This document shows positions 1-64,000 of a stretch of 64,000 nt of DNA, piece after piece; position 1 is the first letter of the stretch, and each line of letters begins with the position of its first letter. The stretch covers positions 1 to 64,000 of the forward strand of contig JAENZN010000022.1 of assembly GCA_016841245.1 (NCBI GenBank), read 5' to 3'. The position numbers were made by a program, and so were the translations under genes. The DNA is from Syntrophomonas sp. (GTDB lineage: Bacteria; Bacillota; Syntrophomonadia; Syntrophomonadales; Syntrophomonadaceae). Under the pieces are notes generated by a model, which worked only from the letters and a program-made list of their open reading frames with translations, ran no database searches and was not told where the DNA came from.

Positions 1-66
1 CCCCCCTTTAGTGGATTCGTTGATTCAGGACACACCCGAAAGTTGAGTTAAGTATTAATCCATCTA

Positions 67-91
67 GCCGCAGCCATTTATAGGCTGCGGC
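67..91. other. GC-rich hairpin, possible terminator of the sigma/anti-sigma operon
   Basis: Perfect 9-bp inverted repeat (GCCGCAGCC / GGCTGCGGC) with a 7-nt spacer, downstream of the anti-sigma gene, which ends at 160 on the minus strand. There is no T-tract on either side, so termination is only a guess. Nothing else is visible in bases 1-159. Confidence 0.3.
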
Positions 92-159
92 CAGACGAAT
101 TATTTGTTCCGTGAAAAAAGCCTGTGAATATGTTATATAAATTAAACTAGGTTGCTTCT

Positions 160-1071
160 TCAGCCTTCATCTGGAATTATTCTGATGTTTTCATTATCTT
201 GCTTATTATTGACTTCATCTGTCTTTTTGGCTGCTTCTTCAATTTTTTTCATTTCTGCCTCATAATCTGCTGTACCATATACTTCCTCTAAAAACTGATG
301 GACTTTTTCAGGATCAGCCTTACTCTTGTCGAGGGGTAAATCGAAAATCACATTAACACCATCATAATCAGGATTGGGGGTTATTTCGCCACTTGTAAAA
401 TCATAATCAAAAGCCTTGTTATCATAAAAAGTCGAAGAACTTATAGCCAGATAAACGCCCCTGTCGGCAAACATGTTAATCGAATCACACTCAATTAGCC
501 TGTACATAATACCGTCAATTACAGATTCCGTATATCCTCCACCCATTGAGAATATATTTACATGCCAGGGTACCAGCCCTTTTACAAGGGGAGAAACCAA
601 GAAAGGTACTTCATCGTAATCCTCGTCGCTGGTATCCGGCATTTGTCCACCGGGTTTTTCAATAGCTACAACGGCATAGCTTTTTTCAGCTTCTACATCC
701 TCAAAGGACGTAAGACCCTTTCCTGAAACAATACCCAGCAATGTAATATTGTATTCTCCAGAACTTACCGATTTATTGATTTGTACAGCGTCTTCACTTT
801 TAAACGACTCCGCAAGAGCGGGATGCCCGAGATGCTCGGCATATTCATCAGCTGATAGTAAATTCCATACTGCGAAAGCTACTCCTGACATGACTACAAG
901 CAGCATCGCCGTAGTCAAAGCCAATCTGAACACGCGCTTAGTACCTGTTTTTTTCAAGATCATCGTCTCCTTCATACGTTTTTTGGTTATCTGATTCAAC
1001 TCTTCATCTGGAGCATGTGTTGCAGAAAGGGCTTTTTTTAATAGTACATCAATCGAATTATCTTCATTCAT
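160..1071 (-). CDS. Probable membrane-bound anti-sigma factor (DUF4179-like)
   Basis: About 303 aa. A short cytoplasmic N-terminus (about residues 1-45) is followed by a single hydrophobic segment (about 48-67, LALTTAMLLVVMSGVAFAVW) and a large extracytoplasmic domain ending in a charged Lys/Glu/Asn-rich tail. This layout, plus a start that overlaps the end of an ECF sigma gene by 8 bases, is typical of Firmicute anti-sigma partners that hold the sigma factor at the membrane. The ATG at 1071 is preferred because GGAGG lies 9 nt upstream; the reading frame also extends three codons further to a TTG. The sensory domain gave no clue to the signal. The family name is from recall of DUF4179-like architecture; the role is inferred mainly from context. 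Confidence 0.65.
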   Translation of the reverse strand: MNEDNSIDVLLKKALSATHAPDEELNQITKKRMKETMILKKTGTKRVFRLALTTAMLLVVMSGVAFAVWNLLSADEYAEHLGHPALAESFKSEDAVQINKSVSSGEYNITLLGIVSGKGLTSFEDVEAEKSYAVVAIEKPGGQMPDTSDEDYDEVPFLVSPLVKGLVPWHVNIFSMGGGYTESVIDGIMYRLIECDSINMFADRGVYLAISSSTFYDNKAFDYDFTSGEITPNPDYDGVNVIFDLPLDKSKADPEKVHQFLEEVYGTADYEAEMKKIEEAAKKTDEVNNKQDNENIRIIPDEG

Positions 1072-1588
1072 ATCCAACAACCTCCAGTCTTTGTTTTATA
1101 AGCTTACGAGCCTTGTATAGTCTGCTTTTTACTGTGCCCGACGGCATTTTTAAAGCTGATGCTATTTCTGTTATCGTCATTCCAACGCTGTAATACATGT
1201 AGAGCGGTATTCTAAATTTATCGTCAAGGTAGTCCACAGAAGCTTTTAGATAATCGCATAACTCTTTACAGATAATTGCATTCTCTAAATTATAGCTGTC
1301 TGACAATATGGATATATCATCCATATCCATGCTCGGCGCCAGCCTCTGTCGCCGGGCATACTTGCGGCGGTTGCTTTTCCATATATATATTGAAATTGAG
1401 ATAAGGTAGCCTTTGGGGTTATCGTTTTTATCAATTTTATGGCATTTTTCCACTGCCTTTAAAAAAGTATCCTGATATAGATCATCTGCATCTGCTTTAT
1501 TTAGAGTAAGCTTGTAACAAAAGTCATAGACTGAATTACCATACTGTTCAACAAGGCTCTCTAACTGTTCCGGGTTCAAACGAACCAT
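1064..1588 (-). CDS. RNA polymerase ECF-type sigma factor
   Basis: 174 aa, normal for the sigma-70 ECF family. Region 2 is visible at about residues 10-70 (FCYKLTLNKADADDLYQDTF, with the typical acidic -10 recognition helix) and region 4 at about 115-165 (helix-turn-helix around TITEIASALKMPSGTVKSRL). It directs RNA polymerase to an alternative promoter set, probably including its own. It is cotranscribed with the overlapping membrane anti-sigma gene downstream. The start is uncertain: AAAGGAGG lies about 20 nt upstream of the ATG, further than usual, and only GAAGGG sits close to it. An inverted repeat around 1646-1699 (CACCAAAT...ATTTGGTG) lies upstream and could be regulatory. Confidence 0.9.
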   Translation of the reverse strand: MVRLNPEQLESLVEQYGNSVYDFCYKLTLNKADADDLYQDTFLKAVEKCHKIDKNDNPKGYLISISIYIWKSNRRKYARRQRLAPSMDMDDISILSDSYNLENAIICKELCDYLKASVDYLDDKFRIPLYMYYSVGMTITEIASALKMPSGTVKSRLYKARKLIKQRLEVVGYE

Positions 1589-1796
1589 CCCTTCACCATC
1601 TATAAAAATCCTCCTTTCTTATTACCCTTTCACCTATAATTAGTCACCAAATGCCAATTGGTTCATTAATTTAAAAAAATATTAGGCTAATATTTGGTGG
1701 GCTTCAAGCTCATAAGTGTTAAAAAGAAGATAGGTTGACACAAAAAAATTAATCACATAGACATGGGGGACGGCAGTGTTACCCTCCTGCCATTTC

Positions 1797-2156
1797 TCAG
1801 TGATTTAATATACGTAATAAGATATCTTCCAGGCTGCTTTCCTGAATCCCAAAAGAGAGGATTTGTTTATTGATACTGAATATGGTTTCAAGGATCTGAG
1901 GGCGCACCCCGGCCTTTTTTTTGCTGTTGATCAGCAAACGAGTAGCTTCTGTTTTTACGTCATTGACAAAGCTCAAATTCTTAAGAGCAGGAACTCCATT
2001 GAAATCTGCCTGCGCCAGGACTACTTCTATATTTATGCTGTCACTGGCCGTATTGCGCAGGTTTTCCACACTGTCCTGAGCAATCAATTTCCCATGATCA
2101 AAGATGCCCACCTCGTTGCAAATCACTTCCACTTCCGGCAGCACATGAGATGACAT
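1797..2156 (-). pseudogene. C-terminal fragment of an ABC transporter ATPase
   Basis: 119 codons that begin at the H-loop region (SSHVLPEVEVICNEVGIFDHGK), followed by the C-terminal domain common in lipid or antibiotic-type exporters. The Walker A, Q-loop, signature and Walker B parts are missing. Translation upstream in the same frame gives only about ten unrelated residues, so the gene is truncated by deletion rather than frameshift. It has no good ribosome binding site and no permease partner, and is presumably non-functional. Confidence 0.75.
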
Positions 2157-2422
2157 CTTAGATAGGACTTTGCTTTTTCCATTTCAGTATACCATAGCAT
2201 ATTATTAGTAGGCTAAACGTACTTGAGCAAGGAAATGGGGTCGGGGTTTCATGATATTGGGCAATGTATAGCCAGTGAGGGAAAGACATCTTGCTGGTTT
2301 CATAAAAATTTAATCAGATTTCAGAAACTTATCCAGAATCCGGGCGTGGTTAAATAAACTATGAAAAATTCACTATCCTGTCGTGACAATCAACATAGTA
2401 CTCATCATTTCTTGCCTAAAGC

Positions 2423-2821
2423 TCAGCCAGTGAAACACGATCCCTGAATCCTCCAACCCTGCCGGCACGCATATTCTATGTCCGGGGCAGAAATTGGCGG
2501 AGGATCATGATTTTTCATCACCCACAGATTCAGATGTATCAATATCTTCTTAACGACAGTCAGGTCTTCGATAATAGATATGATACGCATTCGGCCACAG
2601 CATTTTGGACAAAGCAACGGATCGGCATAATAAACCTTTTGAATCAACCGAGCCCAGTTCCTGCGTAGTTCCTTTTTTGTAATATCGGAATCAACCGGTG
2701 CCGACATTTTAATATCAGTATTAGTTTTTTTGCGCATTCCCCGTGACTTGTTGGAATAGTATCCGTAATACCTGACCAGCTGTTCCCCCTTATTGGGAAT
2801 ATGGGTGACAAGTCTGGCCAG
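2423..2821 (-). pseudogene. IS91-family transposase, C-terminal remnant
   Basis: The frame opens after an in-frame TAG at 2822-2824 and reads LARLVTHIPNKGEQLVRYYG, then YYSNKSRGMRKK, then WARLIQKVYYADPLLCPKC. These are the conserved C-terminal blocks of IS91/IS801-type Y2 (rolling-circle) transposases, with a Cys-rich patch (CPKCCGRM). The catalytic HUH and tyrosine regions are absent. About 110 bp upstream to 2934 hold no recognisable coding sequence, and 2157-2422 holds nothing recognisable either. It marks an old insertion just beyond the end of the glutamate-synthase-like operon. Confidence 0.75.
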
Positions 2822-2934
2822 CTAGTGACGTCCAAGGATGGACTAATGTCGCGGTGCCATGGATGGCAAGGAGCGACCGCCTGCGTCAAGGACTTGGCGC
2901 AAGCGAAGTTTTTCTAACCGGTGCGGCAGCCTTT

Positions 2935-5526
2935 TTACTTTTTAGGCATTATCTTGCGATAGACTTCTTGGGGGGATTTCTTTTGGTTATCCACAGTGAG
3001 AAGCCGATCTATACTGATAGCAAAGAGTTTTTCATTTTCTTCCAAGTACGGCAAGATGAGCTCCCAGTCCGCATCGCTGATTTCATTAAATTCCCCGCCA
3101 TTAAGCTGTTCTAGGGCCAGCTTTTTCTGCGGATCACGGACATAGATCGCGCCGCCGGATGCCAGTGAGAAAATGTTAGAGCCCGGGTAGGGTGAGTCAT
3201 ATTCCCGGATAGAGCCGTCCTCATCATTAAAGCCGATGCCGTTTAAGACGACAAACCCACCGCCGTTAAGCGGATCGCCGGCCATGAAGGATTCCGCCAG
3301 ATAGTCCAGTGCCGTACCGTTAATAACCACGCGCGGTCTGCCTACGGCATTGATCAGCGGCCGCCCGGCGGCATTGCCCATGATGTAGGCGGTACCGCCT
3401 TTGGCGCCGTACATGAAGGTCTGGCCGACGTCACCGTAGACCACCAGCTTACCGTCTTTCATAATCTGGCAGAGCTGATCCTGGGCATTGCCGTGCACGT
3501 AGATTTCCATGCCGTCAATGCCGGAGGCCAGATAATCGCCGGAAGAGCCATAGACATCTATCCGCACGCCCCCTGTAGCCGGTCCGAAGCCGCACCCGGT
3601 AAACCGTTGGCCGCGGTACTTGTAAACAATAAAGCGTTTCCAGCCCAGTTGGTAGGCTTTGACAATCAGCACTGCGTCGCACAGATCGCCTTCCGGTTCA
3701 AAGGCTTCTGCATCAATCACCAGGATCTTCTCGTTATTGTGCGGAGCGCGGATTTCTCCTCGCGTGGCAAAATCAATCCGGCTGAAGATAGAGTTGGATT
3801 TCCCTGTAATCAAGGTGGTTTCATCAAAAATCGCATCCAGAGCGAGCTTGATGACATGCTGGACAGAGCTTCTCTTTATCTTGCCGGTATTATAGCGCAA
3901 GTCGCTCAAAAGAGTCAGACTGTCAATCGCGGTTTGGTTAAAGTCTTCATTTTCATCCGCATGCTTTTTGATGGTTTGGACAGCGAACCTAAGGCTGTTG
4001 GCATCGAATCCAACCATATTTTCCTGAATATAGGCCACTATTTTCCGGGTGGCAGTGGCCGGATCTTTTTCAGCAAAAAAGGCTTGGAGCTTTTTCTCTA
4101 TCGCCTTGCAGGCTTCATTGGATTCAACCGGCTGGGTAACATCACAGATTTCTTTATCCTGGGGAGTTTCAATTACCCGGCCGAATTTATCAGTACAGAC
4201 CAGCTTTTTATTGCCGCTGGCGTCGCCGCTGTTCTTGAGGCTGAAGATAAAGGAGCCGCCGTCCGTATAGCTGCCGCCGCGGGCATTCCAATACTTGTCG
4301 GCAATGGGCCGGAAGCGGGCATCTTCCCGGACGAGCGAGATCAGGGTAGCATCAATGGCCTGCTTTTCCGAACAGATCAGTCCCACCTGTACTTCGCCTT
4401 CCTGCAGGGCAAATACCTGAGGACGCAACATGGCGGTATCGGTAATGCCGATCAGCTGGAACTGTCCATCCCGCACGTCATTTCTGGCGATGATAAAGAA
4501 CCACGGACCGTCGGGTGAGGCCCCTACATGATGCGTCTGAATGGCTTTGTATATCTGCTGCTTTTCAGGAGACAGCATATCGAAGTCCATTTCCGAGGTC
4601 GGCGCCATGGCTTCAATCATATATTCAAGCGGATACTTGTACACGCGGCTCCACAGGTCAAGCAGCAGGGCCGCTTCCTCGGTATCGGTCAGAAACAGGG
4701 GCTGGTAATTGCGCTGTTTCAGGTATTCATATATCGACTGGTAGTTGGCGAAATCGCCGTTGTGCACCAACGCCTCGTTCAGCGCGCTGAAAGGATGGCA
4801 GCCGCCTGGATGCCAGACCCGTCCGCGGGTGGGATAGCGCTGGTGAGCCAGCCAGATATGCGCCTTGAAATCATCCAGCTGGTAATAACGCACTACATTC
4901 TCTGCATAGCCCACAATTTTTAAGATCATCATATTGCGGCCATGCGACATGACAAAGGCTTTTTTCTCGCCCAGCGAGGCATAATAGCGCGTATTGATCT
5001 TGAAGCTGTTTTGATACACAAACTCATCTTCCGCATCGCGCCGTTCCATGAAGGTCAGGCCCTTTTCCTGGATGAAGGCATCCAGTACATCGTCCTTGAC
5101 GCGCACAAAATAGCGCATGATATCCGGCGGTCTTACTTCCAGGCCGATGGACCGATAGTCATCGAGGGTATCAAGCTTCTCTGATTTATCTATGGTAAAA
5201 TTCGGTTTGATATAGGTCTCTTCAACCTCTGCCGCCACGCTGCTATCAAGCAGGGCAATGTGGAGCATGTAGTCACCATCCAAGACCTGGCGGGAAACGC
5301 CCAGGGCTTCCGGCACAAAACCGACTGCGCCGATGCCGCCGCCTTTGCCGTTGCCGCGGTTGTGCATCTGTGCCGAAGGCTCAAAGATGTTTTTTCCGGT
5401 AACCGGAATTGAGCTGATAAATCCGGTAACTCCACAGCCGCCTTCCTCTTCCGGGTTAGGGACCAGCGGCGGTACCTGACGTAAAAACTCACTGCGCGAT
5501 TCTAATATTTTGTCAGCTTTATCCAT
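2935..5526 (-). CDS. Glutamate synthase-like protein: class II glutamine amidotransferase fused to GXGXG domain
   Basis: 863 aa. The N-terminal half is a class II (Ntn) glutaminase of the GltB type. Cys31 follows a 30-residue propeptide-like stretch (EEGGCGVTGF), and HQRYPTRG and HNGDF provide typical substrate-pocket blocks. The C-terminal part (about 590-800) is the right-handed beta-helix GXGXG domain, with repeated Gly motifs such as GNAQDQLCQIMKDGKLVVYG and GDVGQTFMYGAKGG. In ordinary bacterial GltB the FMN domain lies between these two; here that domain is a separate gene upstream (5543-7024, 16 bp away). It probably hydrolyses glutamine and channels ammonia to that partner. Codons look richer in G/C than in most of the window. 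Last gene of a four-gene operon. Family assignment is secure; the actual acceptor is unproven. Confidence 0.85.
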   Translation of the reverse strand: MDKADKILESRSEFLRQVPPLVPNPEEEGGCGVTGFISSIPVTGKNIFEPSAQMHNRGNGKGGGIGAVGFVPEALGVSRQVLDGDYMLHIALLDSSVAAEVEETYIKPNFTIDKSEKLDTLDDYRSIGLEVRPPDIMRYFVRVKDDVLDAFIQEKGLTFMERRDAEDEFVYQNSFKINTRYYASLGEKKAFVMSHGRNMMILKIVGYAENVVRYYQLDDFKAHIWLAHQRYPTRGRVWHPGGCHPFSALNEALVHNGDFANYQSIYEYLKQRNYQPLFLTDTEEAALLLDLWSRVYKYPLEYMIEAMAPTSEMDFDMLSPEKQQIYKAIQTHHVGASPDGPWFFIIARNDVRDGQFQLIGITDTAMLRPQVFALQEGEVQVGLICSEKQAIDATLISLVREDARFRPIADKYWNARGGSYTDGGSFIFSLKNSGDASGNKKLVCTDKFGRVIETPQDKEICDVTQPVESNEACKAIEKKLQAFFAEKDPATATRKIVAYIQENMVGFDANSLRFAVQTIKKHADENEDFNQTAIDSLTLLSDLRYNTGKIKRSSVQHVIKLALDAIFDETTLITGKSNSIFSRIDFATRGEIRAPHNNEKILVIDAEAFEPEGDLCDAVLIVKAYQLGWKRFIVYKYRGQRFTGCGFGPATGGVRIDVYGSSGDYLASGIDGMEIYVHGNAQDQLCQIMKDGKLVVYGDVGQTFMYGAKGGTAYIMGNAAGRPLINAVGRPRVVINGTALDYLAESFMAGDPLNGGGFVVLNGIGFNDEDGSIREYDSPYPGSNIFSLASGGAIYVRDPQKKLALEQLNGGEFNEISDADWELILPYLEENEKLFAISIDRLLTVDNQKKSPQEVYRKIMPKK

Positions 5527-5542
5527 ATTAATCCAACTCCGT

Positions 5543-7024
5543 TTATTTACTGTAATCGATATGTTCCAGCAGGTCTGTACGGCCTACAAGTTCTTTGACA
5601 CTCTTCATGCCGAATTTCTGCAGGATTTCTACCAACTGATAATTCCAGGCATGATACATATTCGTTAAACGCTGGGTGGCCCATTCTTCGGTAAATAGAT
5701 CCGCCAGTTCCGAGTCGGTGGAGGCGATACCGCGGGAGCAGCCGCGACCGGATTCACAGTTGCCGCAGCGCACACATTCCAAAGAGACCAGTTCCGCCGT
5801 ACCGATTACTGCACCATCGGCACCTAAGCAGATGGCCTTGACCAGGTCGTGCGCAGTGCGGATGCCGCCCGAGGCAATCAGGGTTACCGCATCTCTTGCG
5901 CCTTCGGCCTTTAAGAAATTGTGCACCTTGGTAATAGCGTACTCAATGGGCATGGCGATGTTTTTCTTGGCTATATCCGGCGCTGCGCCGGTGCCGCCGT
6001 AGCCGCCGTCGATATGGATGATATGGGCGCCGGCATAGTAGGAACCGACCGCCACCATGTCCACATCATTGGGCGTGGAAACCTTGACGGAAACCAGGGC
6101 AATAGGGTTCATCTCCTTGATCCAGTCGATATGCTTCTTGTGGTCTTCAATGGAATATACCGAGTGGAAAGGGAACGGTGAAAATAGGGAGGCGCCTTTG
6201 ACTGCCTCGCGCATTTTGGCAACACTTTCGGTATTCTTCTCGCCCAAGAGGTGGCCGCCCAAACCGGGTTTGGCACCCTGGGCGTATTTAAATTCGATGA
6301 TTTTAACGCGCTGGATGGTTTCTTCCCGCACGCCGAACAGACCGGTGGCAACCTGGGTTATGACATGATCATCATAAGGCATTAATATTTCCGGGTAGCC
6401 GCCTTCTCCCGTGCAGGTAAAGGTATTCCATATAGCCGCGTTGTGGGCCTTGGAAACCATGGTCGGCAGGCTGACGGATCCGAATGACATACCGCCGCCA
6501 TAGACCGGAGTGGAAATGACTACCGGTGCTCTTCCGTCATTGCGGCGGTTGAGTTCAATGGCGGTTGAGATCTCGGCCTTGTCCACCTTGGGCGGATTGG
6601 CCGGGAACTTGAAGCGCAATTTATCAAAGCCGCCGCCGGAGTTGCCCACGTTATATTCAAGGTCGGTACGCTCTGGCGGATAGCCTGTCTCGGCCATGAT
6701 CCAGGTGCCGGTAATCATGTCGGCCGTCCAGCGGTAATCCCCCAAGGTTTCATACATGGGATTGAGCGATAGGCTTAAAGCCTGGCGCGGACACTGGGTT
6801 AGGCAACAGAATTCCTTGGACTGGCATTCAAAGCCGATGCATTTGTAATTGATGGGCGGATTAACCCGGTTATGCCCTTCCGGCCGTTCATGCACGCCAT
6901 AGGGACAGGTCTTGGCGCAGGTGCCGCAGTTGATGCAGTCATCCGACCGGGTAATCTTGTACTTGGGCACCTGGTGTTTAAACCGGGAAGGCATTTTTTT
7001 GATTTTTACTGTTGATGGTTTCAT
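5543..7024 (-). CDS. FMN-dependent glutamate synthase domain protein with N-terminal ferredoxin
   Basis: About 493 aa. The N-terminus carries ferredoxin-like Cys motifs (CINCGTCAKTCPYG, then CQSKEFCCLTQCP). The rest is the FMN-binding TIM barrel of archaeal-type GltB2: GGMSFGSVS, GEGGYPE, KPGLGGHLLG, the flavin-phosphate blocks IDGGYGGTGAAP and ASGGI, and a Cys cluster (CVRCGNCESGRGC) where glutamate synthases bind 3Fe-4S. It is expected to reduce 2-iminoglutarate to glutamate with ammonia from the amidotransferase encoded next. The start at 7024 has GGGTGAG very close upstream; an ATG at 7036 is the alternative. A degenerate paralogue lies immediately upstream. Confidence 0.85.
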   Translation of the reverse strand: MKPSTVKIKKMPSRFKHQVPKYKITRSDDCINCGTCAKTCPYGVHERPEGHNRVNPPINYKCIGFECQSKEFCCLTQCPRQALSLSLNPMYETLGDYRWTADMITGTWIMAETGYPPERTDLEYNVGNSGGGFDKLRFKFPANPPKVDKAEISTAIELNRRNDGRAPVVISTPVYGGGMSFGSVSLPTMVSKAHNAAIWNTFTCTGEGGYPEILMPYDDHVITQVATGLFGVREETIQRVKIIEFKYAQGAKPGLGGHLLGEKNTESVAKMREAVKGASLFSPFPFHSVYSIEDHKKHIDWIKEMNPIALVSVKVSTPNDVDMVAVGSYYAGAHIIHIDGGYGGTGAAPDIAKKNIAMPIEYAITKVHNFLKAEGARDAVTLIASGGIRTAHDLVKAICLGADGAVIGTAELVSLECVRCGNCESGRGCSRGIASTDSELADLFTEEWATQRLTNMYHAWNYQLVEILQKFGMKSVKELVGRTDLLEHIDYSK

Positions 7025-7046
7025 ATTCTCACCCATTTTTCTATTG

Positions 7047-8441
7047 TTATTTAAATAATTTGCCGAATGTTTCCTGGTCGATCTCTTCAAAGAAGATGGC
7101 CCGGCCGGTTTCACCGCGCAGCCGTCTGGCTTCGCGGATACCCATGGCGCCCATCATCTCAAGAATCTGGGAATGCCATGCGCACATCAGGTTGACCATG
7201 CGCTGGGTAATAATATCCACCGGTATTTTTTCGAGGCCGTCCGGCAGAAGCAGCAGCTTTTCCGGTTCTTCGTATAAACGAGCGCCTAAGGCGATCAACA
7301 GCGGGATATCTATCGCCGTCAGATCGCCGCCGCAGAGCATTGATTTCGGCACGTGCTCGGCCATCGCCATACCGCCGGAGAAGATCAGGGTGATTTCATC
7401 GCGGATTCTCTCCTCGACCAGCTTCAAGTGGATAGAGCGGATGATATCTTTCAGCAGGCGCGGTTTGAAATTAGCTTCCTTATCTTTGTTTATCTCCTGG
7501 CCGCGATAATCCGCCACGATATGGATTGCCTCCGCGCCGCTGTTTACCAGCTTGGAGACGATGCCTTCAATGCCGCTGATGGCCGGAACGCGGATAATGG
7601 TTACCGCGTTGCTGATATTTTTGATGCGCTCTTTTATGGCTGCGAGTTTATCCGGCAGGGCATCGGTATAATCAATGGCGACCAGACGGGCGTTCTTCAG
7701 AATGTCTGCGTACTTATCAATTTCACTCTCGGTAATGAACGGAATTATATTGGCAATATATGTTTTAAGCTCCGGCTTAATATCCGCCGCCGGCAAAATA
7801 ACGCAGGTGCTGATCTCACTGGCAGCCTTGATTAGAGCAAGCATAACATTTGGGCTTAATTCCACCGGTGGTATATCAAAGAGAATAGGAATAGGGATAT
7901 CTACGGTCGGATGCGGCTGCGTCAACAGACGGCCTTCAGTGTCAAAGGCCAGATGGTTGTGCTTGCGGCCCAGCTCCACACCGGTGCTGATATATTCCCG
8001 GCCGTGAATTCCGTCACGCGTGGGCCGCACGATTTCCGACATGTCGGTCCACATGCTGTCAAAGCCTGCCCCGGTAAACGGCCCGCGATATCCGGCGCCG
8101 GTCACGGGAACCTTGCCGTCTTCGGCCTGCTTCCAGAGCGTGAGGAACATGTCCGCTTTCCAGTAGAAGCCGCTGATATTGACATAATCCTGGTGCAGGG
8201 ATTTTTCCAGGGCTCCGCGGGGGCATTCCTGAATGCACCTGAAGCAGTTCCGGCACACCACCGTATTGGGGTCCGCCATTTTGCGCGGATCGTCTTTTCT
8301 GCGCTTATGGGCTTCATAGATGCAGACCTTGGTGCACTTTCCGCAGTTGATGCAGTTTTCTCCCCGGGTGATTTTGAACTTATAGAGATATTCCATCTCC
8401 AGCGGGGTAACTTTTGGATAAATATGATATTTCTTTGGCAT
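7047..8441 (-). CDS. Degenerate glutamate synthase-like paralogue with ferredoxin domain
   Basis: About 464 aa. The N-terminal ferredoxin region is well conserved (CINCGKCTKVCIYEAHKRR, CRNCFRCIQECP), and the overall layout follows the neighbouring FMN protein, including the C-terminal helix (HSQILEMMGAMGIREARRL). The barrel has lost the diagnostic pieces: no GEGG, no KPG(L)GGH, no IDG-GGTGAAP, and a plain IALGARLYEE where the active paralogue has its Cys cluster. It is therefore probably not a glutamate synthase and may be an electron-transfer or structural subunit pairing with the intact paralogue. ATG at 8441 is chosen for the GGAAGGG upstream; the stop of the FAD gene is 2 bp away. Retention of a full-length frame argues against a pseudogene. 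Confidence 0.75.
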   Translation of the reverse strand: MPKKYHIYPKVTPLEMEYLYKFKITRGENCINCGKCTKVCIYEAHKRRKDDPRKMADPNTVVCRNCFRCIQECPRGALEKSLHQDYVNISGFYWKADMFLTLWKQAEDGKVPVTGAGYRGPFTGAGFDSMWTDMSEIVRPTRDGIHGREYISTGVELGRKHNHLAFDTEGRLLTQPHPTVDIPIPILFDIPPVELSPNVMLALIKAASEISTCVILPAADIKPELKTYIANIIPFITESEIDKYADILKNARLVAIDYTDALPDKLAAIKERIKNISNAVTIIRVPAISGIEGIVSKLVNSGAEAIHIVADYRGQEINKDKEANFKPRLLKDIIRSIHLKLVEERIRDEITLIFSGGMAMAEHVPKSMLCGGDLTAIDIPLLIALGARLYEEPEKLLLLPDGLEKIPVDIITQRMVNLMCAWHSQILEMMGAMGIREARRLRGETGRAIFFEEIDQETFGKLFK

Positions 8442-8443
8442 AA

Positions 8444-10294
8444 TTAACCCTTCCTGTCCACCATTTCCCAATATTCCTTGCTTTGATCAACTTTTTTCAG
8501 GAAATCGGCAATCTGTGCATCCGGACGGCCGAATGTCCCTTCAATCCTTTTTTCCAGCGCATCCCAGAGCGTCATGAGCTCAAGGTTGGTCTGGCATATC
8601 TCTTCACAGCCCTTGCAGTGCATGCACATGAAAGCCTTGGCCGTTTCTTCCGGGGTGACGTTTTTGCCTTCCAGCAATTTTTTGGCCAAGGCGACCTTGC
8701 CCTTGGCCGTTACCGCCTCATCACCGGTTACCAGATAGGCCGGGCATACGGCTATACAGTTGCCGCATTTGACGCAGGCATGGGTGCTGAGTTCGATATC
8801 AAGGCTGTCGAGCTTCCGGTCTTTACCGAAGATCATTCTGACCACCCTGCCGATGACTGGTGTCAAGAAGATCATCACCTGCAGGCTTATACCTAAGAAG
8901 GCGGGACGGAAGATCTGGGCCGGAATGTTAAAGAATTTGGATTTTATAGCAAAGAACTTGCCGGGATTCATGATATTGTTCGGATCAACCTTGGCTTTAT
9001 AGGCCCGGAGTTCCCGCTGTTGGCCTTTGCTGTATAAATGATTGATAAAAGAGGCATTCCAGATGCCAAGGCCATACGGTTCGGCGCCCATGTTTAAAGC
9101 CGTCTGGGTCAGCATCGGAACCAGGGCCATATTGAGATAGTATTTCAGTTTTCTTGAGTCGCAAAGATAAGGGGTCATCACCAGGGCGTGTTTTTCGTCC
9201 AGGATGTAGGAATCAATACACACTTCCACCCCGAAAGCCGTCCCCATTTTTTGGGCCTTCTCAATAAAGGCGGTAACCTTCTGGATGGGGATAATGGTTT
9301 CACTGGTCAGGATGCTCGGACCCAGGCGTTTGGCTTTGACGCCAAAAAGACGCTCGTTCCATAAATAGCTGGCCGCATAACCGGGTGCTTCATCGATGCC
9401 GGCCATTTGCGACAAAAATGTTACAAATTTCTGATCATCATCCGCGCTGCTCAATTCCACCAGAACAGCGGGACTCTTTTTAAATATATTATCGTGCATG
9501 ACCTCATTGGTATCGTTCATATGGTTTTCATCCAGGAAGCGGATGACATTCACGCTGATGCTTGCTTTCTCTTTACTGTTTACAAAGCGATCAATAAAAT
9601 CAAAGGCTGCATACGCATTGCCAAAATAGAGCAGGTGCGAAAAAGAAGCCGGCGGTGTTGGTCTAAGGGTGAGGGTTACTTCCACGATGATGCCGAAGAC
9701 GCCTTCGGTAGAGATATAATAGGCAATTTCTTGGTCAGCCGGAGTCAGCGTTTTGGATTCACCCGAGGCGGTCACCACGGTCATGGACTGGATTTGTTTT
9801 GACAGGTGGCCATAGCGGAAACTATTGATACTGTAGCCGCCGGTTGCAATCCATCCCGCCACTGTGGAAAATTTGCTTGATGGATAAGTCATCAGGGACA
9901 GCCCCTGCTTTTTGGCCACGATGTCTATATCGCTCCAGCGCGCACCCGCTTCAACCCGGGCGGTCTTTTGTTCCGGGTTGATTTCGATGATTTTTCTAAA
10001 AGGCGACAGATCAACCACGATCCCGGCCTTGGTGGGGATGACGCCGCCAAAGCCCCATGAAGCGGCTCCGCGTGGTATAACCGGGATATTCTTCTCATTG
10101 GCAAAGGCTAAAACCTTTTTAATTTCTGCCACGTTTTTAGGCTGCACCACGAATGATGGCTGCGTTTTAAACAACAGTTTGGTCATGAAAGAGGGTACGT
10201 CGCCGATGTCATGGCTGTACATCTCCTTCTCTTCCGGCTTGTCGATAATTTTTATATCGCCTGCAATTGTTCTAAACTCTTCTATTATATTCAT
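8444..10294 (-). CDS. GlcD-type FAD-binding oxidoreductase with C-terminal 4Fe-4S domain
   Basis: About 616 aa. It has a VAO/PCMH-type FAD-binding domain (about 40-220, with VVQPKNVAEIKKVLAFANE and PRGAASWGFGG), then an FAD-oxidase C domain ending NPGKFF. A hydrophobic stretch follows at about 455-480 (FLGISLQVMIFLTPVIGRVV), then two CxxCxxC-type clusters (CVKCGNCIAVCP and CMHCKGCEEIC). The family oxidises 2-hydroxy acids such as glycolate or lactate, or passes electrons between flavin and Fe-S centres. As first gene of this operon it occupies the place an NAD(P)H oxidoreductase subunit would have in a normal glutamate synthase, so it may be the electron input or a substrate-specific partner. 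Substrate unknown. ATG at 10294 has GGGAG 11 nt upstream; a GTG 18 nt earlier is possible. Confidence 0.8.
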   Translation of the reverse strand: MNIIEEFRTIAGDIKIIDKPEEKEMYSHDIGDVPSFMTKLLFKTQPSFVVQPKNVAEIKKVLAFANEKNIPVIPRGAASWGFGGVIPTKAGIVVDLSPFRKIIEINPEQKTARVEAGARWSDIDIVAKKQGLSLMTYPSSKFSTVAGWIATGGYSINSFRYGHLSKQIQSMTVVTASGESKTLTPADQEIAYYISTEGVFGIIVEVTLTLRPTPPASFSHLLYFGNAYAAFDFIDRFVNSKEKASISVNVIRFLDENHMNDTNEVMHDNIFKKSPAVLVELSSADDDQKFVTFLSQMAGIDEAPGYAASYLWNERLFGVKAKRLGPSILTSETIIPIQKVTAFIEKAQKMGTAFGVEVCIDSYILDEKHALVMTPYLCDSRKLKYYLNMALVPMLTQTALNMGAEPYGLGIWNASFINHLYSKGQQRELRAYKAKVDPNNIMNPGKFFAIKSKFFNIPAQIFRPAFLGISLQVMIFLTPVIGRVVRMIFGKDRKLDSLDIELSTHACVKCGNCIAVCPAYLVTGDEAVTAKGKVALAKKLLEGKNVTPEETAKAFMCMHCKGCEEICQTNLELMTLWDALEKRIEGTFGRPDAQIADFLKKVDQSKEYWEMVDRKG

Positions 10295-10335
10295 ATTGTA
10301 CACATCTCCCACGCCGGCCGCACCTGCCCTTAGTA

Positions 10336-10501
10336 CTAGTACTCTGTTAACCCTAATTTTTTATTTTGTTCATCGAGTAAAATTTATGTATGACAAGGCG
10401 GAGGATTGAGCAATACCGGGCGTATTGTGATTGACGACAACACAGTCATACAATAATTTGACCGATGAGAAGATACACAATTATGGTTAACAGAGTACTA
10501 G
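10336..10501. repeat. MITE-like element with about 58-bp imperfect terminal inverted repeats
   Basis: Arms at 10336-10394 and 10445-10501 are imperfect reverse complements. Both outer ends read CTAGTACTCTGTTAACC and both inner ends TATGAC. The 50-bp centre contains a smaller palindrome around AATACCGGGCGTATT. No coding capacity. It sits between the attenuator leader and the first gene of the glutamate-synthase-like operon, so a transcript from the upstream promoter would contain a very long hairpin. Confidence 0.75.
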
Positions 10502-10524
10502 ATATTATGTTCCATAAACGGCAA

Positions 10525-10595
10525 TAAAAAAAGCGCCATAAGATATAGTCTAAGCATAATCGCTGCTACAACCTAACTTACGGACGCCTTTGCCC
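10525..10595 (-). promoter_or_regulatory. ANTAR-type attenuator leader of the glutamate-synthase-like operon
   Basis: Sense strand is minus. A hairpin GGGC-AAAGGC-GTCC (10582-10595) has a hexaloop with A1 and G4, the rule for ANTAR protein recognition. Its 3' side overlaps the 5' arm of a larger hairpin (GCGTC.GTAAG pairing with CTTATGGCGC) followed by a T-run at 10525-10532, which is an intrinsic terminator. The same arrangement precedes the ANTAR gene, carA, both glnB genes and amtB1. Binding of the ANTAR protein should block the terminator. Confidence 0.7.
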
Positions 10596-10649
10596 ATAAA
10601 ATATTCATTTAATTCAAGTCAATTGATCAATCTAGCTTTCGACCTTTCT

Positions 10650-10678
10650 ATTTTATATGCATAACATTGTTAATACAA
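10650..10678 (-). promoter_or_regulatory. Candidate sigma-A promoter for the leader of the glutamate-synthase-like operon
   Basis: Minus strand TTGTAT, 17-nt spacer, TAAAAT. It lies about 55 bp upstream of the ANTAR-type hairpin. It overlaps no gene in this orientation. Confidence 0.45.
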
Positions 10679-10757
10679 TAGGTAATATGAAAAAATATTG
10701 TATACTTTTTGGGGGAAAGCAAGGGGACGGTTGGACGGTTCTTTTGCTTCCTACTAA

Positions 10758-10856
10758 GCTTCCACAACCAAAGATATTTACGCTCACATCCAGGATGAAC
10801 ACATCGACATGGTTTCTATCCAGCTACAGAATATTTTCACTATTAGCAGAACATAA
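10758..10856 (+). pseudogene. Tyrosine recombinase C-terminal remnant
   Basis: After an in-frame stop, 32 codons read ASTTKDIYAHIQDEHIDMV and end SRT-stop. S-TT-DIYAH is the conserved end of phage/ICE-type tyrosine integrases, where the Tyr is the nucleophile. No upstream integrase domain remains. The location about 110 bp from a tRNA-Thr gene, a common integration target, supports a relic of an integrated element. It is short, so the identification is moderate. Confidence 0.5.
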
Positions 10857-10922
10857 GTTCTGACTACTTTTTGACTACCTTTTTCAAAGTTAATTTTTAA
10901 TATAACAATTTGATAAATCAAA

Positions 10923-10953
10923 CACAAAAAACCAGCGCTATCGGGCGCTGGTT
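10923..10953 (-). terminator. Intrinsic terminator after tRNA-Thr
   Basis: Minus-strand stem AACCAGCGC / GCGCTGGTT with a 6-nt loop, followed by a T-rich tract. It lies 12 bp past the CCA end of the tRNA gene. Confidence 0.8.
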
Positions 10954-10964
10954 GCCTTATTTAC

Positions 10965-11039
10965 TGGAGCCGATGGGCGGATTTGAACCGCCGACCTGCT
11001 GATTACGAATCAGCTGCTCTGCCACTGAGCCACATCGGC
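10965..11039 (-). tRNA. tRNA-Thr (anticodon CGT)
   Basis: 75 nt including an encoded CCA. The acceptor stem is GCCGATG / CATCGGC with discriminator T. The anticodon stem is GCTGA / TCAGC around the loop TTCGTAA, giving anticodon CGT (codon ACG). The T-arm GGTTCAAATCC is canonical. It stands alone rather than in a tRNA array. Confidence 0.93.
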
Positions 11040-11141
11040 CTATTATTTTAGGGACAAATTGATGATAGCAGGTGAAAGATTAAGAGTCAAGACCGAGACC
11101 ACTTATATTTGTGAATATGATGTTTTGTGACGTAAGAGAAT

Positions 11142-11176
11142 ACCGCCTCCCGTACTATTACCATACAGAAGGCGGT
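11142..11176 (-). terminator. Candidate terminator hairpin of the small zinc-ribbon gene
   Basis: Inverted repeat ACCGCCT / AGGCGGT with a 21-nt loop, about 60 bp beyond the stop of the 55-aa gene. Only a weak T-rich stretch follows on the minus strand. Confidence 0.35.
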
Positions 11177-11233
11177 CTTACTTGTTGCAGTTGATTTTTT
11201 CGGCCACTAACCTATCTTGTGATCTGCAATATT

Positions 11234-11401
11234 TTATGGTTTGTTTTTTCTCACTAAATAGTAATAGTTGGGGTTGTTTCCGGCCACACCCTGACATACC
11301 GGGCAGTATTTGTCCAGGTAAGCTTTTCTATCTATAATTTGAACCATTTCTTTTAATGCAGAAACAGGAAATTCCTTTTTACACATACTGCATTTTTCCA
11401 C
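11234..11401 (-). CDS. Small zinc-ribbon protein (55 aa)
   Basis: GTG start preceded by GGGAGAG at good spacing. The protein begins VEKCSMCKKEFPVSALKE and carries two CxxC knuckles about 27 residues apart (CSMC and CPVC), so it should bind one zinc as a treble-clef or zinc-ribbon fold. The C-terminus is basic and aromatic (NNPNYYYLVRKNKP). No function is recognised. It stands between tRNA-Thr and the argH operon as a single gene with its own hairpin downstream. Confidence 0.6.
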   Translation of the reverse strand: MEKCSMCKKEFPVSALKEMVQIIDRKAYLDKYCPVCQGVAGNNPNYYYLVRKNKP

Positions 11402-11489
11402 ATTTATCTCTCCCTTATAATTTTATTCACTAGTTTATTAATTGTGCAGATCCTATAAATAACTTAATTCCTTTCTTATGTGGAAATAT

Positions 11490-11774
11490 TTAATCACTAT
11501 AAGCTTTTAAAAAACCTACCTCCATCTCAGCCAATTCGTTGACTCGAGCGGTTGCTATCGCCTTAACAACCTCACTTTCATCCATCAACTGCTCCAATAC
11601 CAGTTGATCAAAAGGTATCAAGCTCATACGTTCGGCTGCATCTTTGATGTCCACATTGGAAAAAAAGGCATACAATAAACTTAAGAGATTGAAGAAAAAT
11701 TCCTCGCTCCATACTAAAATCTGGTCTTCATCTGGCTGGCCATCTATATGATCAAATTTGCTTATATTAGTCAT
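11490..11774 (-). CDS. Hypothetical protein coupled to argH
   Basis: 94 aa, acidic, mostly helical in appearance ([20 protein letters not shown], then [19 protein letters not shown]). I do not recognise a family. Its ATG overlaps the argH stop (ATGACTAA, 8 bases shared) and a perfect AAGGAGG lies inside the end of argH, so translational coupling is clear and the gene is probably real. A link to arginine metabolism is suggested only by this position. Confidence 0.6.
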
Positions 11775-13152
11775 TCTGCATCCTCCTTAACCACTGAGCG
11801 GATTCTTCCAATGCCTGCTCTACTTTTTCCGGTGCTGGTCCACCAGGCACCTTTCTGCGCTCCACACAAGCCTTGACGTCCAGACAGCTGAATATGTCGG
11901 CATCTATGAGAGGGCTAAAACCCCGGTATTCATCCAGCGTTAATTCCTCCAGGCTCTTACCCCTTTCAATACAGTATAGTACAGCTTTGCCCACTACCGC
12001 ATGTGCATCCCGGAAAGGCAGTCCTTTCCCAGCCAGATAATCCGCCAGATCAGTCGCATTAGTAAATCCGCCTCGGGCAGCTGCAGCCATTTTCACTTTA
12101 TTAAAACGAGCGGTTTGCAGCATCGGTGCAAACACCAGCAGGCATTTTTTTACTGTATCAACCGCATCGAATAAGGCTTCTTTATCTTCCTGCATATCTT
12201 TATTGTATGCCAAGGGCAGTGATTTCATTATGGTTAAAAGGGTGATCAGGTCCCCGTATACCCTTCCGGTCTTGCCCCGCACTAATTCCGCCAGATCCGG
12301 GTTTTTCTTCTGCGGCATAATGCTGGAACCGGTAGAAAAAGCATCGTCCATTTCCATAAAGGAAAATTCTTCACTGGTCCAGAGTATTAATTCTTCAGAG
12401 AACCGGGACAAATGCATCATGATGATACTGGCAAAACTGCAGAATTCCAGGGCAAAATCCCGGTCGCTTACTGCGTCCAGACTGTTGCGGGTAAGGTGGG
12501 AAAACCCCAGTTCCTCTTTAACATAGTCTCGGTCCAGGTTAAATCCGGTACCGGCCAGAGCTCCTGAGCCCAGGGGCATATAATCCATCCTTTTCTGACA
12601 ATCGTCTAATCTATCAAAATCCCGGCGCAGCATTTCAAAATAGGCCATTAAATGATGAGCCAGATTCAAGGGCTGGGCCTTCTGCAGGTGAGTATAACCT
12701 GGCATAATAGTATCCAGATGTTCCCGAGCCAGATCCAGCAGAACCTGCTGCATGGTCAGGATAAGTACCCGGATCTCCTTCATCTCATCCCGCAGGTATA
12801 ATCTCACATCCAGTGCTACCTGGTCATTGCGGCTCCTGGCAGTATGAAGTTTCTTGCCTACATCACCTATTTTCTGAGTTAAGAAGGTTTCTACGTTCAT
12901 ATGTACGTCTTCCGCCTCAACTGTGAATTCCAGCTTACCCGCCTCAATTTCATCCAGTATCTCTTCTAAACCCCGGATGATTAAATCTTTTTCTTCAATA
13001 CTTATAATCCCCTGTTTAGCCAGCATACGGGCATGGGCCATACTCCCCCGGATATCTTGCCGGTACATCCTGCTGTCTACAGCAATGGAGGCATTAAAAT
13101 CCTCGGTTAGCTGGTCACTTTTACCGGTAAATCTTCCACTCCATAGTTTCAT
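11767..13152 (-). CDS. argH: Argininosuccinate lyase
   Basis: 461 aa, normal length. It cleaves argininosuccinate to arginine and fumarate, the last step of arginine synthesis. The fumarase/aspartase signature [11 protein letters not shown] is present, as are the N-terminal [11 protein letters not shown] and the THLQKAQP block. It is separate from the argCJBDFG operon at 23-30 kb. GAGGTG precedes the ATG by 5 nt. A TATAAT-like -10 lies at about 13194-13200 with no convincing -35. It is followed, overlapping, by a 94-aa hypothetical gene. Confidence 0.96.
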
Positions 13153-13306
13153 GCTTACACCTCAAAACATTGTTCTTGTTTTTTCTCATTGCCTTATTAT
13201 ATATCTTTACCGCCGGTGATGTACATTATCATGACCGGTCTGAAATAAAATCCCTCTACCTGCTGCAATCTCATATGCTTAAACGGAGTCAGGGCTGAAA
13301 TCTGTT

Positions 13307-15472
13307 TTATTTTTCTTGTTCATCTCCTGTGTCTCTGCAGCCAGCTGCTTTGGCCAACTCCAGTTTGCAGATCACTGCTTTTATAGCATAATAGCTGATT
13401 GTCTCGGGCAGGGCTTCTTTTATGGGCTTCAGTTTCCCGCTTCCTATCCTTCGGACTGCTTCCAGGATACAAGCTTCTTCTTCCTCACTTACGATTTCCT
13501 GCCAATCTAAAGTAAATCCTTCTCGGGCACACCTGAGTATATGATCCTGCACCGTTAAATTAGTAAGTTTCCTCTGCTTAGCTATCTCAGGTATCGTATT
13601 CCCGGCCTGATATAACTCCCAACTCACCATATGACTGGGTTGTTTGGGCTCTTTATCTGCTATCGTTATATCACTATCTGCAATCTTGCTGCTGCTCTTA
13701 TTTTCCAAAGCGAAGGGGCGGATAAGGTCCATAAACAGCTGTCCATATTTCTTTATCTTTATTTCCCCTACCCCGCTGATAGCCAGCATAGAGTTATAAT
13801 CTATGGGCAGCCGGGCACTCATTTCTCTTAGAGTAAGGTCATGAAAGATTACATAAGGTGGAACCTGCTCTTTCTTGGCTACTTCCTGGCGCAGAACACA
13901 TAGTGCTTTAAACAACTGACTATCCTCCTGAGCTTTTTCAGGCCGGGGCGGCATCCTCAAGATTACCTGGGCCTGACTCCTCAGTACCGGTACGGCCTTG
14001 GGTCTTAGCCGCACCACTGGGTACTGCCCGCCGGTGGTATAGATGTAGTCTTCGGCAGCCAATATGTTTATCAAATCACTAATAGCAGCAATAGTCATGT
14101 CACTCATAATGCCATAAGTGGACAGCTGATCAAGTTTAAGTTGTCGTATCCGCTTATTCTGGGATCCTTTGAGAACTGAAGCTACCAGGTTGATACCATA
14201 CTGCTGGTTCATTCTTTTGATGCAGGAAAATATCTTCTGGGCTTCGATAGTCATATCCCGGCTCTCATAAGCCTGGGTACAATTAGCACAGCTTCCACAG
14301 TTCTCCGGCAGATTACTTTCTCCGAAATATTCCAGGATGCTCTGCCGCAGACAGCGGGTAGTATGACAATAGTCTATCATGGTCTGCATTTTTCGGTATT
14401 CTTCTTCTTTTCGCTCTTCTGACGAGGTAGTCTGCTCTATTAAAAATTTCTGGGTTTGAATATCAGCTGCACTGTACAAAAGAATACATTCGCCTTTTTC
14501 GCCATCCCGTCCGGCTCGGCCTGCTTCCTGATAATAGGACTCTAAATTACGCGGCATATTATGATGAATCACATAACGTACGTTAGATTTGTCAATCCCC
14601 AAACCGAAGGCATTACTGGCCACTATGACCTTAAATTCATCATACAGAAAAGCTTCCTGACTATGGTTCCTCTCCTCGATGCTTAATCCGGCATGGTATC
14701 GTCCCGCCTTAATTCCCCAGGATTTAAGATAAGTATAAATGCTGTCTACCTCCTTGCGGGTAGCGGCATAGATTATTCCCGATTGTTCGATATGGGTTTT
14801 TAAATATTCTTCTATAAATTTCTTTTTATCGCTTCCTTTTATCACTGTGAAATGCAAATTAGGCCGATCGAAACCAATCAGATGAATACTTGGATTATTC
14901 AGGGATAGTAAGCGAATGATGTCTTCCCGCACCTGATCACTGGCGGTGGCCGTGAAAGCAGTAACTACAGGCCGGTACGGCATAGCCGCAATCCAGGGCG
15001 CAATAGCGGCATAACTGGGACGGAAATCATGCCCCCATTGGGAAACGCAGTGGGCCTCATCAATAGCAATCATCGATATTTTAATTTTTTTCGCCAGCCC
15101 GGAAAAATATTCGGAGGTCAGTCGTTCCGGGGCTGCATAAAGCAGTTTATATTTACCTTGAGCTGTCTGCTGCAGACGCCGTTGTATTTCCTGGGGGGTT
15201 AAAGCACTGCTGATATATGTGGCCGGGACTCCTAGATTGTTGAGAGCATCCACCTGATCTTTCATCAAGGCAATCAAAGGCGATACCACCACACTGATTC
15301 CGGGCAGCAGCAAGGCTGGTATTTGGTAGCACAGCGACTTCCCCCCTCCGGTAGGTATTATACCCAGTGATTCACGGCCCTGCAGGGTATTGTTGATAAT
15401 GTCCTCCTGACCGGGTTTGAACTCACTGTAGCCAAAATATTTTTTCAATACTTGCTGTATGCTTAAATCCAA
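13307..15472 (-). CDS. recQ: ATP-dependent DNA helicase RecQ
   Basis: 721 aa. It unwinds DNA in recombination and repair. Walker A (IPTGGGKSLCYQIPALL), the DEAH box (AIDEAHCVSQWGHDFRP) and the zinc-binding RQC region (CLRQSILEYFGE, then CGSCANC) are visible, followed by winged-helix and HRDC domains (HRDC about residues 505-585). The C-terminal extension after HRDC contains an HTH-like segment also seen in Firmicute RecQ proteins. The start is TTG at 15472 with GGGAGG 5 nt upstream. It is an isolated gene between nrdG and argH. Confidence 0.95.
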   Translation of the reverse strand: MDLSIQQVLKKYFGYSEFKPGQEDIINNTLQGRESLGIIPTGGGKSLCYQIPALLLPGISVVVSPLIALMKDQVDALNNLGVPATYISSALTPQEIQRRLQQTAQGKYKLLYAAPERLTSEYFSGLAKKIKISMIAIDEAHCVSQWGHDFRPSYAAIAPWIAAMPYRPVVTAFTATASDQVREDIIRLLSLNNPSIHLIGFDRPNLHFTVIKGSDKKKFIEEYLKTHIEQSGIIYAATRKEVDSIYTYLKSWGIKAGRYHAGLSIEERNHSQEAFLYDEFKVIVASNAFGLGIDKSNVRYVIHHNMPRNLESYYQEAGRAGRDGEKGECILLYSAADIQTQKFLIEQTTSSEERKEEEYRKMQTMIDYCHTTRCLRQSILEYFGESNLPENCGSCANCTQAYESRDMTIEAQKIFSCIKRMNQQYGINLVASVLKGSQNKRIRQLKLDQLSTYGIMSDMTIAAISDLINILAAEDYIYTTGGQYPVVRLRPKAVPVLRSQAQVILRMPPRPEKAQEDSQLFKALCVLRQEVAKKEQVPPYVIFHDLTLREMSARLPIDYNSMLAISGVGEIKIKKYGQLFMDLIRPFALENKSSSKIADSDITIADKEPKQPSHMVSWELYQAGNTIPEIAKQRKLTNLTVQDHILRCAREGFTLDWQEIVSEEEEACILEAVRRIGSGKLKPIKEALPETISYYAIKAVICKLELAKAAGCRDTGDEQEK

Positions 15473-15546
15473 GATGTCCTCCCTCTTTTGTTCCCCTCTG
15501 TTTTTCTCTTCGGGGGCGCCGGGGAATGATGGGAAAAAGGCTGCTC

Positions 15547-16263
15547 TCAGACATTTATAAGCCTTACTTCCTTAACGTATTTACGGCATTCATCTGCCAT
15601 AACCTGCAAATCCTCCCGGGTATAAGGTTTTATATGATGATAATCCGGATTCAGAGTATCCCGGGGATTAAACTGCTGCAGGCTGTATTTAGAAGCTCCT
15701 TCTAAGTACCTGGCGATTGCTATGATATCTTCCGGTTTATGCAACCCCGGCACTACGGTAGTCCTGAACTCTACTTCCATATCCGCATTTTTCAAAAGGT
15801 GGATGGAACCTTTTATATTAAAAAAGTCTTCGGTACTAAGCCTGCCGCCGCAGGCTTCCAGGTATTTTTTGTATTCCAAGACTCCTTTTACATCCATAGC
15901 CACGTAATCAATAAGAAATCTCACACACAGTTCGCTCAGCATAGTGGTTCTGCTTCCGTTAGTATCTAGTTTGGTAAGATAACCGACGTCTTTGATTTTG
16001 CTCAAGGCGTCTGGGAGTTCCTGGTTCAGGCAGGGCTCTCCTCCACTTATTACTACCGCATCTAAAAAATTTTTTCTTTCATTTAAAAAGCCCAGCACTT
16101 CCTGCAAGCTGATATAATCCGCACCGGTTTTCCCTGGTTTGATCAGCAAATTTCCATTATGGCAGAATGGACAGCAAAAATTACAGCCCCGGGTAAACAG
16201 CACTGTCGCTATTTCCCCGGGGTAATCGACCAGACTCTGTTTTATCATACCTGCAAATTTCAT
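15547..16263 (-). CDS. nrdG: Anaerobic ribonucleotide reductase activating enzyme (radical SAM)
   Basis: 238 aa. The radical SAM motif is CNFCCPFC near residue 30, inside TRGCNFCCPFCHNGNL. It uses SAM and a 4Fe-4S cluster to place the glycyl radical on NrdD, encoded 20 bp upstream. AGGAG precedes the ATG. The N-terminal block MIKQSLVDYPGEIATVLFT is typical of the clostridial type, longer than E. coli NrdG and related to pyruvate formate-lyase activases. Confidence 0.94.
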   Translation of the reverse strand: MKFAGMIKQSLVDYPGEIATVLFTRGCNFCCPFCHNGNLLIKPGKTGADYISLQEVLGFLNERKNFLDAVVISGGEPCLNQELPDALSKIKDVGYLTKLDTNGSRTTMLSELCVRFLIDYVAMDVKGVLEYKKYLEACGGRLSTEDFFNIKGSIHLLKNADMEVEFRTTVVPGLHKPEDIIAIARYLEGASKYSLQQFNPRDTLNPDYHHIKPYTREDLQVMADECRKYVKEVRLINV

Positions 16264-16283
16264 TATTAACGCTCCTGAAATAA

Positions 16284-18404
16284 TTATCCTATGTTATAGG
16301 TTTTGCGATTGAAAAATTCCTGCTGCTTTCCTTCATTCCACTGGTCTACCGGTCTTAGATAACCTACTACCCGGGAATATACCTCACAGCATGTTTCCTG
16401 TCCTTCATTTTCACAGACCGGGCAGGTAGCATGTTCACCGGTAAGATAACCATGCTGCGGACAGATACTGAAGGTAGGTGATATATAATAATAAGGCATC
16501 CTGTACTGCTCGCAGGCTTTCTTAACCAGATTTTTAACCGATTGATTATCCGGCAGGGCTTCACCAACAAAGATGTGGAAGGTAGTACCGCCGGTATACA
16601 TACTCTGCAGAGGATCCTGTAGTTTCATGGCCTGGAATAGATCATCTGTATATCCTACCGGCAGATGAGTAGAGTTAGTATAGAAGGGCTGTAACCCCTT
16701 ATTTATCACATCATCCTGATTGGCTACTATGATATCAGGATATCTGGCGGTATCTTTCCGGGGCATACTGTAACTTACCCCTTCAGCCGGAGTTGCTTCC
16801 AGATTAAAGAGATTGCCGGTTTTTTCCTGATAAGCGAGGATTCGAGCCTTCATGAATTCCATTACTTCCAAAGCAAATTCATGCCCTGCTTCGCTTCCTA
16901 TATCCTCACCCAGGAAGTTTAAGCAGGATTCATTCATACCTACCAGCCCTATGGTGGAAAAATGATTCAGCCAGTATTCGTTAGAGGACTCTTTCACTGC
17001 CCGCAGGTAAAACTGGGAATAAGGATATAATCCTGATGCAGTGAGGTTTTCCAAAATTTTTCTTTTTATTTCTAAACTTTCTTTGGCCATATCCATGATT
17101 TCGCCCAGTTTGCTGAAATAATCTTCCCGGTCTATAGCCTGGTATCCAATCCGGGGCATATTTATGGTAACGACCCCGATGGAACCAGTAAGCGGATTAG
17201 ACCCGAACAGTCCTCCCCCTCTTTTTCTCAGTTCCCGGTTATCAAGACGAAGGCGGCAGCACATACTCCTGGCATCAGCCGGATCCATATCCGAATTTAT
17301 ATAGTTGGAGAAACCAGGAATACCATACTTGGCAGTCATTTCCCAGATTTTATCATAGTCGGGGTTATCCCAGTCAAAATCTTTGGTAATATTGTAGGTG
17401 GGGATAGGGAAGGTGAATACCCTTTCCTCTGCGTCCCCTTCCATCATTACTTCAGCAAATGCTTTGTTAAGGATATCCATCTGTTCCTGGAACTCACCAT
17501 AAGTCTTGTCCAGCATCCTGCCGCCCAGAACGGCAGGTTCATCCTGCATATGCTGCGGGCACCTCAAGTCCATGGTGATATTGGTAAACGGGGTTTGGAA
17601 TCCTACCCGGGTAGGAACGTTCACATTAAAGATGAATTCCTGCAGGCATTGTTTGACTTGCTCATAATTAAGATTATCATAGTATATGAATGGAGCCAGA
17701 AGGGTATCAAAATTAGAAAACGCCTGGGCTCCTGCGGCTTCTCCCTGCAGAGTATAGAAGAAATTAACGATCTGGCCTAAAATGGTTCTAAAGTGTTTGG
17801 CCGGTTTGCTGACTACTTTACCCCGGGCACCTTTAAACCCTTCTCTAATTAAATCCTGAAGATCCCATCCTACGCAGTATACTGCCAGGATACCCAGATC
17901 GTGTATATGAAAATCCCCCACTTCCTGAGCTTCTTTCATCTGGGGAGTATAGATTTGGTTCAGCCAGTACTGACTGGTAACAATAGAAGATACATGAAAA
18001 TTCATGCCCTGCAGGCTGAAATTCATATTAGAATTCTCTTTCACCCTCCAGTCGCTCCTATCTAGATAATTGGTTATGATTTCATTATTCTGGATGAGCT
18101 GCAGGCTGTCCCTGATTCTTTCATGCTGTTTGCGGTACAGAATATATGCTTTAGCAGTCTTATAATGGTCGTTGCGCACCAAAACTTTTTCTACCAGATC
18201 CTGTATATCTTCGACGGTAGGAAGTTCATAGCTGTCCATAAAGGCATATCCGGCCAGTTCTATAACTTTATCAGCCAGTTCCTCCGCTGTCTTCCGGTCA
18301 CTTCCACCAACTGCCCGGGCCGCCTTAAAAATAGCGTCAACGATTTTTTCTTTATCAAAGGGTACGATTCTGCCGTCACGCTTTTTTATCTTGATAATGC
18401 TCAT
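16284..18404 (-). CDS. nrdD: Anaerobic (class III) ribonucleoside-triphosphate reductase
   Basis: 706 aa. It makes deoxyribonucleotides without oxygen. An N-terminal ATP-cone (about 1-95, starting IKIKKRDGRIVPFDKEKI) gives allosteric control. The ten-stranded barrel follows, with FQTPFTNIT and the active-site Cys region (DARSMCCRLRLDN). The C-terminal zinc site is CPQHGY...CPVC, and the glycyl-radical loop is RVVGYLRP. AAGGAGG precedes the ATG. Two NrdR-type boxes stand just upstream. Confidence 0.96.
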   Translation of the reverse strand: MSIIKIKKRDGRIVPFDKEKIVDAIFKAARAVGGSDRKTAEELADKVIELAGYAFMDSYELPTVEDIQDLVEKVLVRNDHYKTAKAYILYRKQHERIRDSLQLIQNNEIITNYLDRSDWRVKENSNMNFSLQGMNFHVSSIVTSQYWLNQIYTPQMKEAQEVGDFHIHDLGILAVYCVGWDLQDLIREGFKGARGKVVSKPAKHFRTILGQIVNFFYTLQGEAAGAQAFSNFDTLLAPFIYYDNLNYEQVKQCLQEFIFNVNVPTRVGFQTPFTNITMDLRCPQHMQDEPAVLGGRMLDKTYGEFQEQMDILNKAFAEVMMEGDAEERVFTFPIPTYNITKDFDWDNPDYDKIWEMTAKYGIPGFSNYINSDMDPADARSMCCRLRLDNRELRKRGGGLFGSNPLTGSIGVVTINMPRIGYQAIDREDYFSKLGEIMDMAKESLEIKRKILENLTASGLYPYSQFYLRAVKESSNEYWLNHFSTIGLVGMNESCLNFLGEDIGSEAGHEFALEVMEFMKARILAYQEKTGNLFNLEATPAEGVSYSMPRKDTARYPDIIVANQDDVINKGLQPFYTNSTHLPVGYTDDLFQAMKLQDPLQSMYTGGTTFHIFVGEALPDNQSVKNLVKKACEQYRMPYYYISPTFSICPQHGYLTGEHATCPVCENEGQETCCEVYSRVVGYLRPVDQWNEGKQQEFFNRKTYNIG

Positions 18405-18424
18405 CCAACGTCCTCCTTATACAA

Positions 18425-18472
18425 CCACAATATATATGGTCCATTTTGTTTTTAGCTACTATATACAGTATA
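18425..18472. promoter_or_regulatory. Tandem NrdR-type operator boxes upstream of nrdD
   Basis: Two AT-rich imperfect palindromes, ACAATATATATGGT (about 18426-18440) and ACTATATACAGT (18458-18469), resemble the NrdR box consensus. Their centres are about 31 bp apart, three helical turns, the usual arrangement for NrdR repressor. They lie 20-70 bp upstream of nrdD. No nrdR gene is in the window. Confidence 0.55.
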
Positions 18473-18714
18473 ATTTATTTGCAATTAAGCTTCAAACTCC
18501 CATATATAATCTTAATTAGCTTTCTCGTTTATTTTTCAATAATTTCATCATTCTTACCGGGTTTTTTACCGATTTGCTATTTATTTTTGGACTTAGTTCC
18601 TTAAAAAGATGCTCATTAGGTCATATGGCCTATGTGCACAATAGCTTCGCTGCCTGGCAGCGAACTTATTCATTATTATTTCCCGATTGGATTATCAAGT
18701 TAGTGCCTCATCCC

Positions 18715-18758
18715 AAAAAAGAACCAGAAATCCTCCTCGAAAGGAATATTTCTGGTTC
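18715..18758 (-). terminator. Intrinsic terminator after the alcohol dehydrogenase gene
   Basis: Minus-strand stem GAACCAGAAAT / ATTTCTGGTTC followed by TTTTTT, 28 bp beyond the stop of the dehydrogenase gene. The rest of 18473-18786 holds no gene I can support. Confidence 0.8.
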
Positions 18759-18786
18759 CAATGGAAAAGTGAATATGTGAATGAGT

Positions 18787-19842
18787 TTACTTAATATATG
18801 GGGTTACTACCCACTTGAGGCAGCCATCTTTTTTGCCGCCGAAAATATCATAACCTTTAACAATATCATTTAATGGAGCACGGTGGGTGATTAAGAAATT
18901 AGTGTTAATCTTACCGGCTTGAATCAGCTTAATTAATTCAGGAATACGGTTGGCATTTACCAATCCCATGCTGAGGGTGATGTTTTTAATCCATAAGGTA
19001 TTCATAGCAAGTTCCTGGGGTTTTTCAAATACACCAATAAAGGACACATTACCCCCTGGCCTTACAGCGTCTATGGCCATATCATAAGTTGCTTTAAAAC
19101 CATTGGCTTCAATAGTCCTGTCGGCGCCCATTCCGTTGGTCAATGCTCTGATTTGTTCTACGGCATCTCCGTTGAGTGGATTGACTCCAATATCGGCAAT
19201 ACCTTCTTTGACTGCAGCATCCAAACGCTCCTGGTTGATGTCCACAGCTATAATTTTAGAAGGCCCCCATAATCTGGCAGTGGCCATGGCACACATCCCA
19301 ACCGGACCGCACCCCATAACTGCCACTGAGTCACCATACTCAATCTTGGCATTTTCAGCACCGAAGCAGCCGGTTGACAGGATATCACCTACGAATAATA
19401 CGTCTTCTTCCGTCAGATCTTCAGGGATGGTAAACATGCCCAGGTTGGCATGAGGAACCCGCACGTATTCAGCCTGGCAACCGTCAATCATATATCCGAA
19501 GATCCAACTGCCGGTGGTGCAATGTGAATAAACTCCCCGTACACAGTAGAAACATTCACCACACTGGGTAACACAGGAAACCGCTACCTTATCCCCAACC
19601 TTATTATTCCGAACAGCTGGGCCTACCTCCACAACTTCCCCAACGAATTCATGACCAATTATTCTTCCCGGCTCTACTTCCGGCATACCGCCATGCCAGA
19701 TATGAATATCTGTTCCACAAATAGTGGATGTGGTAACTCTTACTATCGCATCGTCCGGTTCAATGATTTTTGGAACTGGAACGTCTTGCAGAGCAATTTT
19801 ATCTGGTCCGCCATATACTAAAGCTTTCATGGTATCACTCAT
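18787..19842 (-). CDS. Zinc-dependent alcohol dehydrogenase (medium-chain family)
   Basis: 351 aa. Catalytic zinc ligands are visible as CGTDIH (Cys41 region) and GHEFVGEV. The structural zinc loop is CGECFYCVRGVYSHC, and the NAD(P) fold carries VAVMGCGPVGMCA. The family oxidises secondary alcohols, diols or threonine-like substrates; similarity to clostridial secondary alcohol and butanediol dehydrogenases is the best guess. It has its own leader RNA (19915-20015) of the same type found before three nearby genes, and forms a module with the DUF2294 gene directly upstream. GGGAGG precedes the ATG. Confidence 0.85.
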   Translation of the reverse strand: MSDTMKALVYGGPDKIALQDVPVPKIIEPDDAIVRVTTSTICGTDIHIWHGGMPEVEPGRIIGHEFVGEVVEVGPAVRNNKVGDKVAVSCVTQCGECFYCVRGVYSHCTTGSWIFGYMIDGCQAEYVRVPHANLGMFTIPEDLTEEDVLFVGDILSTGCFGAENAKIEYGDSVAVMGCGPVGMCAMATARLWGPSKIIAVDINQERLDAAVKEGIADIGVNPLNGDAVEQIRALTNGMGADRTIEANGFKATYDMAIDAVRPGGNVSFIGVFEKPQELAMNTLWIKNITLSMGLVNANRIPELIKLIQAGKINTNFLITHRAPLNDIVKGYDIFGGKKDGCLKWVVTPYIK

Positions 19843-19914
19843 TATTAAATTCCCTCCCTATATTGTTAGAATAACCTTCACCATCGTAGTTAAGCCGCTA
19901 TCCTCCCCTCTAAT

Positions 19915-20015
19915 AAAAAATGACCGATACCTTTATGTTTCACTCATTGGGAGAGTTTCTGCATAAAAACATTGGTCTATTTTGGAGTCACCATAAGGGT
20001 CCTCCTAAATCCACC
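19915..20015 (-). promoter_or_regulatory. Structured leader RNA, copy 1 (before alcohol dehydrogenase)
   Basis: Sense strand minus. A conserved hairpin GGAG-G-ACC-loop-GGT-GA-CTCC is followed by GACCAATG, which pairs imperfectly with TATCGGTC just before a run of T. This is a small structured element plus terminator, about 100 nt. It begins 21 bp after the stop of the DUF2294 gene, so it can act between the two genes of a module. It matches copies at 20526, 22145 and 22732. Confidence 0.7.
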
Positions 20016-20035
20016 ACTATAAAATGGCAAATCTG

Positions 20036-20461
20036 TTAATCTGTCAAAGCTCTGTCAAAAACAATTACGTGCATCCAAAAATCATTCTCTGCTTCGATCA
20101 TATACGTTTGATGAATAGCTTTAGCTCCAAATACCGTCTCCAAATAAGGCATATTGTCAATAGAATGCTGCCGGGCCACCTGCATGCGTGCATTATTGAC
20201 CAGGTCTTTTCCTGCTGTAGTTTCTACAATATATTTTTCCGGTTCAGTCAGAAATCCTTCTCCCCGGATAATTACCATATCATCCCAAATTATGACCTTG
20301 GTGTGATCAACACCCTTACCCAGTTTTTGTTTAAAATATTTCTCCATGTAAATTTTTAATTCATGCTGCAATTGCTTTCTCTGCCGATCACTTAATTTCG
20401 CCGCCGGGCTGCCTTCACCTGAACTGTTTTCTTTAGGATTCATTTTGTAGATCGATGGCAT
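20036..20461 (-). CDS. DUF2294 (MpsC-like) domain protein, copy 1
   Basis: 141 aa. A variable 30-residue N-terminus is followed by the DUF2294 domain (now named MpsC in Pfam), recognisable from HELKIYMEKYFKQKLGKG, the IIWDDMVIIRGEGFLTEPE block and a C-terminal WMHVIVFDR strand. The biochemical role of stand-alone DUF2294 proteins is not established; no membrane segment is present. It is closely similar along its length to the protein at 22268-22696. Both have the same leader RNA, and both are followed by a leader and a dehydrogenase gene. GAGGGG precedes the ATG. Confidence 0.75.
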   Translation of the reverse strand: MPSIYKMNPKENSSGEGSPAAKLSDRQRKQLQHELKIYMEKYFKQKLGKGVDHTKVIIWDDMVIIRGEGFLTEPEKYIVETTAGKDLVNNARMQVARQHSIDNMPYLETVFGAKAIHQTYMIEAENDFWMHVIVFDRALTD

Positions 20462-20525
20462 AATCTTTATCCCCTCACATAATATAATAAGATTTCAGGT
20501 CAAATCGCTGCAAAGGACGTGGGAA

Positions 20526-20614
20526 TAAAAAAAAACCAACCCTTTACGAAATATTCTTCGCAAAACCATTGGTTTTCTTGGAGCCACCTTATGCGGTCTC
20601 TCTTTTACCCACCA
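20526..20614 (-). promoter_or_regulatory. Structured leader RNA, copy 2 (before DUF2294 copy 1)
   Basis: Sense strand minus. The hairpin GAG-AG-ACC-loop-GGT-GG-CTC is followed by AACCAATGG, which pairs with TTGGTT before a run of nine T. It matches the other three copies in the order and sequence of elements. It ends about 65 bp upstream of the start codon. Confidence 0.7.
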
Positions 20615-20679
20615 AGTGTTTATATTACTACGTTTAACATATATTACTATATATATTTGAGATTAGTATAAATTTTATC

Positions 20680-20955
20680 ATGGTGGATGTCAATAAAATT
20701 TTTTTATTTTTCTCATGTCAGACAAAATTGACTGATTTATATTTTGATTTTTCCAACCGAAAAGCACCTCTACATTATACATGGTTCCAGGATACCCTTC
20801 ACAGTGCTAATCTGACAGTTATTAAGGACCCCAAAACCAACAGTCTATATTACCTAAAGAATCAAACCAACGATAACCTTTCGATAGGCCTAGGCTCTTT
20901 ATACCTTTCTGAAATTTCCCCATACGGGAGAATAAACGATATCTTGAATTCTTAG
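20680..20955 (+). CDS. Unrecognised open reading frame, doubtful
   Basis: 91 codons on the plus strand in a 470-bp space between divergent leader and SDR gene. No family is recognised, the composition is ordinary, and no ribosome binding site precedes the ATG. The only support is a terminator-like hairpin directly downstream whose T-rich side faces this direction. Confidence 0.2.
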   Translation: MVDVNKIFLFFSCQTKLTDLYFDFSNRKAPLHYTWFQDTLHSANLTVIKDPKTNSLYYLKNQTNDNLSIGLGSLYLSEISPYGRINDILNS

Positions 20956-20977
20956 ATATACTCTCTATAAATTAAAT

Positions 20978-21024
20978 AGGCCCTCAACTGCCATTATACA
21001 GGGAGTTGAAGGCCTTTCTTTTCT
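20978..21024. terminator. Terminator hairpin between the doubtful plus-strand frame and the SDR gene
   Basis: Imperfect 15-bp stem (20978-20992 with 21001-21015; AGGCC...GGCCT) with an 8-nt loop. TTTCTTTTCTT follows on the plus strand. On the minus strand it lies 65 bp past the SDR stop with a weaker T-tract, so it could serve either direction. Confidence 0.6.
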
Positions 21025-21088
21025 TCTAATGTTAAAATTCTGGGGTCAGCGGCTAAAATCCGCCCCAATCCTAATTATTAGGCTATTT

Positions 21089-22018
21089 TTAGCCGGCAGT
21101 ATAACCCCCATCAATTACTAATTTTTGACCTGTTATAAAGGATGCATCATCTGACATTAAGAATATTGCGGGCTTGGCAATTTCATCAGGAACTCCCATA
21201 CGACCGCCATATTTACCACGAGGAACGATTTCTTTATCTTTTACAGGGTCATTACATAATGGATGTAATGCTGCTAATTGAGCAAAGTCAAATGCTTCCG
21301 TTGTCAATGAGTCTTGTTCTGCCAAATCATTTTTATCGGCAGCTACAGCTGCTTGGAATAATGGTGTCATAATATAACCTGGATTTACAGTATTTATACG
21401 TATACCATATTCTGCAAATTGCAGGGCTAATGCCTTTGATAAACCAACCACACCATGTTTACCCATTGTATATTGAATTAAATTGAAGCGTTCAATAAAA
21501 ACTTCACCGGTTTCACAATTTACAACTTTAGGACGGCCAGCAACACCATGAATACTAGAAACCATCACGATTGAACCTTTGGTTCCATGTTTGATCATTA
21601 AGCGGGAACCATATAATGCGGTATAGAATACTCCATCTTCATTAATACTTTGAATAAATTTACGAGATTTTAATACTTCTTCCGGGTCTTGATCAAAATC
21701 TTCTGCAGTTACCACACCAGCATTAGCCATTATTGCATCTACAGTTCCATAAGTCTTTTCTGTAATTTCAAATAATTTTTCAACATCTTTAGGGTCAGAT
21801 ACATTAGTGTGAACATAAATTGCGTGTCCGGCACCATATTTATCATTTAATTCCTTAACAAAATCTTCACCTAATTTGTCATTAATGTCAGACACAACTA
21901 CCCCTCTTGCTCCTTCAACCAATGCTTCACGAACTGTTGCTGACCCGATAGAGTCAAAACCAGGAATTGCTGAAACCGAACCAGTCACTACTACTACTTT
22001 GCCATCTAATTTCCCCAT
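21089..22018 (-). CDS. Short-chain dehydrogenase/reductase (SDR family)
   Basis: 309 aa from the ATG at 22018, which has AGGAAGG upstream; the frame extends 22 codons further without a better site. The Rossmann start VVVVTGSVSAIPGFDSIG departs from the usual TGxxxGIG spacing, an insertion of a few residues. Other hallmarks are present: NAGVV, catalytic Ser in VMVSSIHG, YxxxK as YTMGK, NPGYIMTP, and a classical C-terminus (ITGQKLVIDGGYTAG). It oxidises an alcohol or reduces a carbonyl, substrate unknown. It forms the second module with DUF2294 copy 2 and has its own leader RNA. Confidence 0.85.
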   Translation of the reverse strand: MGKLDGKVVVVTGSVSAIPGFDSIGSATVREALVEGARGVVVSDINDKLGEDFVKELNDKYGAGHAIYVHTNVSDPKDVEKLFEITEKTYGTVDAIMANAGVVTAEDFDQDPEEVLKSRKFIQSINEDGVFYTALYGSRLMIKHGTKGSIVMVSSIHGVAGRPKVVNCETGEVFIERFNLIQYTMGKHGVVGLSKALALQFAEYGIRINTVNPGYIMTPLFQAAVAADKNDLAEQDSLTTEAFDFAQLAALHPLCNDPVKDKEIVPRGKYGGRMGVPDEIAKPAIFLMSDDASFITGQKLVIDGGYTAG

Positions 22019-22144
22019 TATAAATTCCACCTTCCTAATATTTTTTCTTACGATAAAGAGTATTTCCCTAATGAATGGAGGCATTGATAAAAAATATTAT
22101 TATAACCGGAAATATTTTTGCTTTATTACTACCTCCTTTCAAAG

Positions 22145-22248
22145 AAAAAAGACCGATATTATTATAACTTTAACCCGTTGCCGAGTTTCATCACAAAAAC
22201 ATTGGTCTACTTCGGAGACACCTGATGGTATCCCCTTAATCTCCCAAA
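22145..22248 (-). promoter_or_regulatory. Structured leader RNA, copy 3 (before SDR)
   Basis: Sense strand minus. The hairpin GGGG-AT-ACC-loop-GGT-GT-CTCC is followed by GACCAATG and, about 45 nt later, ATATCGGTC with six T. It starts about 20 bp after the stop of DUF2294 copy 2, the same geometry as copy 1. Confidence 0.7.
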
Positions 22249-22267
22249 GTATTCAGTTGTAACTATC

Positions 22268-22696
22268 TTATTGGGTTAAGATTCGATTAAAAACCATAAC
22301 ATGCATCCAGAAGTCTTTTTCCGCATCAACCATATATGTCTGGTGGATTACTTTGGCGCTCAATAAAGTTTGAAAATAAGGTATATTATCGATAGCATGC
22401 TGCCTGGCTACATGCATCCGGGCATCATTAACAACATCTTTCCCGGCGGTAGTTTTAACAATATACTTTTCAGGTTCGGTTAAAAACCCTTCACCTTGAA
22501 TGATAAGCATATCATCCCAAAGCACAATTTTGGTATAATCAACGCTTTTGCCCAGTTTTTGTTTAAAGTATTTTTCCATATAGATTTTTAATTCGTGCTG
22601 AATTTTTTTGCGTTCTCGTTCATTTAGTTTATTTATATCACTATTGTTATCGTTTGAGCAGTTTCCTTGAAAATCCACCTTATGAATCGATGCCAT
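22268..22696 (-). CDS. DUF2294 (MpsC-like) domain protein, copy 2
   Basis: 142 aa, a paralogue of the protein at 20036-20461. The shared core includes HELKIYMEKYFKQKLGK, DDMLIIQGEGFLTEPEKYIV and TAGKDVVNDARMHVARQHAI, while the first 30 residues differ. It lacks signal peptide and membrane segments. Function unproven. Stand-alone members are widespread in Firmicutes, and the Pfam name derives from a domain of staphylococcal MpsC. It is preceded by leader copy 4 and a strong promoter, and followed by leader copy 3 and the SDR gene. Confidence 0.75.
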   Translation of the reverse strand: MASIHKVDFQGNCSNDNNSDINKLNERERKKIQHELKIYMEKYFKQKLGKSVDYTKIVLWDDMLIIQGEGFLTEPEKYIVKTTAGKDVVNDARMHVARQHAIDNIPYFQTLLSAKVIHQTYMVDAEKDFWMHVMVFNRILTQ

Positions 22697-22731
22697 ATAA
22701 TAATGTTCCCCCCTTTATGTATCAAAAAATG

Positions 22732-22826
22732 AAAAAACCAATATCTCACCAAAAGACCAATACCAGCCTTATGATAAAAATATTGGTTTACCAGGAGCCA
22801 CCCCAGAGGTATCCCCTTGTCCCCAC
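22732..22826 (-). promoter_or_regulatory. Structured leader RNA, copy 4 (before DUF2294 copy 2)
   Basis: Sense strand minus. The hairpin GGGG-AT-ACC-loop-GGT-GG-CTCC is followed by ACCAATA pairing perfectly with TATTGGT and a T-run; a second ATTGGTTTTTT follows downstream. This is the cleanest of the four copies. Confidence 0.75.
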
Positions 22827-22866
22827 AATAATATACATAATAAAAATAATCTATTCCTTTATATAA

Positions 22867-22895
22867 ATTATATATATTTACCAAAATCTTATCAA
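22867..22895 (-). promoter_or_regulatory. Sigma-A promoter of the DUF2294 copy 2 module
   Basis: Minus strand TTGATA, 17-nt spacer, TATAAT, a near-consensus promoter about 40 bp upstream of leader copy 4. The adjoining space 22896-23084 holds a 12-bp inverted repeat (AAAAAAGGTGAA, 22949-22960, with 23042-23053) of unclear meaning. Confidence 0.7.
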
Positions 22896-23084
22896 GCATT
22901 TTTTTCCTATACCATCAGGCCGGAGAAATTGCTCTGCCTCAGATGGTTAAAAAAGGTGAATATCTGCATCATTACTCAAAACCGTTCAATCAACGTAGCC
23001 CCCAGTACGCCTCAATCGCGGCTTGTAAGCATTCCTTAATCTTCACCTTTTTTGATCGCTCTGCCTGCTGACAAATGTTATTAA

Positions 23085-24293
23085 TTACTTGTTTTCCTTT
23101 ATTTTTCGGTCCAGTAAAGCCTGGACTTTCAAGGGTAATCCAAAGAGGTTTATAAACCCTTCCGCATCTTTTTGACTGTATATTTCATCTTCACTGAAGG
23201 TAGCCAGCTCCTCATTATATAAGGAATAAGGGGAGGTGGATGCTACCGCATCGCAGCTTCCTTTGTACAGCTTAACTTTAACGCTTCCGGTCACAGTTTT
23301 CTGGGTTTCTTCGATAAAGGCATCCAGGGCATATTTCAGTTTGCAGAACCAGTTGCCATCATAAACCAGTTCGCCATATTTTAAGGCCACCATTTCCTTA
23401 AATTGCAGGGTGCGTCGATCCAGGGTGAGCCTTTCCAGTTCTTCATGGGCCCGATAAAGAATAGTTCCCCCAGGAGTTTCATACACTCCGCGCGATTTCA
23501 TCCCTACCAAACGATTTTCCACCATACTGACAATACCTACCCCATTGGCCCCACCCAGACGATTAAGTTCGGTTAACAGAGCGACTGGTTCATAGGGTTT
23601 TCCATCCAGGGATACCGGTTCACCCTTTTCAAAACCGATTTCAACATAAGCTGGTTTATCTGGGGCTTGTTCCGGTGGAACGGTGAGAACATACAGGTGA
23701 TTTTGCGGCTCATTGGCCGGGTCCTCCAGATCGCCTCCCTCATGCGAAATATGCCACAGGTTACGGTCCCGGCTGTATATTTTTTCTTTACTTACCGGTA
23801 CTTCTATACCATGAGCAGCCGCATAATCGATAGCGTCTTCACGAGAACGGATATCCCATTCCCTCCAGGGGGCAATTATTTTCAAATCCGGATTTAATGC
23901 TTTTATCGTAAGTTCAAAACGCACCTGGTCATTGCCTTTACCGGTTGCTCCATGGCTTATTGCCACAGCTCCTTCCTTTTCTGCAATCTCCACCAGTCTT
24001 TTAGCAATTAAGGGACGGGCAAAAGAAGTACCTAAAAGATATTTTCTCTCATATATTGCGCCCGATTTTAACACTGGAAATATATAGTCTTTAACAAATT
24101 CCTCCCGCAGGTCTTCTACATAAATTTCCGAGGCCCCTGATTTTATAGCTTTCTCTTTAACCGGGTCCAGTTCTTCACCCTGTCCCAGATCGGCACAGCA
24201 GGCAATAACTTCGTAGCCATAATTATCTTTCAACCAGGGTATTATGATTGAAGTATCCAATCCACCCGAGTAGGCCAGTACAACTTTTGCCAT
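23085..24293 (-). CDS. argG: Argininosuccinate synthase
   Basis: 402 aa. It joins citrulline and aspartate using ATP. The PP-loop AYSGGLDTS is at residue 7, with [15 protein letters not shown] and [15 protein letters not shown] further on, all canonical. GGAGAG precedes the ATG. It is the last gene of the argCJBDFG cluster, separated from argF by a 114-bp space that holds a long perfect palindrome. argH lies 10 kb away. Confidence 0.97.
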
Positions 24294-24320
24294 CTTATTT
24301 TCTCTCCTTTTTCTCTTGCT

Positions 24321-24396
24321 GGGGGTCAGGCACTAACTTACTAACTTATTGTTAGATTGTTATGAGAATAAGTTAGTAAGTTAGTGCCTGACCCCC
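24321..24396. repeat. Perfect 29-bp inverted repeat between argF and argG
   Basis: Arms 24321-24349 and 24368-24396 are exact reverse complements. Both outer ends read GGGGGTCAGGCAC and both inner parts are built from repeated AACTTA units; the spacer is 18 nt. It would form a very strong hairpin inside the arg operon transcript. It resembles dispersed GGGGTCAGGCAC palindromes that I recall from clostridial genomes. Confidence 0.85.
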
Positions 24397-24407
24397 TTAG
24401 CTTTTAT

Positions 24408-25349
24408 TTACATGGTTACGGCCATAATTGCTTTGTGAGCATGTAAACGGTTTTCCGCCTCTTCAAATACTACTGACTGAGGTCCATCCATTACCTCATC
24501 AGTTATTTCTTTGCCGCGTTTAGCCGGCAGGCAGTGCAGTACTATGGCATCCGGTTTGGCCAGGCTCAATAATCTGGGGTTTACCTGGTATTTTAAGAAT
24601 TGTTTTTCTTTTTCTTCCGCCTGGTCTTCCTGACCCATACTGGCCCATACATCGGTATAAATAACATCTGCTCCCGCCACTGCTTCTTCGGAATCCTGGA
24701 CTACTGATAGTTTGGCCCCGGTCTGCCCGGCATCCTTCTGGGCCCGGGCCAGTACTTCCTTATCTGGCTCAAAGCCGGAAGGTGAAGCGATCACTACATC
24801 CATCCCTACCCGAGCGCCGCCATACAGCAGGGAATTGGCTACATTGTTGCCATCACCGACAAAGGCCAGTTTCAGTCCTTTAAGTTCACCTTTATGTTCT
24901 TTTATGGTCATCAGATCACCGATAATCTGGGTGGGATGCAGAAGATCAGTAAGACCATTAATTACTGGTACTGCTGACCATTTAGCAAGTTCTACCACCT
25001 CTTCATGATCAAAGGTCCTGATCATAATTCCGTCCAGCATGCGCCCCAAGACTAGGGCGGTATCTTTGATAGTTTCACCTCGGCCCAGCTGTATGTCCCG
25101 AGGACTCAAAAACAGGGCATGCCCTCCCAACTGGTACATACCTACTTCAAAGGCTACCCGGGTGCGAGTGGATGCTTTTTGGAATATCATGCCCAGGGTC
25201 TTTCCAGCCAGATAATGATGGGTAATCCCGGCTTTTTGCAGTTTTTTGATTTCACTGCCTGCTTCCAGGATGTATTTTATTTCCTCCACGCTAAAATCGT
25301 ATATGCTTACAAAATCCCGTCCCCGTAAGGAATCATTAATTTCAAACAT
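24408..25349 (-). CDS. argF: Ornithine carbamoyltransferase
   Basis: 313 aa. It makes citrulline from ornithine and carbamoyl phosphate. The carbamoyl-phosphate site is FQKASTRTRVAFE, the ornithine/catalytic block is HCLPAKRG, and HPTQIIGDLMTI is present. A GAGAGGAG-type site precedes the ATG. It is the fifth gene of the arginine cluster. The carbamoyl-phosphate supplier CarA is encoded at 50-51 kb. Confidence 0.96.
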   Translation of the reverse strand: MFEINDSLRGRDFVSIYDFSVEEIKYILEAGSEIKKLQKAGITHHYLAGKTLGMIFQKASTRTRVAFEVGMYQLGGHALFLSPRDIQLGRGETIKDTALVLGRMLDGIMIRTFDHEEVVELAKWSAVPVINGLTDLLHPTQIIGDLMTIKEHKGELKGLKLAFVGDGNNVANSLLYGGARVGMDVVIASPSGFEPDKEVLARAQKDAGQTGAKLSVVQDSEEAVAGADVIYTDVWASMGQEDQAEEKEKQFLKYQVNPRLLSLAKPDAIVLHCLPAKRGKEITDEVMDGPQSVVFEEAENRLHAHKAIMAVTM

Positions 25350-25390
25350 TCTTCTCCTCTCCTTTCATAAACAATTTATTTTTGGTGTTA

Positions 25391-26581
25391 TCAGATCTTC
25401 CATTCTTTCAATGCTTCTTTTAATAGATCGACGGCCTGGTCTATTTCCGCTTCGTTAACTGTCAGGGGGGGTACCAAACGTAAAACATTTGGCCCAGCCC
25501 CTATCAGCAATAATCCCTTCTGCAGGCAGATATTTACCAGACCTTTTATTTCGCAGTTAAATTCCATACCTAGCATGAAGCCTTTGCCCCGAGTTTCGAT
25601 AATCCGTCGATCGATGATCTTATCCAGTTCTTTCTTCAGGTACTCGGATCTTTCAACAACCTGCTGCATAAAATTGCCGGTACACAGTATATCCAGAACC
25701 TGGTTGGCTACCGCGGTAGCCAGCAGGTTACCTCCGAAGGTAGATGCGTGATCCCCGGGAGCAAATCCGCTGGAAGCTTTTTCATTGGCCACCATTGCCC
25801 CAATGGGAAAGCCTCCCCCTAATCCTTTGGCCAGGGTTATGATATCAGGTTTGATTCCATAGTGCTGAAAGGCAAAAAGACTGCCGGTTCTACCCATTCC
25901 GCATTGAACTTCATCGAAAATGAGCAATATTCCTGCCTGGTCACATAATTTCCTCAAACCGGTGAGAAAAGAGGGGTCGGCAGGTTTAATGCCTCCTTCG
26001 CCCTGTACTGGCTCTACCAGCACTGCACAGGTATTTTCGTTTACCAGTCTTTCAACTGAAGCCAGGTTATTAAATTCGGCGTATACAAATCCTCCCGGCA
26101 AAGGAGCAAAACCTTCCTGATATTTAGTTTGCCCGGTAGCTGTCACTGCTGCCAGAGTACGCCCGTGAAAAGAATCTTTGAACACTATAATCTCGTTTCG
26201 GAAGGCTTCCTGTTTACGATAAAAGTATTTGCGGGCCAACTTTATAGCCGCTTCATTGGCCTCGGCACCACTGTTACAGAAAAAGGCCTTATCCAGACCG
26301 GATTCTCTTACCAGTTTTTCGGCGGCCTCCACCTGGGGTTGAATCCAATAAAAATTGGAAACATGCCACAATTGCTGGCTCTGTACTTCCAGAGCTTTTA
26401 TCAGCTCATCGTTACAGTGGCCCAGAATACATACTGCAATACCACCTACAAAGTCAAGATACTGCTTCCCATCGGCATCCCACAGGTAAGAACCTTTGCC
26501 TCTAACGGGTGCTATGGGAAAGCGGCCATAGGTATTCATAACATACTGTTGTCCTTTTTGAGCTATATCATTATTAGTCAT
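25391..26581 (-). CDS. argD: Acetylornithine aminotransferase
   Basis: 396 aa, class III PLP aminotransferase. It transfers the amino group of glutamate to N-acetylglutamate semialdehyde. The PLP lysine is in ITLAKGLGGGFPIGAM, with the Asp contact in LIFDEVQCGMGRTG and FCNSGAEANEAAIKLARK upstream. It may also act as the succinyl-diaminopimelate aminotransferase, as in other bacteria, but DapL here makes that unnecessary. AAAGGG precedes the ATG. Confidence 0.95.
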   Translation of the reverse strand: MTNNDIAQKGQQYVMNTYGRFPIAPVRGKGSYLWDADGKQYLDFVGGIAVCILGHCNDELIKALEVQSQQLWHVSNFYWIQPQVEAAEKLVRESGLDKAFFCNSGAEANEAAIKLARKYFYRKQEAFRNEIIVFKDSFHGRTLAAVTATGQTKYQEGFAPLPGGFVYAEFNNLASVERLVNENTCAVLVEPVQGEGGIKPADPSFLTGLRKLCDQAGILLIFDEVQCGMGRTGSLFAFQHYGIKPDIITLAKGLGGGFPIGAMVANEKASSGFAPGDHASTFGGNLLATAVANQVLDILCTGNFMQQVVERSEYLKKELDKIIDRRIIETRGKGFMLGMEFNCEIKGLVNICLQKGLLLIGAGPNVLRLVPPLTVNEAEIDQAVDLLKEALKEWKI

Positions 26582-26604
26582 TTATATTAATCCCTTTCAA
26601 GTTA

Positions 26605-27468
26605 TTATTGGTCTACCACCATAGTTCCAATACCCTGGTCAGTGAATATCTCTAATAGTATAGAATGGGGTACTCGGCCATCAATAATGTGGGTTCTGCC
26701 CACTCCTCCTTGAACGGATCGGGTACAGCAGTCTACTTTGGGCAGCATACCACCGCCAATGATACCTTTCTCTTTATAGCTGTCTACTTCACTCAGCTTG
26801 AGTATTGAAATCAGGCTGCCAGGGTCGGCAGGATCTTTTAAAAGACCCGGCACATCGGTTAAGAGTACTAGTTTATCAGCTTTTATAGCCACAGCTATAG
26901 CTGCTGCCACCAGGTCGGCATTAATATTATAAGTCTGCTGATCTTCGCTCACACCTATCGGAGCTATGACTGGTATATAACCATTCTCTATTACAGTCTC
27001 AATAATCCCTGGATTGATGCTCTCGACCTGACCCACCAGGCCTAGCTGGTTTTTATTATCCAGTGGAGCAGCCTTGATCAGGCCTCCATCTTTACCGGAG
27101 ATACCCACTGCCTTGCCTCCATTGGCATTGATTCCGGCTACGATCTCCTTGTTCACTTTGCCCCCCAGTACCATTTCTACGATTTCCATGGTAGCGTGAT
27201 CAGTTACCCGCAGGCCATCAACAAACTGCACCTTTATATCCAGCCGGTCCAGCATATTGTTTATCTCCGGGCCGCCGCCGTGGACCACTATGGGGTGCAT
27301 ACCCACATATTTCATCAAGACTATATCCTGCATAACTTTTTGCTTTAATTCACAGTCTATCATAGCTGCACCACCGTATTTTATAACTACCTTCCGGCCA
27401 TAAAATTCTTTTATATAAGGCAGTGCCTCTACCAGTATCTCAGCTTTTTCCAGCGCTGATAAAACCAT
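26605..27468 (-). CDS. argB: Acetylglutamate kinase
   Basis: 287 aa from the ATG at 27468, which has GAGGAGG 6 nt upstream; the frame continues 15 codons further upstream without support. It phosphorylates N-acetylglutamate. The amino-acid-kinase motifs KYGGAAM, VHGGGPEIN and the C-terminal GGVGRTHIIDGR are present. In cyclic-pathway organisms this is the arginine-inhibited enzyme and a PII target; the adjacent argJ makes the cyclic pathway likely. Confidence 0.95.
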   Translation of the reverse strand: MVLSALEKAEILVEALPYIKEFYGRKVVIKYGGAAMIDCELKQKVMQDIVLMKYVGMHPIVVHGGGPEINNMLDRLDIKVQFVDGLRVTDHATMEIVEMVLGGKVNKEIVAGINANGGKAVGISGKDGGLIKAAPLDNKNQLGLVGQVESINPGIIETVIENGYIPVIAPIGVSEDQQTYNINADLVAAAIAVAIKADKLVLLTDVPGLLKDPADPGSLISILKLSEVDSYKEKGIIGGGMLPKVDCCTRSVQGGVGRTHIIDGRVPHSILLEIFTDQGIGTMVVDQ

Positions 27469-27528
27469 ATTCATCCTCCTCTTGAGCCAACAATTGTTGG
27501 GTATAGCAAGCAATTGTTTATTATCCCA

Positions 27529-28734
27529 TCAGCTTCGATAATCGGCATTTATCCTTACATATTCATAAGTTAAATCGCATCCCCAGGCGGTAGCCTGATA
27601 GGGGCCAGTTTTTAGATCCAAGGTAATTTCTACGGTATCTTTTTCAAGTGCCTCTTTAGCCTGGGCTTCATTAAATTGCAGTCCCATGCCATCCTCGGCT
27701 ACTTTTTCTTCCCCCAGATATATATCAACCAAATACGGGTTGAAATCGGCCCCAGAATACCCAGCCGCTGCCAGTATCCGGCCCCAATTGGCATCTGAAC
27801 CAAATACCGCGGCCTTGGTGAGATTGGAGGTGCTGATAGATCTTGCTATCATGCGGGCAGTTTTTTCATTCGCAGCATTAATAACTTTAATTTCTATTAG
27901 ATGCTTGGCTCCTTCTCCATCCCGGGCAATCTTTTTAGCCAGGGTAGTATTAACAAAATCCAGCGCTCCTTTAAAAAACTTATAAGCATCAGAATCGCTG
28001 TCTTTTATCAGCTGGTTCCCAGCCTGCCCGTTGGCAATTATTACGGCCATATCGTTGGTGGAAGTATCCCGGTCCACACTGATCATGTTATAGGATATAT
28101 CAGCAGATTCTTTAATAAGTTGCTTCAGACAGTCTGAACTCACCGCCGCATCTGTAGTTATAAAGGCCAGCATAGTAGCCATATTGGGGTGTATCATGCC
28201 TGATCCTTTAGCTACCCCGGCAATCCGAACCGGGATACCCTGCAGCTCTATTTCAACGGCTATTTCTTTAGCTACCAGGTCAGTGGTCATAATGGCTTCC
28301 GCGAATGGAGCAGATCCATAATCACTAAGACTATGGCAGACCTCCAGTATGCCCTTGGTTATTTGAACTATAGGCATCTGCACTCCTATGACACCGGTAG
28401 AAGCTACTACTACATCCCGGGGGGGAATATGCAGAAGGTCAGCACAGTAATCAGCCATCAACTGAGCGTCAGCAAAGCCCTGGATGCCAGTACAGGCATT
28501 GGCGTTCCCACTGTTCACAATAATCGCCTGGGCCTGTCCATCAGATAAATGGACCGAGCTTAAATCCACACAGGCCGCCTTTACTTTATTGGTGGTAAAA
28601 ACTCCGGCAGCAGAACAAGGAAATTTTGAGTAAATCAGTCCTACATCCTTTTTGGTATGGTTTTTTATCTGGGCACATACCCCCTGAGCCATGAAATCCC
28701 GGGGCGCTGTGATTCCTCCATCAATTATCTTCAC
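27529..28734 (-). CDS. argJ: Bifunctional ornithine acetyltransferase / N-acetylglutamate synthase
   Basis: 401 aa, GTG start with GGAGGA upstream. ArgJ recycles the acetyl group from acetylornithine to glutamate. The self-cleavage and catalytic Thr is in MIHPNMATMLAF, and the N-terminal SKFPCSAAGVFTTNKVKAAC block is typical. Whether it also uses acetyl-CoA (bifunctional) cannot be read from the sequence. It lies between argC and argB in the usual Firmicute order. Confidence 0.95.
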   Translation of the reverse strand: MKIIDGGITAPRDFMAQGVCAQIKNHTKKDVGLIYSKFPCSAAGVFTTNKVKAACVDLSSVHLSDGQAQAIIVNSGNANACTGIQGFADAQLMADYCADLLHIPPRDVVVASTGVIGVQMPIVQITKGILEVCHSLSDYGSAPFAEAIMTTDLVAKEIAVEIELQGIPVRIAGVAKGSGMIHPNMATMLAFITTDAAVSSDCLKQLIKESADISYNMISVDRDTSTNDMAVIIANGQAGNQLIKDSDSDAYKFFKGALDFVNTTLAKKIARDGEGAKHLIEIKVINAANEKTARMIARSISTSNLTKAAVFGSDANWGRILAAAGYSGADFNPYLVDIYLGEEKVAEDGMGLQFNEAQAKEALEKDTVEITLDLKTGPYQATAWGCDLTYEYVRINADYRS

Positions 28735-28814
28735 AAATTTATTCCTCCATATTCATGCATTTTATTTAACGTCAAATGCTTAAACGCCTAAGCATTTGTT
28801 AATTTTTACCATAT

Positions 28815-29852
28815 TTACGGATGAACCCCGGCAACCATGAGGGCTTTCTTTTCATTAAGACCCAGCATTAAATTCATATTCTGTACCGCCTGTCCCGAGG
28901 CTCCTTTGGTCAGATTATCCAGGGCGGACACCAGTATCACCCGTCCGCTCCCCGGATTGACGTATATTCCGATATCCAGGAAGTTGCTCCCATATACCCA
29001 TTTGGTATGAGGCATGGTTCCCTCCGGCAGAACCCGCACAAAGCATTCTTCCCGGTATCTATCCTCCAATACCTGTCTTACTGCCCCGGCTTCTATCCCA
29101 GCTGCCAGCTGTGCATAACATGTGGATAATATACCCCGGTTCATGGGAACCAGGTGGGGAGTAAATATCATATCCACCTCTACTCCGGCGGCAAAACTCA
29201 ATTCCTGCTGGATTTCCGGACCATGCCGGTGGGTGCCTACACCGTAAGCTCTTATCCCCTCGTTAACTTCACAGAAATGGCTGGCCGGTTTTGCGGTTCT
29301 GCCTGCTCCGGATACTCCGGTTTTAGAATCAATCACGATGCCATCCGGTTTAATTATACCTGCCTCTAAAAGCGGTACCAGCGGGAGTATGGCCCCGGTT
29401 GGAAAACACCCTGGGTTAGCAACCAGGTCGGAATTTTTTATCTTGTCTCTATATATCTCCGGCAGCCCATAAACAGCTTTATGCAGCATTTCAGGAGCCT
29501 CGTGTTCAAGTTCATAGTATTCTCTATACAGGCGGAGGTCCTTCAACCTGAAATCTGCCCCTAGATCCACGCATTTAAGACCCTTCTCCAACAATCTTAA
29601 AGCAATATTAACCGATAGTCCATGGGGAAGAGCCAGGAAAACCACCTCACATCTTCCCATCAAGCGTTCCACATTGCTCTCTTCGCACTCCAAACTATAA
29701 AAACCGGTCAGATGAGGAAATAGATCATCTATCCTTCTTCCTACATTCTCGGTAGATAATACTGAAACAACTTCCACCTCATCATGCCAGGCCAGTATCC
29801 TGAGCAGTTCTGCTGCGGTATATCCATCTCCAATTATTCCTGCTTTAAACAT
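28815..29852 (-). CDS. argC: N-acetyl-gamma-glutamyl-phosphate reductase
   Basis: 345 aa from the ATG at 29852 (AAGGAGG, 6 nt); a frame extension of seven codons is unsupported. It reduces acetylglutamyl phosphate to the semialdehyde with NADPH. The N-terminal nucleotide site is KAGIIGDGYTAAELLRIL (GDGY where GATGY is usual), the catalytic Cys is in VANPGCFPTGAIL, and HRHGPEIQQELS is present. First gene of the arginine operon. Confidence 0.95.
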   Translation of the reverse strand: MFKAGIIGDGYTAAELLRILAWHDEVEVVSVLSTENVGRRIDDLFPHLTGFYSLECEESNVERLMGRCEVVFLALPHGLSVNIALRLLEKGLKCVDLGADFRLKDLRLYREYYELEHEAPEMLHKAVYGLPEIYRDKIKNSDLVANPGCFPTGAILPLVPLLEAGIIKPDGIVIDSKTGVSGAGRTAKPASHFCEVNEGIRAYGVGTHRHGPEIQQELSFAAGVEVDMIFTPHLVPMNRGILSTCYAQLAAGIEAGAVRQVLEDRYREECFVRVLPEGTMPHTKWVYGSNFLDIGIYVNPGSGRVILVSALDNLTKGASGQAVQNMNLMLGLNEKKALMVAGVHP

Positions 29853-29929
29853 GTAAATCCTCCTTGTCACCAAGCTATAATTCTACGTTTCAGGTAAATA
29901 CCTGATGACTCTTCTGTAAAATATTTATA

Positions 29930-29958
29930 ATTATACATCTGCATGCATATTATTGCAA
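29930..29958 (-). promoter_or_regulatory. Promoter of the arginine operon, with a possible ArgR site
   Basis: Minus strand TTGCAA, 17-nt spacer, TATAAT, a near-consensus promoter about 80 bp upstream of argC. The spacer and -35 overlap a partial palindrome TGCATATTATTGCA (29944-29957) that loosely resembles an ARG box (TGAATnnnnATTCA). The promoter is convincing; the operator is a guess. Confidence 0.6.
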
Positions 29959-30143
29959 TAACTATTTCACTACCTGGAAAGAGATAGACAAAGAGAGGGT
30001 TCTCTAGTATACCTTATTTCCCAGGATATTTTTAAGCCACAGAGAAGTCTCTCTCATATTCTTTCAAGAATTTAGTCTCATTATGAACTTATGCTTATAA
30101 TAATGTATAATTTATTCATACTTATTTTGGAGGAGGTCTGGTT

Positions 30144-30533
30144 ATGGCGAAGCTTAATGATGAAATGAAAGCACTGCTTAACAGTGCTATGTGGGTACTG
30201 GCAACTGCGGACAATAGTAGTGTACCTAATGCAGTACCTATTCACTTTAAATCCATTTTGGATGATAAGCGCTTGATGCTGGTAGACAATTTTATGAACA
30301 AAACTATAGCTAATATTCAAGCTAATCCTCAGGTATCGGTTTCAGTTTGGAATAGCTCATCTGGATATCAGTTTAAAGGTACGGCCAGCATTGAAAAAAG
30401 TGGCGCTAATTATGATCTGGGAGTGGAGATGGTTAAGGATAGGCCCTTTAATCCCAAAGGGGTGGTAGTGGTTGAGGTTGATTCAATTTATTTGACTACC
30501 CCCGGGCCCCAGGCAGGAAGCAAGGTGGAATAG
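30144..30533 (+). CDS. Pyridoxamine 5'-phosphate oxidase-like (FMN-binding split-barrel) protein
   Basis: 129 aa. The fold is recognised from MWVLATADNSSVPNAVPIHF near the N-terminus and a central VSVSVWNSS strand. It is shorter than true PdxH and lacks its C-terminal substrate part, so a small flavin- or heme-binding redox protein is more likely than pyridoxal synthesis. GGAGGAGG precedes the ATG, and a TATAAT lies upstream. One of only two well-supported intact plus-strand genes in the window. It converges on the FAD oxidoreductase at a shared terminator. Confidence 0.8.
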   Translation: MAKLNDEMKALLNSAMWVLATADNSSVPNAVPIHFKSILDDKRLMLVDNFMNKTIANIQANPQVSVSVWNSSSGYQFKGTASIEKSGANYDLGVEMVKDRPFNPKGVVVVEVDSIYLTTPGPQAGSKVE

Positions 30534-30538
30534 CGAAT

Positions 30539-30570
30539 ATAGGGGTGCCACATTGACATGACACCCCTAT
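30539..30570. terminator. Bidirectional terminator hairpin
   Basis: Perfect 9-bp stem ATAGGGGTG / CACCCCTAT with a 14-nt loop between two convergent genes that end at 30533 and 30574. Confidence 0.7.
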
Positions 30571-30573
30571 CAA

Positions 30574-31923
30574 TTATTTACTATTTAAGATTGCTTTTTC
30601 TGCTGCCCATAAGACATGGTAGACCAGAGGTGAACCAGTTAAAAGCGGATGAGTTGCGTATTGCGTTGCTACAATTTGTTCAGCCGTCAGCCGGTTATGT
30701 ATAGCCAGAGCAATGATATTAACCATATCTCCAGCCTGCACACCTCCTGCCACATGGCCGCCAATAGCCCGGTTGCTTCCCTTTTCAAAAATAAGTTTCA
30801 TTTCCATATCCGGCGTACAATCTGGCAGAGATCCCGGATGCCGATCAGGTGCTGCCATGGAGCCGGTGTAGTATTCGATTCCTTTTTCCTGACACTGCTT
30901 TTCGGTATAACCAGTGGAAGCAATCGATAGACTCCCTACTTTTGTACAAAAGGAACCAACGACGCCCTGGTTTTTCCTGTCCGGAGAAAAGAGATTGCTG
31001 CCAGCGATTATCCCTTCCAATGCGGCCACAGAAGCCAGGCGCACATCACTTGGCTTTCCATCAATGGCTGAGAATTTGGTACAACAGTCCCCACAGGCAT
31101 AAATGCTGGGGTCTGAGGTACGCATGAATTCATCTACTTTTATTCCCAAATTCGGATCTGCTTCAAGTCCAATTTTTTCTGCTATACCGATGTTGGGACT
31201 GGAGCCAATTCCCAGAAGAACCATATCCGCCCTTATTGAGCGGCCATCTGATAATATTACTGATTCAACCTGGTTATCTCCAGATATGCTTTGTACCATG
31301 GTGCTGTTTATGAGGTTAATACCTAATGTTTCAAGTTCCTTTTCAGCTTTGATGGCAGCAAATTCTTCACAGTTTAACATTAAACAGTGCGGCAGTGCTT
31401 CCACTATGCTGACATGATAGTCTCCCCGCATTTTTACCTGCTCCGCCATTTCCACGCCAATAAAACCACCGCCAATAATGACGACATCTTTTACTCCTTC
31501 GAAATTTAAAGCTTCGTAAATTGTCTGAAGATAAACTGGATCTTTTTTAATAGCAAACACATTAGCCAAACCAATACCTTCAATAGGCGGTACTTTAGGA
31601 GTTGAACCCAAGGCAAGAATCAGTTTATCATATTCTATTTGTTCTCCATCCTCAAAGAAGGCGATTTTCCTGCTGCGATCTACATCAGCCAGATGCTTCT
31701 GATTAATGGACATACCTTTACTAAGAAAGCCTTGATCTCCAAGCTGGTTTTTTTTAACGCTATCTAGAAAACCATAGATATAGGGAATTCCACAAGGAAT
31801 AACCGTATACTCAACATTTCTTATGATTTGGATTCTTTTTTCAGGCCAACGAGCAAAAACCGAGTTAGCAGTTGCTAGACCCGCGGCAGAACCGCCTATG
31901 ATTAGGACTTCAGTTTTTTCCAT
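30574..31923 (-). CDS. FAD-dependent pyridine nucleotide-disulfide oxidoreductase (CoA-disulfide reductase/NADH oxidase group)
   Basis: 449 aa. The N-terminal FAD motif is VLIIGGSAAGLATA, with a single redox Cys in YTVIPCGIPYIYG at the position of Cys43 in CoA-disulfide reductases and NADH peroxidases. The NAD motif is DVVIIGGGFIGVEMA, and SIYACGDCC is the second FAD block. The C-terminal dimerisation domain is present. Members reduce disulfides, polysulfide, peroxide or oxygen, so it probably serves redox defence. It stands alone, with no partner gene. The substrate cannot be decided from sequence. Confidence 0.85.
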   Translation of the reverse strand: MEKTEVLIIGGSAAGLATANSVFARWPEKRIQIIRNVEYTVIPCGIPYIYGFLDSVKKNQLGDQGFLSKGMSINQKHLADVDRSRKIAFFEDGEQIEYDKLILALGSTPKVPPIEGIGLANVFAIKKDPVYLQTIYEALNFEGVKDVVIIGGGFIGVEMAEQVKMRGDYHVSIVEALPHCLMLNCEEFAAIKAEKELETLGINLINSTMVQSISGDNQVESVILSDGRSIRADMVLLGIGSSPNIGIAEKIGLEADPNLGIKVDEFMRTSDPSIYACGDCCTKFSAIDGKPSDVRLASVAALEGIIAGSNLFSPDRKNQGVVGSFCTKVGSLSIASTGYTEKQCQEKGIEYYTGSMAAPDRHPGSLPDCTPDMEMKLIFEKGSNRAIGGHVAGGVQAGDMVNIIALAIHNRLTAEQIVATQYATHPLLTGSPLVYHVLWAAEKAILNSK

Positions 31924-32014
31924 AAATTTTTACCTCCCTTTATGTAAATTAAATCAGGCATATGTTCATAATTCATTATAGCATTTTAATTTCCGTAAGG
32001 GAACGAATACGACT

Positions 32015-32075
32015 GGAGGGCGAAGTTGTTAATACGCCGCCATATGTCAATTCTGCGACCATCAACTCCGCCCCC
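32015..32075 (-). terminator. Possible terminator hairpin after dapL
   Basis: Inverted repeat GGAGGGCGAAGTTG (32015-32028) with CAACTCCGCCCCC (32063-32075), 35 bp beyond the dapL stop. There is no T-run on the minus strand, so it may only stabilise the 3' end. Confidence 0.4.
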
Positions 32076-32109
32076 TGTTATCCATAGTATAAATTATTTT
32101 TATTTGATA

Positions 32110-33276
32110 CTAAAATTTACCAAACGCATTATAAATACGTTCAAATGCTTCTTCTAATCGCGATTTGTCCACTGTTAGGGTTATCCTAAAATAACCTTCT
32201 CCATATTCACCATAACCCAGGCCGGAAGTTATTATCACATTCGCTTTCTCTAATACAGCTTCTGCAAAATCAGAAGAATTATACCCGTCTGGTACCGGAA
32301 CCCATAAATAGAAAGTCCCTTTAGGGGGAGTGATTTCCATCCCTATCTTTTTCAGACCCTCCAGGGCTGCATCTCTTCGTTCTTGGTATAATTTCTGCAT
32401 ATTTAGCAGACTGTCCTGGGGACCTTCCAGAGCTTCTATACCTGCATATTGAATAGCCTGAAATACCCCGGAATCTACGTTCGATTTAAATCTTCCCAAC
32501 ACCTCTATGGCTTCCGGGTTACCAGCTGCCCATCCTATTCTCCAACCGGTCATATTGTATGGTTTGGACAAAGAGTTAATCTCTATTCCTACCTCTTTGG
32601 CTCCTGGTGCCTCTAAAAAGCTAGGGGGTTTAAAGCCATCATAGCACAGTTCCGTGTAGGCGGCATCGTGACAGACCAGGATATCATAGTTCCGGGCAAA
32701 TTCAATTACCCGAGAGAAAAACGCTATATTGGCTACCGCTCCGGTAGGATTGTTAGGGTAATTTATGAACATCAATTTTGCCTTTCTGGCTATTTCAGAA
32801 GGTATATCTTCCAGTATCGGCAAAAAGTTGTTTTCTGCGGTTAACGGCATAATATGAGATTCTCCTCCTGCCAGGAGGGTGCCAATCCCATATACCGGAT
32901 ATCCTGGAGCCGGAACCAGATTAATATCTCCTTTATCGAGATAACAGAAGGAAATATGGGCTACACCTTCCTTTGATCCCAGGAGGGATACTACTTCGGT
33001 TTTGGCATCCAGTTCCACGTTAAAACGCTTTTTATACCAGTTGGCAATCGCCTGGCGATAAGCCAACAATCCAACTGAAGAAGGATACTGATGGTTAACA
33101 GAATCATAAATAGCCTCTGCCATCCTATCTATTATGTTTTTAGGAGTAGGCTGGTCGGGGTCACCTATACCCAGGTTAATTATATCTATGCCTTTTTCCC
33201 GAGCTTCTTCGATTTTTTTCTCTATCCTGGCAAACAGGTAAGGGGGTAAGCTTTGCATCGCTGTGTTTTCTTTCAT
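32110..33276 (-). CDS. dapL: LL-diaminopimelate aminotransferase
   Basis: 388 aa, class I/II PLP aminotransferase. It converts tetrahydrodipicolinate directly to LL-diaminopimelate with glutamate as donor. The PLP lysine lies in [19 protein letters not shown], with NPTGAVA and an Arg near the C-terminus (GYFRITLTV). Pairing with dapF supports dapL over generic aminotransferases. It is the last gene of the glnA/glutamate synthase operon, so glutamate supply and cell-wall/lysine precursor synthesis are coregulated. AAAGGAGG precedes the ATG. Confidence 0.9.
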
Positions 33277-33315
33277 CTTGGTCCTCCTTTAGACATTTGT
33301 GATGAATATTCCGTT

Positions 33316-34149
33316 TTATTCTATATCCATGGTTCCGCGGAAAACCTCCACCGCAGGTCCGCTCATATAAACGCGGTTATCCTTCTCATTCCACTCGATT
33401 ACCAGTTCTCCTCCCGGCAGTCTGACTATTGCCTTTCTCTGGGATTTACCGTTCAATACGGAAGCTACCAGTATGGCGCAGGCTCCGGTTCCACAGGCCA
33501 GGGTTATCCCCGCCCCTCTTTCCCAGACCACGGCTTCAAGTTCTCCTTCATTAATAACTTTTACAAATTCTACATTGATCTTGTCCGGAAACATCTCATT
33601 AGTTTCAATTTGTGGTCCCCATTCAGATAAAGGTACCGAGTTGGTGTCATCTACATATATGATACAGTGTGGATTACCCATCGATACCGTAGTAAATACA
33701 AAATCTTGCTCCAACCCGGGTAAAGGTATCGCTACATTACTTCCATGGCCGGATACCGGTATCTTCTGAAGCTCCAATTCAGGTTCACCCATATCCACCC
33801 GGACCCATTCCTCTACGCCCTCTTGATATATTTCCGGAAATCTAGGCCCAGCCAGGGTTTTAACTGAAAAATGGTCTTTATCAACCAGGCCGTATCTGCG
33901 GGCATAGAGAGCTACACACCTGATTCCATTGCCACACATCTCAGCCTCTGAACCATCAGAATTATAAATACGCATAAAAATATTCTGATCCTCATCTTTA
34001 CCGATAATAATCAGTCCATCAGCACCTATTCCAAAATGTCTATTGCAGAGCTGCTGGGTATTGGCCTGATATTTTGGGGCTTCCTGGAAAGAAGCGGCCT
34101 CGACAATGATAAAGTCATTGCCCAGACCATGCATTTTGGTAAATTCCAC
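33316..34149 (-). CDS. dapF: Diaminopimelate epimerase
   Basis: 277 aa, GTG start with AAAGGAGG upstream. It epimerises LL- to meso-diaminopimelate using two cysteines, both visible: AEMCGNGIRC and LACGTGACA. The N-terminal MHGLGNDFIIVEA is typical. It lies 21 bp after gltB3 and 39 bp before dapL. Confidence 0.96.
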   Translation of the reverse strand: MEFTKMHGLGNDFIIVEAASFQEAPKYQANTQQLCNRHFGIGADGLIIIGKDEDQNIFMRIYNSDGSEAEMCGNGIRCVALYARRYGLVDKDHFSVKTLAGPRFPEIYQEGVEEWVRVDMGEPELELQKIPVSGHGSNVAIPLPGLEQDFVFTTVSMGNPHCIIYVDDTNSVPLSEWGPQIETNEMFPDKINVEFVKVINEGELEAVVWERGAGITLACGTGACAILVASVLNGKSQRKAIVRLPGGELVIEWNEKDNRVYMSGPAVEVFRGTMDIE

Positions 34150-34170
34150 ATTTTACCTCCTTTCTATATA

Positions 34171-34902
34171 TTAACTAACAAAACCTGCATACAGGCCCGC
34201 AAAGGGTCTCACATTTTGCACGCATAAACGTGTAAATGGTTCATCTAGTATTTTCCCCAGCGGGTAATTAAAATATATAGAATATCTGTGTAGGTAGTCA
34301 ATGATATTATCTAATTCATTTCCAGATACTACAACCTTTTCAATATTGGTGGCAATATTCTTGACCGGGTAATCTCCTCTTAAATAAATTTCTCCACCAT
34401 ACATACCTGTTCCGCAGTAAGGCCCTACCAGTGGTTGGCTGGTATTCAGCCCCAAGACTATCATAGTGCCTCCGGCCATATATTCTCCAGCGAATGCTCC
34501 TACAGAACCACCTACTATGATAATCGGCTTGTTCTCCTGATAAGCTTTCATGTGAATACCTAAGCGATAGCCAGCATCTTCTTTGATAAATAATTCTCCA
34601 CCGCGCATACCGTACCCGGCAATATCTCCTACCCGTCCGTGAACCTGAATATGACCGCTGCTCATAGTATTGGCTACCCCTTCCTGGACGTTGCCATGAA
34701 CTATTATTTCGGGTCCATCGGCAAAAGCGGCTAAATTATTGCCCGGTAATCCTTTTAATATTAAGCGCTTAGGTTTGGTCCAACCGCAGGCTACATAACG
34801 CTGTCCGCATAAGCCATTAATTTCTATATCATTGTCAGTCACATTATTTAATATCTTGATTAGTTCTTCCTGACTGTATTGACCTGCATCAATTACTGCC
34901 AT
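34171..34902 (-). CDS. Glutamate synthase subunit, GXGXG (alpha-3) domain
   Basis: 243 aa. A stand-alone beta-helix domain made of repeated Gly motifs (GNNLAAFADGPEIIVHGNVQ, GDIAGYGMRGGELFI, GGSVGAFAGEYMAGGTMIVL), as in the third part of GltB or archaeal GltB3. It joins the amidotransferase and FMN subunits encoded upstream. The ATG at 34902 lies within the end of the oxidoreductase gene (14-bp overlap) with AAGGAGG 10 nt before it. Confidence 0.88.
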   Translation of the reverse strand: MAVIDAGQYSQEELIKILNNVTDNDIEINGLCGQRYVACGWTKPKRLILKGLPGNNLAAFADGPEIIVHGNVQEGVANTMSSGHIQVHGRVGDIAGYGMRGGELFIKEDAGYRLGIHMKAYQENKPIIIVGGSVGAFAGEYMAGGTMIVLGLNTSQPLVGPYCGTGMYGGEIYLRGDYPVKNIATNIEKVVVSGNELDNIIDYLHRYSIYFNYPLGKILDEPFTRLCVQNVRPFAGLYAGFVS

Positions 34903-36139
34903 TTGCCTCAAGCCTCCTTAATTCCTGCCAGTAAGCTGGAGGAATATTCGCCAGTGCCGGTCCTACCTCCATAAATTCCTGCCAATCACCAGCTGCAACC
35001 AGAATCTTTTTTTCTATGGCATTGGTAAGCGGTCCTGCTACTTGTGGCATATTTATAGCTATATATCTAATCAGATAATTTTCCCGGACCTGGATCTCCA
35101 ATAATTGGTCATTATCATGCCAGGTCAGGAGTTCTCCTTTCTCGTCTCCTGCTGCACCTGCCGAACATATATTCCGACCCAGTAGCTTAACGGAGTTCAT
35201 AGGAACACTGCCTCGATCCCGCGTATCTTGACCGCCCATATTGCAGCCCGCCAGGTAACCTTCCCGGTGAGCATGAGGTAAAAGAGCCATAACCTCTGGC
35301 TGCCCGCTTATTACATTCAGAGTTTCAGCCGCATCACCGGCAGCATAAATATTATCATCCGAAGTTCTTAAATAACTGTCCACCACTATGCCCTGCTTAA
35401 CGGTTAACCCTGATTTTACTGCCAGCTCAGCGTTAGGGCGGGTACCTACTGCCATTATGACTAAATCCGCCGACAGTATCCTGCCGCTTTTCAGCTCTAC
35501 TTGATGTTCCGGATGTATAACTGCCACTTCATCCCCGGCAATTATATCGATACCCTCTTTAGCCAGGTTACGATGCATGAAAACAGCGGTTCCAGGTGTC
35601 AACTGCCGGGGCAGAATATGAGATTCTTTTTCTACTATGTGTACCGTAAGTCCCCTTTTGTGCAGGGCTTCAGCGGCTTTCATACCTATTAACCCGCTGC
35701 CAATCACCACTACCTCCCGAGCAAACAAGATATCCTGATTTATCTGCTCGGCATCCCCCAGGGTGTAAAAGGGCTTCACCCAATCCTGATCTGCACCGGG
35801 AATGGGCACCATAACTGGATTGGCCCCGGTGGCTATTAAAAGACGATCATAATCTATCTCTTCTCCATTATCCAGAATAAGTATCTGGCGAGATCGGTCA
35901 ATTGCTTCGGCCCGAGCTTTTATTACTTCCACCCGGTGGTCTTTAAAAAATTCCGGGGAACGATAGTCTATATCTGTATACCTATCTGGATCAGATAGGT
36001 AATAACTTATCAAAGGACGGGTATAAGCTCCCCTTTTTTCACCATCTATTACGATAATCTGCCCCTCGGCATCTTTGCTTCTAATTCCTTCTATAGCTCC
36101 ACAGGCTGCTATACAGCCCCCGATGATGACATATTTCAT
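34889..36139 (-). CDS. NAD(P)/FAD oxidoreductase, probable electron-input subunit of the split glutamate synthase
   Basis: 416 aa. The N-terminal FAD motif is degenerate (IIGGCIAACGAIEG), the NAD motif intact (VVVIGSGLIGMKAAEAL), and the second FAD block is IYAAGDAAE. It resembles NADH-dependent nitrite reductase/rubredoxin reductase-type flavoproteins rather than the classical GltD. Placed between the 4Fe-4S gene (2 bp upstream) and gltB3, it most likely feeds electrons from NAD(P)H through the ferredoxin-like subunit to the FMN subunit. The substrate preference is not readable. Confidence 0.8.
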   Translation of the reverse strand: MKYVIIGGCIAACGAIEGIRSKDAEGQIIVIDGEKRGAYTRPLISYYLSDPDRYTDIDYRSPEFFKDHRVEVIKARAEAIDRSRQILILDNGEEIDYDRLLIATGANPVMVPIPGADQDWVKPFYTLGDAEQINQDILFAREVVVIGSGLIGMKAAEALHKRGLTVHIVEKESHILPRQLTPGTAVFMHRNLAKEGIDIIAGDEVAVIHPEHQVELKSGRILSADLVIMAVGTRPNAELAVKSGLTVKQGIVVDSYLRTSDDNIYAAGDAAETLNVISGQPEVMALLPHAHREGYLAGCNMGGQDTRDRGSVPMNSVKLLGRNICSAGAAGDEKGELLTWHDNDQLLEIQVRENYLIRYIAINMPQVAGPLTNAIEKKILVAAGDWQEFMEVGPALANIPPAYWQELRRLEANGSN

Positions 36140-36141
36140 TG

Positions 36142-36579
36142 CTAAGCCCCCCCTTGTACCAGCTTCAAAGCTGCGTTGGGGCAGTGGCTTACACAGGCTG
36201 GTATTCCTTCACTGTCCCGACACAGATCACATTTAATAATCCTGCCGCTCTCACTGGATGGCTGGGCATGGCCATAAGGACATACCATGACACAGGTATA
36301 ACACTGAACACAATGGTTTTCATCAATATATATAATTCCATTTTCGTCTCGTTTAATTGCACCGCTTATGCAAGCATTGAGACAGGGTGCGTCATCACAA
36401 TGCATGCAGGTATTAAGCCAGGACATCTGCGAGAATTTGATTAATCCCGATCTGGGGGCCGGCCGCCCTTTTTTGTAAGCCTTTAAGACGTTACCATTAT
36501 ATCCGTCATGCTGAGCTGCACAGTATATTTCGCATAATCCGCATCCTAGGCAGTATTCAGGTATTGATATTACTTTCAT
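36142..36579 (-). CDS. 4Fe-4S ferredoxin-type electron-transfer subunit
   Basis: 145 aa. Several Cys motifs of the HycB/DmsB-like ferredoxin type are present: CLGCGLCEIYC, CMHCDDAPCLNAC, CVQCYTCVMVCPYG and CDLCRDSEGIPACVSHCP, enough for up to four clusters. It probably wires the flavoprotein to the FMN synthase subunit. Tight spacing on both sides (2 and 12 bp) indicates one complex. GGGGTG precedes the ATG. Confidence 0.88.
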   Translation of the reverse strand: MKVISIPEYCLGCGLCEIYCAAQHDGYNGNVLKAYKKGRPAPRSGLIKFSQMSWLNTCMHCDDAPCLNACISGAIKRDENGIIYIDENHCVQCYTCVMVCPYGHAQPSSESGRIIKCDLCRDSEGIPACVSHCPNAALKLVQGGA

Positions 36580-36591
36580 ATATATTCACCC

Positions 36592-38088
36592 CTAATCCCC
36601 AACCGACTTTATCCCGAGCAGATCCAGTTCCTGGGGGTTCAAACCTATACCCCGCAGCATCAACCGGTTGCCCCGCAGACTGTCGATGGCGTTGATACCC
36701 ATGCCGCCCATCATTTCCTGTATTTCATGCCCCCAGGCCACCAGTAGATTTTTAGCTCTCTGGATACCTATTTCTGGATTAAGCCGCTTACTCAATTCTG
36801 GGTTAGTAGTGGCCAAACCCCAGTTGCATTTACCCGTAAAGCACATCTGGCACATATGACATCCCAGGGCTACCAATGCTGCAGATGCGATGTAGACTGC
36901 ATCAGCTCCCAGGGCAATCGCTTTTATAACATCAGCACTATTCTTAATACCCCCGGCTGCTACCAGCGAGGCCTGCTGGCGGATTCCTTCATCTCTAAGC
37001 CTGCTGTCCACCTGGGCCAGAGCGATCTCTATAGGTATTCCTACGTTGTCCCTGATTCTCATAGGAGCAGCGCCAGTGGAACCCCGGAATCCATCGATAA
37101 CTACAATATCTGCTCCAGCTCTAACTATACCGGAAGCAATAGCCCCAATATTGTGCACCGCAGCCACTTTTACTGCGATAGGCTTGCTGTACCCGGTAGC
37201 CACCTTCAGGGTCTCGATAAGCTGATCCAGGTCTTCAATAGAATAAATATCATGATGAGGAGCGGGAGATATAGCATCAGACCAGGCTGGAATCATCCGG
37301 GTCAAAGATACTTCTTCACTTACTTTTTCCCCGGGCAGGTGTCCACCTATTCCAGGTTTAGCTCCCTGGCCTATTTTTATTTCAATCGCGGCCGAATTGG
37401 CCAGATACCCTGGATGTACCCCAAATCTACCCGATGCCACCTGGACAAATGCACATGATCCGAATTCTTTAAGATCCGGATGAAGACCACCTTCTCCCGT
37501 GTTCCAAAAAGTGCTCATCTCTTGAGCTGCAGCGGAAAGTGATTTCTGTACGTTTAAACTTACTGAACCAAATGACATAGCGGAAAACATTATCGGTATC
37601 TTTAACTTGAGATAGGGTTTTTCCACCTGGCTGATTAAATCACCCTTGTTGCCCAGATAAGTTGTCAATTCCATCGGTTCCCGCAGGGGGTCAATGGAAG
37701 GATTGGTTACCTGACTGGCATTGAGCAACAGGTGGTCAAAATAAGTTTTATAGGGCCGGGGATTGCCCATCCCAGTTAATAGTACCCCTCCGCTTTCGGC
37801 CTGCCGATATAATTCTCTTAAATTAGCAGATTTCCAATGACTGTTGTCGCGAAATACTACCGGAAAATCTGTAATACTTATCGCTTTAGTCGGACACAGC
37901 ACTGCACAGCGCTGGCAGGCTACACATTTTTCATCTTCAATCCACATCCAGCCGTCACTGTCCATATGGTGTACCTCATTAGCACATTGGTTAACACAGA
38001 CTCCGCACTGTATACATCTGTCCGGGTCCCTATCAACTTTGAATACTGGTGTACCCATCTGAAATCCGGTATTTAGTGGAGCCCCCAT
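36592..38088 (-). CDS. Glutamate synthase FMN subunit with N-terminal ferredoxin (GltB2 type)
   Basis: 498 aa from the ATG at 38088 (AAGGGGGG, 7 nt); the frame extends 11 codons further. Ferredoxin motifs at the N-terminus (CIQCGVCVNQCANE, CVACQRCAVLCP) precede the FMN barrel with SAMSFGSVSLN, NTGEGGLHPD, GAKPGIGGHLPGE, IDGFRGSTGAAP and AAGGIKNSADV. The 3Fe-4S Cys cluster is CHMCQMCFTGKC. All catalytic blocks are intact, in contrast to the protein at 7047-8441. It forms glutamate from 2-oxoglutarate and amidotransferase-derived ammonia. Confidence 0.92.
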   Translation of the reverse strand: MGAPLNTGFQMGTPVFKVDRDPDRCIQCGVCVNQCANEVHHMDSDGWMWIEDEKCVACQRCAVLCPTKAISITDFPVVFRDNSHWKSANLRELYRQAESGGVLLTGMGNPRPYKTYFDHLLLNASQVTNPSIDPLREPMELTTYLGNKGDLISQVEKPYLKLKIPIMFSAMSFGSVSLNVQKSLSAAAQEMSTFWNTGEGGLHPDLKEFGSCAFVQVASGRFGVHPGYLANSAAIEIKIGQGAKPGIGGHLPGEKVSEEVSLTRMIPAWSDAISPAPHHDIYSIEDLDQLIETLKVATGYSKPIAVKVAAVHNIGAIASGIVRAGADIVVIDGFRGSTGAAPMRIRDNVGIPIEIALAQVDSRLRDEGIRQQASLVAAGGIKNSADVIKAIALGADAVYIASAALVALGCHMCQMCFTGKCNWGLATTNPELSKRLNPEIGIQRAKNLLVAWGHEIQEMMGGMGINAIDSLRGNRLMLRGIGLNPQELDLLGIKSVGD

Positions 38089-38102
38089 GCATCTTCCCCC
38101 CT

Positions 38103-39221
38103 TCAGGCCGATTGGGCGCATATAATTTTGGGTTCAGGTTCGATCAGTTTTTCTTTACCGTATAACAGTCCTACAACGGGTTCTCCTCCGCCCGGAGACC
38201 ATATCCGGTCCGGTGATGGTTCAACTACCTTGATGGCTCCTTCTTCACTGCTTACATACAGGCAGTCGCCCTTTTCGGCTGCTACCAGGGGCCGGAGTTT
38301 TATCCGGTCATTAATGGCCATCATCCCATTACCGGTAGCTACAATAATAGAAAAGGGCCCATTCAGCAGGAGACTGGAATACACTCTCCTCAGACGATTC
38401 TGCTTCTCATCTTCGATGTCTTCCCACAGCGGAGCTGAGATTACATTAACGGTATCTTCCATGCTCAATCCATGCCTGCGCATGAGCATATCTACAGCAT
38501 AAGTAATGACCTCGGTATCGGTCTGCAGTGAGCAGGTATAACCATACATCTCTAAAAACCTTCGGTTGGTGCTGTAAGAAGATATCTCCCCATTATGAAC
38601 TACGGACCAGTTCAATAAAGTGAATGGATGGGCTCCTCCCCACCAACCTGGTGTATTGGTGGGGAATCTGCCGTGAGCAGTCCACATATAAGCCGAATAA
38701 TCGTCCAGTCGGAAAAATTCTCCAATGTCTTCAGGGTACCCTACACCCTTAAATGCTGCCATGTTTTGACCGCTGGATGCCACATAGGCTCCGGATATAG
38801 AAGAATTAATATGCATGACCGACCTGAACACAAATTCTTCGGTGCCTATTTCCTCCTGAAAAAGTCGGCCCTCCTTGGGCAGGGCAAAATAACGCCATAT
38901 TATCGGAGCATTGCTTATTTTGGCTTGTCTTCGTAATGGAACAGGCCCCTGCAAAGCTATATTGAAATTATGGTTTAAATAATACTCACACTCTTCCCGG
39001 GCCTTTTCATGGTCATAGTATACATGCAGGACATACTGTTCTGCATACTCGGGATAAATCCCATAGGCAGCAAATCCACCGCCCAGGCCGTTAGAACGCT
39101 GATGCATGTTAGCAATGCAGGAAATTATAGTAGTACCATTAAACCTCTGGCCAGAGCGGTTTAAAATACCCGCAATAGCGCATCCGCTTGGTATTCTCAC
39201 TTCTCCCTCTCTTAACCTCAC
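38103..39221 (-). CDS. Glutamate synthase glutaminase subunit (GltB1 type)
   Basis: About 372 aa, a stand-alone class II amidotransferase. The nucleophile is the Cys of IPSGCAIAGI (Cys14 with the chosen start), so a short propeptide must be removed. Pocket residues are seen in TAHGRFPTNTPGWWGGAHPF and VVHNGEIS. A GTG at 39221 has AAAGGAG at good spacing; another GTG 9 bp upstream overlaps that site. It lies 22 bp after glnA. The family equals the N-terminal third of bacterial GltB. Confidence 0.9.
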   Translation of the reverse strand: MRLREGEVRIPSGCAIAGILNRSGQRFNGTTIISCIANMHQRSNGLGGGFAAYGIYPEYAEQYVLHVYYDHEKAREECEYYLNHNFNIALQGPVPLRRQAKISNAPIIWRYFALPKEGRLFQEEIGTEEFVFRSVMHINSSISGAYVASSGQNMAAFKGVGYPEDIGEFFRLDDYSAYMWTAHGRFPTNTPGWWGGAHPFTLLNWSVVHNGEISSYSTNRRFLEMYGYTCSLQTDTEVITYAVDMLMRRHGLSMEDTVNVISAPLWEDIEDEKQNRLRRVYSSLLLNGPFSIIVATGNGMMAINDRIKLRPLVAAEKGDCLYVSSEEGAIKVVEPSPDRIWSPGGGEPVVGLLYGKEKLIEPEPKIICAQSA

Positions 39222-39243
39222 CTGTCCCACTCCTTTCCGGGTT

Positions 39244-40590
39244 TTAGTAACGGCTGAGATATTCTCTGATCTCCCAGGGAGTTACCGTCAGTCTATAGGA
39301 ATCACACTCTGCCTCTTTAGCAGCGATGAATTTCGGTAAAATATGAGGTCCTAACGCAGCTTTTATTACTTCATCTTTTTTGAGTTCCTCAATCGCTTCT
39401 TCCAATGATCCCGGCAGACTTGGTATAAACAGTTCATCTCTTTCAGCTTTAGTCATATGATAAATATTCTTGTCAATCGCTGCAGGTGGTTCGATTTTAT
39501 TCTTGATACCATCGAGACCAGCCGCCAGCATTGCTGCCAGAGCCATATAAGGATTGCACATCGGGTCCGGGTGGCGGACTTCAATACGGGTGGAAGCACC
39601 TCGCTTGGCTGGGACTCTCACCAAACAGGAACGATTCTTTTCGGACCAGGCTACATATACCGGTGCTTCATAACCGGGAACCAGCCTTTTATAAGAGTTT
39701 ATACTGGAGTTGGTTACAGCGGTAAGTCCGCGCGCATGAGCCATAATACCGCCCATGTACCACCGGGCTAGATCACTCAAACCATTGGGACTGTTCGCAT
39801 CATAAAATGCGTTTACCCCCTCCAGAGTGCTCAGCGACTGGTGACAATGCATGCCTGAACCGTTGATGCCGGCAATCGGTTTAGCCATAAAGGTGGCATG
39901 CAGTCCGTGGCGTTCAGCCAGAGATTTTACCACCAGCTTAAAGGTTTGGATGTTATCAGCTACCTGTACGGCCGGTCCATATTTAAAGTCAATCTCGTGC
40001 TGGCCGGGTGCAACCTCATGATGCGATGCTTCAATTTCAAATCCGATGTCTTCCAGGGTGCATACCATATCCCGGCGAGCGTCTTCCCCCAGATCTATGG
40101 GAGCTATATCGAAATAGGCTGCATCATCTTGAGTGGACAGAATAGGTTTACCCTGATCGTTAACCAGGAACAGGAAGAATTCGGCTTCTGGACCGGCATT
40201 CATGAAATATCCCATATCTGCGGCTTCTTTAACTACACGTTTCAGGTTCATACGCGGGTCACCGACAAAAGGTTCCATGTCCGGAGTATATACATCGCAT
40301 ATCATTCTAGCTACTGCGCCATTAGATGGTCTCCAGGGGAAAATAGCAAAAGTATCGGGATCTGGAATTAGAAACATGTCTGATTCTTCGATATTGGCAA
40401 ACCAGTTGATGGAAGATCCATCAAACATTAAATCCCCATCCAGGGCCTTTTCTAACTGGGATACGGGTATGGCTATATTTTTTAGTATGCCGGCTATGTC
40501 TGTGAACTGCATCCGGATAAAACGAACCCCATGGGCTTTCACCTTTTCCATTACTTCAATCTTTTTTTCTTTAGGAATATTGAAACTCAT
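39244..40590 (-). CDS. glnA: Glutamine synthetase type I
   Basis: 448 aa, the length of the GSI-alpha (Bacillus/clostridial) form. It makes glutamine from glutamate and ammonia. [27 protein letters not shown], the ATP block [17 protein letters not shown] and [10 protein letters not shown] are present. Near the C-terminus there is no adenylylation loop of the beta type, so control is probably by transcription and feedback rather than AMP addition. AAGGAGTG precedes the ATG, 5 bp after the ANTAR regulator gene. Confidence 0.97.
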
Positions 40591-40595
40591 TTAAA

Positions 40596-41180
40596 TCACT
40601 CCTTAATATTATTCTTGCTCTGCCCTAATTTCTCAAGGACCTCAACAGCAACCTGTCTCAAGGTAATACTTCTTTTCATGGCTTCTTTCTGGATAAAACG
40701 ATGAGCCTCATGCTCACTCATACCCATTTTATCTATCAACAGGCCTTTAGCTTTGTCGGTTATCTTACGAGTCTCCAGAGTATCTTCCAGTTTCCTTATC
40801 TGCTCTCTCAACTCACCTTCGCGCCTCCAGTAATAGAGGGCAGCTTCTACGGCCGGAACCAAAGAGTTATGATTCACCGGTCTTATCAGATAATGATAAT
40901 TCCTGGCCTGGGGAAAAATATCGCTGTCAACCAACAATAATACTGCTGCCAGTTGGTCCTGGGCTATTATCTCAGCAGCTTTTAGACCTCTGGCCCCATC
41001 CAAACCATTATCTATGATAACCAGGTCTGGAAATAGTGAACGAGTTCTTCTTAAGGTATGAGCAATATCTGCTGTTTCCGCGCTTACCGTATGTCCAGCC
41101 CTGCGCAAAATTTCAATGATTAGTTTCCTCTCCGCCGCTACAGAACTGGCGACTAATATTTTTCCTCCCAATGGCATCAC
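40596..41180 (-). CDS. ANTAR-domain RNA-binding antiterminator (NitR-like), degenerate receiver domain
   Basis: 194 aa. Residues about 6-115 form a receiver-like fold (LVIIDNGLDGARGLKAAEII keeps one Asp). The acidic pair at the N-terminus is replaced (ASSVAAER) and the conserved Lys is Arg (YLIRPVN), so phosphorylation is unlikely. A coiled linker (about 120-140) leads to the C-terminal ANTAR helices (AKGLLIDKMGMSEHEAHRFI, then LRQVAVEVLEKLG). ANTAR proteins bind paired hexaloop hairpins in leader RNA and prevent termination. It is the first gene of the glnA operon behind its own hexaloop/terminator leader, and similar leaders precede five other nitrogen units here. The start is GTG at 41180, or ATG 3 bp on. 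Confidence 0.88.
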   Translation of the reverse strand: MMPLGGKILVASSVAAERKLIIEILRRAGHTVSAETADIAHTLRRTRSLFPDLVIIDNGLDGARGLKAAEIIAQDQLAAVLLLVDSDIFPQARNYHYLIRPVNHNSLVPAVEAALYYWRREGELREQIRKLEDTLETRKITDKAKGLLIDKMGMSEHEAHRFIQKEAMKRSITLRQVAVEVLEKLGQSKNNIKE

Positions 41181-41222
41181 CTGCCTTCATTCATATCGGT
41201 CCATCATCCAGTTGGTTGGCGC

Positions 41223-41316
41223 AAAAAAGCGCCCAAGATATGCCTTGCAGCCAGCCGGTGGCCTTTAACATATCTTGGACGCCTTTGTCCTCAATAATAC
41301 TTGTTCTTTTATTATT
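41223..41316 (-). promoter_or_regulatory. ANTAR-type attenuator leader of the glnA/glutamate synthase operon
   Basis: Sense strand minus. The P2 hairpin GGAC-AAAGGC-GTCC (41277-41290) has the A1/G4 hexaloop. It overlaps the 5' arm of a terminator (GGCGTCCAAGATATG with CATATCTTGGGCGC, 41229-41283) followed by TTTTTT. Upstream, a 7-bp stem AATAATA/TATTATT (41293-41316) holds a 10-nt loop that starts AAAG and may be the first ANTAR hairpin. The terminator ends 43 bp before the regulator gene, so the operon is autoregulated if the model holds. Confidence 0.8.
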
Positions 41317-41336
41317 CATTTGGCATGCCCAGCTAT

Positions 41337-41365
41337 ATTGTATATGCTGCTGCTTATCTTGGCAA
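41337..41365 (-). promoter_or_regulatory. Sigma-A promoter of the glnA operon
   Basis: Minus strand TTGCCA, 17-nt spacer, TACAAT. A start about 7 nt downstream would give a leader of about 150 nt that contains the whole attenuator. Confidence 0.7.
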
Positions 41366-41535
41366 CTGTTAATGGCCAGGAATATTGTATACTTAATTCC
41401 AGGTTGTTGATTTTTTTCTTTTATTGTCACATATTTGGAGTGCAGGAGACAAGCATCTTTATCAGATAAAGCAATGTCAAACTATACTGCTAGCTTCCAA
41501 AAACTTTATTAAGTGTTAAGGGTGATTCCACTGCC

Positions 41536-41641
41536 AAAACCCTACAAACTTTTTGAATGCATAAATATTCAGAAGACATTGGCGGAGCATGGCAGAAACA
41601 GGTTGCGAAGACTTTTAGCAAATGGGGTTGAGCCCCACGGA
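41536..41641. repeat. Dispersed repeat, copy A (about 106 bp)
   Basis: Near-identical in sequence and orientation to 56440-56548, starting AAAACCCTA and ending GGGGTTGAGCCCCACGGA with scattered differences. Not recognised as a gene. The copy at 56 kb abuts a decayed group II intron, so it may derive from a mobile element. The remaining space 41642-41836 holds no supported gene; the leader and promoter of the glnA operon fill 41223-41365. Confidence 0.75.
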
Positions 41642-41836
41642 ATGAATCTGCCCGATACCCCATTTACTTTGAGGCAAGCAGTTGGTGTTTCTCATGCGGA
41701 GACTGACGACGACATATTTTTGCATTCAAAATCACGGATATTACTTTATGCATTGAAGTCTAGGTTTTATTATTAACGAAGAAAGCAAACAATAATAGGG
41801 GCAGTTTTCACCCCAACCGCGAAAGGATCTGAAAGC

Positions 41837-43480
41837 ATGAAAATTACTGCAGCTCAATTGAATCCTACTGTGGGTGATATTGAAGGCAACCTTGAAGGCC
41901 TTCAAAACGCGATGTATATAGGGCAGAGGGATAAATGTGATCTGCTGGTCCTGCCTGAATTATACCTTACTGGATATCCCCCTCAGGATCTGCTCGGCAA
42001 ACCCTGGTTTATTGAGCGAATTATCCGGGCTATAGAAAGAATAAAAGAGTTCTCCCATAATTTCTATGGGATGGGCATCTTATTGGGTACTCCCTATCCG
42101 GGCAGCTTGCCGGGCAAGGGTTTATTCAATTCAGCCCTGCTTATTGATCAAGGTCAAATAATTGCTGCTCAGCATAAATCCCTGCTGCCCAGTTATGATG
42201 TTTTTGACGAGGCTCGCTATTTTGATCCCGCTGCACATATTGAACCGGTGCACTTCAAAGATGAACTATTAGGAATAAGCATTTGTGAGGATGCCTGGAA
42301 TGACGCATCTTTATGGCCTGAAAAGCAGATGTACTCCTGGGACCCAATTCAGATACTGGCAGATAAGGGAGCTTCAATATTTATAAATATCTCGGCTTCG
42401 CCGTTTCATGCCGGTAAAGAAGATATTCGCTACCGTTTGATAAAGAACCATGCCCAAAAACACAACAAAATATTTTTCTATGTGAATCAAGTGGGTGGTA
42501 ATGATGAGTTAATTTTTGATGGCAGGAGTATTTGTCTGGATCCCAGCGGTAAGCCGATTAAAATCTTCCCTGCCTTCCAAGAGTATATAGCAACTATAGA
42601 TACGAAACAGCAGTATTCAACTAGTCCTTACCTTCCTCTGGATGAAATTGAATCTGTATACCAGGCTCTGGTAATGGGAACCAGGGATTATATAACTAAA
42701 TGCGGCTTTAATAAAGTAGTGCTGGGGCTTTCCGGTGGCATAGACTCGGCTTTGACAGCCTGCCTGGCCTGTGAAGCAGTCGGTGCCCGTAACGTTTTAG
42801 GCATTAGTATGCCTTCACCTCATTCTTCCCAGGGAAGTATCGAAGACTCCCGAAAGCTGGCTGACAATCTTGGTATGGATTTTAAAGTTATTCCTATTCA
42901 GGATGTTTATAAAACTTATATTGATACCTTGGCCGAACACTTTAAAGATAATCTGCCGGATACTACTGAGGAAAATTTACAGGCCCGCATTCGCGGTAAT
43001 TTACTGATGGCCTTTTCCAATAAACTTGGTTACCTGCTTCTGTCAACCGGCAATAAAAGTGAAATGGCACTGGGTTACTGTACCCTGTATGGGGATATGA
43101 GCGGCGGTCTCAGCGTGCTGGCAGATGTTCCTAAAACCATGGTTTACGACCTGAGCAGCTTTATTAATCGAAAGGAAGAAATAATCCCAATCCAGATAAT
43201 TATTAAGCCCCCATCGGCAGAATTAAGACCCGGACAGGTAGATCAGGATGACCTCCCCCCTTATGAGATACTGGATAAGATTTTGCACTGCTATATCGAA
43301 GAATCTTCTTCGGTCACAGACTTGATAAACATGGGATTTGAAGCAGAAATGGTTAAATGGATCGTGAAAACCATTGATCGTAATGAATATAAGCGAAGAC
43401 AAGCGGCACCAGCTCTAAAGGTTACCAGTAAGGCATTCGGAATGGGGAGAAGAATGCCTATCGCAGCAAAAATCTATTAG
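41837..43480 (+). CDS. nadE: Glutamine-dependent NAD+ synthetase
   Basis: 547 aa. The N-terminal nitrilase-type glutaminase (about 1-250) has all three triad residues: Glu in VLPELYLTGYPP, Lys in AQHKSLLPSYDVFDE and Cys in GISICEDAWND. The C-terminal synthetase has the PP-loop VVLGLSGGIDSAL and LLSTGNKSEMALGY. It amidates nicotinic acid adenine dinucleotide using glutamine nitrogen. GAAAGGATCT precedes the ATG. It is transcribed away from the glutamine synthetase operon. A short inverted repeat AGGGGACA/TGTCCCCT lies at its end (43479-43500); nothing else is visible up to 43765. Confidence 0.96.
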   Translation: MKITAAQLNPTVGDIEGNLEGLQNAMYIGQRDKCDLLVLPELYLTGYPPQDLLGKPWFIERIIRAIERIKEFSHNFYGMGILLGTPYPGSLPGKGLFNSALLIDQGQIIAAQHKSLLPSYDVFDEARYFDPAAHIEPVHFKDELLGISICEDAWNDASLWPEKQMYSWDPIQILADKGASIFINISASPFHAGKEDIRYRLIKNHAQKHNKIFFYVNQVGGNDELIFDGRSICLDPSGKPIKIFPAFQEYIATIDTKQQYSTSPYLPLDEIESVYQALVMGTRDYITKCGFNKVVLGLSGGIDSALTACLACEAVGARNVLGISMPSPHSSQGSIEDSRKLADNLGMDFKVIPIQDVYKTYIDTLAEHFKDNLPDTTEENLQARIRGNLLMAFSNKLGYLLLSTGNKSEMALGYCTLYGDMSGGLSVLADVPKTMVYDLSSFINRKEEIIPIQIIIKPPSAELRPGQVDQDDLPPYEILDKILHCYIEESSSVTDLINMGFEAEMVKWIVKTIDRNEYKRRQAAPALKVTSKAFGMGRRMPIAAKIY

Positions 43481-43765
43481 GGGACAGACAGATGTCCCCT
43501 GTGTAGGAATTATGTTATTTCAGGTATCTACTCAAAGGGGAGCTTATCAAAGTGTCAGCAGGCTTTATTTAATTATATTCTAGGAGGAGTTGAATTCACC
43601 GGAAATACATTCATTTTTACAATTAAATTAAATAGCCTTAGTCCGAAGTTTGAACCAAGACTACTTAATTTTTCGTGCCCTTTGCCAGAACTGCAAAATT
43701 GAGTTTTGAAACCGTAGTGTAGAGTAAATCGGTAAAATTGATCAGTATAATTATTTTTGATTTGG

Positions 43766-44377
43766 TTATTTTTTATTCTTGTTCTTTATTTCTTCTAAAT
43801 CCTCGATTGTAAGTGCCAAGTCATTCTTTTCATTTACAATTGAAATTTTTCCTTTATTTGTAGCATTTTGTTCATAATTATATGCACTTTGAATAGGATT
43901 CAATAAACTTGGAGGAACATCACTCTCATAAGTAGAAAGAAACATTACATACTCTTGGTTCTTTGCAAATTTTATATTTTCTTCTGGAATATATATGGTA
44001 GTATCAGATTCTCCACCTATTTGTTTGAATTCCACTGTTTCACCAGGTTCAACATCTCCTTTGTAAGAATCGCTGACATCAACAGTATATACAGTAAAGA
44101 TATACTTACATTCTTGTATTTCTCCGCCTGGATTCAAAATTTCATTTTCCTCTGTTTTTGACAGAATATCAATTTCTTCAACTCTTGAATCCACTATGGT
44201 TCCTTTAATAATTAAATCTGCCTTTTCAGTTAAAGCATCAACACTTGAATAATACGGATAATCACAATGTATCTTGGCAACCTGTTTTTCTTTTTGCGTA
44301 ACATCTGCATCTTGGGTTACGCATCCCATCAATACTGTACAACATACTACAATTATTAAAAATCTACTTATTTTCAT
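43766..44377 (-). CDS. Putative lipoprotein, unknown function
   Basis: 203 aa. The N-terminus is a lipoprotein signal (hydrophobic residues 6-17, lipobox LMGC with Cys at 19). The mature part is acidic, with beta-strand-like segments (KADLIIKGTIVDSRVEE, YIFTVYTVDVSDSYKGD, GETVEFKQIGG) and a Lys-rich end. I recognise no named family; the pattern resembles small OB- or beta-sandwich-like secreted proteins of Firmicutes. It lies 27 bp after the chimeric metalloprotease gene on the same strand and may have been cotranscribed with it. CGGAGG precedes the ATG. Confidence 0.6.
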   Translation of the reverse strand: MKISRFLIIVVCCTVLMGCVTQDADVTQKEKQVAKIHCDYPYYSSVDALTEKADLIIKGTIVDSRVEEIDILSKTEENEILNPGGEIQECKYIFTVYTVDVSDSYKGDVEPGETVEFKQIGGESDTTIYIPEENIKFAKNQEYVMFLSTYESDVPPSLLNPIQSAYNYEQNATNKGKISIVNEKNDLALTIEDLEEIKNKNKK

Positions 44378-44404
44378 CTTTTTTACCTCCGTAAATATTT
44401 CATT

Positions 44405-45769
44405 CTAGTATTTAGCATTAACAGCGTTTATGTCATAATCTTGTGGCTCCGTCATTGTGTCTCTATCCCGAAAATGATACATAATGGAATCCAAACCAGT
44501 AGGAGGATTATCTCTCAACCATATAGTATGACCTAATTCATGCACAAAAACGCTTTGTATAAAATTAGAAGTATTGGTTGTATCCTCGCTAATTCTTCTT
44601 GAATTTAAAGAAATATCAAAACTTTCCAATTCGCTTTCGTTAGGGTAACAAGTGATATTACCATACCAGTCGGCATCGAGGTAAGCAGCAATTACAGTAT
44701 TATCACATGAGCTATCCTTACCAAACGTCACTTCCACCCCAGCATTATTCCAGCTTGAGATAGAAGCATCCATAGCTGTTTGCCACACATCATTGTAACT
44801 GTACGGTTGGATTGGTATTGTTGTTGTTGACCATCCATAGTCTAGATACGCCCACTCAGAAATAATTGTAACTGTTTTTGTTTTTGTATTATTATTGTAA
44901 TTAGATTCTACAATACTATGGTCTTTATTAACATATAACTGTAAATTATAATCGCCAGGACTATTAAATGTAAGTGAAAAGCTGCATGTTAACGTAGAAC
45001 CAACATCTAAACTAGGATATGAAAGAATGGCAAGTTCTTGGCCGTTTATAAGAAGGTAGTTTTGTATCCCTTCAGCTATTCTTGTCCCTTCATTTTTAAC
45101 CGAAAATGTAAAAGCTACAGCTTCTCCTTCTACAAAAGATGTATCACCGGAAACCGTATTAAATGATTTAGCAACAAGATCCGGAACGCCTTGCCAAACA
45201 AAATCTTCCCCTATAATATTGTTGCTGTAATCAGTCTCCAGACTACTTGACGTAGCATTAAGTATAATCTCGTGTGTACCTTCTGTAATTCCATCTATCA
45301 TCAATGGAAATGTATATACATATCCTGGGAGAATACTACCTATATTAAATCCACCGACATTGTCATCATCAACTGTAACGTATACATACGTATTAAATGC
45401 TGTAGTACCACCATAGTTTGCCATTTCAAATTCAAAATTAGCAGTTTCCCCCACCTCAAAGGGCTGTACTTCAGCCGTTAATGAATTCATACTCAAATCA
45501 GCTAATTCAGCCCTGACTGTTGCAGTGCCACTTGTTGATAATGTATTCTTTTTATATATTTCTTCTGCTACGGTAGCCTCTTGAGCGGTCCCCTGACCGT
45601 GATATCCGACTTTTGCCTCCATATTGCCTTTTTCGTGCCCAGCATTTGGGTTACAAAAGGCAGCTTCAAATTGATAGTGTTCCCTTAAGCGAACAAAGCC
45701 GTCTGTCAGTTTGCGTTCACTGTTTTTAAGCACTTTGGTTACTATGGTACTGGGGAATTTCTTTTGCAA
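44405..45769 (-). CDS. Chimeric frame: IS21 transposase fragment joined to a CARDB-repeat zinc metalloprotease
   Basis: 454 codons. The first 57 or so (SERKLTDGFVRLREHYQFEA, FCNPNAGHEKGNMEAKVGY) are the conserved end of IS21-family IstA transposases. From about 85 on there are CARDB-like beta repeats (about 85-180 and 185-295), then a protease domain with the zinc site VHELGHTIWLRD (His at about 410) and a Met-turn-like SIMYHF, as in metzincins. The secretion signal expected for such a protein is missing, presumably replaced by the IS fragment, so export and function are doubtful. Initiation at TTG is weak. Best read as a disrupted gene whose body is still open. Confidence 0.65.
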   Translation of the reverse strand: MQKKFPSTIVTKVLKNSERKLTDGFVRLREHYQFEAAFCNPNAGHEKGNMEAKVGYHGQGTAQEATVAEEIYKKNTLSTSGTATVRAELADLSMNSLTAEVQPFEVGETANFEFEMANYGGTTAFNTYVYVTVDDDNVGGFNIGSILPGYVYTFPLMIDGITEGTHEIILNATSSSLETDYSNNIIGEDFVWQGVPDLVAKSFNTVSGDTSFVEGEAVAFTFSVKNEGTRIAEGIQNYLLINGQELAILSYPSLDVGSTLTCSFSLTFNSPGDYNLQLYVNKDHSIVESNYNNNTKTKTVTIISEWAYLDYGWSTTTIPIQPYSYNDVWQTAMDASISSWNNAGVEVTFGKDSSCDNTVIAAYLDADWYGNITCYPNESELESFDISLNSRRISEDTTNTSNFIQSVFVHELGHTIWLRDNPPTGLDSIMYHFRDRDTMTEPQDYDINAVNAKY

Positions 45770-45822
45770 CTTGGGGATGCGGACAAAATCTTGGACTCAA
45801 AAAGAGACAGGAGGAAGTCCGT

Positions 45823-46140
45823 ATGTATTCAAGAGAAGAGCGCATGAAAGCAATTGAGCTATACATCAAGTATGATAAAAATATAGCTGCTGTGATTCGT
45901 GAACTTGGCTATCCAAACCGTGGAGCATTGCCTAGATGGGTATAAAGCATATCTCAAAGAACAAGAGACTAGGGTCTTATGGGATAGATATTTAGGCGGC
46001 TCGAAATTTCCATTGGAGCAAAAGATAGCTGCAGTAAAACACTATCTAGAACATGGTCGCAATTTATCAAGCACTGTAAAATATTAGGATACGAGGCGCT
46101 CAGATTATTTACACGGAACTATCGATACTCCCAACAATTA
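45823..46140 (+). pseudogene. IS3-family transposase orfA remnant, frameshifted
   Basis: Starts MYSREERMKAIELYIKYDKN, continues VIRELGYPNRGALPRW, then stops. The next frame continues YKAYLKEQETRVLWDRYLGG and EQKIAAVKHYLEHGRN, and a third frame resumes ILGYEALRLFTR. Two single-base shifts are therefore needed. These are helix-turn-helix OrfA blocks of IS3-family elements; no orfB follows. GGAGG precedes the ATG. Confidence 0.75.
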
Positions 46141-46153
46141 TATCCATAAATAG

Positions 46154-46201
46154 AAAAAACCAGAAGACTGAGACAATGCATCTCGCATCTTCTGGTTTTT
46201 T
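46154..46201. terminator. Bidirectional intrinsic terminator
   Basis: 14-bp stem AAAAAACCAGAAGA / TCTTCTGGTTTTTT with a 20-nt loop, giving U-tracts in both directions. It lies 90 bp beyond the amtB2 stop. Confidence 0.8.
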
Positions 46202-46294
46202 CATAACATTGCTTTAGATAAACACGATGTTTTTCAGTGGCCTCGAAATTACCCCGGCTCTTTTTTTGCTTCGTTTCCAGCTTTTCTTCTGTTT

Positions 46295-47614
46295 TTAGCT
46301 CTTAATCATAAAGTCTGCATAAGCATTCATTCCATGTTCATTAATATCAAGTCCACCTAGCTCTTCTTCCTCACTTACTCTTAAGCCCATTACAGCTTTA
46401 ATTGCACCAAAGACGATGAATGAAGCCACGATCACCCAAACAAATACTGCAGCAATTCCAATTATCTGAGTAAACAGTAAACCTGCTCCTCCCCCGTAAA
46501 ACAAACCGCCATCTACCGCAAGCAGCCCTACCATAGCTGTTCCGAAAGCTCCGCAAACACCATGTACAGATATTGCCCCAACCGGATCATCAATTCTTAG
46601 TTTATTATCCAGGAACTGAACTGAAACTGTTACCAGAACCCCAGCCAGCAGACCGATAATTATAGCTCCCATTGGATTTACTGAGGCACAACCAGCGGTT
46701 ATACCTACTAAACCAGCCAGGGCACCATTCAAAGTAAAAGTTACATCTGGTTTACGGTATTTAATCCAACTATAAAACATTGCCCCAACCGCGCCTGCTG
46801 CTGCGGCTATATTAGTATTTACAGCAATTAATCCGATATCAGGGCTGGTTCCTGAAACGGTACTGCCGCAGTTAAAACCAAACCATCCGAACCAGAGTAT
46901 AAATACCCCTAAGGCAGCCAGCGTAATATTATGACCGGGAATAGCAGTAGCTTTTCCATCTTTACTGTACTTGCCCAGTCTGGGTCCTAATAGGAAAGCA
47001 CCCACCAGTGCTGCCCAGCCTCCTACGGAATGAACCACTGTAGAACCTGCAAAGTCTACCATCCCAAGTGAAGCTAACCATCCTCCACCCCAGATCCAAT
47101 GTCCTACTACCGGATAAATTACGGCGGTAATCAATACACTGAAAATCAAGTAAGAACCGAATTTGATTCTTTCTGCTACTGCTCCAGATACTATGGTAGC
47201 AGCCGTCGCGGCAAAAACAGTCTGGAACATTAGAAATACCCAGATGGGAAATGACAAACCTAGATGCTCAAAGGTCCCACTCATTCCAAAGCCGCTTAAC
47301 CCAATTATCCCAGCTTTATCGATTCCAAACATTATAGCAAAACCAATTAAGAAGTAGACTATAGATCCTGCTGCAAAATCCATTACATTTTTCATGATTA
47401 TATTAGCAGCATTCTTGGCCCGGATGAAACCTGCCTCCACCAGAGCGAATCCAGGCTGCATAAACATAACCAGGAAAGCTGCTAAGAGCGTCCATACTGC
47501 ATCTATGGCAATGGCGTTGCTCTCCGGGGTTACCCCTTCGGAAGCCCACACGGCCCTGGGTATCAACACCATCAGTAGGGCTATCCCCAAAATAAATATA
47601 TTTTTTCTCTTCAT
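46295..47614 (-). CDS. amtB: Ammonium transporter (Amt family), copy 2
   Basis: 439 aa from the ATG at 47614 (GAGGAGAG upstream); the frame extends 18 codons into the glnB2 end without support. A signal peptide (about 1-25, ending RAVWA) is followed by about 11 membrane helices. The twin-His pore residues are in STVVHSVGGWAALVG and GAISVHGVCGAFG. It conducts ammonium/ammonia across the membrane, with PII as the usual plug. It lies 28 bp after glnB2, forming a second glnB-amtB pair. Confidence 0.95.
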   Translation of the reverse strand: MKRKNIFILGIALLMVLIPRAVWASEGVTPESNAIAIDAVWTLLAAFLVMFMQPGFALVEAGFIRAKNAANIIMKNVMDFAAGSIVYFLIGFAIMFGIDKAGIIGLSGFGMSGTFEHLGLSFPIWVFLMFQTVFAATAATIVSGAVAERIKFGSYLIFSVLITAVIYPVVGHWIWGGGWLASLGMVDFAGSTVVHSVGGWAALVGAFLLGPRLGKYSKDGKATAIPGHNITLAALGVFILWFGWFGFNCGSTVSGTSPDIGLIAVNTNIAAAAGAVGAMFYSWIKYRKPDVTFTLNGALAGLVGITAGCASVNPMGAIIIGLLAGVLVTVSVQFLDNKLRIDDPVGAISVHGVCGAFGTAMVGLLAVDGGLFYGGGAGLLFTQIIGIAAVFVWVIVASFIVFGAIKAVMGLRVSEEEELGGLDINEHGMNAYADFMIKS

Positions 47615-47642
47615 AATAAATCTCTCCTCTCTGTACTGACTG

Positions 47643-47981
47643 CTATAGAGCATCCAAGTTTTTTTCACCGCTGCTGATTCGTATTACCTCTTCCAGGGGA
47701 TAAATAAAAATTTTACCATCTCCTATCTGCCCTGTGTTACAGATATCCAGTATTAGCTGGACAATTTTCTCTACCTGCTCATTTGGACAGCCAATTTCAA
47801 CTTTTAATTTGGGAAAGAGATCAACCTGCAGTTCTTGCCCACGGTAATACTGTTTGACTTCCTGTTGTTTTCCTCGGCCCATGACGTTATAAGTGGTCAT
47901 ACCAGTAACTCCCTGGGCTTTCAATGCCACCTTCAGTTCTTCAAACCTGGCCGGTCTAATTACAGCCTCAATTTTCTTCAT
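47643..47981 (-). CDS. glnB: PII nitrogen regulatory protein, copy 2
   Basis: 112 aa from the ATG at 47981 (GGAGGA upstream); the longer frame to 48074 runs into the leader hairpin and is rejected. MKKIEAVIRPARFEELKVAL and the C-terminal GDGKIFIYPLEEVIRI are diagnostic. The T-loop reads KQYYRGQELQVDLFPK: position 51, the uridylylated Tyr of enterobacterial PII, is Leu. Signalling therefore probably relies on ADP/ATP/2-oxoglutarate binding only, with AmtB2 as a likely partner. Confidence 0.95.
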   Translation of the reverse strand: MKKIEAVIRPARFEELKVALKAQGVTGMTTYNVMGRGKQQEVKQYYRGQELQVDLFPKLKVEIGCPNEQVEKIVQLILDICNTGQIGDGKIFIYPLEEVIRISSGEKNLDAL

Positions 47982-48061
47982 CTGAATTCCTCCTTCTCCT
48001 CTACTTATAACGAGGCGAGATGTCTCCTGCCTCGTTGCAACCATGTGTTGAAACATATAAA

Positions 48062-48103
48062 GGGGCCCCAGCACCTTTTATAAGTGCTGGAGCCCCTTTG
48101 CCC
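48062..48103 (-). promoter_or_regulatory. ANTAR-type attenuator leader of glnB2-amtB2
   Basis: Sense strand minus. The hairpin GGGC-AAAGGG-GCTC (48090-48103) has the A1/G4 hexaloop. Its 3' arm is part of the next stem, GGGGCTCCAGCAC with GTGCTGGGGCCCC (48062-48096). The following tract is TTTATAT, a weak terminator tail. No clear first hairpin was found upstream. Confidence 0.6.
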
Positions 48104-48130
48104 GCTATTAGTGGTTATTTTATTTATATC

Positions 48131-48168
48131 CGGGACACGGGGGACAGGTTCCTGTCCCCCGTGTCCCG
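48131..48168. repeat. Perfect 18-bp palindrome between amtB1 and glnB2
   Basis: Arms 48131-48148 and 48151-48168 are exact reverse complements with a 2-nt centre; the outer part reads CGGGACACGGGGGACAGG. It starts 8 bp past the amtB1 stop, so it may act as its terminator-like 3' end. It is of the same general GGGGACAGG style as the inverted repeat at 43479-43500. Confidence 0.8.
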
Positions 48169-48175
48169 AAATATT

Positions 48176-49534
48176 TTAGGATTGGATACCTACCAGTCTC
48201 TCACTTACTCCCATATCGTCATACCCATAAGCATCTTCGCCATGTAAGGAAGTATCAAGACCCACTTCTTCTTCTTCATCTGAAACCCGCAGAGGTACTA
48301 TCATACTTATCACCTTCAAGATCAGCAGGGTGGCCAGGGCAGCGTAGATGTAAGTAGCTCCTACTGCCACTATCTGCACTCCGAACAAATGCAGTCCTCC
48401 ATATAACAGGCCATCAGCTCCGCCTGGATTCACTGCTGTGGAGGCAAAAATACCGGTGGCCAGAGCCCCAACTGTGCCTCCTACACCATGTATTCCAAAA
48501 GCATCCAGGGAGTCATCGTAGCCCAATTTCTCTTTAATTTTGCTCACGAACAGGTAGCATACCGGTCCCACCATTATACCCATTACCACGGCTGAAAGGG
48601 GACTTACAAAACCAGCTGCCGGGGTGATGGCAACCAGTCCGGCTACCGCACCACTGACTGCTCCAAAAACGGTGGGTTTGCCATGGTGAAGCCATTCTGC
48701 AGCCACCCAGGAAATTGCTCCGGCGGCGGCACAGGTATTAGTGACCAGAAAGGCTAACCCAGCAATACCATCGGCTGCTAAAGCACTTCCTGCATTGAAA
48801 CCAAACCATCCAAACCATAAGAGGGCCGCGCCCAGTACGGTAAAAGGCATATTGTGGGGTACGATGGTATCGCGCTCCTTCCCCAACCGCTTACCTATGA
48901 ATAAGGCAGTCACTAAGCCGGATACCCCGGAGCTTATATGAACTACGGTGCCCCCGGCAAAATCCAGAGCTCCCAGCTGGCCCAGCCATCCTCCTCCCCA
49001 TACCCAGTGGGCTATGGGATCATAAACCAGGGTAGTCCACAACAGCACAAAGAGTACAAAAGCTGAAAATCTCATCCGCTCAGCAAATGCCCCGCTGATC
49101 AAGGCGGCGGTAATAATAGCAAACATCAGCTGGAAAGCCACAAATACGTAGTGGGGTATAGTGCTGGCATAATCAGGGCTGGGAAAAATACTTACCCCGT
49201 GTAGCCCTAAAAAATTCAGGTTTCCTATGACGCTGCCCACATCCGGACCAAAAGACAGGGTATATCCCATCAGTACCCACTGTACTGAAACTAAAGCCAT
49301 TACTGCAAAACACTGCATCATAATGCTCAAAACATTTTTCTTGCGCACCATCCCTCCATAGAAGAATGCCAGACCTGGGGTCATAAGCAAAACCATGGCT
49401 GAACAAATAATGATAAAGGCAGTATTGCCTGTATCTACCGGCAGTTCTTCAGCAGCCAGAGCAGGCATGGTTATTCCCAATACCATGATGAACGCTAGGA
49501 TTAACGCCATCCAAATACTTGTTTTTGCCTTCAT
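48176..49534 (-). CDS. amtB: Ammonium transporter (Amt family), copy 1
   Basis: 452 aa. A signal peptide (about 1-27, ending PALAA) precedes about 11 helices. Pore histidines are in GTVVHISSGVSGLV and AFGIHGVGGTVGAL, and the Amt block FAFYGGMVRKKN-like LAFFYGGMVRKKNVL is present. The cytoplasmic tail (DEEEEVGLDTSLHGEDAYGY) resembles that of many Firmicute Amt proteins. It is preceded by its own ANTAR-type leader although it lies directly after glnB1. AGAGGAGG precedes the ATG. Confidence 0.95.
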   Translation of the reverse strand: MKAKTSIWMALILAFIMVLGITMPALAAEELPVDTGNTAFIIICSAMVLLMTPGLAFFYGGMVRKKNVLSIMMQCFAVMALVSVQWVLMGYTLSFGPDVGSVIGNLNFLGLHGVSIFPSPDYASTIPHYVFVAFQLMFAIITAALISGAFAERMRFSAFVLFVLLWTTLVYDPIAHWVWGGGWLGQLGALDFAGGTVVHISSGVSGLVTALFIGKRLGKERDTIVPHNMPFTVLGAALLWFGWFGFNAGSALAADGIAGLAFLVTNTCAAAGAISWVAAEWLHHGKPTVFGAVSGAVAGLVAITPAAGFVSPLSAVVMGIMVGPVCYLFVSKIKEKLGYDDSLDAFGIHGVGGTVGALATGIFASTAVNPGGADGLLYGGLHLFGVQIVAVGATYIYAALATLLILKVISMIVPLRVSDEEEEVGLDTSLHGEDAYGYDDMGVSERLVGIQS

Positions 49535-49551
49535 AAATATCCTCCTCTTTT

Positions 49552-49607
49552 AAAAAGGCACCTGTGAACAGAATCTCTCTTCTTCCTGTTCACAAGCGCC
49601 TTTGCTT
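49552..49607 (-). promoter_or_regulatory. ANTAR-type attenuator leader of amtB1
   Basis: Sense strand minus. The hairpin AAGC-AAAGGC-GCTT (49594-49607) has the A1/G4 hexaloop. It overlaps a terminator with 15-nt arms (GGCGCTTGTGAACAG with CTGTTCACAGGTGCC, 49557-49600), followed by TTTTT. It lies between glnB1 and amtB1, so it can uncouple the two genes of one transcript. Confidence 0.75.
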
Positions 49608-49637
49608 TCAAACCCATCCTTGGTGGTGGATCCTGCC

Positions 49638-49976
49638 CTATAGAGCTTTTTCTCCCTGCTCCTGGGTACGAATCCTGATAATGTTTTCGACCGGGTAAAC
49701 AAATATTTTGCCATCCCCTATATTTCCGGTTCTACAAACCTCCTGTATCCGCTGTACAATTCGTTCTACTGCATCATCCGGGCATACTATTTCAATTTTC
49801 ACCTTGGGAAACAGATCTACCGATACTTCCTGACCACGGTAATACTGCTTGATGTCTTTCTGCAGTCCTCTTCCCATTACATTGAAGATGGTCATCCCCC
49901 GAACCTCTAATTCATTCATGGCAGTTTTCAACTCTTCCAATTTGGTGGGACGTATGACAGCTTCAATTTTCTTCAT
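49638..49976 (-). CDS. glnB: PII nitrogen regulatory protein, copy 1
   Basis: 112 aa. MKKIEAVIRPTKLEELKTAM, the T-loop KQYYRGQEVSVDLFPK and the C-terminal GDGKIFVYPVENIIRI mark a PII protein. Residue 51 is Val instead of the uridylylated Tyr. It probably senses 2-oxoglutarate and adenylate energy state and gates AmtB1. GGGAGGTGA precedes the ATG. Its leader has the most complete double-hairpin ANTAR target in the window. Confidence 0.95.
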   Translation of the reverse strand: MKKIEAVIRPTKLEELKTAMNELEVRGMTIFNVMGRGLQKDIKQYYRGQEVSVDLFPKVKIEIVCPDDAVERIVQRIQEVCRTGNIGDGKIFVYPVENIIRIRTQEQGEKAL

Positions 49977-50001
49977 AATCTCACCTCCCTTTTTTTAAAA
50001 T

Positions 50002-50082
50002 AAAAAAAGGAGCCCGGTCACCATTAGGGTGTAACATAAGCTCCTTTGCTTTCTATGGATTAAAAGAGATCCTTTTCTCTTT
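50002..50082 (-). promoter_or_regulatory. ANTAR-type attenuator leader of glnB1, complete two-hairpin form
   Basis: Sense strand minus. P1 is a perfect 7-bp stem AAAGAGA-AAAGGA-TCTCTTT (50063-50082), and 11 nt later P2 is AAGC-AAAGGA-GCTT (50038-50051). Both hexaloops have A1 and G4. P2 overlaps the 5' arm of a terminator with closing stem GGAGC/GCTCC (50009-50044) followed by a T-run. This matches the described ANTAR architecture of two hexaloop hairpins before or within a terminator. Confidence 0.85.
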
Positions 50083-50128
50083 ACAGTTGGAATAAGGCCT
50101 CTTTGCCATTACTTAAGCTATTTAATTT

Positions 50129-51244
50129 TTATACAGCAGGTTTATTCGCAATCTCTGCGAAATTAATATTGCCTTTAATACTCTCAATAAAATCATCAAG
50201 AATATAAGCTGTATCGACCGGTCCCGGAGATGCCTCCGGATGAAACTGAACTGACATGAGCGGTAGTTCCCGGTGAATGATACCTTCCACCGTACCATCA
50301 TTTAAGTTTTTAAATAATACATCTACTCCCCTGCCTGCCAACGAAGCTTGATCTGCTACATAACCATGGTTCTGGGCGGTTATATATATTTTACCGGTCC
50401 GCATATCCTGTACCGGATGATTGCTACCCCGGTGTCCAAATACCATTTTACGGGTATTCGCTCCCAATGCCAGGGATAGTATCTGATGCCCCAGACATAT
50501 TCCCAGAATGGGCATGCTGCCAATCAGTTCCTGTACTGCCTTAATAGCGTAATCACATTCGACCGGATCTCCAGGCCCATTGGATAAGACCAATCCATCC
50601 GGGCTGATCTCCATAATTACACTAGCCGGTGTATCAGCGGGCACTATTACAAGCTCACATTCTCTTTCCACTATGCTGGTGATGATGCTTTTTTTGGTGC
50701 CATAATCTACCAGCACAATACGTTTATCACCTGATCCCAGCTGCTTCACATCTTTTCTGCTTACCTGTCTTACAAAACCCTCCGGTGGTGGAACTACCGC
50801 CCGGGCTTTTCTTATCATATCGTCCAGGTTTTTTAGTGAGTCGGTAATTACTCCGCCCATAGTCCCTTTGTTTCTAATAAGCCGGGTAAGTGCTCGGGTA
50901 TCAACCCCGCTGATGCAAGCCAGATCATTTTTTTGTAGAAATTCCTTTAATTCTTCTTCTTTTTCATAATGCTCACCGATATTTAATCCCCGGACCACAA
51001 AACCTTTTATCCATGGTTGATCTGCTTCAAGCAGCCTGCTGCTGACTCCGTAATTACCTATAAGAGGATAAGTCATAACCACAATCTGTCCGGCATATGA
51101 AGGATCAGTCAATATCTGTTCATAGCCAAAGGCACTGGTGTTAAATACAACTTCTCCCGAATTAGGTTTTGATCCTTCCATTAAGGTGCCTTCAAAAACG
51201 TGTCCATCCTCTAAAATTAGATATCCCTTATTTAACATCGGCAT
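50129..51244 (-). CDS. carA: Carbamoyl-phosphate synthase small (glutaminase) subunit
   Basis: 371 aa from the ATG at 51244 (GGAGGT upstream); the frame extends five codons further. It releases ammonia from glutamine for carbamoyl phosphate, used for arginine and pyrimidines. The class I triad is present: Cys in ILGICLGHQILSLALGA, and His/Glu in SVQFHPEASPGP. The large subunit gene carB does not follow; the next gene is glnB1. It has an ANTAR-type leader and its own promoter. Confidence 0.95.
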   Translation of the reverse strand: MPMLNKGYLILEDGHVFEGTLMEGSKPNSGEVVFNTSAFGYEQILTDPSYAGQIVVMTYPLIGNYGVSSRLLEADQPWIKGFVVRGLNIGEHYEKEEELKEFLQKNDLACISGVDTRALTRLIRNKGTMGGVITDSLKNLDDMIRKARAVVPPPEGFVRQVSRKDVKQLGSGDKRIVLVDYGTKKSIITSIVERECELVIVPADTPASVIMEISPDGLVLSNGPGDPVECDYAIKAVQELIGSMPILGICLGHQILSLALGANTRKMVFGHRGSNHPVQDMRTGKIYITAQNHGYVADQASLAGRGVDVLFKNLNDGTVEGIIHRELPLMSVQFHPEASPGPVDTAYILDDFIESIKGNINFAEIANKPAV

Positions 51245-51310
51245 TGAAGCTACCTCCATCCTGCTTACTGCAGTACTGTGAAACTGCAGTAAGCAATATA
51301 TATCCAGGCA

Positions 51311-51361
51311 TAAAAAAAGACGTCTCCACTATGCCTTTAGTTTAAGTGCGGCGCCTTTGCC
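51311..51361 (-). promoter_or_regulatory. ANTAR-type attenuator leader of carA
   Basis: Sense strand minus. The hairpin GGC-AAAGGC-GCC (51350-51361) has the A1/G4 hexaloop on a 3-bp stem. Its 3' side lies in a terminator-like fold (GGCGCC region with GACGTC) followed by a run of seven T at 51312-51318. The stem is less regular than in the other copies. No second hexaloop is obvious upstream. Confidence 0.6.
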
Positions 51362-51392
51362 CTCAATTTCTTGATTCTCATTTCCGAGTCTT

Positions 51393-51420
51393 AGTATAAC
51401 ATCATTACAAATAAAATCAA
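51393..51420 (-). promoter_or_regulatory. Sigma-A promoter of carA
   Basis: Minus strand TTGATT, 16-nt spacer, TATACT. A start just downstream would place the ANTAR hairpin about 30 nt into the transcript. Nothing else is seen in 51421-51598. Confidence 0.6.
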
Positions 51421-51598
51421 GCAATAACAATCATAAATACTGTATACCTAATTAATTTATATTATGTTTTATCCAAAGATAATTAATATCAGTAGAAAGT
51501 ACAATATTAGCCTCGATGACAGCTATATTTATGCATCAAAAAGCAGCAGGGATTGGTTTTTAATCAGTGCCTTCATCGACAGCGGCCAGGATACAAGA

Positions 51599-52294
51599 TC
51601 AGGCCATTCCATAAGCCAGGCGGTTCAATTTTTCCAGGTTTTGCTTAATGCGGTTGATTGAAAAAGGTCTTCCATGGGCCGGAAAGATATTCTCTGCTCC
51701 CTCGTGCAAAATCAATCCCCAGCTGGAAAATATTTCTGCCGGCATCTCTGCAAATGTTGGATAGATGCTTAATCCATTCCAATTGAATGCCAAATCACCT
51801 ACGTAGGCATTTCCATTGTCCAGCAGTACGGAAAGTGATCCGATAGTGTGACCGGGAGTAGGTATAATTTTCCCACAAACCCCAAATTCCTCCAGATTGT
51901 ATTCTTTATCTATATTTATTTCGCTATCGACCGGTTGGAATGTCAGCAGACTCTGGGCTCTTTTTGCCAGGCAGCTGACTGCCGATCCCAACACATTTGT
52001 GCCGGGGGGAATTGCGATTTTACCCTCCCGCATTATCCGGGCTTCTACTGGATGGGCCAGGACGGGACAGCCGCACATCTGCTTAATTCCAGCCAGACTA
52101 CCGATATGGTCGTAGTGGGCATGGGTGATAACTATAAGCTTGATATCCTCCGGTGATATACCAACTTCAGCCAGTAAAGACTGAAATAGCTGCTCTTTTC
52201 TCAGGCTCCCGGCATCAACCAAAATGTATCCCCGGCACCCTTTAATCAGATAACAGTTGGTTATTCCCAACCTCAAACACAGCAGATCCTTCAT
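51599..52294 (-). CDS. MBL-fold metallo-hydrolase
   Basis: 231 aa from the ATG at 52294 (GAGGAG upstream). The metal-binding motif THAHYDHIGS is at about residue 60, followed by PTPGHTIGSLSV, an Asp in YVGDLAF and a last His in IFPAHGRPF, giving the full dinuclear site of glyoxalase-II-like hydrolases. Function is unspecified; hydrolysis of a thioester or lactone-type metabolite is usual for the class. It starts 11 bp after the ArsC-like gene, so the two probably form one transcript. Confidence 0.88.
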   Translation of the reverse strand: MKDLLCLRLGITNCYLIKGCRGYILVDAGSLRKEQLFQSLLAEVGISPEDIKLIVITHAHYDHIGSLAGIKQMCGCPVLAHPVEARIMREGKIAIPPGTNVLGSAVSCLAKRAQSLLTFQPVDSEINIDKEYNLEEFGVCGKIIPTPGHTIGSLSVLLDNGNAYVGDLAFNWNGLSIYPTFAEMPAEIFSSWGLILHEGAENIFPAHGRPFSINRIKQNLEKLNRLAYGMA

Positions 52295-52305
52295 AATTAA
52301 ACTCC

Positions 52306-52671
52306 TCAATTATTACCGATCAAAAATTGGCGATAATTTTCTTCGTTAAAGCCTAGCACCATAGTAATACCGTCGGTTAAAAGGTGTCGGATCAATATCC
52401 TGGGATTATCGTTTATTAAATCAACAACCTGGTCAGCATTCATCTTATCGATATCCGGTCGGACCTTCCTGAAAGCCTGGCTTCTTCGATTTACCAGATC
52501 GCGCATTTCCATATTAGCTAATCCAGCCAGTTTCTGCAGCTCCTCATAAGCAGGTGTTTCTTTCAGCAGATCAACTTCTATATATTCAATATTATTCTGC
52601 ATAAGCCACGCTTTTGCTTTCTTACATGTACTTCAGCTTTTTACACAATAAAACTTCAACTTCCCAGTCAC
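52306..52671 (-). CDS. ArsC/Spx-family thioredoxin-fold protein, probable selenoprotein (in-frame UGA)
   Basis: 121 aa if the TGA at 52633-52635 is read as selenocysteine (residue 13). GTG start at 52671 with a perfect AAGGAGG 6 nt upstream. The N-terminus then reads KLKFYCVKS-U-STCKKAKAWL, so the UGA sits exactly at the first Cys of the CxxC of ArsC-like proteins. The frame continues without interruption through NNIEYIEVDLLKE and the ILIRHLL block to a normal family length. A possible SECIS-like hairpin follows (outer stem TGTAAG/CTTATG with inner AAGC/GCTT, 52600-52626), its loop about 17-25 nt after the UGA. Without readthrough only 12 codons or an N-terminally truncated 98-aa protein lacking the active site would be made. 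Reductase substrate unknown. Confidence 0.7.
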
Positions 52672-52872
52672 AAAAAATCCTCCTTCGTTTTGCCACCTGA
52701 CCATCGGCAATGGGGTCGAAAAATTTTAATAAAGTGTAACATCCCAACTGATGTATTCATATCTTTAATTATGGGTATGATATTTATAAGCTGTGAATAG
52801 CTTACCAGATTCATTTCTGGTAGCTTTCATATAACAGGGGGGAGCAGAGATTGCTCTTCCCTTTTTATTTAC

Positions 52873-53871
52873 TCAACTATTAACTATATACTTTATCTCT
52901 CTGCCGCAGGAAGTACAGTGTCCCTGATCTAAAGCGATTATTTCGGTATAGTAGGCGTCCCTTTTTATAAGCAGAGCCTCGCATTCTGAACAATAGGTAT
53001 TATTGTCTGGTCCAGCCAGGTTGCCCACAAAGACATACTCCAGATACTCCCTGGCAATCTCCCGGGCTTGTTCCAGAGTCCCGGACGGGGTTGCTTCCCG
53101 GTCCAACTTATAGGCGGGATGATACCTGGATAGGTGCAGCGGAATATAGGGATCAATTCCCGCTATCCACTTTGCCATCTGCTCGATATCATTCAGGTTA
53201 TCATTTTCACCCGGTATAATTAAGCTGGTTATTTCTACATGGCATTTCTGAGCAGCTTGTTCAACCGTTGCCATCACCTGTTTTAAACTTGCCTTACATA
53301 ATTTTTTATAAAATTCTTCCCGAAAAGCTTTAACATCGATATTCATGGCATCCACGAAAGGAAGCAACTGCTGGAGTGGTTCAACCTCAATGTATCCGTT
53401 AGTAACCATGACCACTTTCAGATCCTGTTCTTTCAGCAGCATTGCGGTATCCACAATGTATTCATACCATATTATTGGTTCATTATAAGTAAAAGCGACT
53501 CCTATGGAATCGTTGGCCCGGCTTTTCTCGGCTAGATCCAGCAACTGCCGGGGTTCTATAGTATGGATATCTGGATTACCGTGGGCCAGAAGATAATTCT
53601 GGCAAAAACTGCAGGATAAGTTGCAACCAAAAGTACCCGCCGACAATATGGTTTTGCCAGGATAAAAATGGTACAAAGGTTTTTTCTCTATTGGGTCGAG
53701 GGCCAGCGAAGCAATTTGGGCGTAGTTGCTGGCGATAAGCTGCCCCTCATCATTAACGCGGCTGCGGCATATGCCTTGATGGCCGGGCTTGATAGTACAA
53801 TGGTGGGGACACAGCACACATCTCACTTTATGATCTTCCAGTTTTTCATAAAACATAGCTTCCTTTTGCAT
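52873..53871 (-). CDS. amrS: AmmeMemoRadiSam system radical SAM enzyme
   Basis: 332 aa. It starts with a zinc-ribbon-like CVLCPHHCTIKPGHQGIC, then the radical SAM motif CNLSCSFC in the context SAGTFGCNLSCSFCQNYLL. The C-terminus has a second Cys set (CSECEALL, CTSCGREI). It resembles pyruvate formate-lyase activases and is the RadiSam member of the AmmeMemoRadiSam trio, whose biochemical role is not established. The other two members are fused in the next gene upstream. AAGGAGG precedes the ATG. Hairpins at about 52805-52860 lie beyond its stop. Confidence 0.88.
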   Translation of the reverse strand: MQKEAMFYEKLEDHKVRCVLCPHHCTIKPGHQGICRSRVNDEGQLIASNYAQIASLALDPIEKKPLYHFYPGKTILSAGTFGCNLSCSFCQNYLLAHGNPDIHTIEPRQLLDLAEKSRANDSIGVAFTYNEPIIWYEYIVDTAMLLKEQDLKVVMVTNGYIEVEPLQQLLPFVDAMNIDVKAFREEFYKKLCKASLKQVMATVEQAAQKCHVEITSLIIPGENDNLNDIEQMAKWIAGIDPYIPLHLSRYHPAYKLDREATPSGTLEQAREIAREYLEYVFVGNLAGPDNNTYCSECEALLIKRDAYYTEIIALDQGHCTSCGREIKYIVNS

Positions 53872-54067
53872 AAAGCAAAACCTCCTTCCAGAGGGGTCTA
53901 TGGAGCTTACTTGCCTACAGCAGCTTTATAAGGGATACAGTGTTTACCCTCGGGAGCTGGAGTCTCCCCTCTCATCTGCTGTCCTACACCTCACTTCTGA
54001 CTTCTTAATCCTTTTAACTATCTCTCATATCCCTCCTTGGCTCTCATGCCTGGTCTTGGAGATCCTA

Positions 54068-55462
54068 TTATCGATATCTTTTTACTTCAAAACGCTCTAT
54101 TTTATAGTTCTCTCCGGGTGATATGCCGCCCTTTTCCAGGGCTATCTGCAGCTGCTGATCTATGGTATCTACCCCTTCCAGGTCCGGCAGCAGCAGTCCT
54201 CGTTTGCCAGCTGTACTAACAATGACCCCATATTTAGAAGGGTCCAAATCCTGCCGGGTACATTCTTCCGCTTCTCCCAGTATATCTACTGAATAGATCA
54301 GCTGATCCAGTTCTCCTTTTTCCAGGGGAAAAAACCTGGCATCCCTGGTTCCTGAACTTATGGCATTGGAAGCAATCTCCTGGGCCAGGCTGTCATAAAC
54401 CGGAGATATAGTTCCTATACATCCCCTCAGCTGTCCATTTTTTTTCAGGGATACAAAAACACCAGCCTTCTCCTGACCCAGCATAGCCAACTTCGGAGGT
54501 AGTTTCGGTATTTTTCCCTCTTGGATATAAGTCTCTAACACCATTCGAGCCCACTTAACCGGTTCACTCTCTGAGCCCCGACCTGCTTCTAACTTCTTTT
54601 TCTCCTGCTGTTTAAGCTCTTCCAATAGGGAGGGTGCTTGTTGTAAGGGATGAAATCCTGCCACCAGGTATCCTACCCCAAAAGGTCCTTCATAAGAAAA
54701 TACCTGACTATCAAACTTCAGTCCATCCAGAGCGCCCAGCATTATTACTATAGAACGGTAACCGCACTCCCCGGCATTGTCTCGCAGCTTAGCTGGAAGG
54801 TCTAAAATCCCTGGGGCATCACCTGTTTCCAGAAGGACTTTAACTCGTAGATCAAATGCTTGTCCATCCGGATGATAATCATAAGGCCCCTCAGCTTTTA
54901 ATCGATGGGACATATCTCCGGAAGCTATTACGGCCACCCTTCTGCCCAGGGCGGCTGCTGATTCCTGGATGATTTTGCCCAGAGTATATAGTTCCAGGTT
55001 GGATAAAAAGCCCGTACTGATTGGCAGGAGACGGATTTCATAATCCAAAGCTGATTCTACATAATGCATAGGAACCAGGACCCCGTGATCCAGAGTCCCT
55101 CTAAGGCGGTTGTTAGCTGCACATTCCATGTCCACATTAATAAAATTGATGCCTTCTCCAACTGACCTTGTGGCAATTTCCCCCAGCAGTTCCCGGTCGT
55201 TGTTATAGCTCTTTCCCTCGTCCGGGCTTCCAAAATCCTTAAAATCTCCATATAGTACTGCTTCGCTCAAACAAGTAATACAGTCTGAAAATACATTGCC
55301 ATGAGGAGTAAGAACTACCAGGGTTTCCGGGGATGTAGCAGCCAGTTCCCGGGCCAGAGCCTTCATGGCCTGGACAGTAGATGCCACTTCACTTATTCTG
55401 CTCCCGCCTATGGAAGGCACTATTAGCGGGGGATGCGGGGTAAGGGCAGTATAAGTAATCAT
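54068..55462 (-). CDS. AmmeMemoRadiSam fusion protein: MEMO/LigB-like domain plus AMMECR1 domain
   Basis: 464 aa. The N-terminal part (about 1-275) is a class III extradiol dioxygenase/MEMO fold (ALTPHPPLIVPSIGG, VVLTPHGNVF, LDHGVLVPMHYV, IASGDMSHRL), keeping His residues that could bind metal. The C-terminal part (about 290-464) is AMMECR1, recognised from KNGQLRGCIGTISP and GVIVSTAGKRGLLLPDLEGV. In many genomes these are separate genes; the fusion implies they work together with the radical SAM enzyme. Function is unknown. AAAGGAGG precedes the ATG. Confidence 0.9.
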   Translation of the reverse strand: MITYTALTPHPPLIVPSIGGSRISEVASTVQAMKALARELAATSPETLVVLTPHGNVFSDCITCLSEAVLYGDFKDFGSPDEGKSYNNDRELLGEIATRSVGEGINFINVDMECAANNRLRGTLDHGVLVPMHYVESALDYEIRLLPISTGFLSNLELYTLGKIIQESAAALGRRVAVIASGDMSHRLKAEGPYDYHPDGQAFDLRVKVLLETGDAPGILDLPAKLRDNAGECGYRSIVIMLGALDGLKFDSQVFSYEGPFGVGYLVAGFHPLQQAPSLLEELKQQEKKKLEAGRGSESEPVKWARMVLETYIQEGKIPKLPPKLAMLGQEKAGVFVSLKKNGQLRGCIGTISPVYDSLAQEIASNAISSGTRDARFFPLEKGELDQLIYSVDILGEAEECTRQDLDPSKYGVIVSTAGKRGLLLPDLEGVDTIDQQLQIALEKGGISPGENYKIERFEVKRYR

Positions 55463-55502
55463 TTTCCACCCTCCTTTGACTTATTTAACTAAAAAACCAT
55501 CA

Positions 55503-56249
55503 TTACCAACCTGGATAATCTTGTATATCTTCATCATAATCTCGAATTTCTGACTTGGCAATACCTGAGAAAACCGCATAAGCTAATTTGGACTGGTACT
55601 GGTCATCGCTTAACTGCTGGGCCTCCCGGGGATTGGATATGAAGCCCATCTCTACGATCACTGACGGCATCTCGGTGCGACTCAGAATATAGTAACTGCC
55701 AGGTTTGGCCTTACGATCAGTATTCCCCAGTAGCCTCTTTAATTCATCCTGTATCATCACCGCTGCTACTTTACTGCGTTCACTGTCAGCCAGATAAAAA
55801 GTCTGAGCTCCTGACCACCTGGGACTCGGATCAGCATTGGTGTGGATGCTGATGTAAAGGTCTGCCTGGGCTTCGTTGGCTATCTCCACCCGCCGTTTCA
55901 AGTCGGAACGTTTACGTTCGGCAATTGAGGCCTGAGGATCTTCGGCCAGCTCCCGGTCATCCTCCCTTAGCATAATCACCAGCGCTCCAGCTTGACTCAG
56001 ATAATCGGCCAGTTTCTTGCTTACCTGCAAGGTAATATCCTTTTCTATATAGTTCCCCCGCACCGCACCTGGATCGGTTCCTCCATGGCCGGCATCTACC
56101 ACAATGATTTTATTGGCCAGCCCATAGGATAAAACCTCTTTCTCTCCAGTATCCGCGCCTAGAACTGCCATTATGCATAATATGGATAGAAAGATTATAG
56201 CCTTCCCAACTCGTAGCCGCCTGCCGTTGAAAACAGCCCATCTGCTCAC
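55503..56249 (-). CDS. cwlD: N-acetylmuramoyl-L-alanine amidase CwlD
   Basis: 248 aa, GTG start with GGAGGT upstream. An N-terminal signal/anchor (about 15-33) is followed by an amidase_3 domain with zinc ligands in IVVDAGHGGTDPGA, the Glu of YIEKDITLQ and the His of LYISIHTNAD. The catalytic Glu is in PSVIVEMGFISNP. In spore formers CwlD removes side chains during formation of muramic delta-lactam in the cortex. The position near rplM-rpsI is conserved in Clostridia and Bacilli. Confidence 0.9.
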   Translation of the reverse strand: MSRWAVFNGRRLRVGKAIIFLSILCIMAVLGADTGEKEVLSYGLANKIIVVDAGHGGTDPGAVRGNYIEKDITLQVSKKLADYLSQAGALVIMLREDDRELAEDPQASIAERKRSDLKRRVEIANEAQADLYISIHTNADPSPRWSGAQTFYLADSERSKVAAVMIQDELKRLLGNTDRKAKPGSYYILSRTEMPSVIVEMGFISNPREAQQLSDDQYQSKLAYAVFSGIAKSEIRDYDEDIQDYPGW

Positions 56250-56439
56250 AATCTTAATACCTCCGCACTAAATACTGCTGCTTCTTATATATGCCGTTTT
56301 TAGAAATATTATTAGCATGCAGCAGAAACGCACCTGGTGGCGTATCCCTGGTCGTATTTGAAGATGCGGGCTGTATTCATTGACCTATTTTGGGGGCAAC
56401 CATGAACTGTTTTCAAAATCATAAGTATGATTCTACTGA

Positions 56440-56548
56440 AAAACCCTAAAGATAACTTTTTGAATACACAAATATCCAGGAGACATGGGCGGAGCGTGGC
56501 AGAAACGCCCTGCGAAGACTCATAGCAAATGGGGTTGAGCCTCACGGA
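56440..56548. repeat. Dispersed repeat, copy B (about 109 bp)
   Basis: Matches 41536-41641 in the same orientation with about 85% identity by eye, from AAAACCCTA to CTCACGGA. It abuts the 3' end of the group II intron remnant. Sequence 56250-56439 between cwlD and this repeat holds nothing recognised. Confidence 0.75.
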
Positions 56549-56551
56549 TGG

Positions 56552-57337
56552 GGCTATAGGCCGTACGCCAATAGCCTTTTCTTGTGTTTGCCCACATCCA
56601 TGCCTGCTCTTCCTTGTTTCCCAAGCGCTTGAGGTTCTCGAAACGTGTGCGGATTTTCTTCCATCGTTTCTAAGTTACCATCCGAACGCGACTTCTAATC
56701 CATTCGTCCAAACTCTGTATTAAGCTCTTTGCATCTGCCAATTTGAAGTAGTTCATCCACCCGCGTATCATCTGGTTTAGCCGGTTTTTTCTCGCCTCAA
56801 TTCCCATCCCATTGTGCGTCCTGTAATTTCCCTGATTTTATCCTTGAATTTCCGAACGCTCTTGGAATATATTCTGAGTCTTCCTTCTCCTTTACAGATG
56901 TAGAAGCTGTAACTGTCACTTTCAGTAACCTTCATTGACCCACACCTCCTTTGGTTCAGCCCTTCCTTCGGCATCGCGCTGCCTCCGTACTATGGCCTCT
57001 GCTGACTTCTCACGATAAATCTTGTTTCAACCGGGCTTCTTACTCTGTTTCTGCCCGTCCGTGAGACCTCCCCGGGTAAGGACGCAGTCTTTCCTTCCAT
57101 CTATCTGCCACATCTACACCGTAAGCTTCCGGATAGTTTTGGGCTTCAGTTTGTTCGGCAACCTTACCCAGCCTACATATGCCTTATGTGATTTCTGTTC
57201 GTCAGACCAGAAGTTTGCCTCCGGCTTCCTTCAGATTCCACCTCACGATGGACACCCTTGCCCTTGGCTATGTGCTTGGCACTATCAACCCGCACTCGGG
57301 ACTTTCACCCGTTAGACTGCGCCCATGCCGGGCGCAC
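56552..57337 (-). mobile_element. Decayed group IIC intron with internally deleted maturase
   Basis: Minus strand. The 5' end is GTGCGCCCGGC at 57337, followed by domain I-like sequence (GGGTGAAAGTCCCGAGTGCGG). It lies just 3 nt after the T-run of the rpsI terminator, the insertion preference of class C introns. The maturase starts at ATG 56935 (AGGAGG upstream) but after ten codons jumps to the end of the maturase domain (GEGRLRIYSKSVRKFKDKIR). Further fragments follow: GWMNYFKLADAKSLIQSLDE, RWKKIRTRFENLKRLG and WANTRKGYWRTAYSP, with interrupting stops. The reverse transcriptase core and domain V are missing, so it is immobile. Confidence 0.8.
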
Positions 57338-57339
57338 CG

Positions 57340-57369
57340 AAAAAAATCCCCTCGTGGTTGAGGGGATTT
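57340..57369 (-). terminator. Intrinsic terminator of the rplM-rpsI operon
   Basis: Minus-strand stem AAATCCCCTC / GAGGGGATTT with a 6-nt loop and a run of seven T. It lies 24 bp after the rpsI stop, and the intron remnant begins 2 bp beyond it. Confidence 0.92.
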
Positions 57370-57393
57370 TGTTGATCTGAATTGGCAAGATAT

Positions 57394-57786
57394 TTAACGT
57401 TTTGAGTATTGTGGAGCTTTTCTGGCTTTATGCAGTCCGTATTTCTTTCTTTCTTTCATACGCGGGTCACGGGTTAGATAACCTGCTCTGCGCAATACGG
57501 ATCTTAATTCGGGGTTAGCTTTTAATAATGCCCGGGCGATACCTAACTGAACAGCACCGGCCTGGCCTGTTACTCCTCCGCCATGCACTCTGCATATTAT
57601 ATCAAATCTTCCAGCTGTATCTGTCATGCCGAGAGGCTGCTGAACTATCAACCTGCTGGTTTTATTAGGGAAGAAATTCTCAAATTCCCTTTCATTTATA
57701 GTAATTCTACCTTCACCAGGAACTAATCTTACTCTGGCAACCGCTTCTTTTCTCCTACCGGTTCCCCAGTACTGTACCTTTTCCAT
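57394..57786 (-). CDS. rpsI: 30S ribosomal protein S9
   Basis: 130 aa. [19 protein letters not shown] at the start and the C-terminal [11 protein letters not shown] tail that reaches the P-site are typical. It lies 13 bp after rplM, as in most bacteria. Confidence 0.98.
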
Positions 57787-57799
57787 ATCCTAATCCTCC

Positions 57800-58234
57800 T
57801 TAACCTCTGAGCTCTCGAACTTCAGGTTTCTGCGCTTGATGGGGATGTTCGCTTCCCCGATATACCTTGAGCTTTTTATACATCTTATTGCCCAGCCGAT
57901 TATGTGGAAGCATTCCTTTGACTGCTGTTTCTATTGCTTTTTCAGGTCTCTTCTGTAACAGAGTCTTGTAGTCCATTTCCTTCAAGCCGCCTGGATAACC
58001 GGTATGGTAGCGATACATTTTCTGGTTTAGTTTATCTCCTGTGAGCTTAACCTGTTCTGCGTTAATAATTATTACAAAATCACCTGTATCTACATGCGGG
58101 GTGTAAGTAGGTTTATGCTTGCCTCTTAATATGGAGGCTACTTCTGAACTTATTCTTCCCAATGTCTGACCACTGGCGTCTATAACATACCATTTGCGTT
58201 CAACTTCCGCAGGCTTGGCCATGTATGTTTTCAC
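57800..58234 (-). CDS. rplM: 50S ribosomal protein L13
   Basis: 144 aa, GTG start with CAGGAGGG upstream. [20 protein letters not shown] and [21 protein letters not shown] are diagnostic. It heads the rplM-rpsI unit. The 258-bp space upstream contains the truA terminator and no recognised leader motif. Confidence 0.98.
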
Positions 58235-58415
58235 GTTGTTCCCTCCTGTATATATTGAACTTATTATTAATTATAAGTCGATCTTATTGACCCTCTGGCA
58301 ACGGGGCAGAAACCAGCTGGAAATAGATAGACTACCTATAAATGATAGCGAACTTCTAGTACCCTTGTCAAGAAATTATCGATTTTTATTGATCAATTCG
58401 TCCCTAAAAGTTTAG

Positions 58416-58439
58416 AAAAACCCCTCTGGATGTCGGGGG
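58416..58439 (-). terminator. Terminator after truA
   Basis: Minus-strand stem CCCCC / GGGG with a 9-10-nt loop followed by TTTTT, about 55 bp after the truA stop. Short but with a good U-tract. Confidence 0.6.
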
Positions 58440-58492
58440 CTGATCTGTGTTCAGGCAGAGTGCAACGAGAAAGGCTATTAAGGAACGGAATC

Positions 58493-59230
58493 TTAACCAT
58501 AGTTTACGGAATACAAATACAAACCCTGAGGCGGAGCAGTTTGCCCGGCCCGGGTTCTATCCTGGGCTAGTATGATATCCCTGATATATTCTGGTTTATA
58601 AGTTAGCCGACCTACATCAAGTAGGGTTCCTACTATTATTCTTACCATATTATATAAAAATCCATCGGCAGTAATATCCAGCCTTATAAAGGGTCCTTTT
58701 TCTTCTAATTTGCACTCTTTGATATTACGGTTATAAGTCTTAACTGATGAACCGCTGGAACAAAAGGACTTGAAATTGTGCCGGCCTAGAAATAGATGAC
58801 AGGCCTGCTGCATAAGTTCAAGATCCAGGGCTTCCAGGTCACAATAAGCGTATTTACTGTAGAACACCTTGCCACTCTGCTTCCTGTGAATTAAATAAAT
58901 ATACCTTTTGTCTACCGCATCAAAGCGAGGGTGAAAATCTGCTCTGGCCTCGCTGCTGCATACTACCCTTATGTCAGGAGGAAGAATGCTGTTAAGCGCA
59001 AATTGCCATTTGTCTGGTGGTATACTGGAACTAGTATCGAAAGCTATAACCTGGCCTACCGCATGAACTCCAGCATCTGTTCTGCCGGCGGCCATGATGC
59101 TGGCTTTTTGTCCAATAAGATTTTCTATGCTGGTTTCAATTTTTTCTTGTATAGTAACAGCATTTTTCTGGATTTGAAAGCCATGATAGCTACTGCCATC
59201 GTATTCCAGAACAGCTTTTATTCTCTTCAT
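58493..59230 (-). CDS. truA: tRNA pseudouridine synthase A
   Basis: 245 aa from the ATG at 59230 (GGGGAGG upstream); the frame extends six codons further. It modifies uridines 38-40 of tRNA anticodon stems. The catalytic Asp is in AAGRTDAGVHAVGQV, and the C-terminal FLYNMVRIIVGTLLDVG is typical. It follows ecfT by 30 bp, a conserved Firmicute neighbourhood. Confidence 0.96.
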   Translation of the reverse strand: MKRIKAVLEYDGSSYHGFQIQKNAVTIQEKIETSIENLIGQKASIMAAGRTDAGVHAVGQVIAFDTSSSIPPDKWQFALNSILPPDIRVVCSSEARADFHPRFDAVDKRYIYLIHRKQSGKVFYSKYAYCDLEALDLELMQQACHLFLGRHNFKSFCSSGSSVKTYNRNIKECKLEEKGPFIRLDITADGFLYNMVRIIVGTLLDVGRLTYKPEYIRDIILAQDRTRAGQTAPPQGLYLYSVNYG

Positions 59231-59260
59231 ATTTCCTCCCCGGCCCAAGCTCAGTTGATA

Positions 59261-60067
59261 TCACCAACCTGGATTGGCTTGATTCAATGTCATGCCTAGT
59301 AATCCTATTGTTATAACTAACAGATATATATAATCTGGTCGAGATAAACTGAACTCGTTTAAGCGGTTTCTTTTCTTACCAGCAGTATATCCTCTTGCTT
59401 CCATGACTTCGGCCAGATCATTAGCCTTTTGAAATGAAGCATTTATCAAGGGGACCAGAATGGCAAAATAGGTTTTGGCCCGCTCCCAGACCGGTCCTTC
59501 CTGAAAGTTAATCCCTCTGCTTATCTGTGCCCACCTTATACGCTGGCTTTCATTTAATAGAACGGGAATAAAGCGCAGGCTGATAGTCATGATCATAACC
59601 AGTTCATGAACCGGAAAACGTATCAGTTCCAAGGGTTTTAACAGCATTCCTAATCCATCAGTCAGAGATACGATAGAAGTTGTTACCAGGAGTATCTGGG
59701 CGGCATATATAATCAGTATCAGACGCACCGATAGCATTAGGGCGCTTTTTAAACCTTCCACGGTAATGTTAATAAACCACACGCTGACTAAACTGGTCCC
59801 GTTAACCAGGAAGAGTTTGATTATAGCAGTAATGAGTATCATAAATACGAAAGGGGTTATGCCCTTCCAATATTCTGCCATTTTTATGCTACTCAAAGCT
59901 CCGAGTACCAGGAGAACGGTAATCAGCAGAACCAGTTTCAAGAGGGAATCAGCCGATACTACAGCAATGGTAAGCATCAAGGTACTTACAATCTTGACCC
60001 TGGGATCAAGGCGATGCATGAATGATTCCATCGGCACATACTGGCCCAGGGAAATGTATTCTGTCAT
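59261..60067 (-). CDS. ecfT: Energy-coupling factor transporter transmembrane protein EcfT
   Basis: 268 aa with about five hydrophobic segments. The coupling motifs near the C-terminus are present (AQISRGINFQEGPVW and AEVMEARGYTAGKKR, the two A-R-G helices that touch the ATPases). The N-terminal MHRLDPRVKIVSTLM is typical. It forms the common scaffold for vitamin-binding S-components encoded elsewhere. GAGGTG precedes the ATG. Confidence 0.94.
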   Translation of the reverse strand: MTEYISLGQYVPMESFMHRLDPRVKIVSTLMLTIAVVSADSLLKLVLLITVLLVLGALSSIKMAEYWKGITPFVFMILITAIIKLFLVNGTSLVSVWFINITVEGLKSALMLSVRLILIIYAAQILLVTTSIVSLTDGLGMLLKPLELIRFPVHELVMIMTISLRFIPVLLNESQRIRWAQISRGINFQEGPVWERAKTYFAILVPLINASFQKANDLAEVMEARGYTAGKKRNRLNEFSLSRPDYIYLLVITIGLLGMTLNQANPGW

Positions 60068-60079
60068 AGCTCACCTCTA

Positions 60080-60925
60080 TTAAAGACTATTAACTATTCT
60101 TTGGACTGCTTCTTTAGCATCATTGACCCGGGTATTAATATCCCAACCTCTAGTCTTAAGGTGGTATAGAACTTCCTGGTGAACAGGCAGGGTAAAGCCT
60201 CGTTCCTCTAATTGCCGGTAATAAGCAGCAAGCGCAGCAGTTGGAGTATCTATGAGAAGCTTCCCTTCTTCCAGCAGCATGACTCTTTTACAAACCATGC
60301 TGAGTTGCCCTAAATTATGACCAGTTATTATTATCCCCATCCCCTCCTGGCGGTTCAGCCTGGATAATAATTCCATCAGGAGGTTAATTCCTGATGCATC
60401 TAATCCTGCCAAAGCCTCATCCAACAGAAGATAACGGGGCTTCAGTGCCAGAAAGCAGGCTATCGACAATCTTCTTTTCTCACCACTGCTTAAAGTTGCC
60501 GGTTGACGGTCATGGAATTGTTCATAATCTAATCCAACCTGCCCCAGAGCCTCCTTAATTCTCTTCTTTTCTTCTCCTAAATCCAGTCGCTGACTCTTCA
60601 GTCCAAAGGCCAGTTCTTTGTAAACGCTGGTTTCGAATAATTGTTGCTCAGGAAATTGCCAGACCAAACCTACCTTTTTGATCAACCTCTGGATATTTTT
60701 CTTCCAGGCCGAGCTTTCTATTTCGTCGACAATTATTTTTCCTGCATCAGGCTTTAGTAAACCATTGAGTAATTTGAGCAGGGTGGTTTTTCCCGCACCT
60801 GCTCTCCCTATAATCCCAACGATTTCGCCATCATCTATCTGAAAGGAAATCTCTTGTAATGTCGGCCGGGCATAGCCCTCATGTGCCTGGTAGGTATATG
60901 TTACATTTTCTGCTTTAATCGGCAT
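60080..60925 (-). CDS. ecfA2: Energy-coupling factor transporter ATPase EcfA2
   Basis: 281 aa. Walker A GRAGAGKTTLLKLLNG, Q-loop VWQFPEQQLFE, signature TLSSGEKRRLSIA, Walker B YLLLDEALAGLD and H-loop IITGHN are intact. It pairs with EcfA1, whose gene overlaps it by 25 bp. It powers uptake of vitamins and metal ions with EcfT. Confidence 0.94.
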   Translation of the reverse strand: MPIKAENVTYTYQAHEGYARPTLQEISFQIDDGEIVGIIGRAGAGKTTLLKLLNGLLKPDAGKIIVDEIESSAWKKNIQRLIKKVGLVWQFPEQQLFETSVYKELAFGLKSQRLDLGEEKKRIKEALGQVGLDYEQFHDRQPATLSSGEKRRLSIACFLALKPRYLLLDEALAGLDASGINLLMELLSRLNRQEGMGIIITGHNLGQLSMVCKRVMLLEEGKLLIDTPTAALAAYYRQLEERGFTLPVHQEVLYHLKTRGWDINTRVNDAKEAVQRIVNSL

Positions 60926-61734
60926 AACTCTTCCACCAGCTTATCTACATCATTTATTTCCATGGAAAGCAGACCGGAATGAGCAGTATTCAGAGCTTCT
61001 ATAAAACTACTTATCTCCAGGGGCTGGATCTGCATGGCTCTTAATAGTTCTGGCTGATATACTATCTGTTCTGGTACACATTGGGCCTTTATCTGCCCTG
61101 ATTCCATGAGTACTATGCGGTCAGCCTTTATTGCTGGGGATAGTTCGTGAGTTATTAATACTATCGCAATACCTTCATTTTTATTTAGCTGCCATAAGGC
61201 CTGGAATACTTCCTGCTTACCCGTTTCATCAAGCATGGAACCGGGTTCGTCTAAAACCAGATAGGCCGGTTTCATGGCCAGCAGTCCAGCTATCCCTACT
61301 TTTTGCTTTTGCCCGCCTGACAAAAGATAAGGAGGATGTTTGGCAAAATCCTCCATTGATAATAATTTTAGAGTATTATCAACTCTGGCTCTTATTTCAT
61401 TTTGCTTTAGATCCAGGTTTTCCGGGCCAAACGCCACGTCTTCTTCTACTGTACTTGATATGAACTGTTTATCAGCTTCGGGAAATAACAGTCCTACCTT
61501 CTGCTTTATCAAGATGCGGTTTTCAGATGCTCTGGTATCCATTCCATCTACCAAAATTCTGCCCGTATCTGGAAGATAAATGCCGTTTAGTAATTTAGCC
61601 AGGGTAGTTTTACCGGAACCGTTATTGCCAATAACAGCTACAAACTCATGTTCAGATATTTCCAGCACTATATCCTTAAGTATCATGGGCCCGGTATTAG
61701 AGTACGAAAAACTAACCTTCTCTATATTAATCAT
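60901..61734 (-). CDS. ecfA1: Energy-coupling factor transporter ATPase EcfA1
   Basis: 277 aa. Walker A GNNGSGKTTLAKLLNG, Q-loop LLFPEADKQFIS, signature LLSGGQKQKVGIAG, Walker B YLVLDEPGSMLD and H-loop LITHEL are intact. It starts 11 bp after rplQ without an evident ribosome binding site, so it may depend on coupled translation. Confidence 0.93.
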   Translation of the reverse strand: MINIEKVSFSYSNTGPMILKDIVLEISEHEFVAVIGNNGSGKTTLAKLLNGIYLPDTGRILVDGMDTRASENRILIKQKVGLLFPEADKQFISSTVEEDVAFGPENLDLKQNEIRARVDNTLKLLSMEDFAKHPPYLLSGGQKQKVGIAGLLAMKPAYLVLDEPGSMLDETGKQEVFQALWQLNKNEGIAIVLITHELSPAIKADRIVLMESGQIKAQCVPEQIVYQPELLRAMQIQPLEISSFIEALNTAHSGLLSMEINDVDKLVEELCRLKQKM

Positions 61735-61745
61735 GAGTTAATATA

Positions 61746-62087
61746 TTAATCTACCAGTTCTAAAATAACCATAGGAGCGCCATCGCCTTTACGATTCCCA
61801 GTTTTGATTATGCGGGTATAGCCTCCCTGTCTTTCGCTAAAACGTGGAGCTAGATCAGTAAAGACTTTATGAACCACATCATCAGTCATTACATAAGAGT
61901 CAACCTGCCTTCTAGCATGCAAATCTCCTCTTTTCCCCAGGGTAATCATTTTTTCAGCTATACGCCTGATATCCTTGGCCCGAGTTTCAGTGGTGGTAAT
62001 TTTTTCTTTATCGAGCAGGGATGTAACTGCATTTCTTAACATAGATCTTCTATGACTGCTCAAGAGACCAAATCTACGATAACTCAC
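61746..62087 (-). CDS. rplQ: 50S ribosomal protein L17
   Basis: 113 aa. [20 protein letters not shown] and the C-terminal [15 protein letters not shown] are diagnostic. It lies 14 bp after rpoA in the conserved alpha operon. Confidence 0.98.
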
Positions 62088-62101
62088 CGGTCTCCTCCTT
62101 T

Positions 62102-63052
62102 CTAATCTTCTGGTTTCTTAAAACCAAATTCCAATTCTTTTAATTTTCTTTCGATTTCTTCCAGCGATTTCTGTCCTAGATTTCTTATTTTGCTCATTTC
62201 CTCACGGGTTTTCTCAATCAGATCACCAACTGTATTGATATTAGCCCGCTTCAAACCATTGGAAGCTCGAACGGATAGTTCCAGTTCCTCAATGGACATT
62301 TCCAGCACTTTGTCTTTCTTTTCTTCCTCTTTTTCAACCAGTATTTCCACTTCAGCATAAGTATCATCTATCTGGGTGAATAGTTTTAAGTATTCTATCA
62401 GTATCTGTGCTGATAAACTGATGGCCTCCTCCGGGCTAATACTGCCGTTAGTCCACACCTCCAGGGTCAGGCTGTCGTAATCAGTTCTTTTTCCTACCCG
62501 GGCGTTATCAATTGTATAGTTAACTCTAGTAACCGGGGTAAATATAGAATCAATCGGTACCAGACCAACGATATCTTCGTTTTTAATGGCCTGCTGGTCG
62601 GCAGTTACATAGCCTCTGCCTCTCTCCACCGTCATTTCCATTTCCACATTGGCACCCTGATCCAGGGTGGCTATATGCAAATCTGGATTTAAAATATCAA
62701 CTTCTGCATCCTGTTCTATATCGCCAGCAGTTATTTCCTTTTTTCCCTGCTGGGATATCCGGATTATTTTCCGTTCGGTCCCCTCATACTTTAATACCAT
62801 TCTCTTGATATTAAGTATCATCTCCGTGGTATCTTCCATTACATTGGGAATAGTAGAGAATTCATGTAATACTCCATCAATTTTAACAGAAGTAACTGCT
62901 GCTCCGGGTAAGGATGATAAAAGAACCCGCCGCAGAGAATTTCCCAGAGTAGTTCCATATCCTCTTTCTAACGGCTCAATAACAAACTTACCATAATTTC
63001 CTTCTACATCTTTTTCGACACACTCAATACGCGGTTTTTCCATCTCTAGCAT
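62102..63052 (-). CDS. rpoA: DNA-directed RNA polymerase subunit alpha
   Basis: 316 aa. The N-terminal dimerisation domain shows [20 protein letters not shown] and the C-terminal domain shows [20 protein letters not shown] and [12 protein letters not shown], the DNA and activator-binding part. AAGGAGGGG precedes the ATG. Gene order rpsK-rpsD-rpoA-rplQ is standard. Confidence 0.98.
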
Positions 63053-63082
63053 CTATTTATCCCCTCCTTAATTTTAGAGGTG

Positions 63083-63712
63083 TTATCTAGAGTACAATTC
63101 TATAATAAGCTGTTCATTTACAGTGGTATCTATCTGCTCCCTAAGCGGATAGGCCAGCAAGCTGCCAGTCAAATTCTCTGCATCTGCACTCAGCCACTCA
63201 GGTGGTGTTTTGTAAGCAGCCTGATCCTTAATCTCTTGAAATTTAACCGCATCTTTGCTGCTCTCTTTAACCTGAATAACATCACCTACTTTAACCAGCA
63301 TAGACGGAATAGTAGCCTTTCTGCCGTTAATTGTGAAGTGGCCATGATTAACCAGCTGCCGCGCTTCTGCCCGAGATGATGCGAAACCTAATCTGTATAC
63401 TATATTGTCCAGCCTTCTCTCCAGCAAGACCAGTAGATTAGTACCGGTTATACCTTGCTGTCTATCAGCTTTCTTAAAGTAGTTGCGGAATTGTTTCTCC
63501 AGTACTCCGTAGATTTTTCTGGTTTTTTGCTTTTCTCTTAATTGTAACCCATATTCACTCTGTTTTTGTCTGCGTTTGCGTGCATTGGAACCTGGTGGAT
63601 ATGGCTTTCTTTCGACTGCACACTTTTCTGAATAACAGCGGTCTCCCTTAAGGAATAATTTTTCGCCTTCCCTTCGGCACTGGCGGCAGACCGAATCAGT
63701 ATATCTTCCCAC
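63083..63712 (-). CDS. rpsD: 30S ribosomal protein S4
   Basis: 209 aa, GTG start with GGAGGT upstream. The N-terminus has a zinc-type Cys set ([18 protein letters not shown] and [11 protein letters not shown]), so it is the C+ form of S4. The S4 RNA-binding domain is at about 98-160 ([20 protein letters not shown]). Confidence 0.97.
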
Positions 63713-63728
63713 TTATCCATATACCTCC

Positions 63729-64000
63729 TTATACTCTTCTTCTTTTTGGTGGTCTACATCCATTGTGTGGAATAGGCGTGACATCTTTGATCACACTAAC
63801 TTCTAGCCCTGCAGCTTGCAAGGAACGGATAGCTGCCTCACGGCCTGCTCCCGGACCTTTTACGTAACATTCAACTTCTTTTAAGCCATGTTCCATAGCT
63901 GCTCTAGCTGCATTTTCTGCCGCCTGCTGAGCCGCAAAAGGAGTGCTTTTTCTTGAACCTTTAAATCCAACCGTTCCGGCACTGGCCCAGGATATAGCAT
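63729..64000 (-). CDS. rpsK: 30S ribosomal protein S11 (5' end outside window)
   Basis: The last 89 codons plus stop are present. [40 protein letters not shown] and the C-terminal [16 protein letters not shown] identify S11. The start lies beyond the window edge. It ends 16 bp before rpsD. Confidence 0.97.

Follow-up and report, generated by a model that had tools for sequence, protein, structure and literature searches.

The stretch of DNA analysed here (the window, 64 kb from a relative of Syntrophomonas) raises the question of what kind of RNA stands ahead of the genes of two look-alike operons, and which factor acts on it.

Two operons and four leaders

Both operons lie head to tail on the minus strand and have the same order: promoter, leader, DUF2294 gene (Pfam MpsC), leader, and dehydrogenase. 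Module 1 begins with a sigma-70-like promoter (TTGATA-17-TATAAT, 22867-22895), followed by leader 1 (22728-22829; RNA core 22829-22779, terminator hairpin at about 22789-22734, and T-run), a DUF2294/MpsC gene of 142 aa (22268-22696; PF10057, E = 1.9e-21), leader 2 (22144-22247; core 22247-22198, terminator hairpin at about 22208-22150, and T-run), and the gene of an SDR-family dehydrogenase (21089-22018; PF13561/PF00106). The start codon of the latter (MGKLDG...) was inferred by alignment with relatives, and the longest ORF extends to 22084. Module 2 comprises a sigma-70-like promoter (TTGACA-17-TATACT, 20665-20693), leader 3 (20529-20615; core 20615-20565, terminator hairpin with its T-run at about 20579-20529), a DUF2294/MpsC gene of 141 aa (20036-20461; PF10057, E = 2.2e-25), leader 4 (19915-20017; core 20017-19968, terminator hairpin at about 19977-19922, and T-run), and the gene of a Zn-dependent MDR dehydrogenase of 351 aa (18787-19842; PF08240/PF00107). 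Each operon has a single promoter matching 11 of the 12 consensus positions, a score that no other site in the region exceeded; the promoter scan as a whole was at chance level. In both operons the distance from the DUF2294 stop codon to the start of the second leader is about 20 nt, so this leader acts on read-through within the operon.

The duplicated leader-DUF2294-leader-dehydrogenase modules proposed in the initial annotation were thus confirmed, Pfam search giving PF10057 twice, one Zn-MDR, and one SDR. The four leaders align with one another, and their description as copies of one RNA element also holds: a 51-position covariance model (R1) gave exactly four matches in the window at E ≤ 0.1, at the cores of leaders 1 to 4 (46.6, 42.7, 41.3, and 56.8 bits, respectively), of which 22247-22198 and 20615-20565 had been left out of the training set. 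Four is also the total found with R1 in the source genome. Leaders 1 to 3 folded far better than dinucleotide shuffles (z of -3.6, -5.1, and -4.6), and for leader 4 there was no clear gain over them (z of -1.25). The hairpin that had been drawn by eye, GRG(G)-NN-ACC/GGT-GN-CTC(C) followed by RACCAAT, a terminator, and a T-run, is present in all four copies, with small departures in two of them: the outer stem of copy 20615 has just 3 bp, and in copy 20017 a single base on the 5′ side is left unpaired.

Covariation of the core and its overlap with the terminator

The element has a core of 50 nt built on a two-part hairpin (P2/P3) whose paired positions covary; the core can be written as GGUGGAUUN - GGAG-AA-ACC-loop-GGU-GG-CUCC - NARNARACC. 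Positions G8, C22, G38, A54, C55, and C56 are invariant in all copies, and G4 wherever it is present. In the internal loop between P2 and P3, A19.G41 is near-invariant, and a purine pair is found there as either A.G or G.A. Among 88 distinct copies, the P2/P3 hairpin together with the proposed GGU-ACC pair showed 92% standard pairs versus 23-51% in slid controls; compensatory changes on both sides were found at 6 of the 7 P2/P3 pairs, amounting to 37 compensatory cells versus 8.9 in shuffles. The upstream GGU was able to pair with the ACC in 93% of cells, and no covariation was seen at this closing pair in the same 88 copies, which it cannot show because the ACC never varies. RNAalifold, run on the model-aligned rows, predicted just 2 pairs; the support for pairing therefore rests on the named structure, whose pair counts are the better test. 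Conserved pairing backed by compensatory changes is what is expected of a structured cis-regulatory RNA of the attenuator class, and the core has it.

An attenuator is also expected to share sequence between its core and its terminator. An intrinsic terminator takes the beginning of its 5′ arm from the invariant 3′ ACC of the core. This ACC lay in the arm of a terminator hairpin followed by a T-run in 98 of 113 copies, versus 4 of 113 when the downstream sequence was shuffled, and in this set the terminator arms covary. The overlap is thus observed; that core and terminator compete for the ACC is inferred, without proof.

Comparison with Rfam 15 gave no match for the window copies at the gathering score or even at E ≤ 5, and none for further copies in the loci of seven relatives. 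Known Rfam classes were rejected on this ground, among them the T-box, which had no match in the window region. We consider it well supported that this is a new class of transcription attenuator RNA, absent from Rfam 15.

Distribution of the RNA, the linked DUF2294, and the probable dehydrogenase target

A search with the covariance model turned up about 90 to 110 more distinct copies in Bacillota, nearly all of them ahead of a DUF2294 or an MDR/SDR gene. Their hosts are mostly known or presumed syntrophs, bacteria that hand hydrogen or formate on to a methanogen. The PF10057 genes of the family gave 30 loci, with the RNA before most of those genes and again before the next gene. With R1, it was detected in 24 of 54 genomes of the family, 28 of 63 of the class, and 18 of a 398-genome sample of the phylum, nine of the latter outside the order of the window. 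Because no more than 14 candidates of each genome were scored in the phylum scan, its negatives give a lower bound; weak copies in genome G165 were missed. The 109 copies in 57 named loci stood before MDR (53), DUF2294 (39), SDR (3), and other genes (3), the remaining 11 having no gene within 600 nt or lying at a contig end; up to three copies occur in tandem ahead of one gene. The named isolates that bear the RNA are Syntrophomonas wolfei subsp. methylbutyratica, Sporotomaculum syntrophicum, and Syntrophaceticus schinkii. The other hosts are MAGs, most of them labelled Syntrophomonas or Syntrophomonadaceae, together with Syntrophothermus, Thermacetogenium, Desulfoscipio, and others. Two short contigs labelled Deltaproteobacteria (L166 and L173) also bear the module, and mis-binning is not excluded there. 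The RNA usually lies ahead of the DUF2294 gene itself; in the Thermacetogenium/Syntrophaceticus group, MDR alone has the leader and DUF2294 is without one of its own. MDR paralogues in genomes G015 and G016 (81% identical) have no RNA, so the element does not come with every MDR gene as a matter of course.

If the attenuator were controlled by a protein, a trans-acting factor should co-occur with the RNA. Within the family, the 24 genomes with the RNA are all among the 26 with DUF2294, and none of the 28 genomes without DUF2294 has it; the two that have DUF2294 and no RNA bear response-regulator fusions. Among 440 genomes searched for both, PF10057 was present in 34 of the 35 RNA-bearing ones and in 134 overall (Fisher p = 3e-18). 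This figure is inflated by physical linkage and shared descent; the co-occurrence expected of a protein-controlled antiterminator is nevertheless there (34/35). One genome has an SDR gene with two RNAs ahead of it and no DUF2294 on the contig, a target in trans. Losses were also found. In locus L203 a deletion that begins midway through DUF2294 extends into the terminator of the MDR leader, and the DUF2294 leader is gone too; the MDR, which is intact, is left unattenuated as judged from the sequence of a single MAG scaffold. In G055 the module has decayed and only the tail of DUF2294 remains, and in G058 half of the core is lost, the terminator is kept, and DUF2294 is absent. The main counterexample is G059, a draft genome (98% complete, 200 contigs) with an intact RNA and terminator before MDR and no PF10057 gene found.

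The two DUF2294 proteins of the window belong to the MpsC family (89 and 77 bits to PF10057, cut-off 23) and match PF10057 alone in Pfam. The subfamily linked to the RNA is sharply set off, differing from generic PF10057 at 37 positions, which include W129 and four extra histidines, H33, H99, H117, and H131; its net charge is not raised. None of 30 generic PF10057 loci (L098-L127) had the RNA. By sequence, no solved structure matched DUF2294. The AlphaFold model of the module 2 protein is a confident alpha-beta-beta-alpha-alpha-beta-beta domain (pLDDT 86), for which Foldseek/VIA-align against solved structures returned no confident relative (best E 0.04; best Z 6.9). The order of secondary structure had suggested a type II KH fold; no KH protein was among the matches listed, which included BcsD and TRAPP at Z ≤ 6.9, and no fold is claimed. 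As far as the model allows one to judge, nothing structural points to RNA binding by DUF2294. PF10057 is fused to response regulators in G043 and G044 (confirmed by Pfam) and in G117, G350, and G408 (by sequence alone), beside a histidine kinase in two genomes, and once (L254) it is joined to an apparent helix-turn-helix domain. These fusions fit a signalling role for MpsC/DUF2294; RNA binding is not shown thereby. Viral contigs were scanned for this DUF2294 and none was found, so a viral origin was discarded. In Staphylococcus aureus, deletion of mpsC gave no phenotype and the gene is dispensable for MpsAB (PMC6689103). In the literature searched, which left most subscription journals outside its coverage, no RNA or function has been described for this DUF2294 group.

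The dehydrogenase behind the RNA could be connected with published proteomics through genome G037. This genome, one contig of 2,936,195 bp, belongs to the same genus as S. wolfei subsp. methylbutyratica, and from its gene spacing we read it as S. wolfei. Its only ADH_N protein is an RNA-led MDR (1,968,979-1,970,034), to which the MDR of the window is 85% identical. Taking as anchors Rex (1,869,922) and GroEL (2,121,237), whose published tags are Swol_1645 and Swol_1855, interpolation places Swol_1727 at about 1,968,050. By position and uniqueness the RNA-led MDR fits Swol_1727, whose record was not read, and the MDR of the window is probably its orthologue, as inferred from sequence. A 2015 report found Swol_1727 undetected in axenic S. 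wolfei and among the most abundant proteins in methanogen co-culture (NSAF 0.019-0.028), with orthologues in other syntrophs and with its regulation and function unknown (PMC4324140). That the target of the RNA in S. wolfei is this co-culture-only protein has strong, though indirect, support. Judging from the published proteomics, the gene is on when the syntrophic partner is present; the change could also arise at the promoter or post-transcriptionally.

Control of the attenuator

The initial annotation had left the choice between a small riboswitch and a protein-controlled attenuator, perhaps with DUF2294 itself as the factor. This reading is supported, and none of the three findings that would have refuted it came true: no Rfam family matched this unassigned RNA, the paired positions covary, and the motif adjoins both DUF2294 and dehydrogenase genes of relatives across many families. 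The comparative evidence leans to DUF2294, whose role is not proven.

The most likely mechanism, in which we place somewhat better than even confidence, is antitermination, with DUF2294 binding the RNA and thereby opening the attenuator. Left to itself, the nascent RNA would fold the P2/P3 hairpin and then the intrinsic terminator, leaving the downstream gene off. If the core were held in its own fold with the ACC kept back, possibly paired with the conserved upstream GGU, no terminator would form and RNA polymerase would read on. The syntrophic condition of the cell would set the state in which the DUF2294 protein binds and holds the core, and the protein would thereby turn on its own gene, in a positive feedback, and the dehydrogenase. 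What was observed directly is the RNA, its conserved pairing, the terminator overlap, the anatomy of the operons, and the near-exclusive link with one DUF2294 subfamily; RNA binding, the positive direction, the GGU-ACC pairing, and the signal are inferred. In favour of control by DUF2294 we counted the position of the RNA before the protein's own gene, a layout as in autoregulated RNA-binding proteins, together with the covariation, the terminator overlap, the co-occurrence, the RNA-less generic PF10057 loci, the SDR target in trans, L203, and Swol_1727. Against it we counted G059, G058, the inflation of the co-occurrence, the lack of a structural relative, the net charge, the invariant ACC, the single scaffold behind L203, and the other possible causes of the proteomic change.

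The chief rival, possible although we hold it unlikely, is a small-molecule riboswitch: a metabolite or redox signal would bind directly to the 50-nt core, which would serve as an aptamer and block the terminator, and DUF2294 would be no more than another gene regulated along with the pathway. The compactness of the core, its tandem-purine internal loop, and its invariant or near-invariant unpaired bases (G4, G8, A19, G41, and A54-C56) would suit an aptamer, as would the overlap with the terminator, the tandem copies, and the retention of RNA and MDR without DUF2294 in G059, one draft among 35 RNA-bearing genomes. However, DUF2294 is present in the other 34, its loss accompanies decay or deletion of the RNA in L203, G055, and G058, a riboswitch need not vanish with one target gene, and there are few targets beyond DUF2294 and MDR/SDR. 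DUF2294 might instead bind the leader and promote termination, in a negative autoregulation like that by TRAP or PyrR, which we regard as improbable. Linkage and autoregulatory layout would be the same and G059 could be read as constitutively on, but in the fold predictions the RNA on its own already makes the terminator, with no protein needed to favour it, and L203 lost both terminators along with DUF2294, a loss that repression would not call for. Control by machinery already known (LicT/BglG-type RAT, T-box, or other Rfam classes) or a simple intergenic terminator without regulation is very improbable: the core ends GGAUU...AAAACC resemble the RAT of LicT, but CAT_RBD (PF03123) was absent from 63 of 63 class genomes in a search that found it in 4 control genomes, Rfam gave no match to the window copies or to those in seven relatives' loci, and a plain terminator does not need a conserved covarying core upstream.

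Antitermination by DUF2294 would have parallels in known systems. In BglG/LicT, the 3′ end of a small upstream hairpin is shared with the 5′ arm of the terminator, and a protein encoded beside its targets holds the hairpin so that RNA polymerase passes. The present system shares this overlap and the position of the protein gene, but it is without CAT_RBD, its core is larger, and its protein family is unrelated. ANTAR antiterminators (EutV, AmiR) have an RNA-binding output domain, often on a response regulator, tandem attenuators, and a two-hairpin RNA site. Tandem attenuators are found here as well, and MpsC also occurs on response-regulator domains beside a histidine kinase; however, the linked DUF2294, with PF10057 as its sole Pfam match, is without the ANTAR domain that such a system would have and without a receiver domain, and the RNA consists of a single hairpin interrupted by an internal loop. 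HutP and PyrR, like the role proposed for DUF2294, are cases of a small operon-encoded protein acting on a leader terminator with the first gene autoregulated; neither sequence nor fold match to them was found, and RNA sequence and targets are unlike. As a compact conserved 5′ leader with a terminator, found by covariation, the RNA resembles the orphan riboswitch candidates (Breaker and Weinberg lists, Rfam 15), but it is absent from Rfam 15 and tied to one putative regulatory protein. The S. aureus MpsC shares the Pfam domain PF10057, whereas the linked subfamily differs from generic members at its diagnostic positions and generic members have no adjacent RNA.

How syntrophs sense a methanogen partner is an open question. 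A conserved, uncatalogued attenuator with a likely dedicated regulator is now placed directly before Swol_1727 and its relatives in many syntrophic Bacillota, and the switch is amenable to a Bacillus subtilis reporter or in vitro work, without syntroph genetics. Taken as a whole, we propose only tentatively, with confidence a little short of even, that this MpsC/DUF2294 subfamily may be a new antiterminator family that binds RNA, senses the syntrophic state, and, through a new RNA element, forms a self-reinforcing switch for a dehydrogenase made only in partnership. If true, this would be the first molecular role for part of the MpsC/DUF2294 family, whose S. aureus member is without known function.

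Composition of the module in relatives

A natural double deletion was found in one relative, on a single MAG scaffold (L203:3977-4258), where most of DUF2294, its leader RNA and the MDR leader as far as the terminator T-run are gone. In S. wolfei and relatives, an additional, divergent copy of the RNA is located upstream of the DUF2294 leader (L069:2696-2745, minus strand), and the equivalent position is occupied in the loci L004, L007, L016 and L158; the internal loop of this copy is shortened and no close target gene is obvious. MDR paralogues about 81% identical to that of the window (L244 and L245) were also observed without any RNA leader. The complete RNA-DUF2294-RNA-MDR module is present on two short contigs labelled Deltaproteobacteria (L166, L173), which reflects either horizontal transfer or mis-binning.

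Other RNAs and genes

Group II intron RNA (D1-D4 families, RF02001 and RF01998) lies at 56959-57252 of the window, minus strand. Upstream of the module, one relative carries a molybdenum/tungsten cofactor riboswitch (RF01055, L163:3607-3726). The Syntrophomonas genome read as S. wolfei has a second GroEL reading frame, split in two pieces (G037:C1:1799383-1800826), apparently a broken copy.

DUF2294 fused to response-regulator domains

In two loci (L026:1045-1830 and L027:1495-2295) a response-regulator receiver domain is fused to MpsC/DUF2294, with a histidine kinase gene immediately before it, and comparable response-regulator fusions were identified, by sequence alone, in three genomes (G117, G350 and G408). 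The domain architecture of the fusion in L026 and L027 resembles REC-ANTAR.
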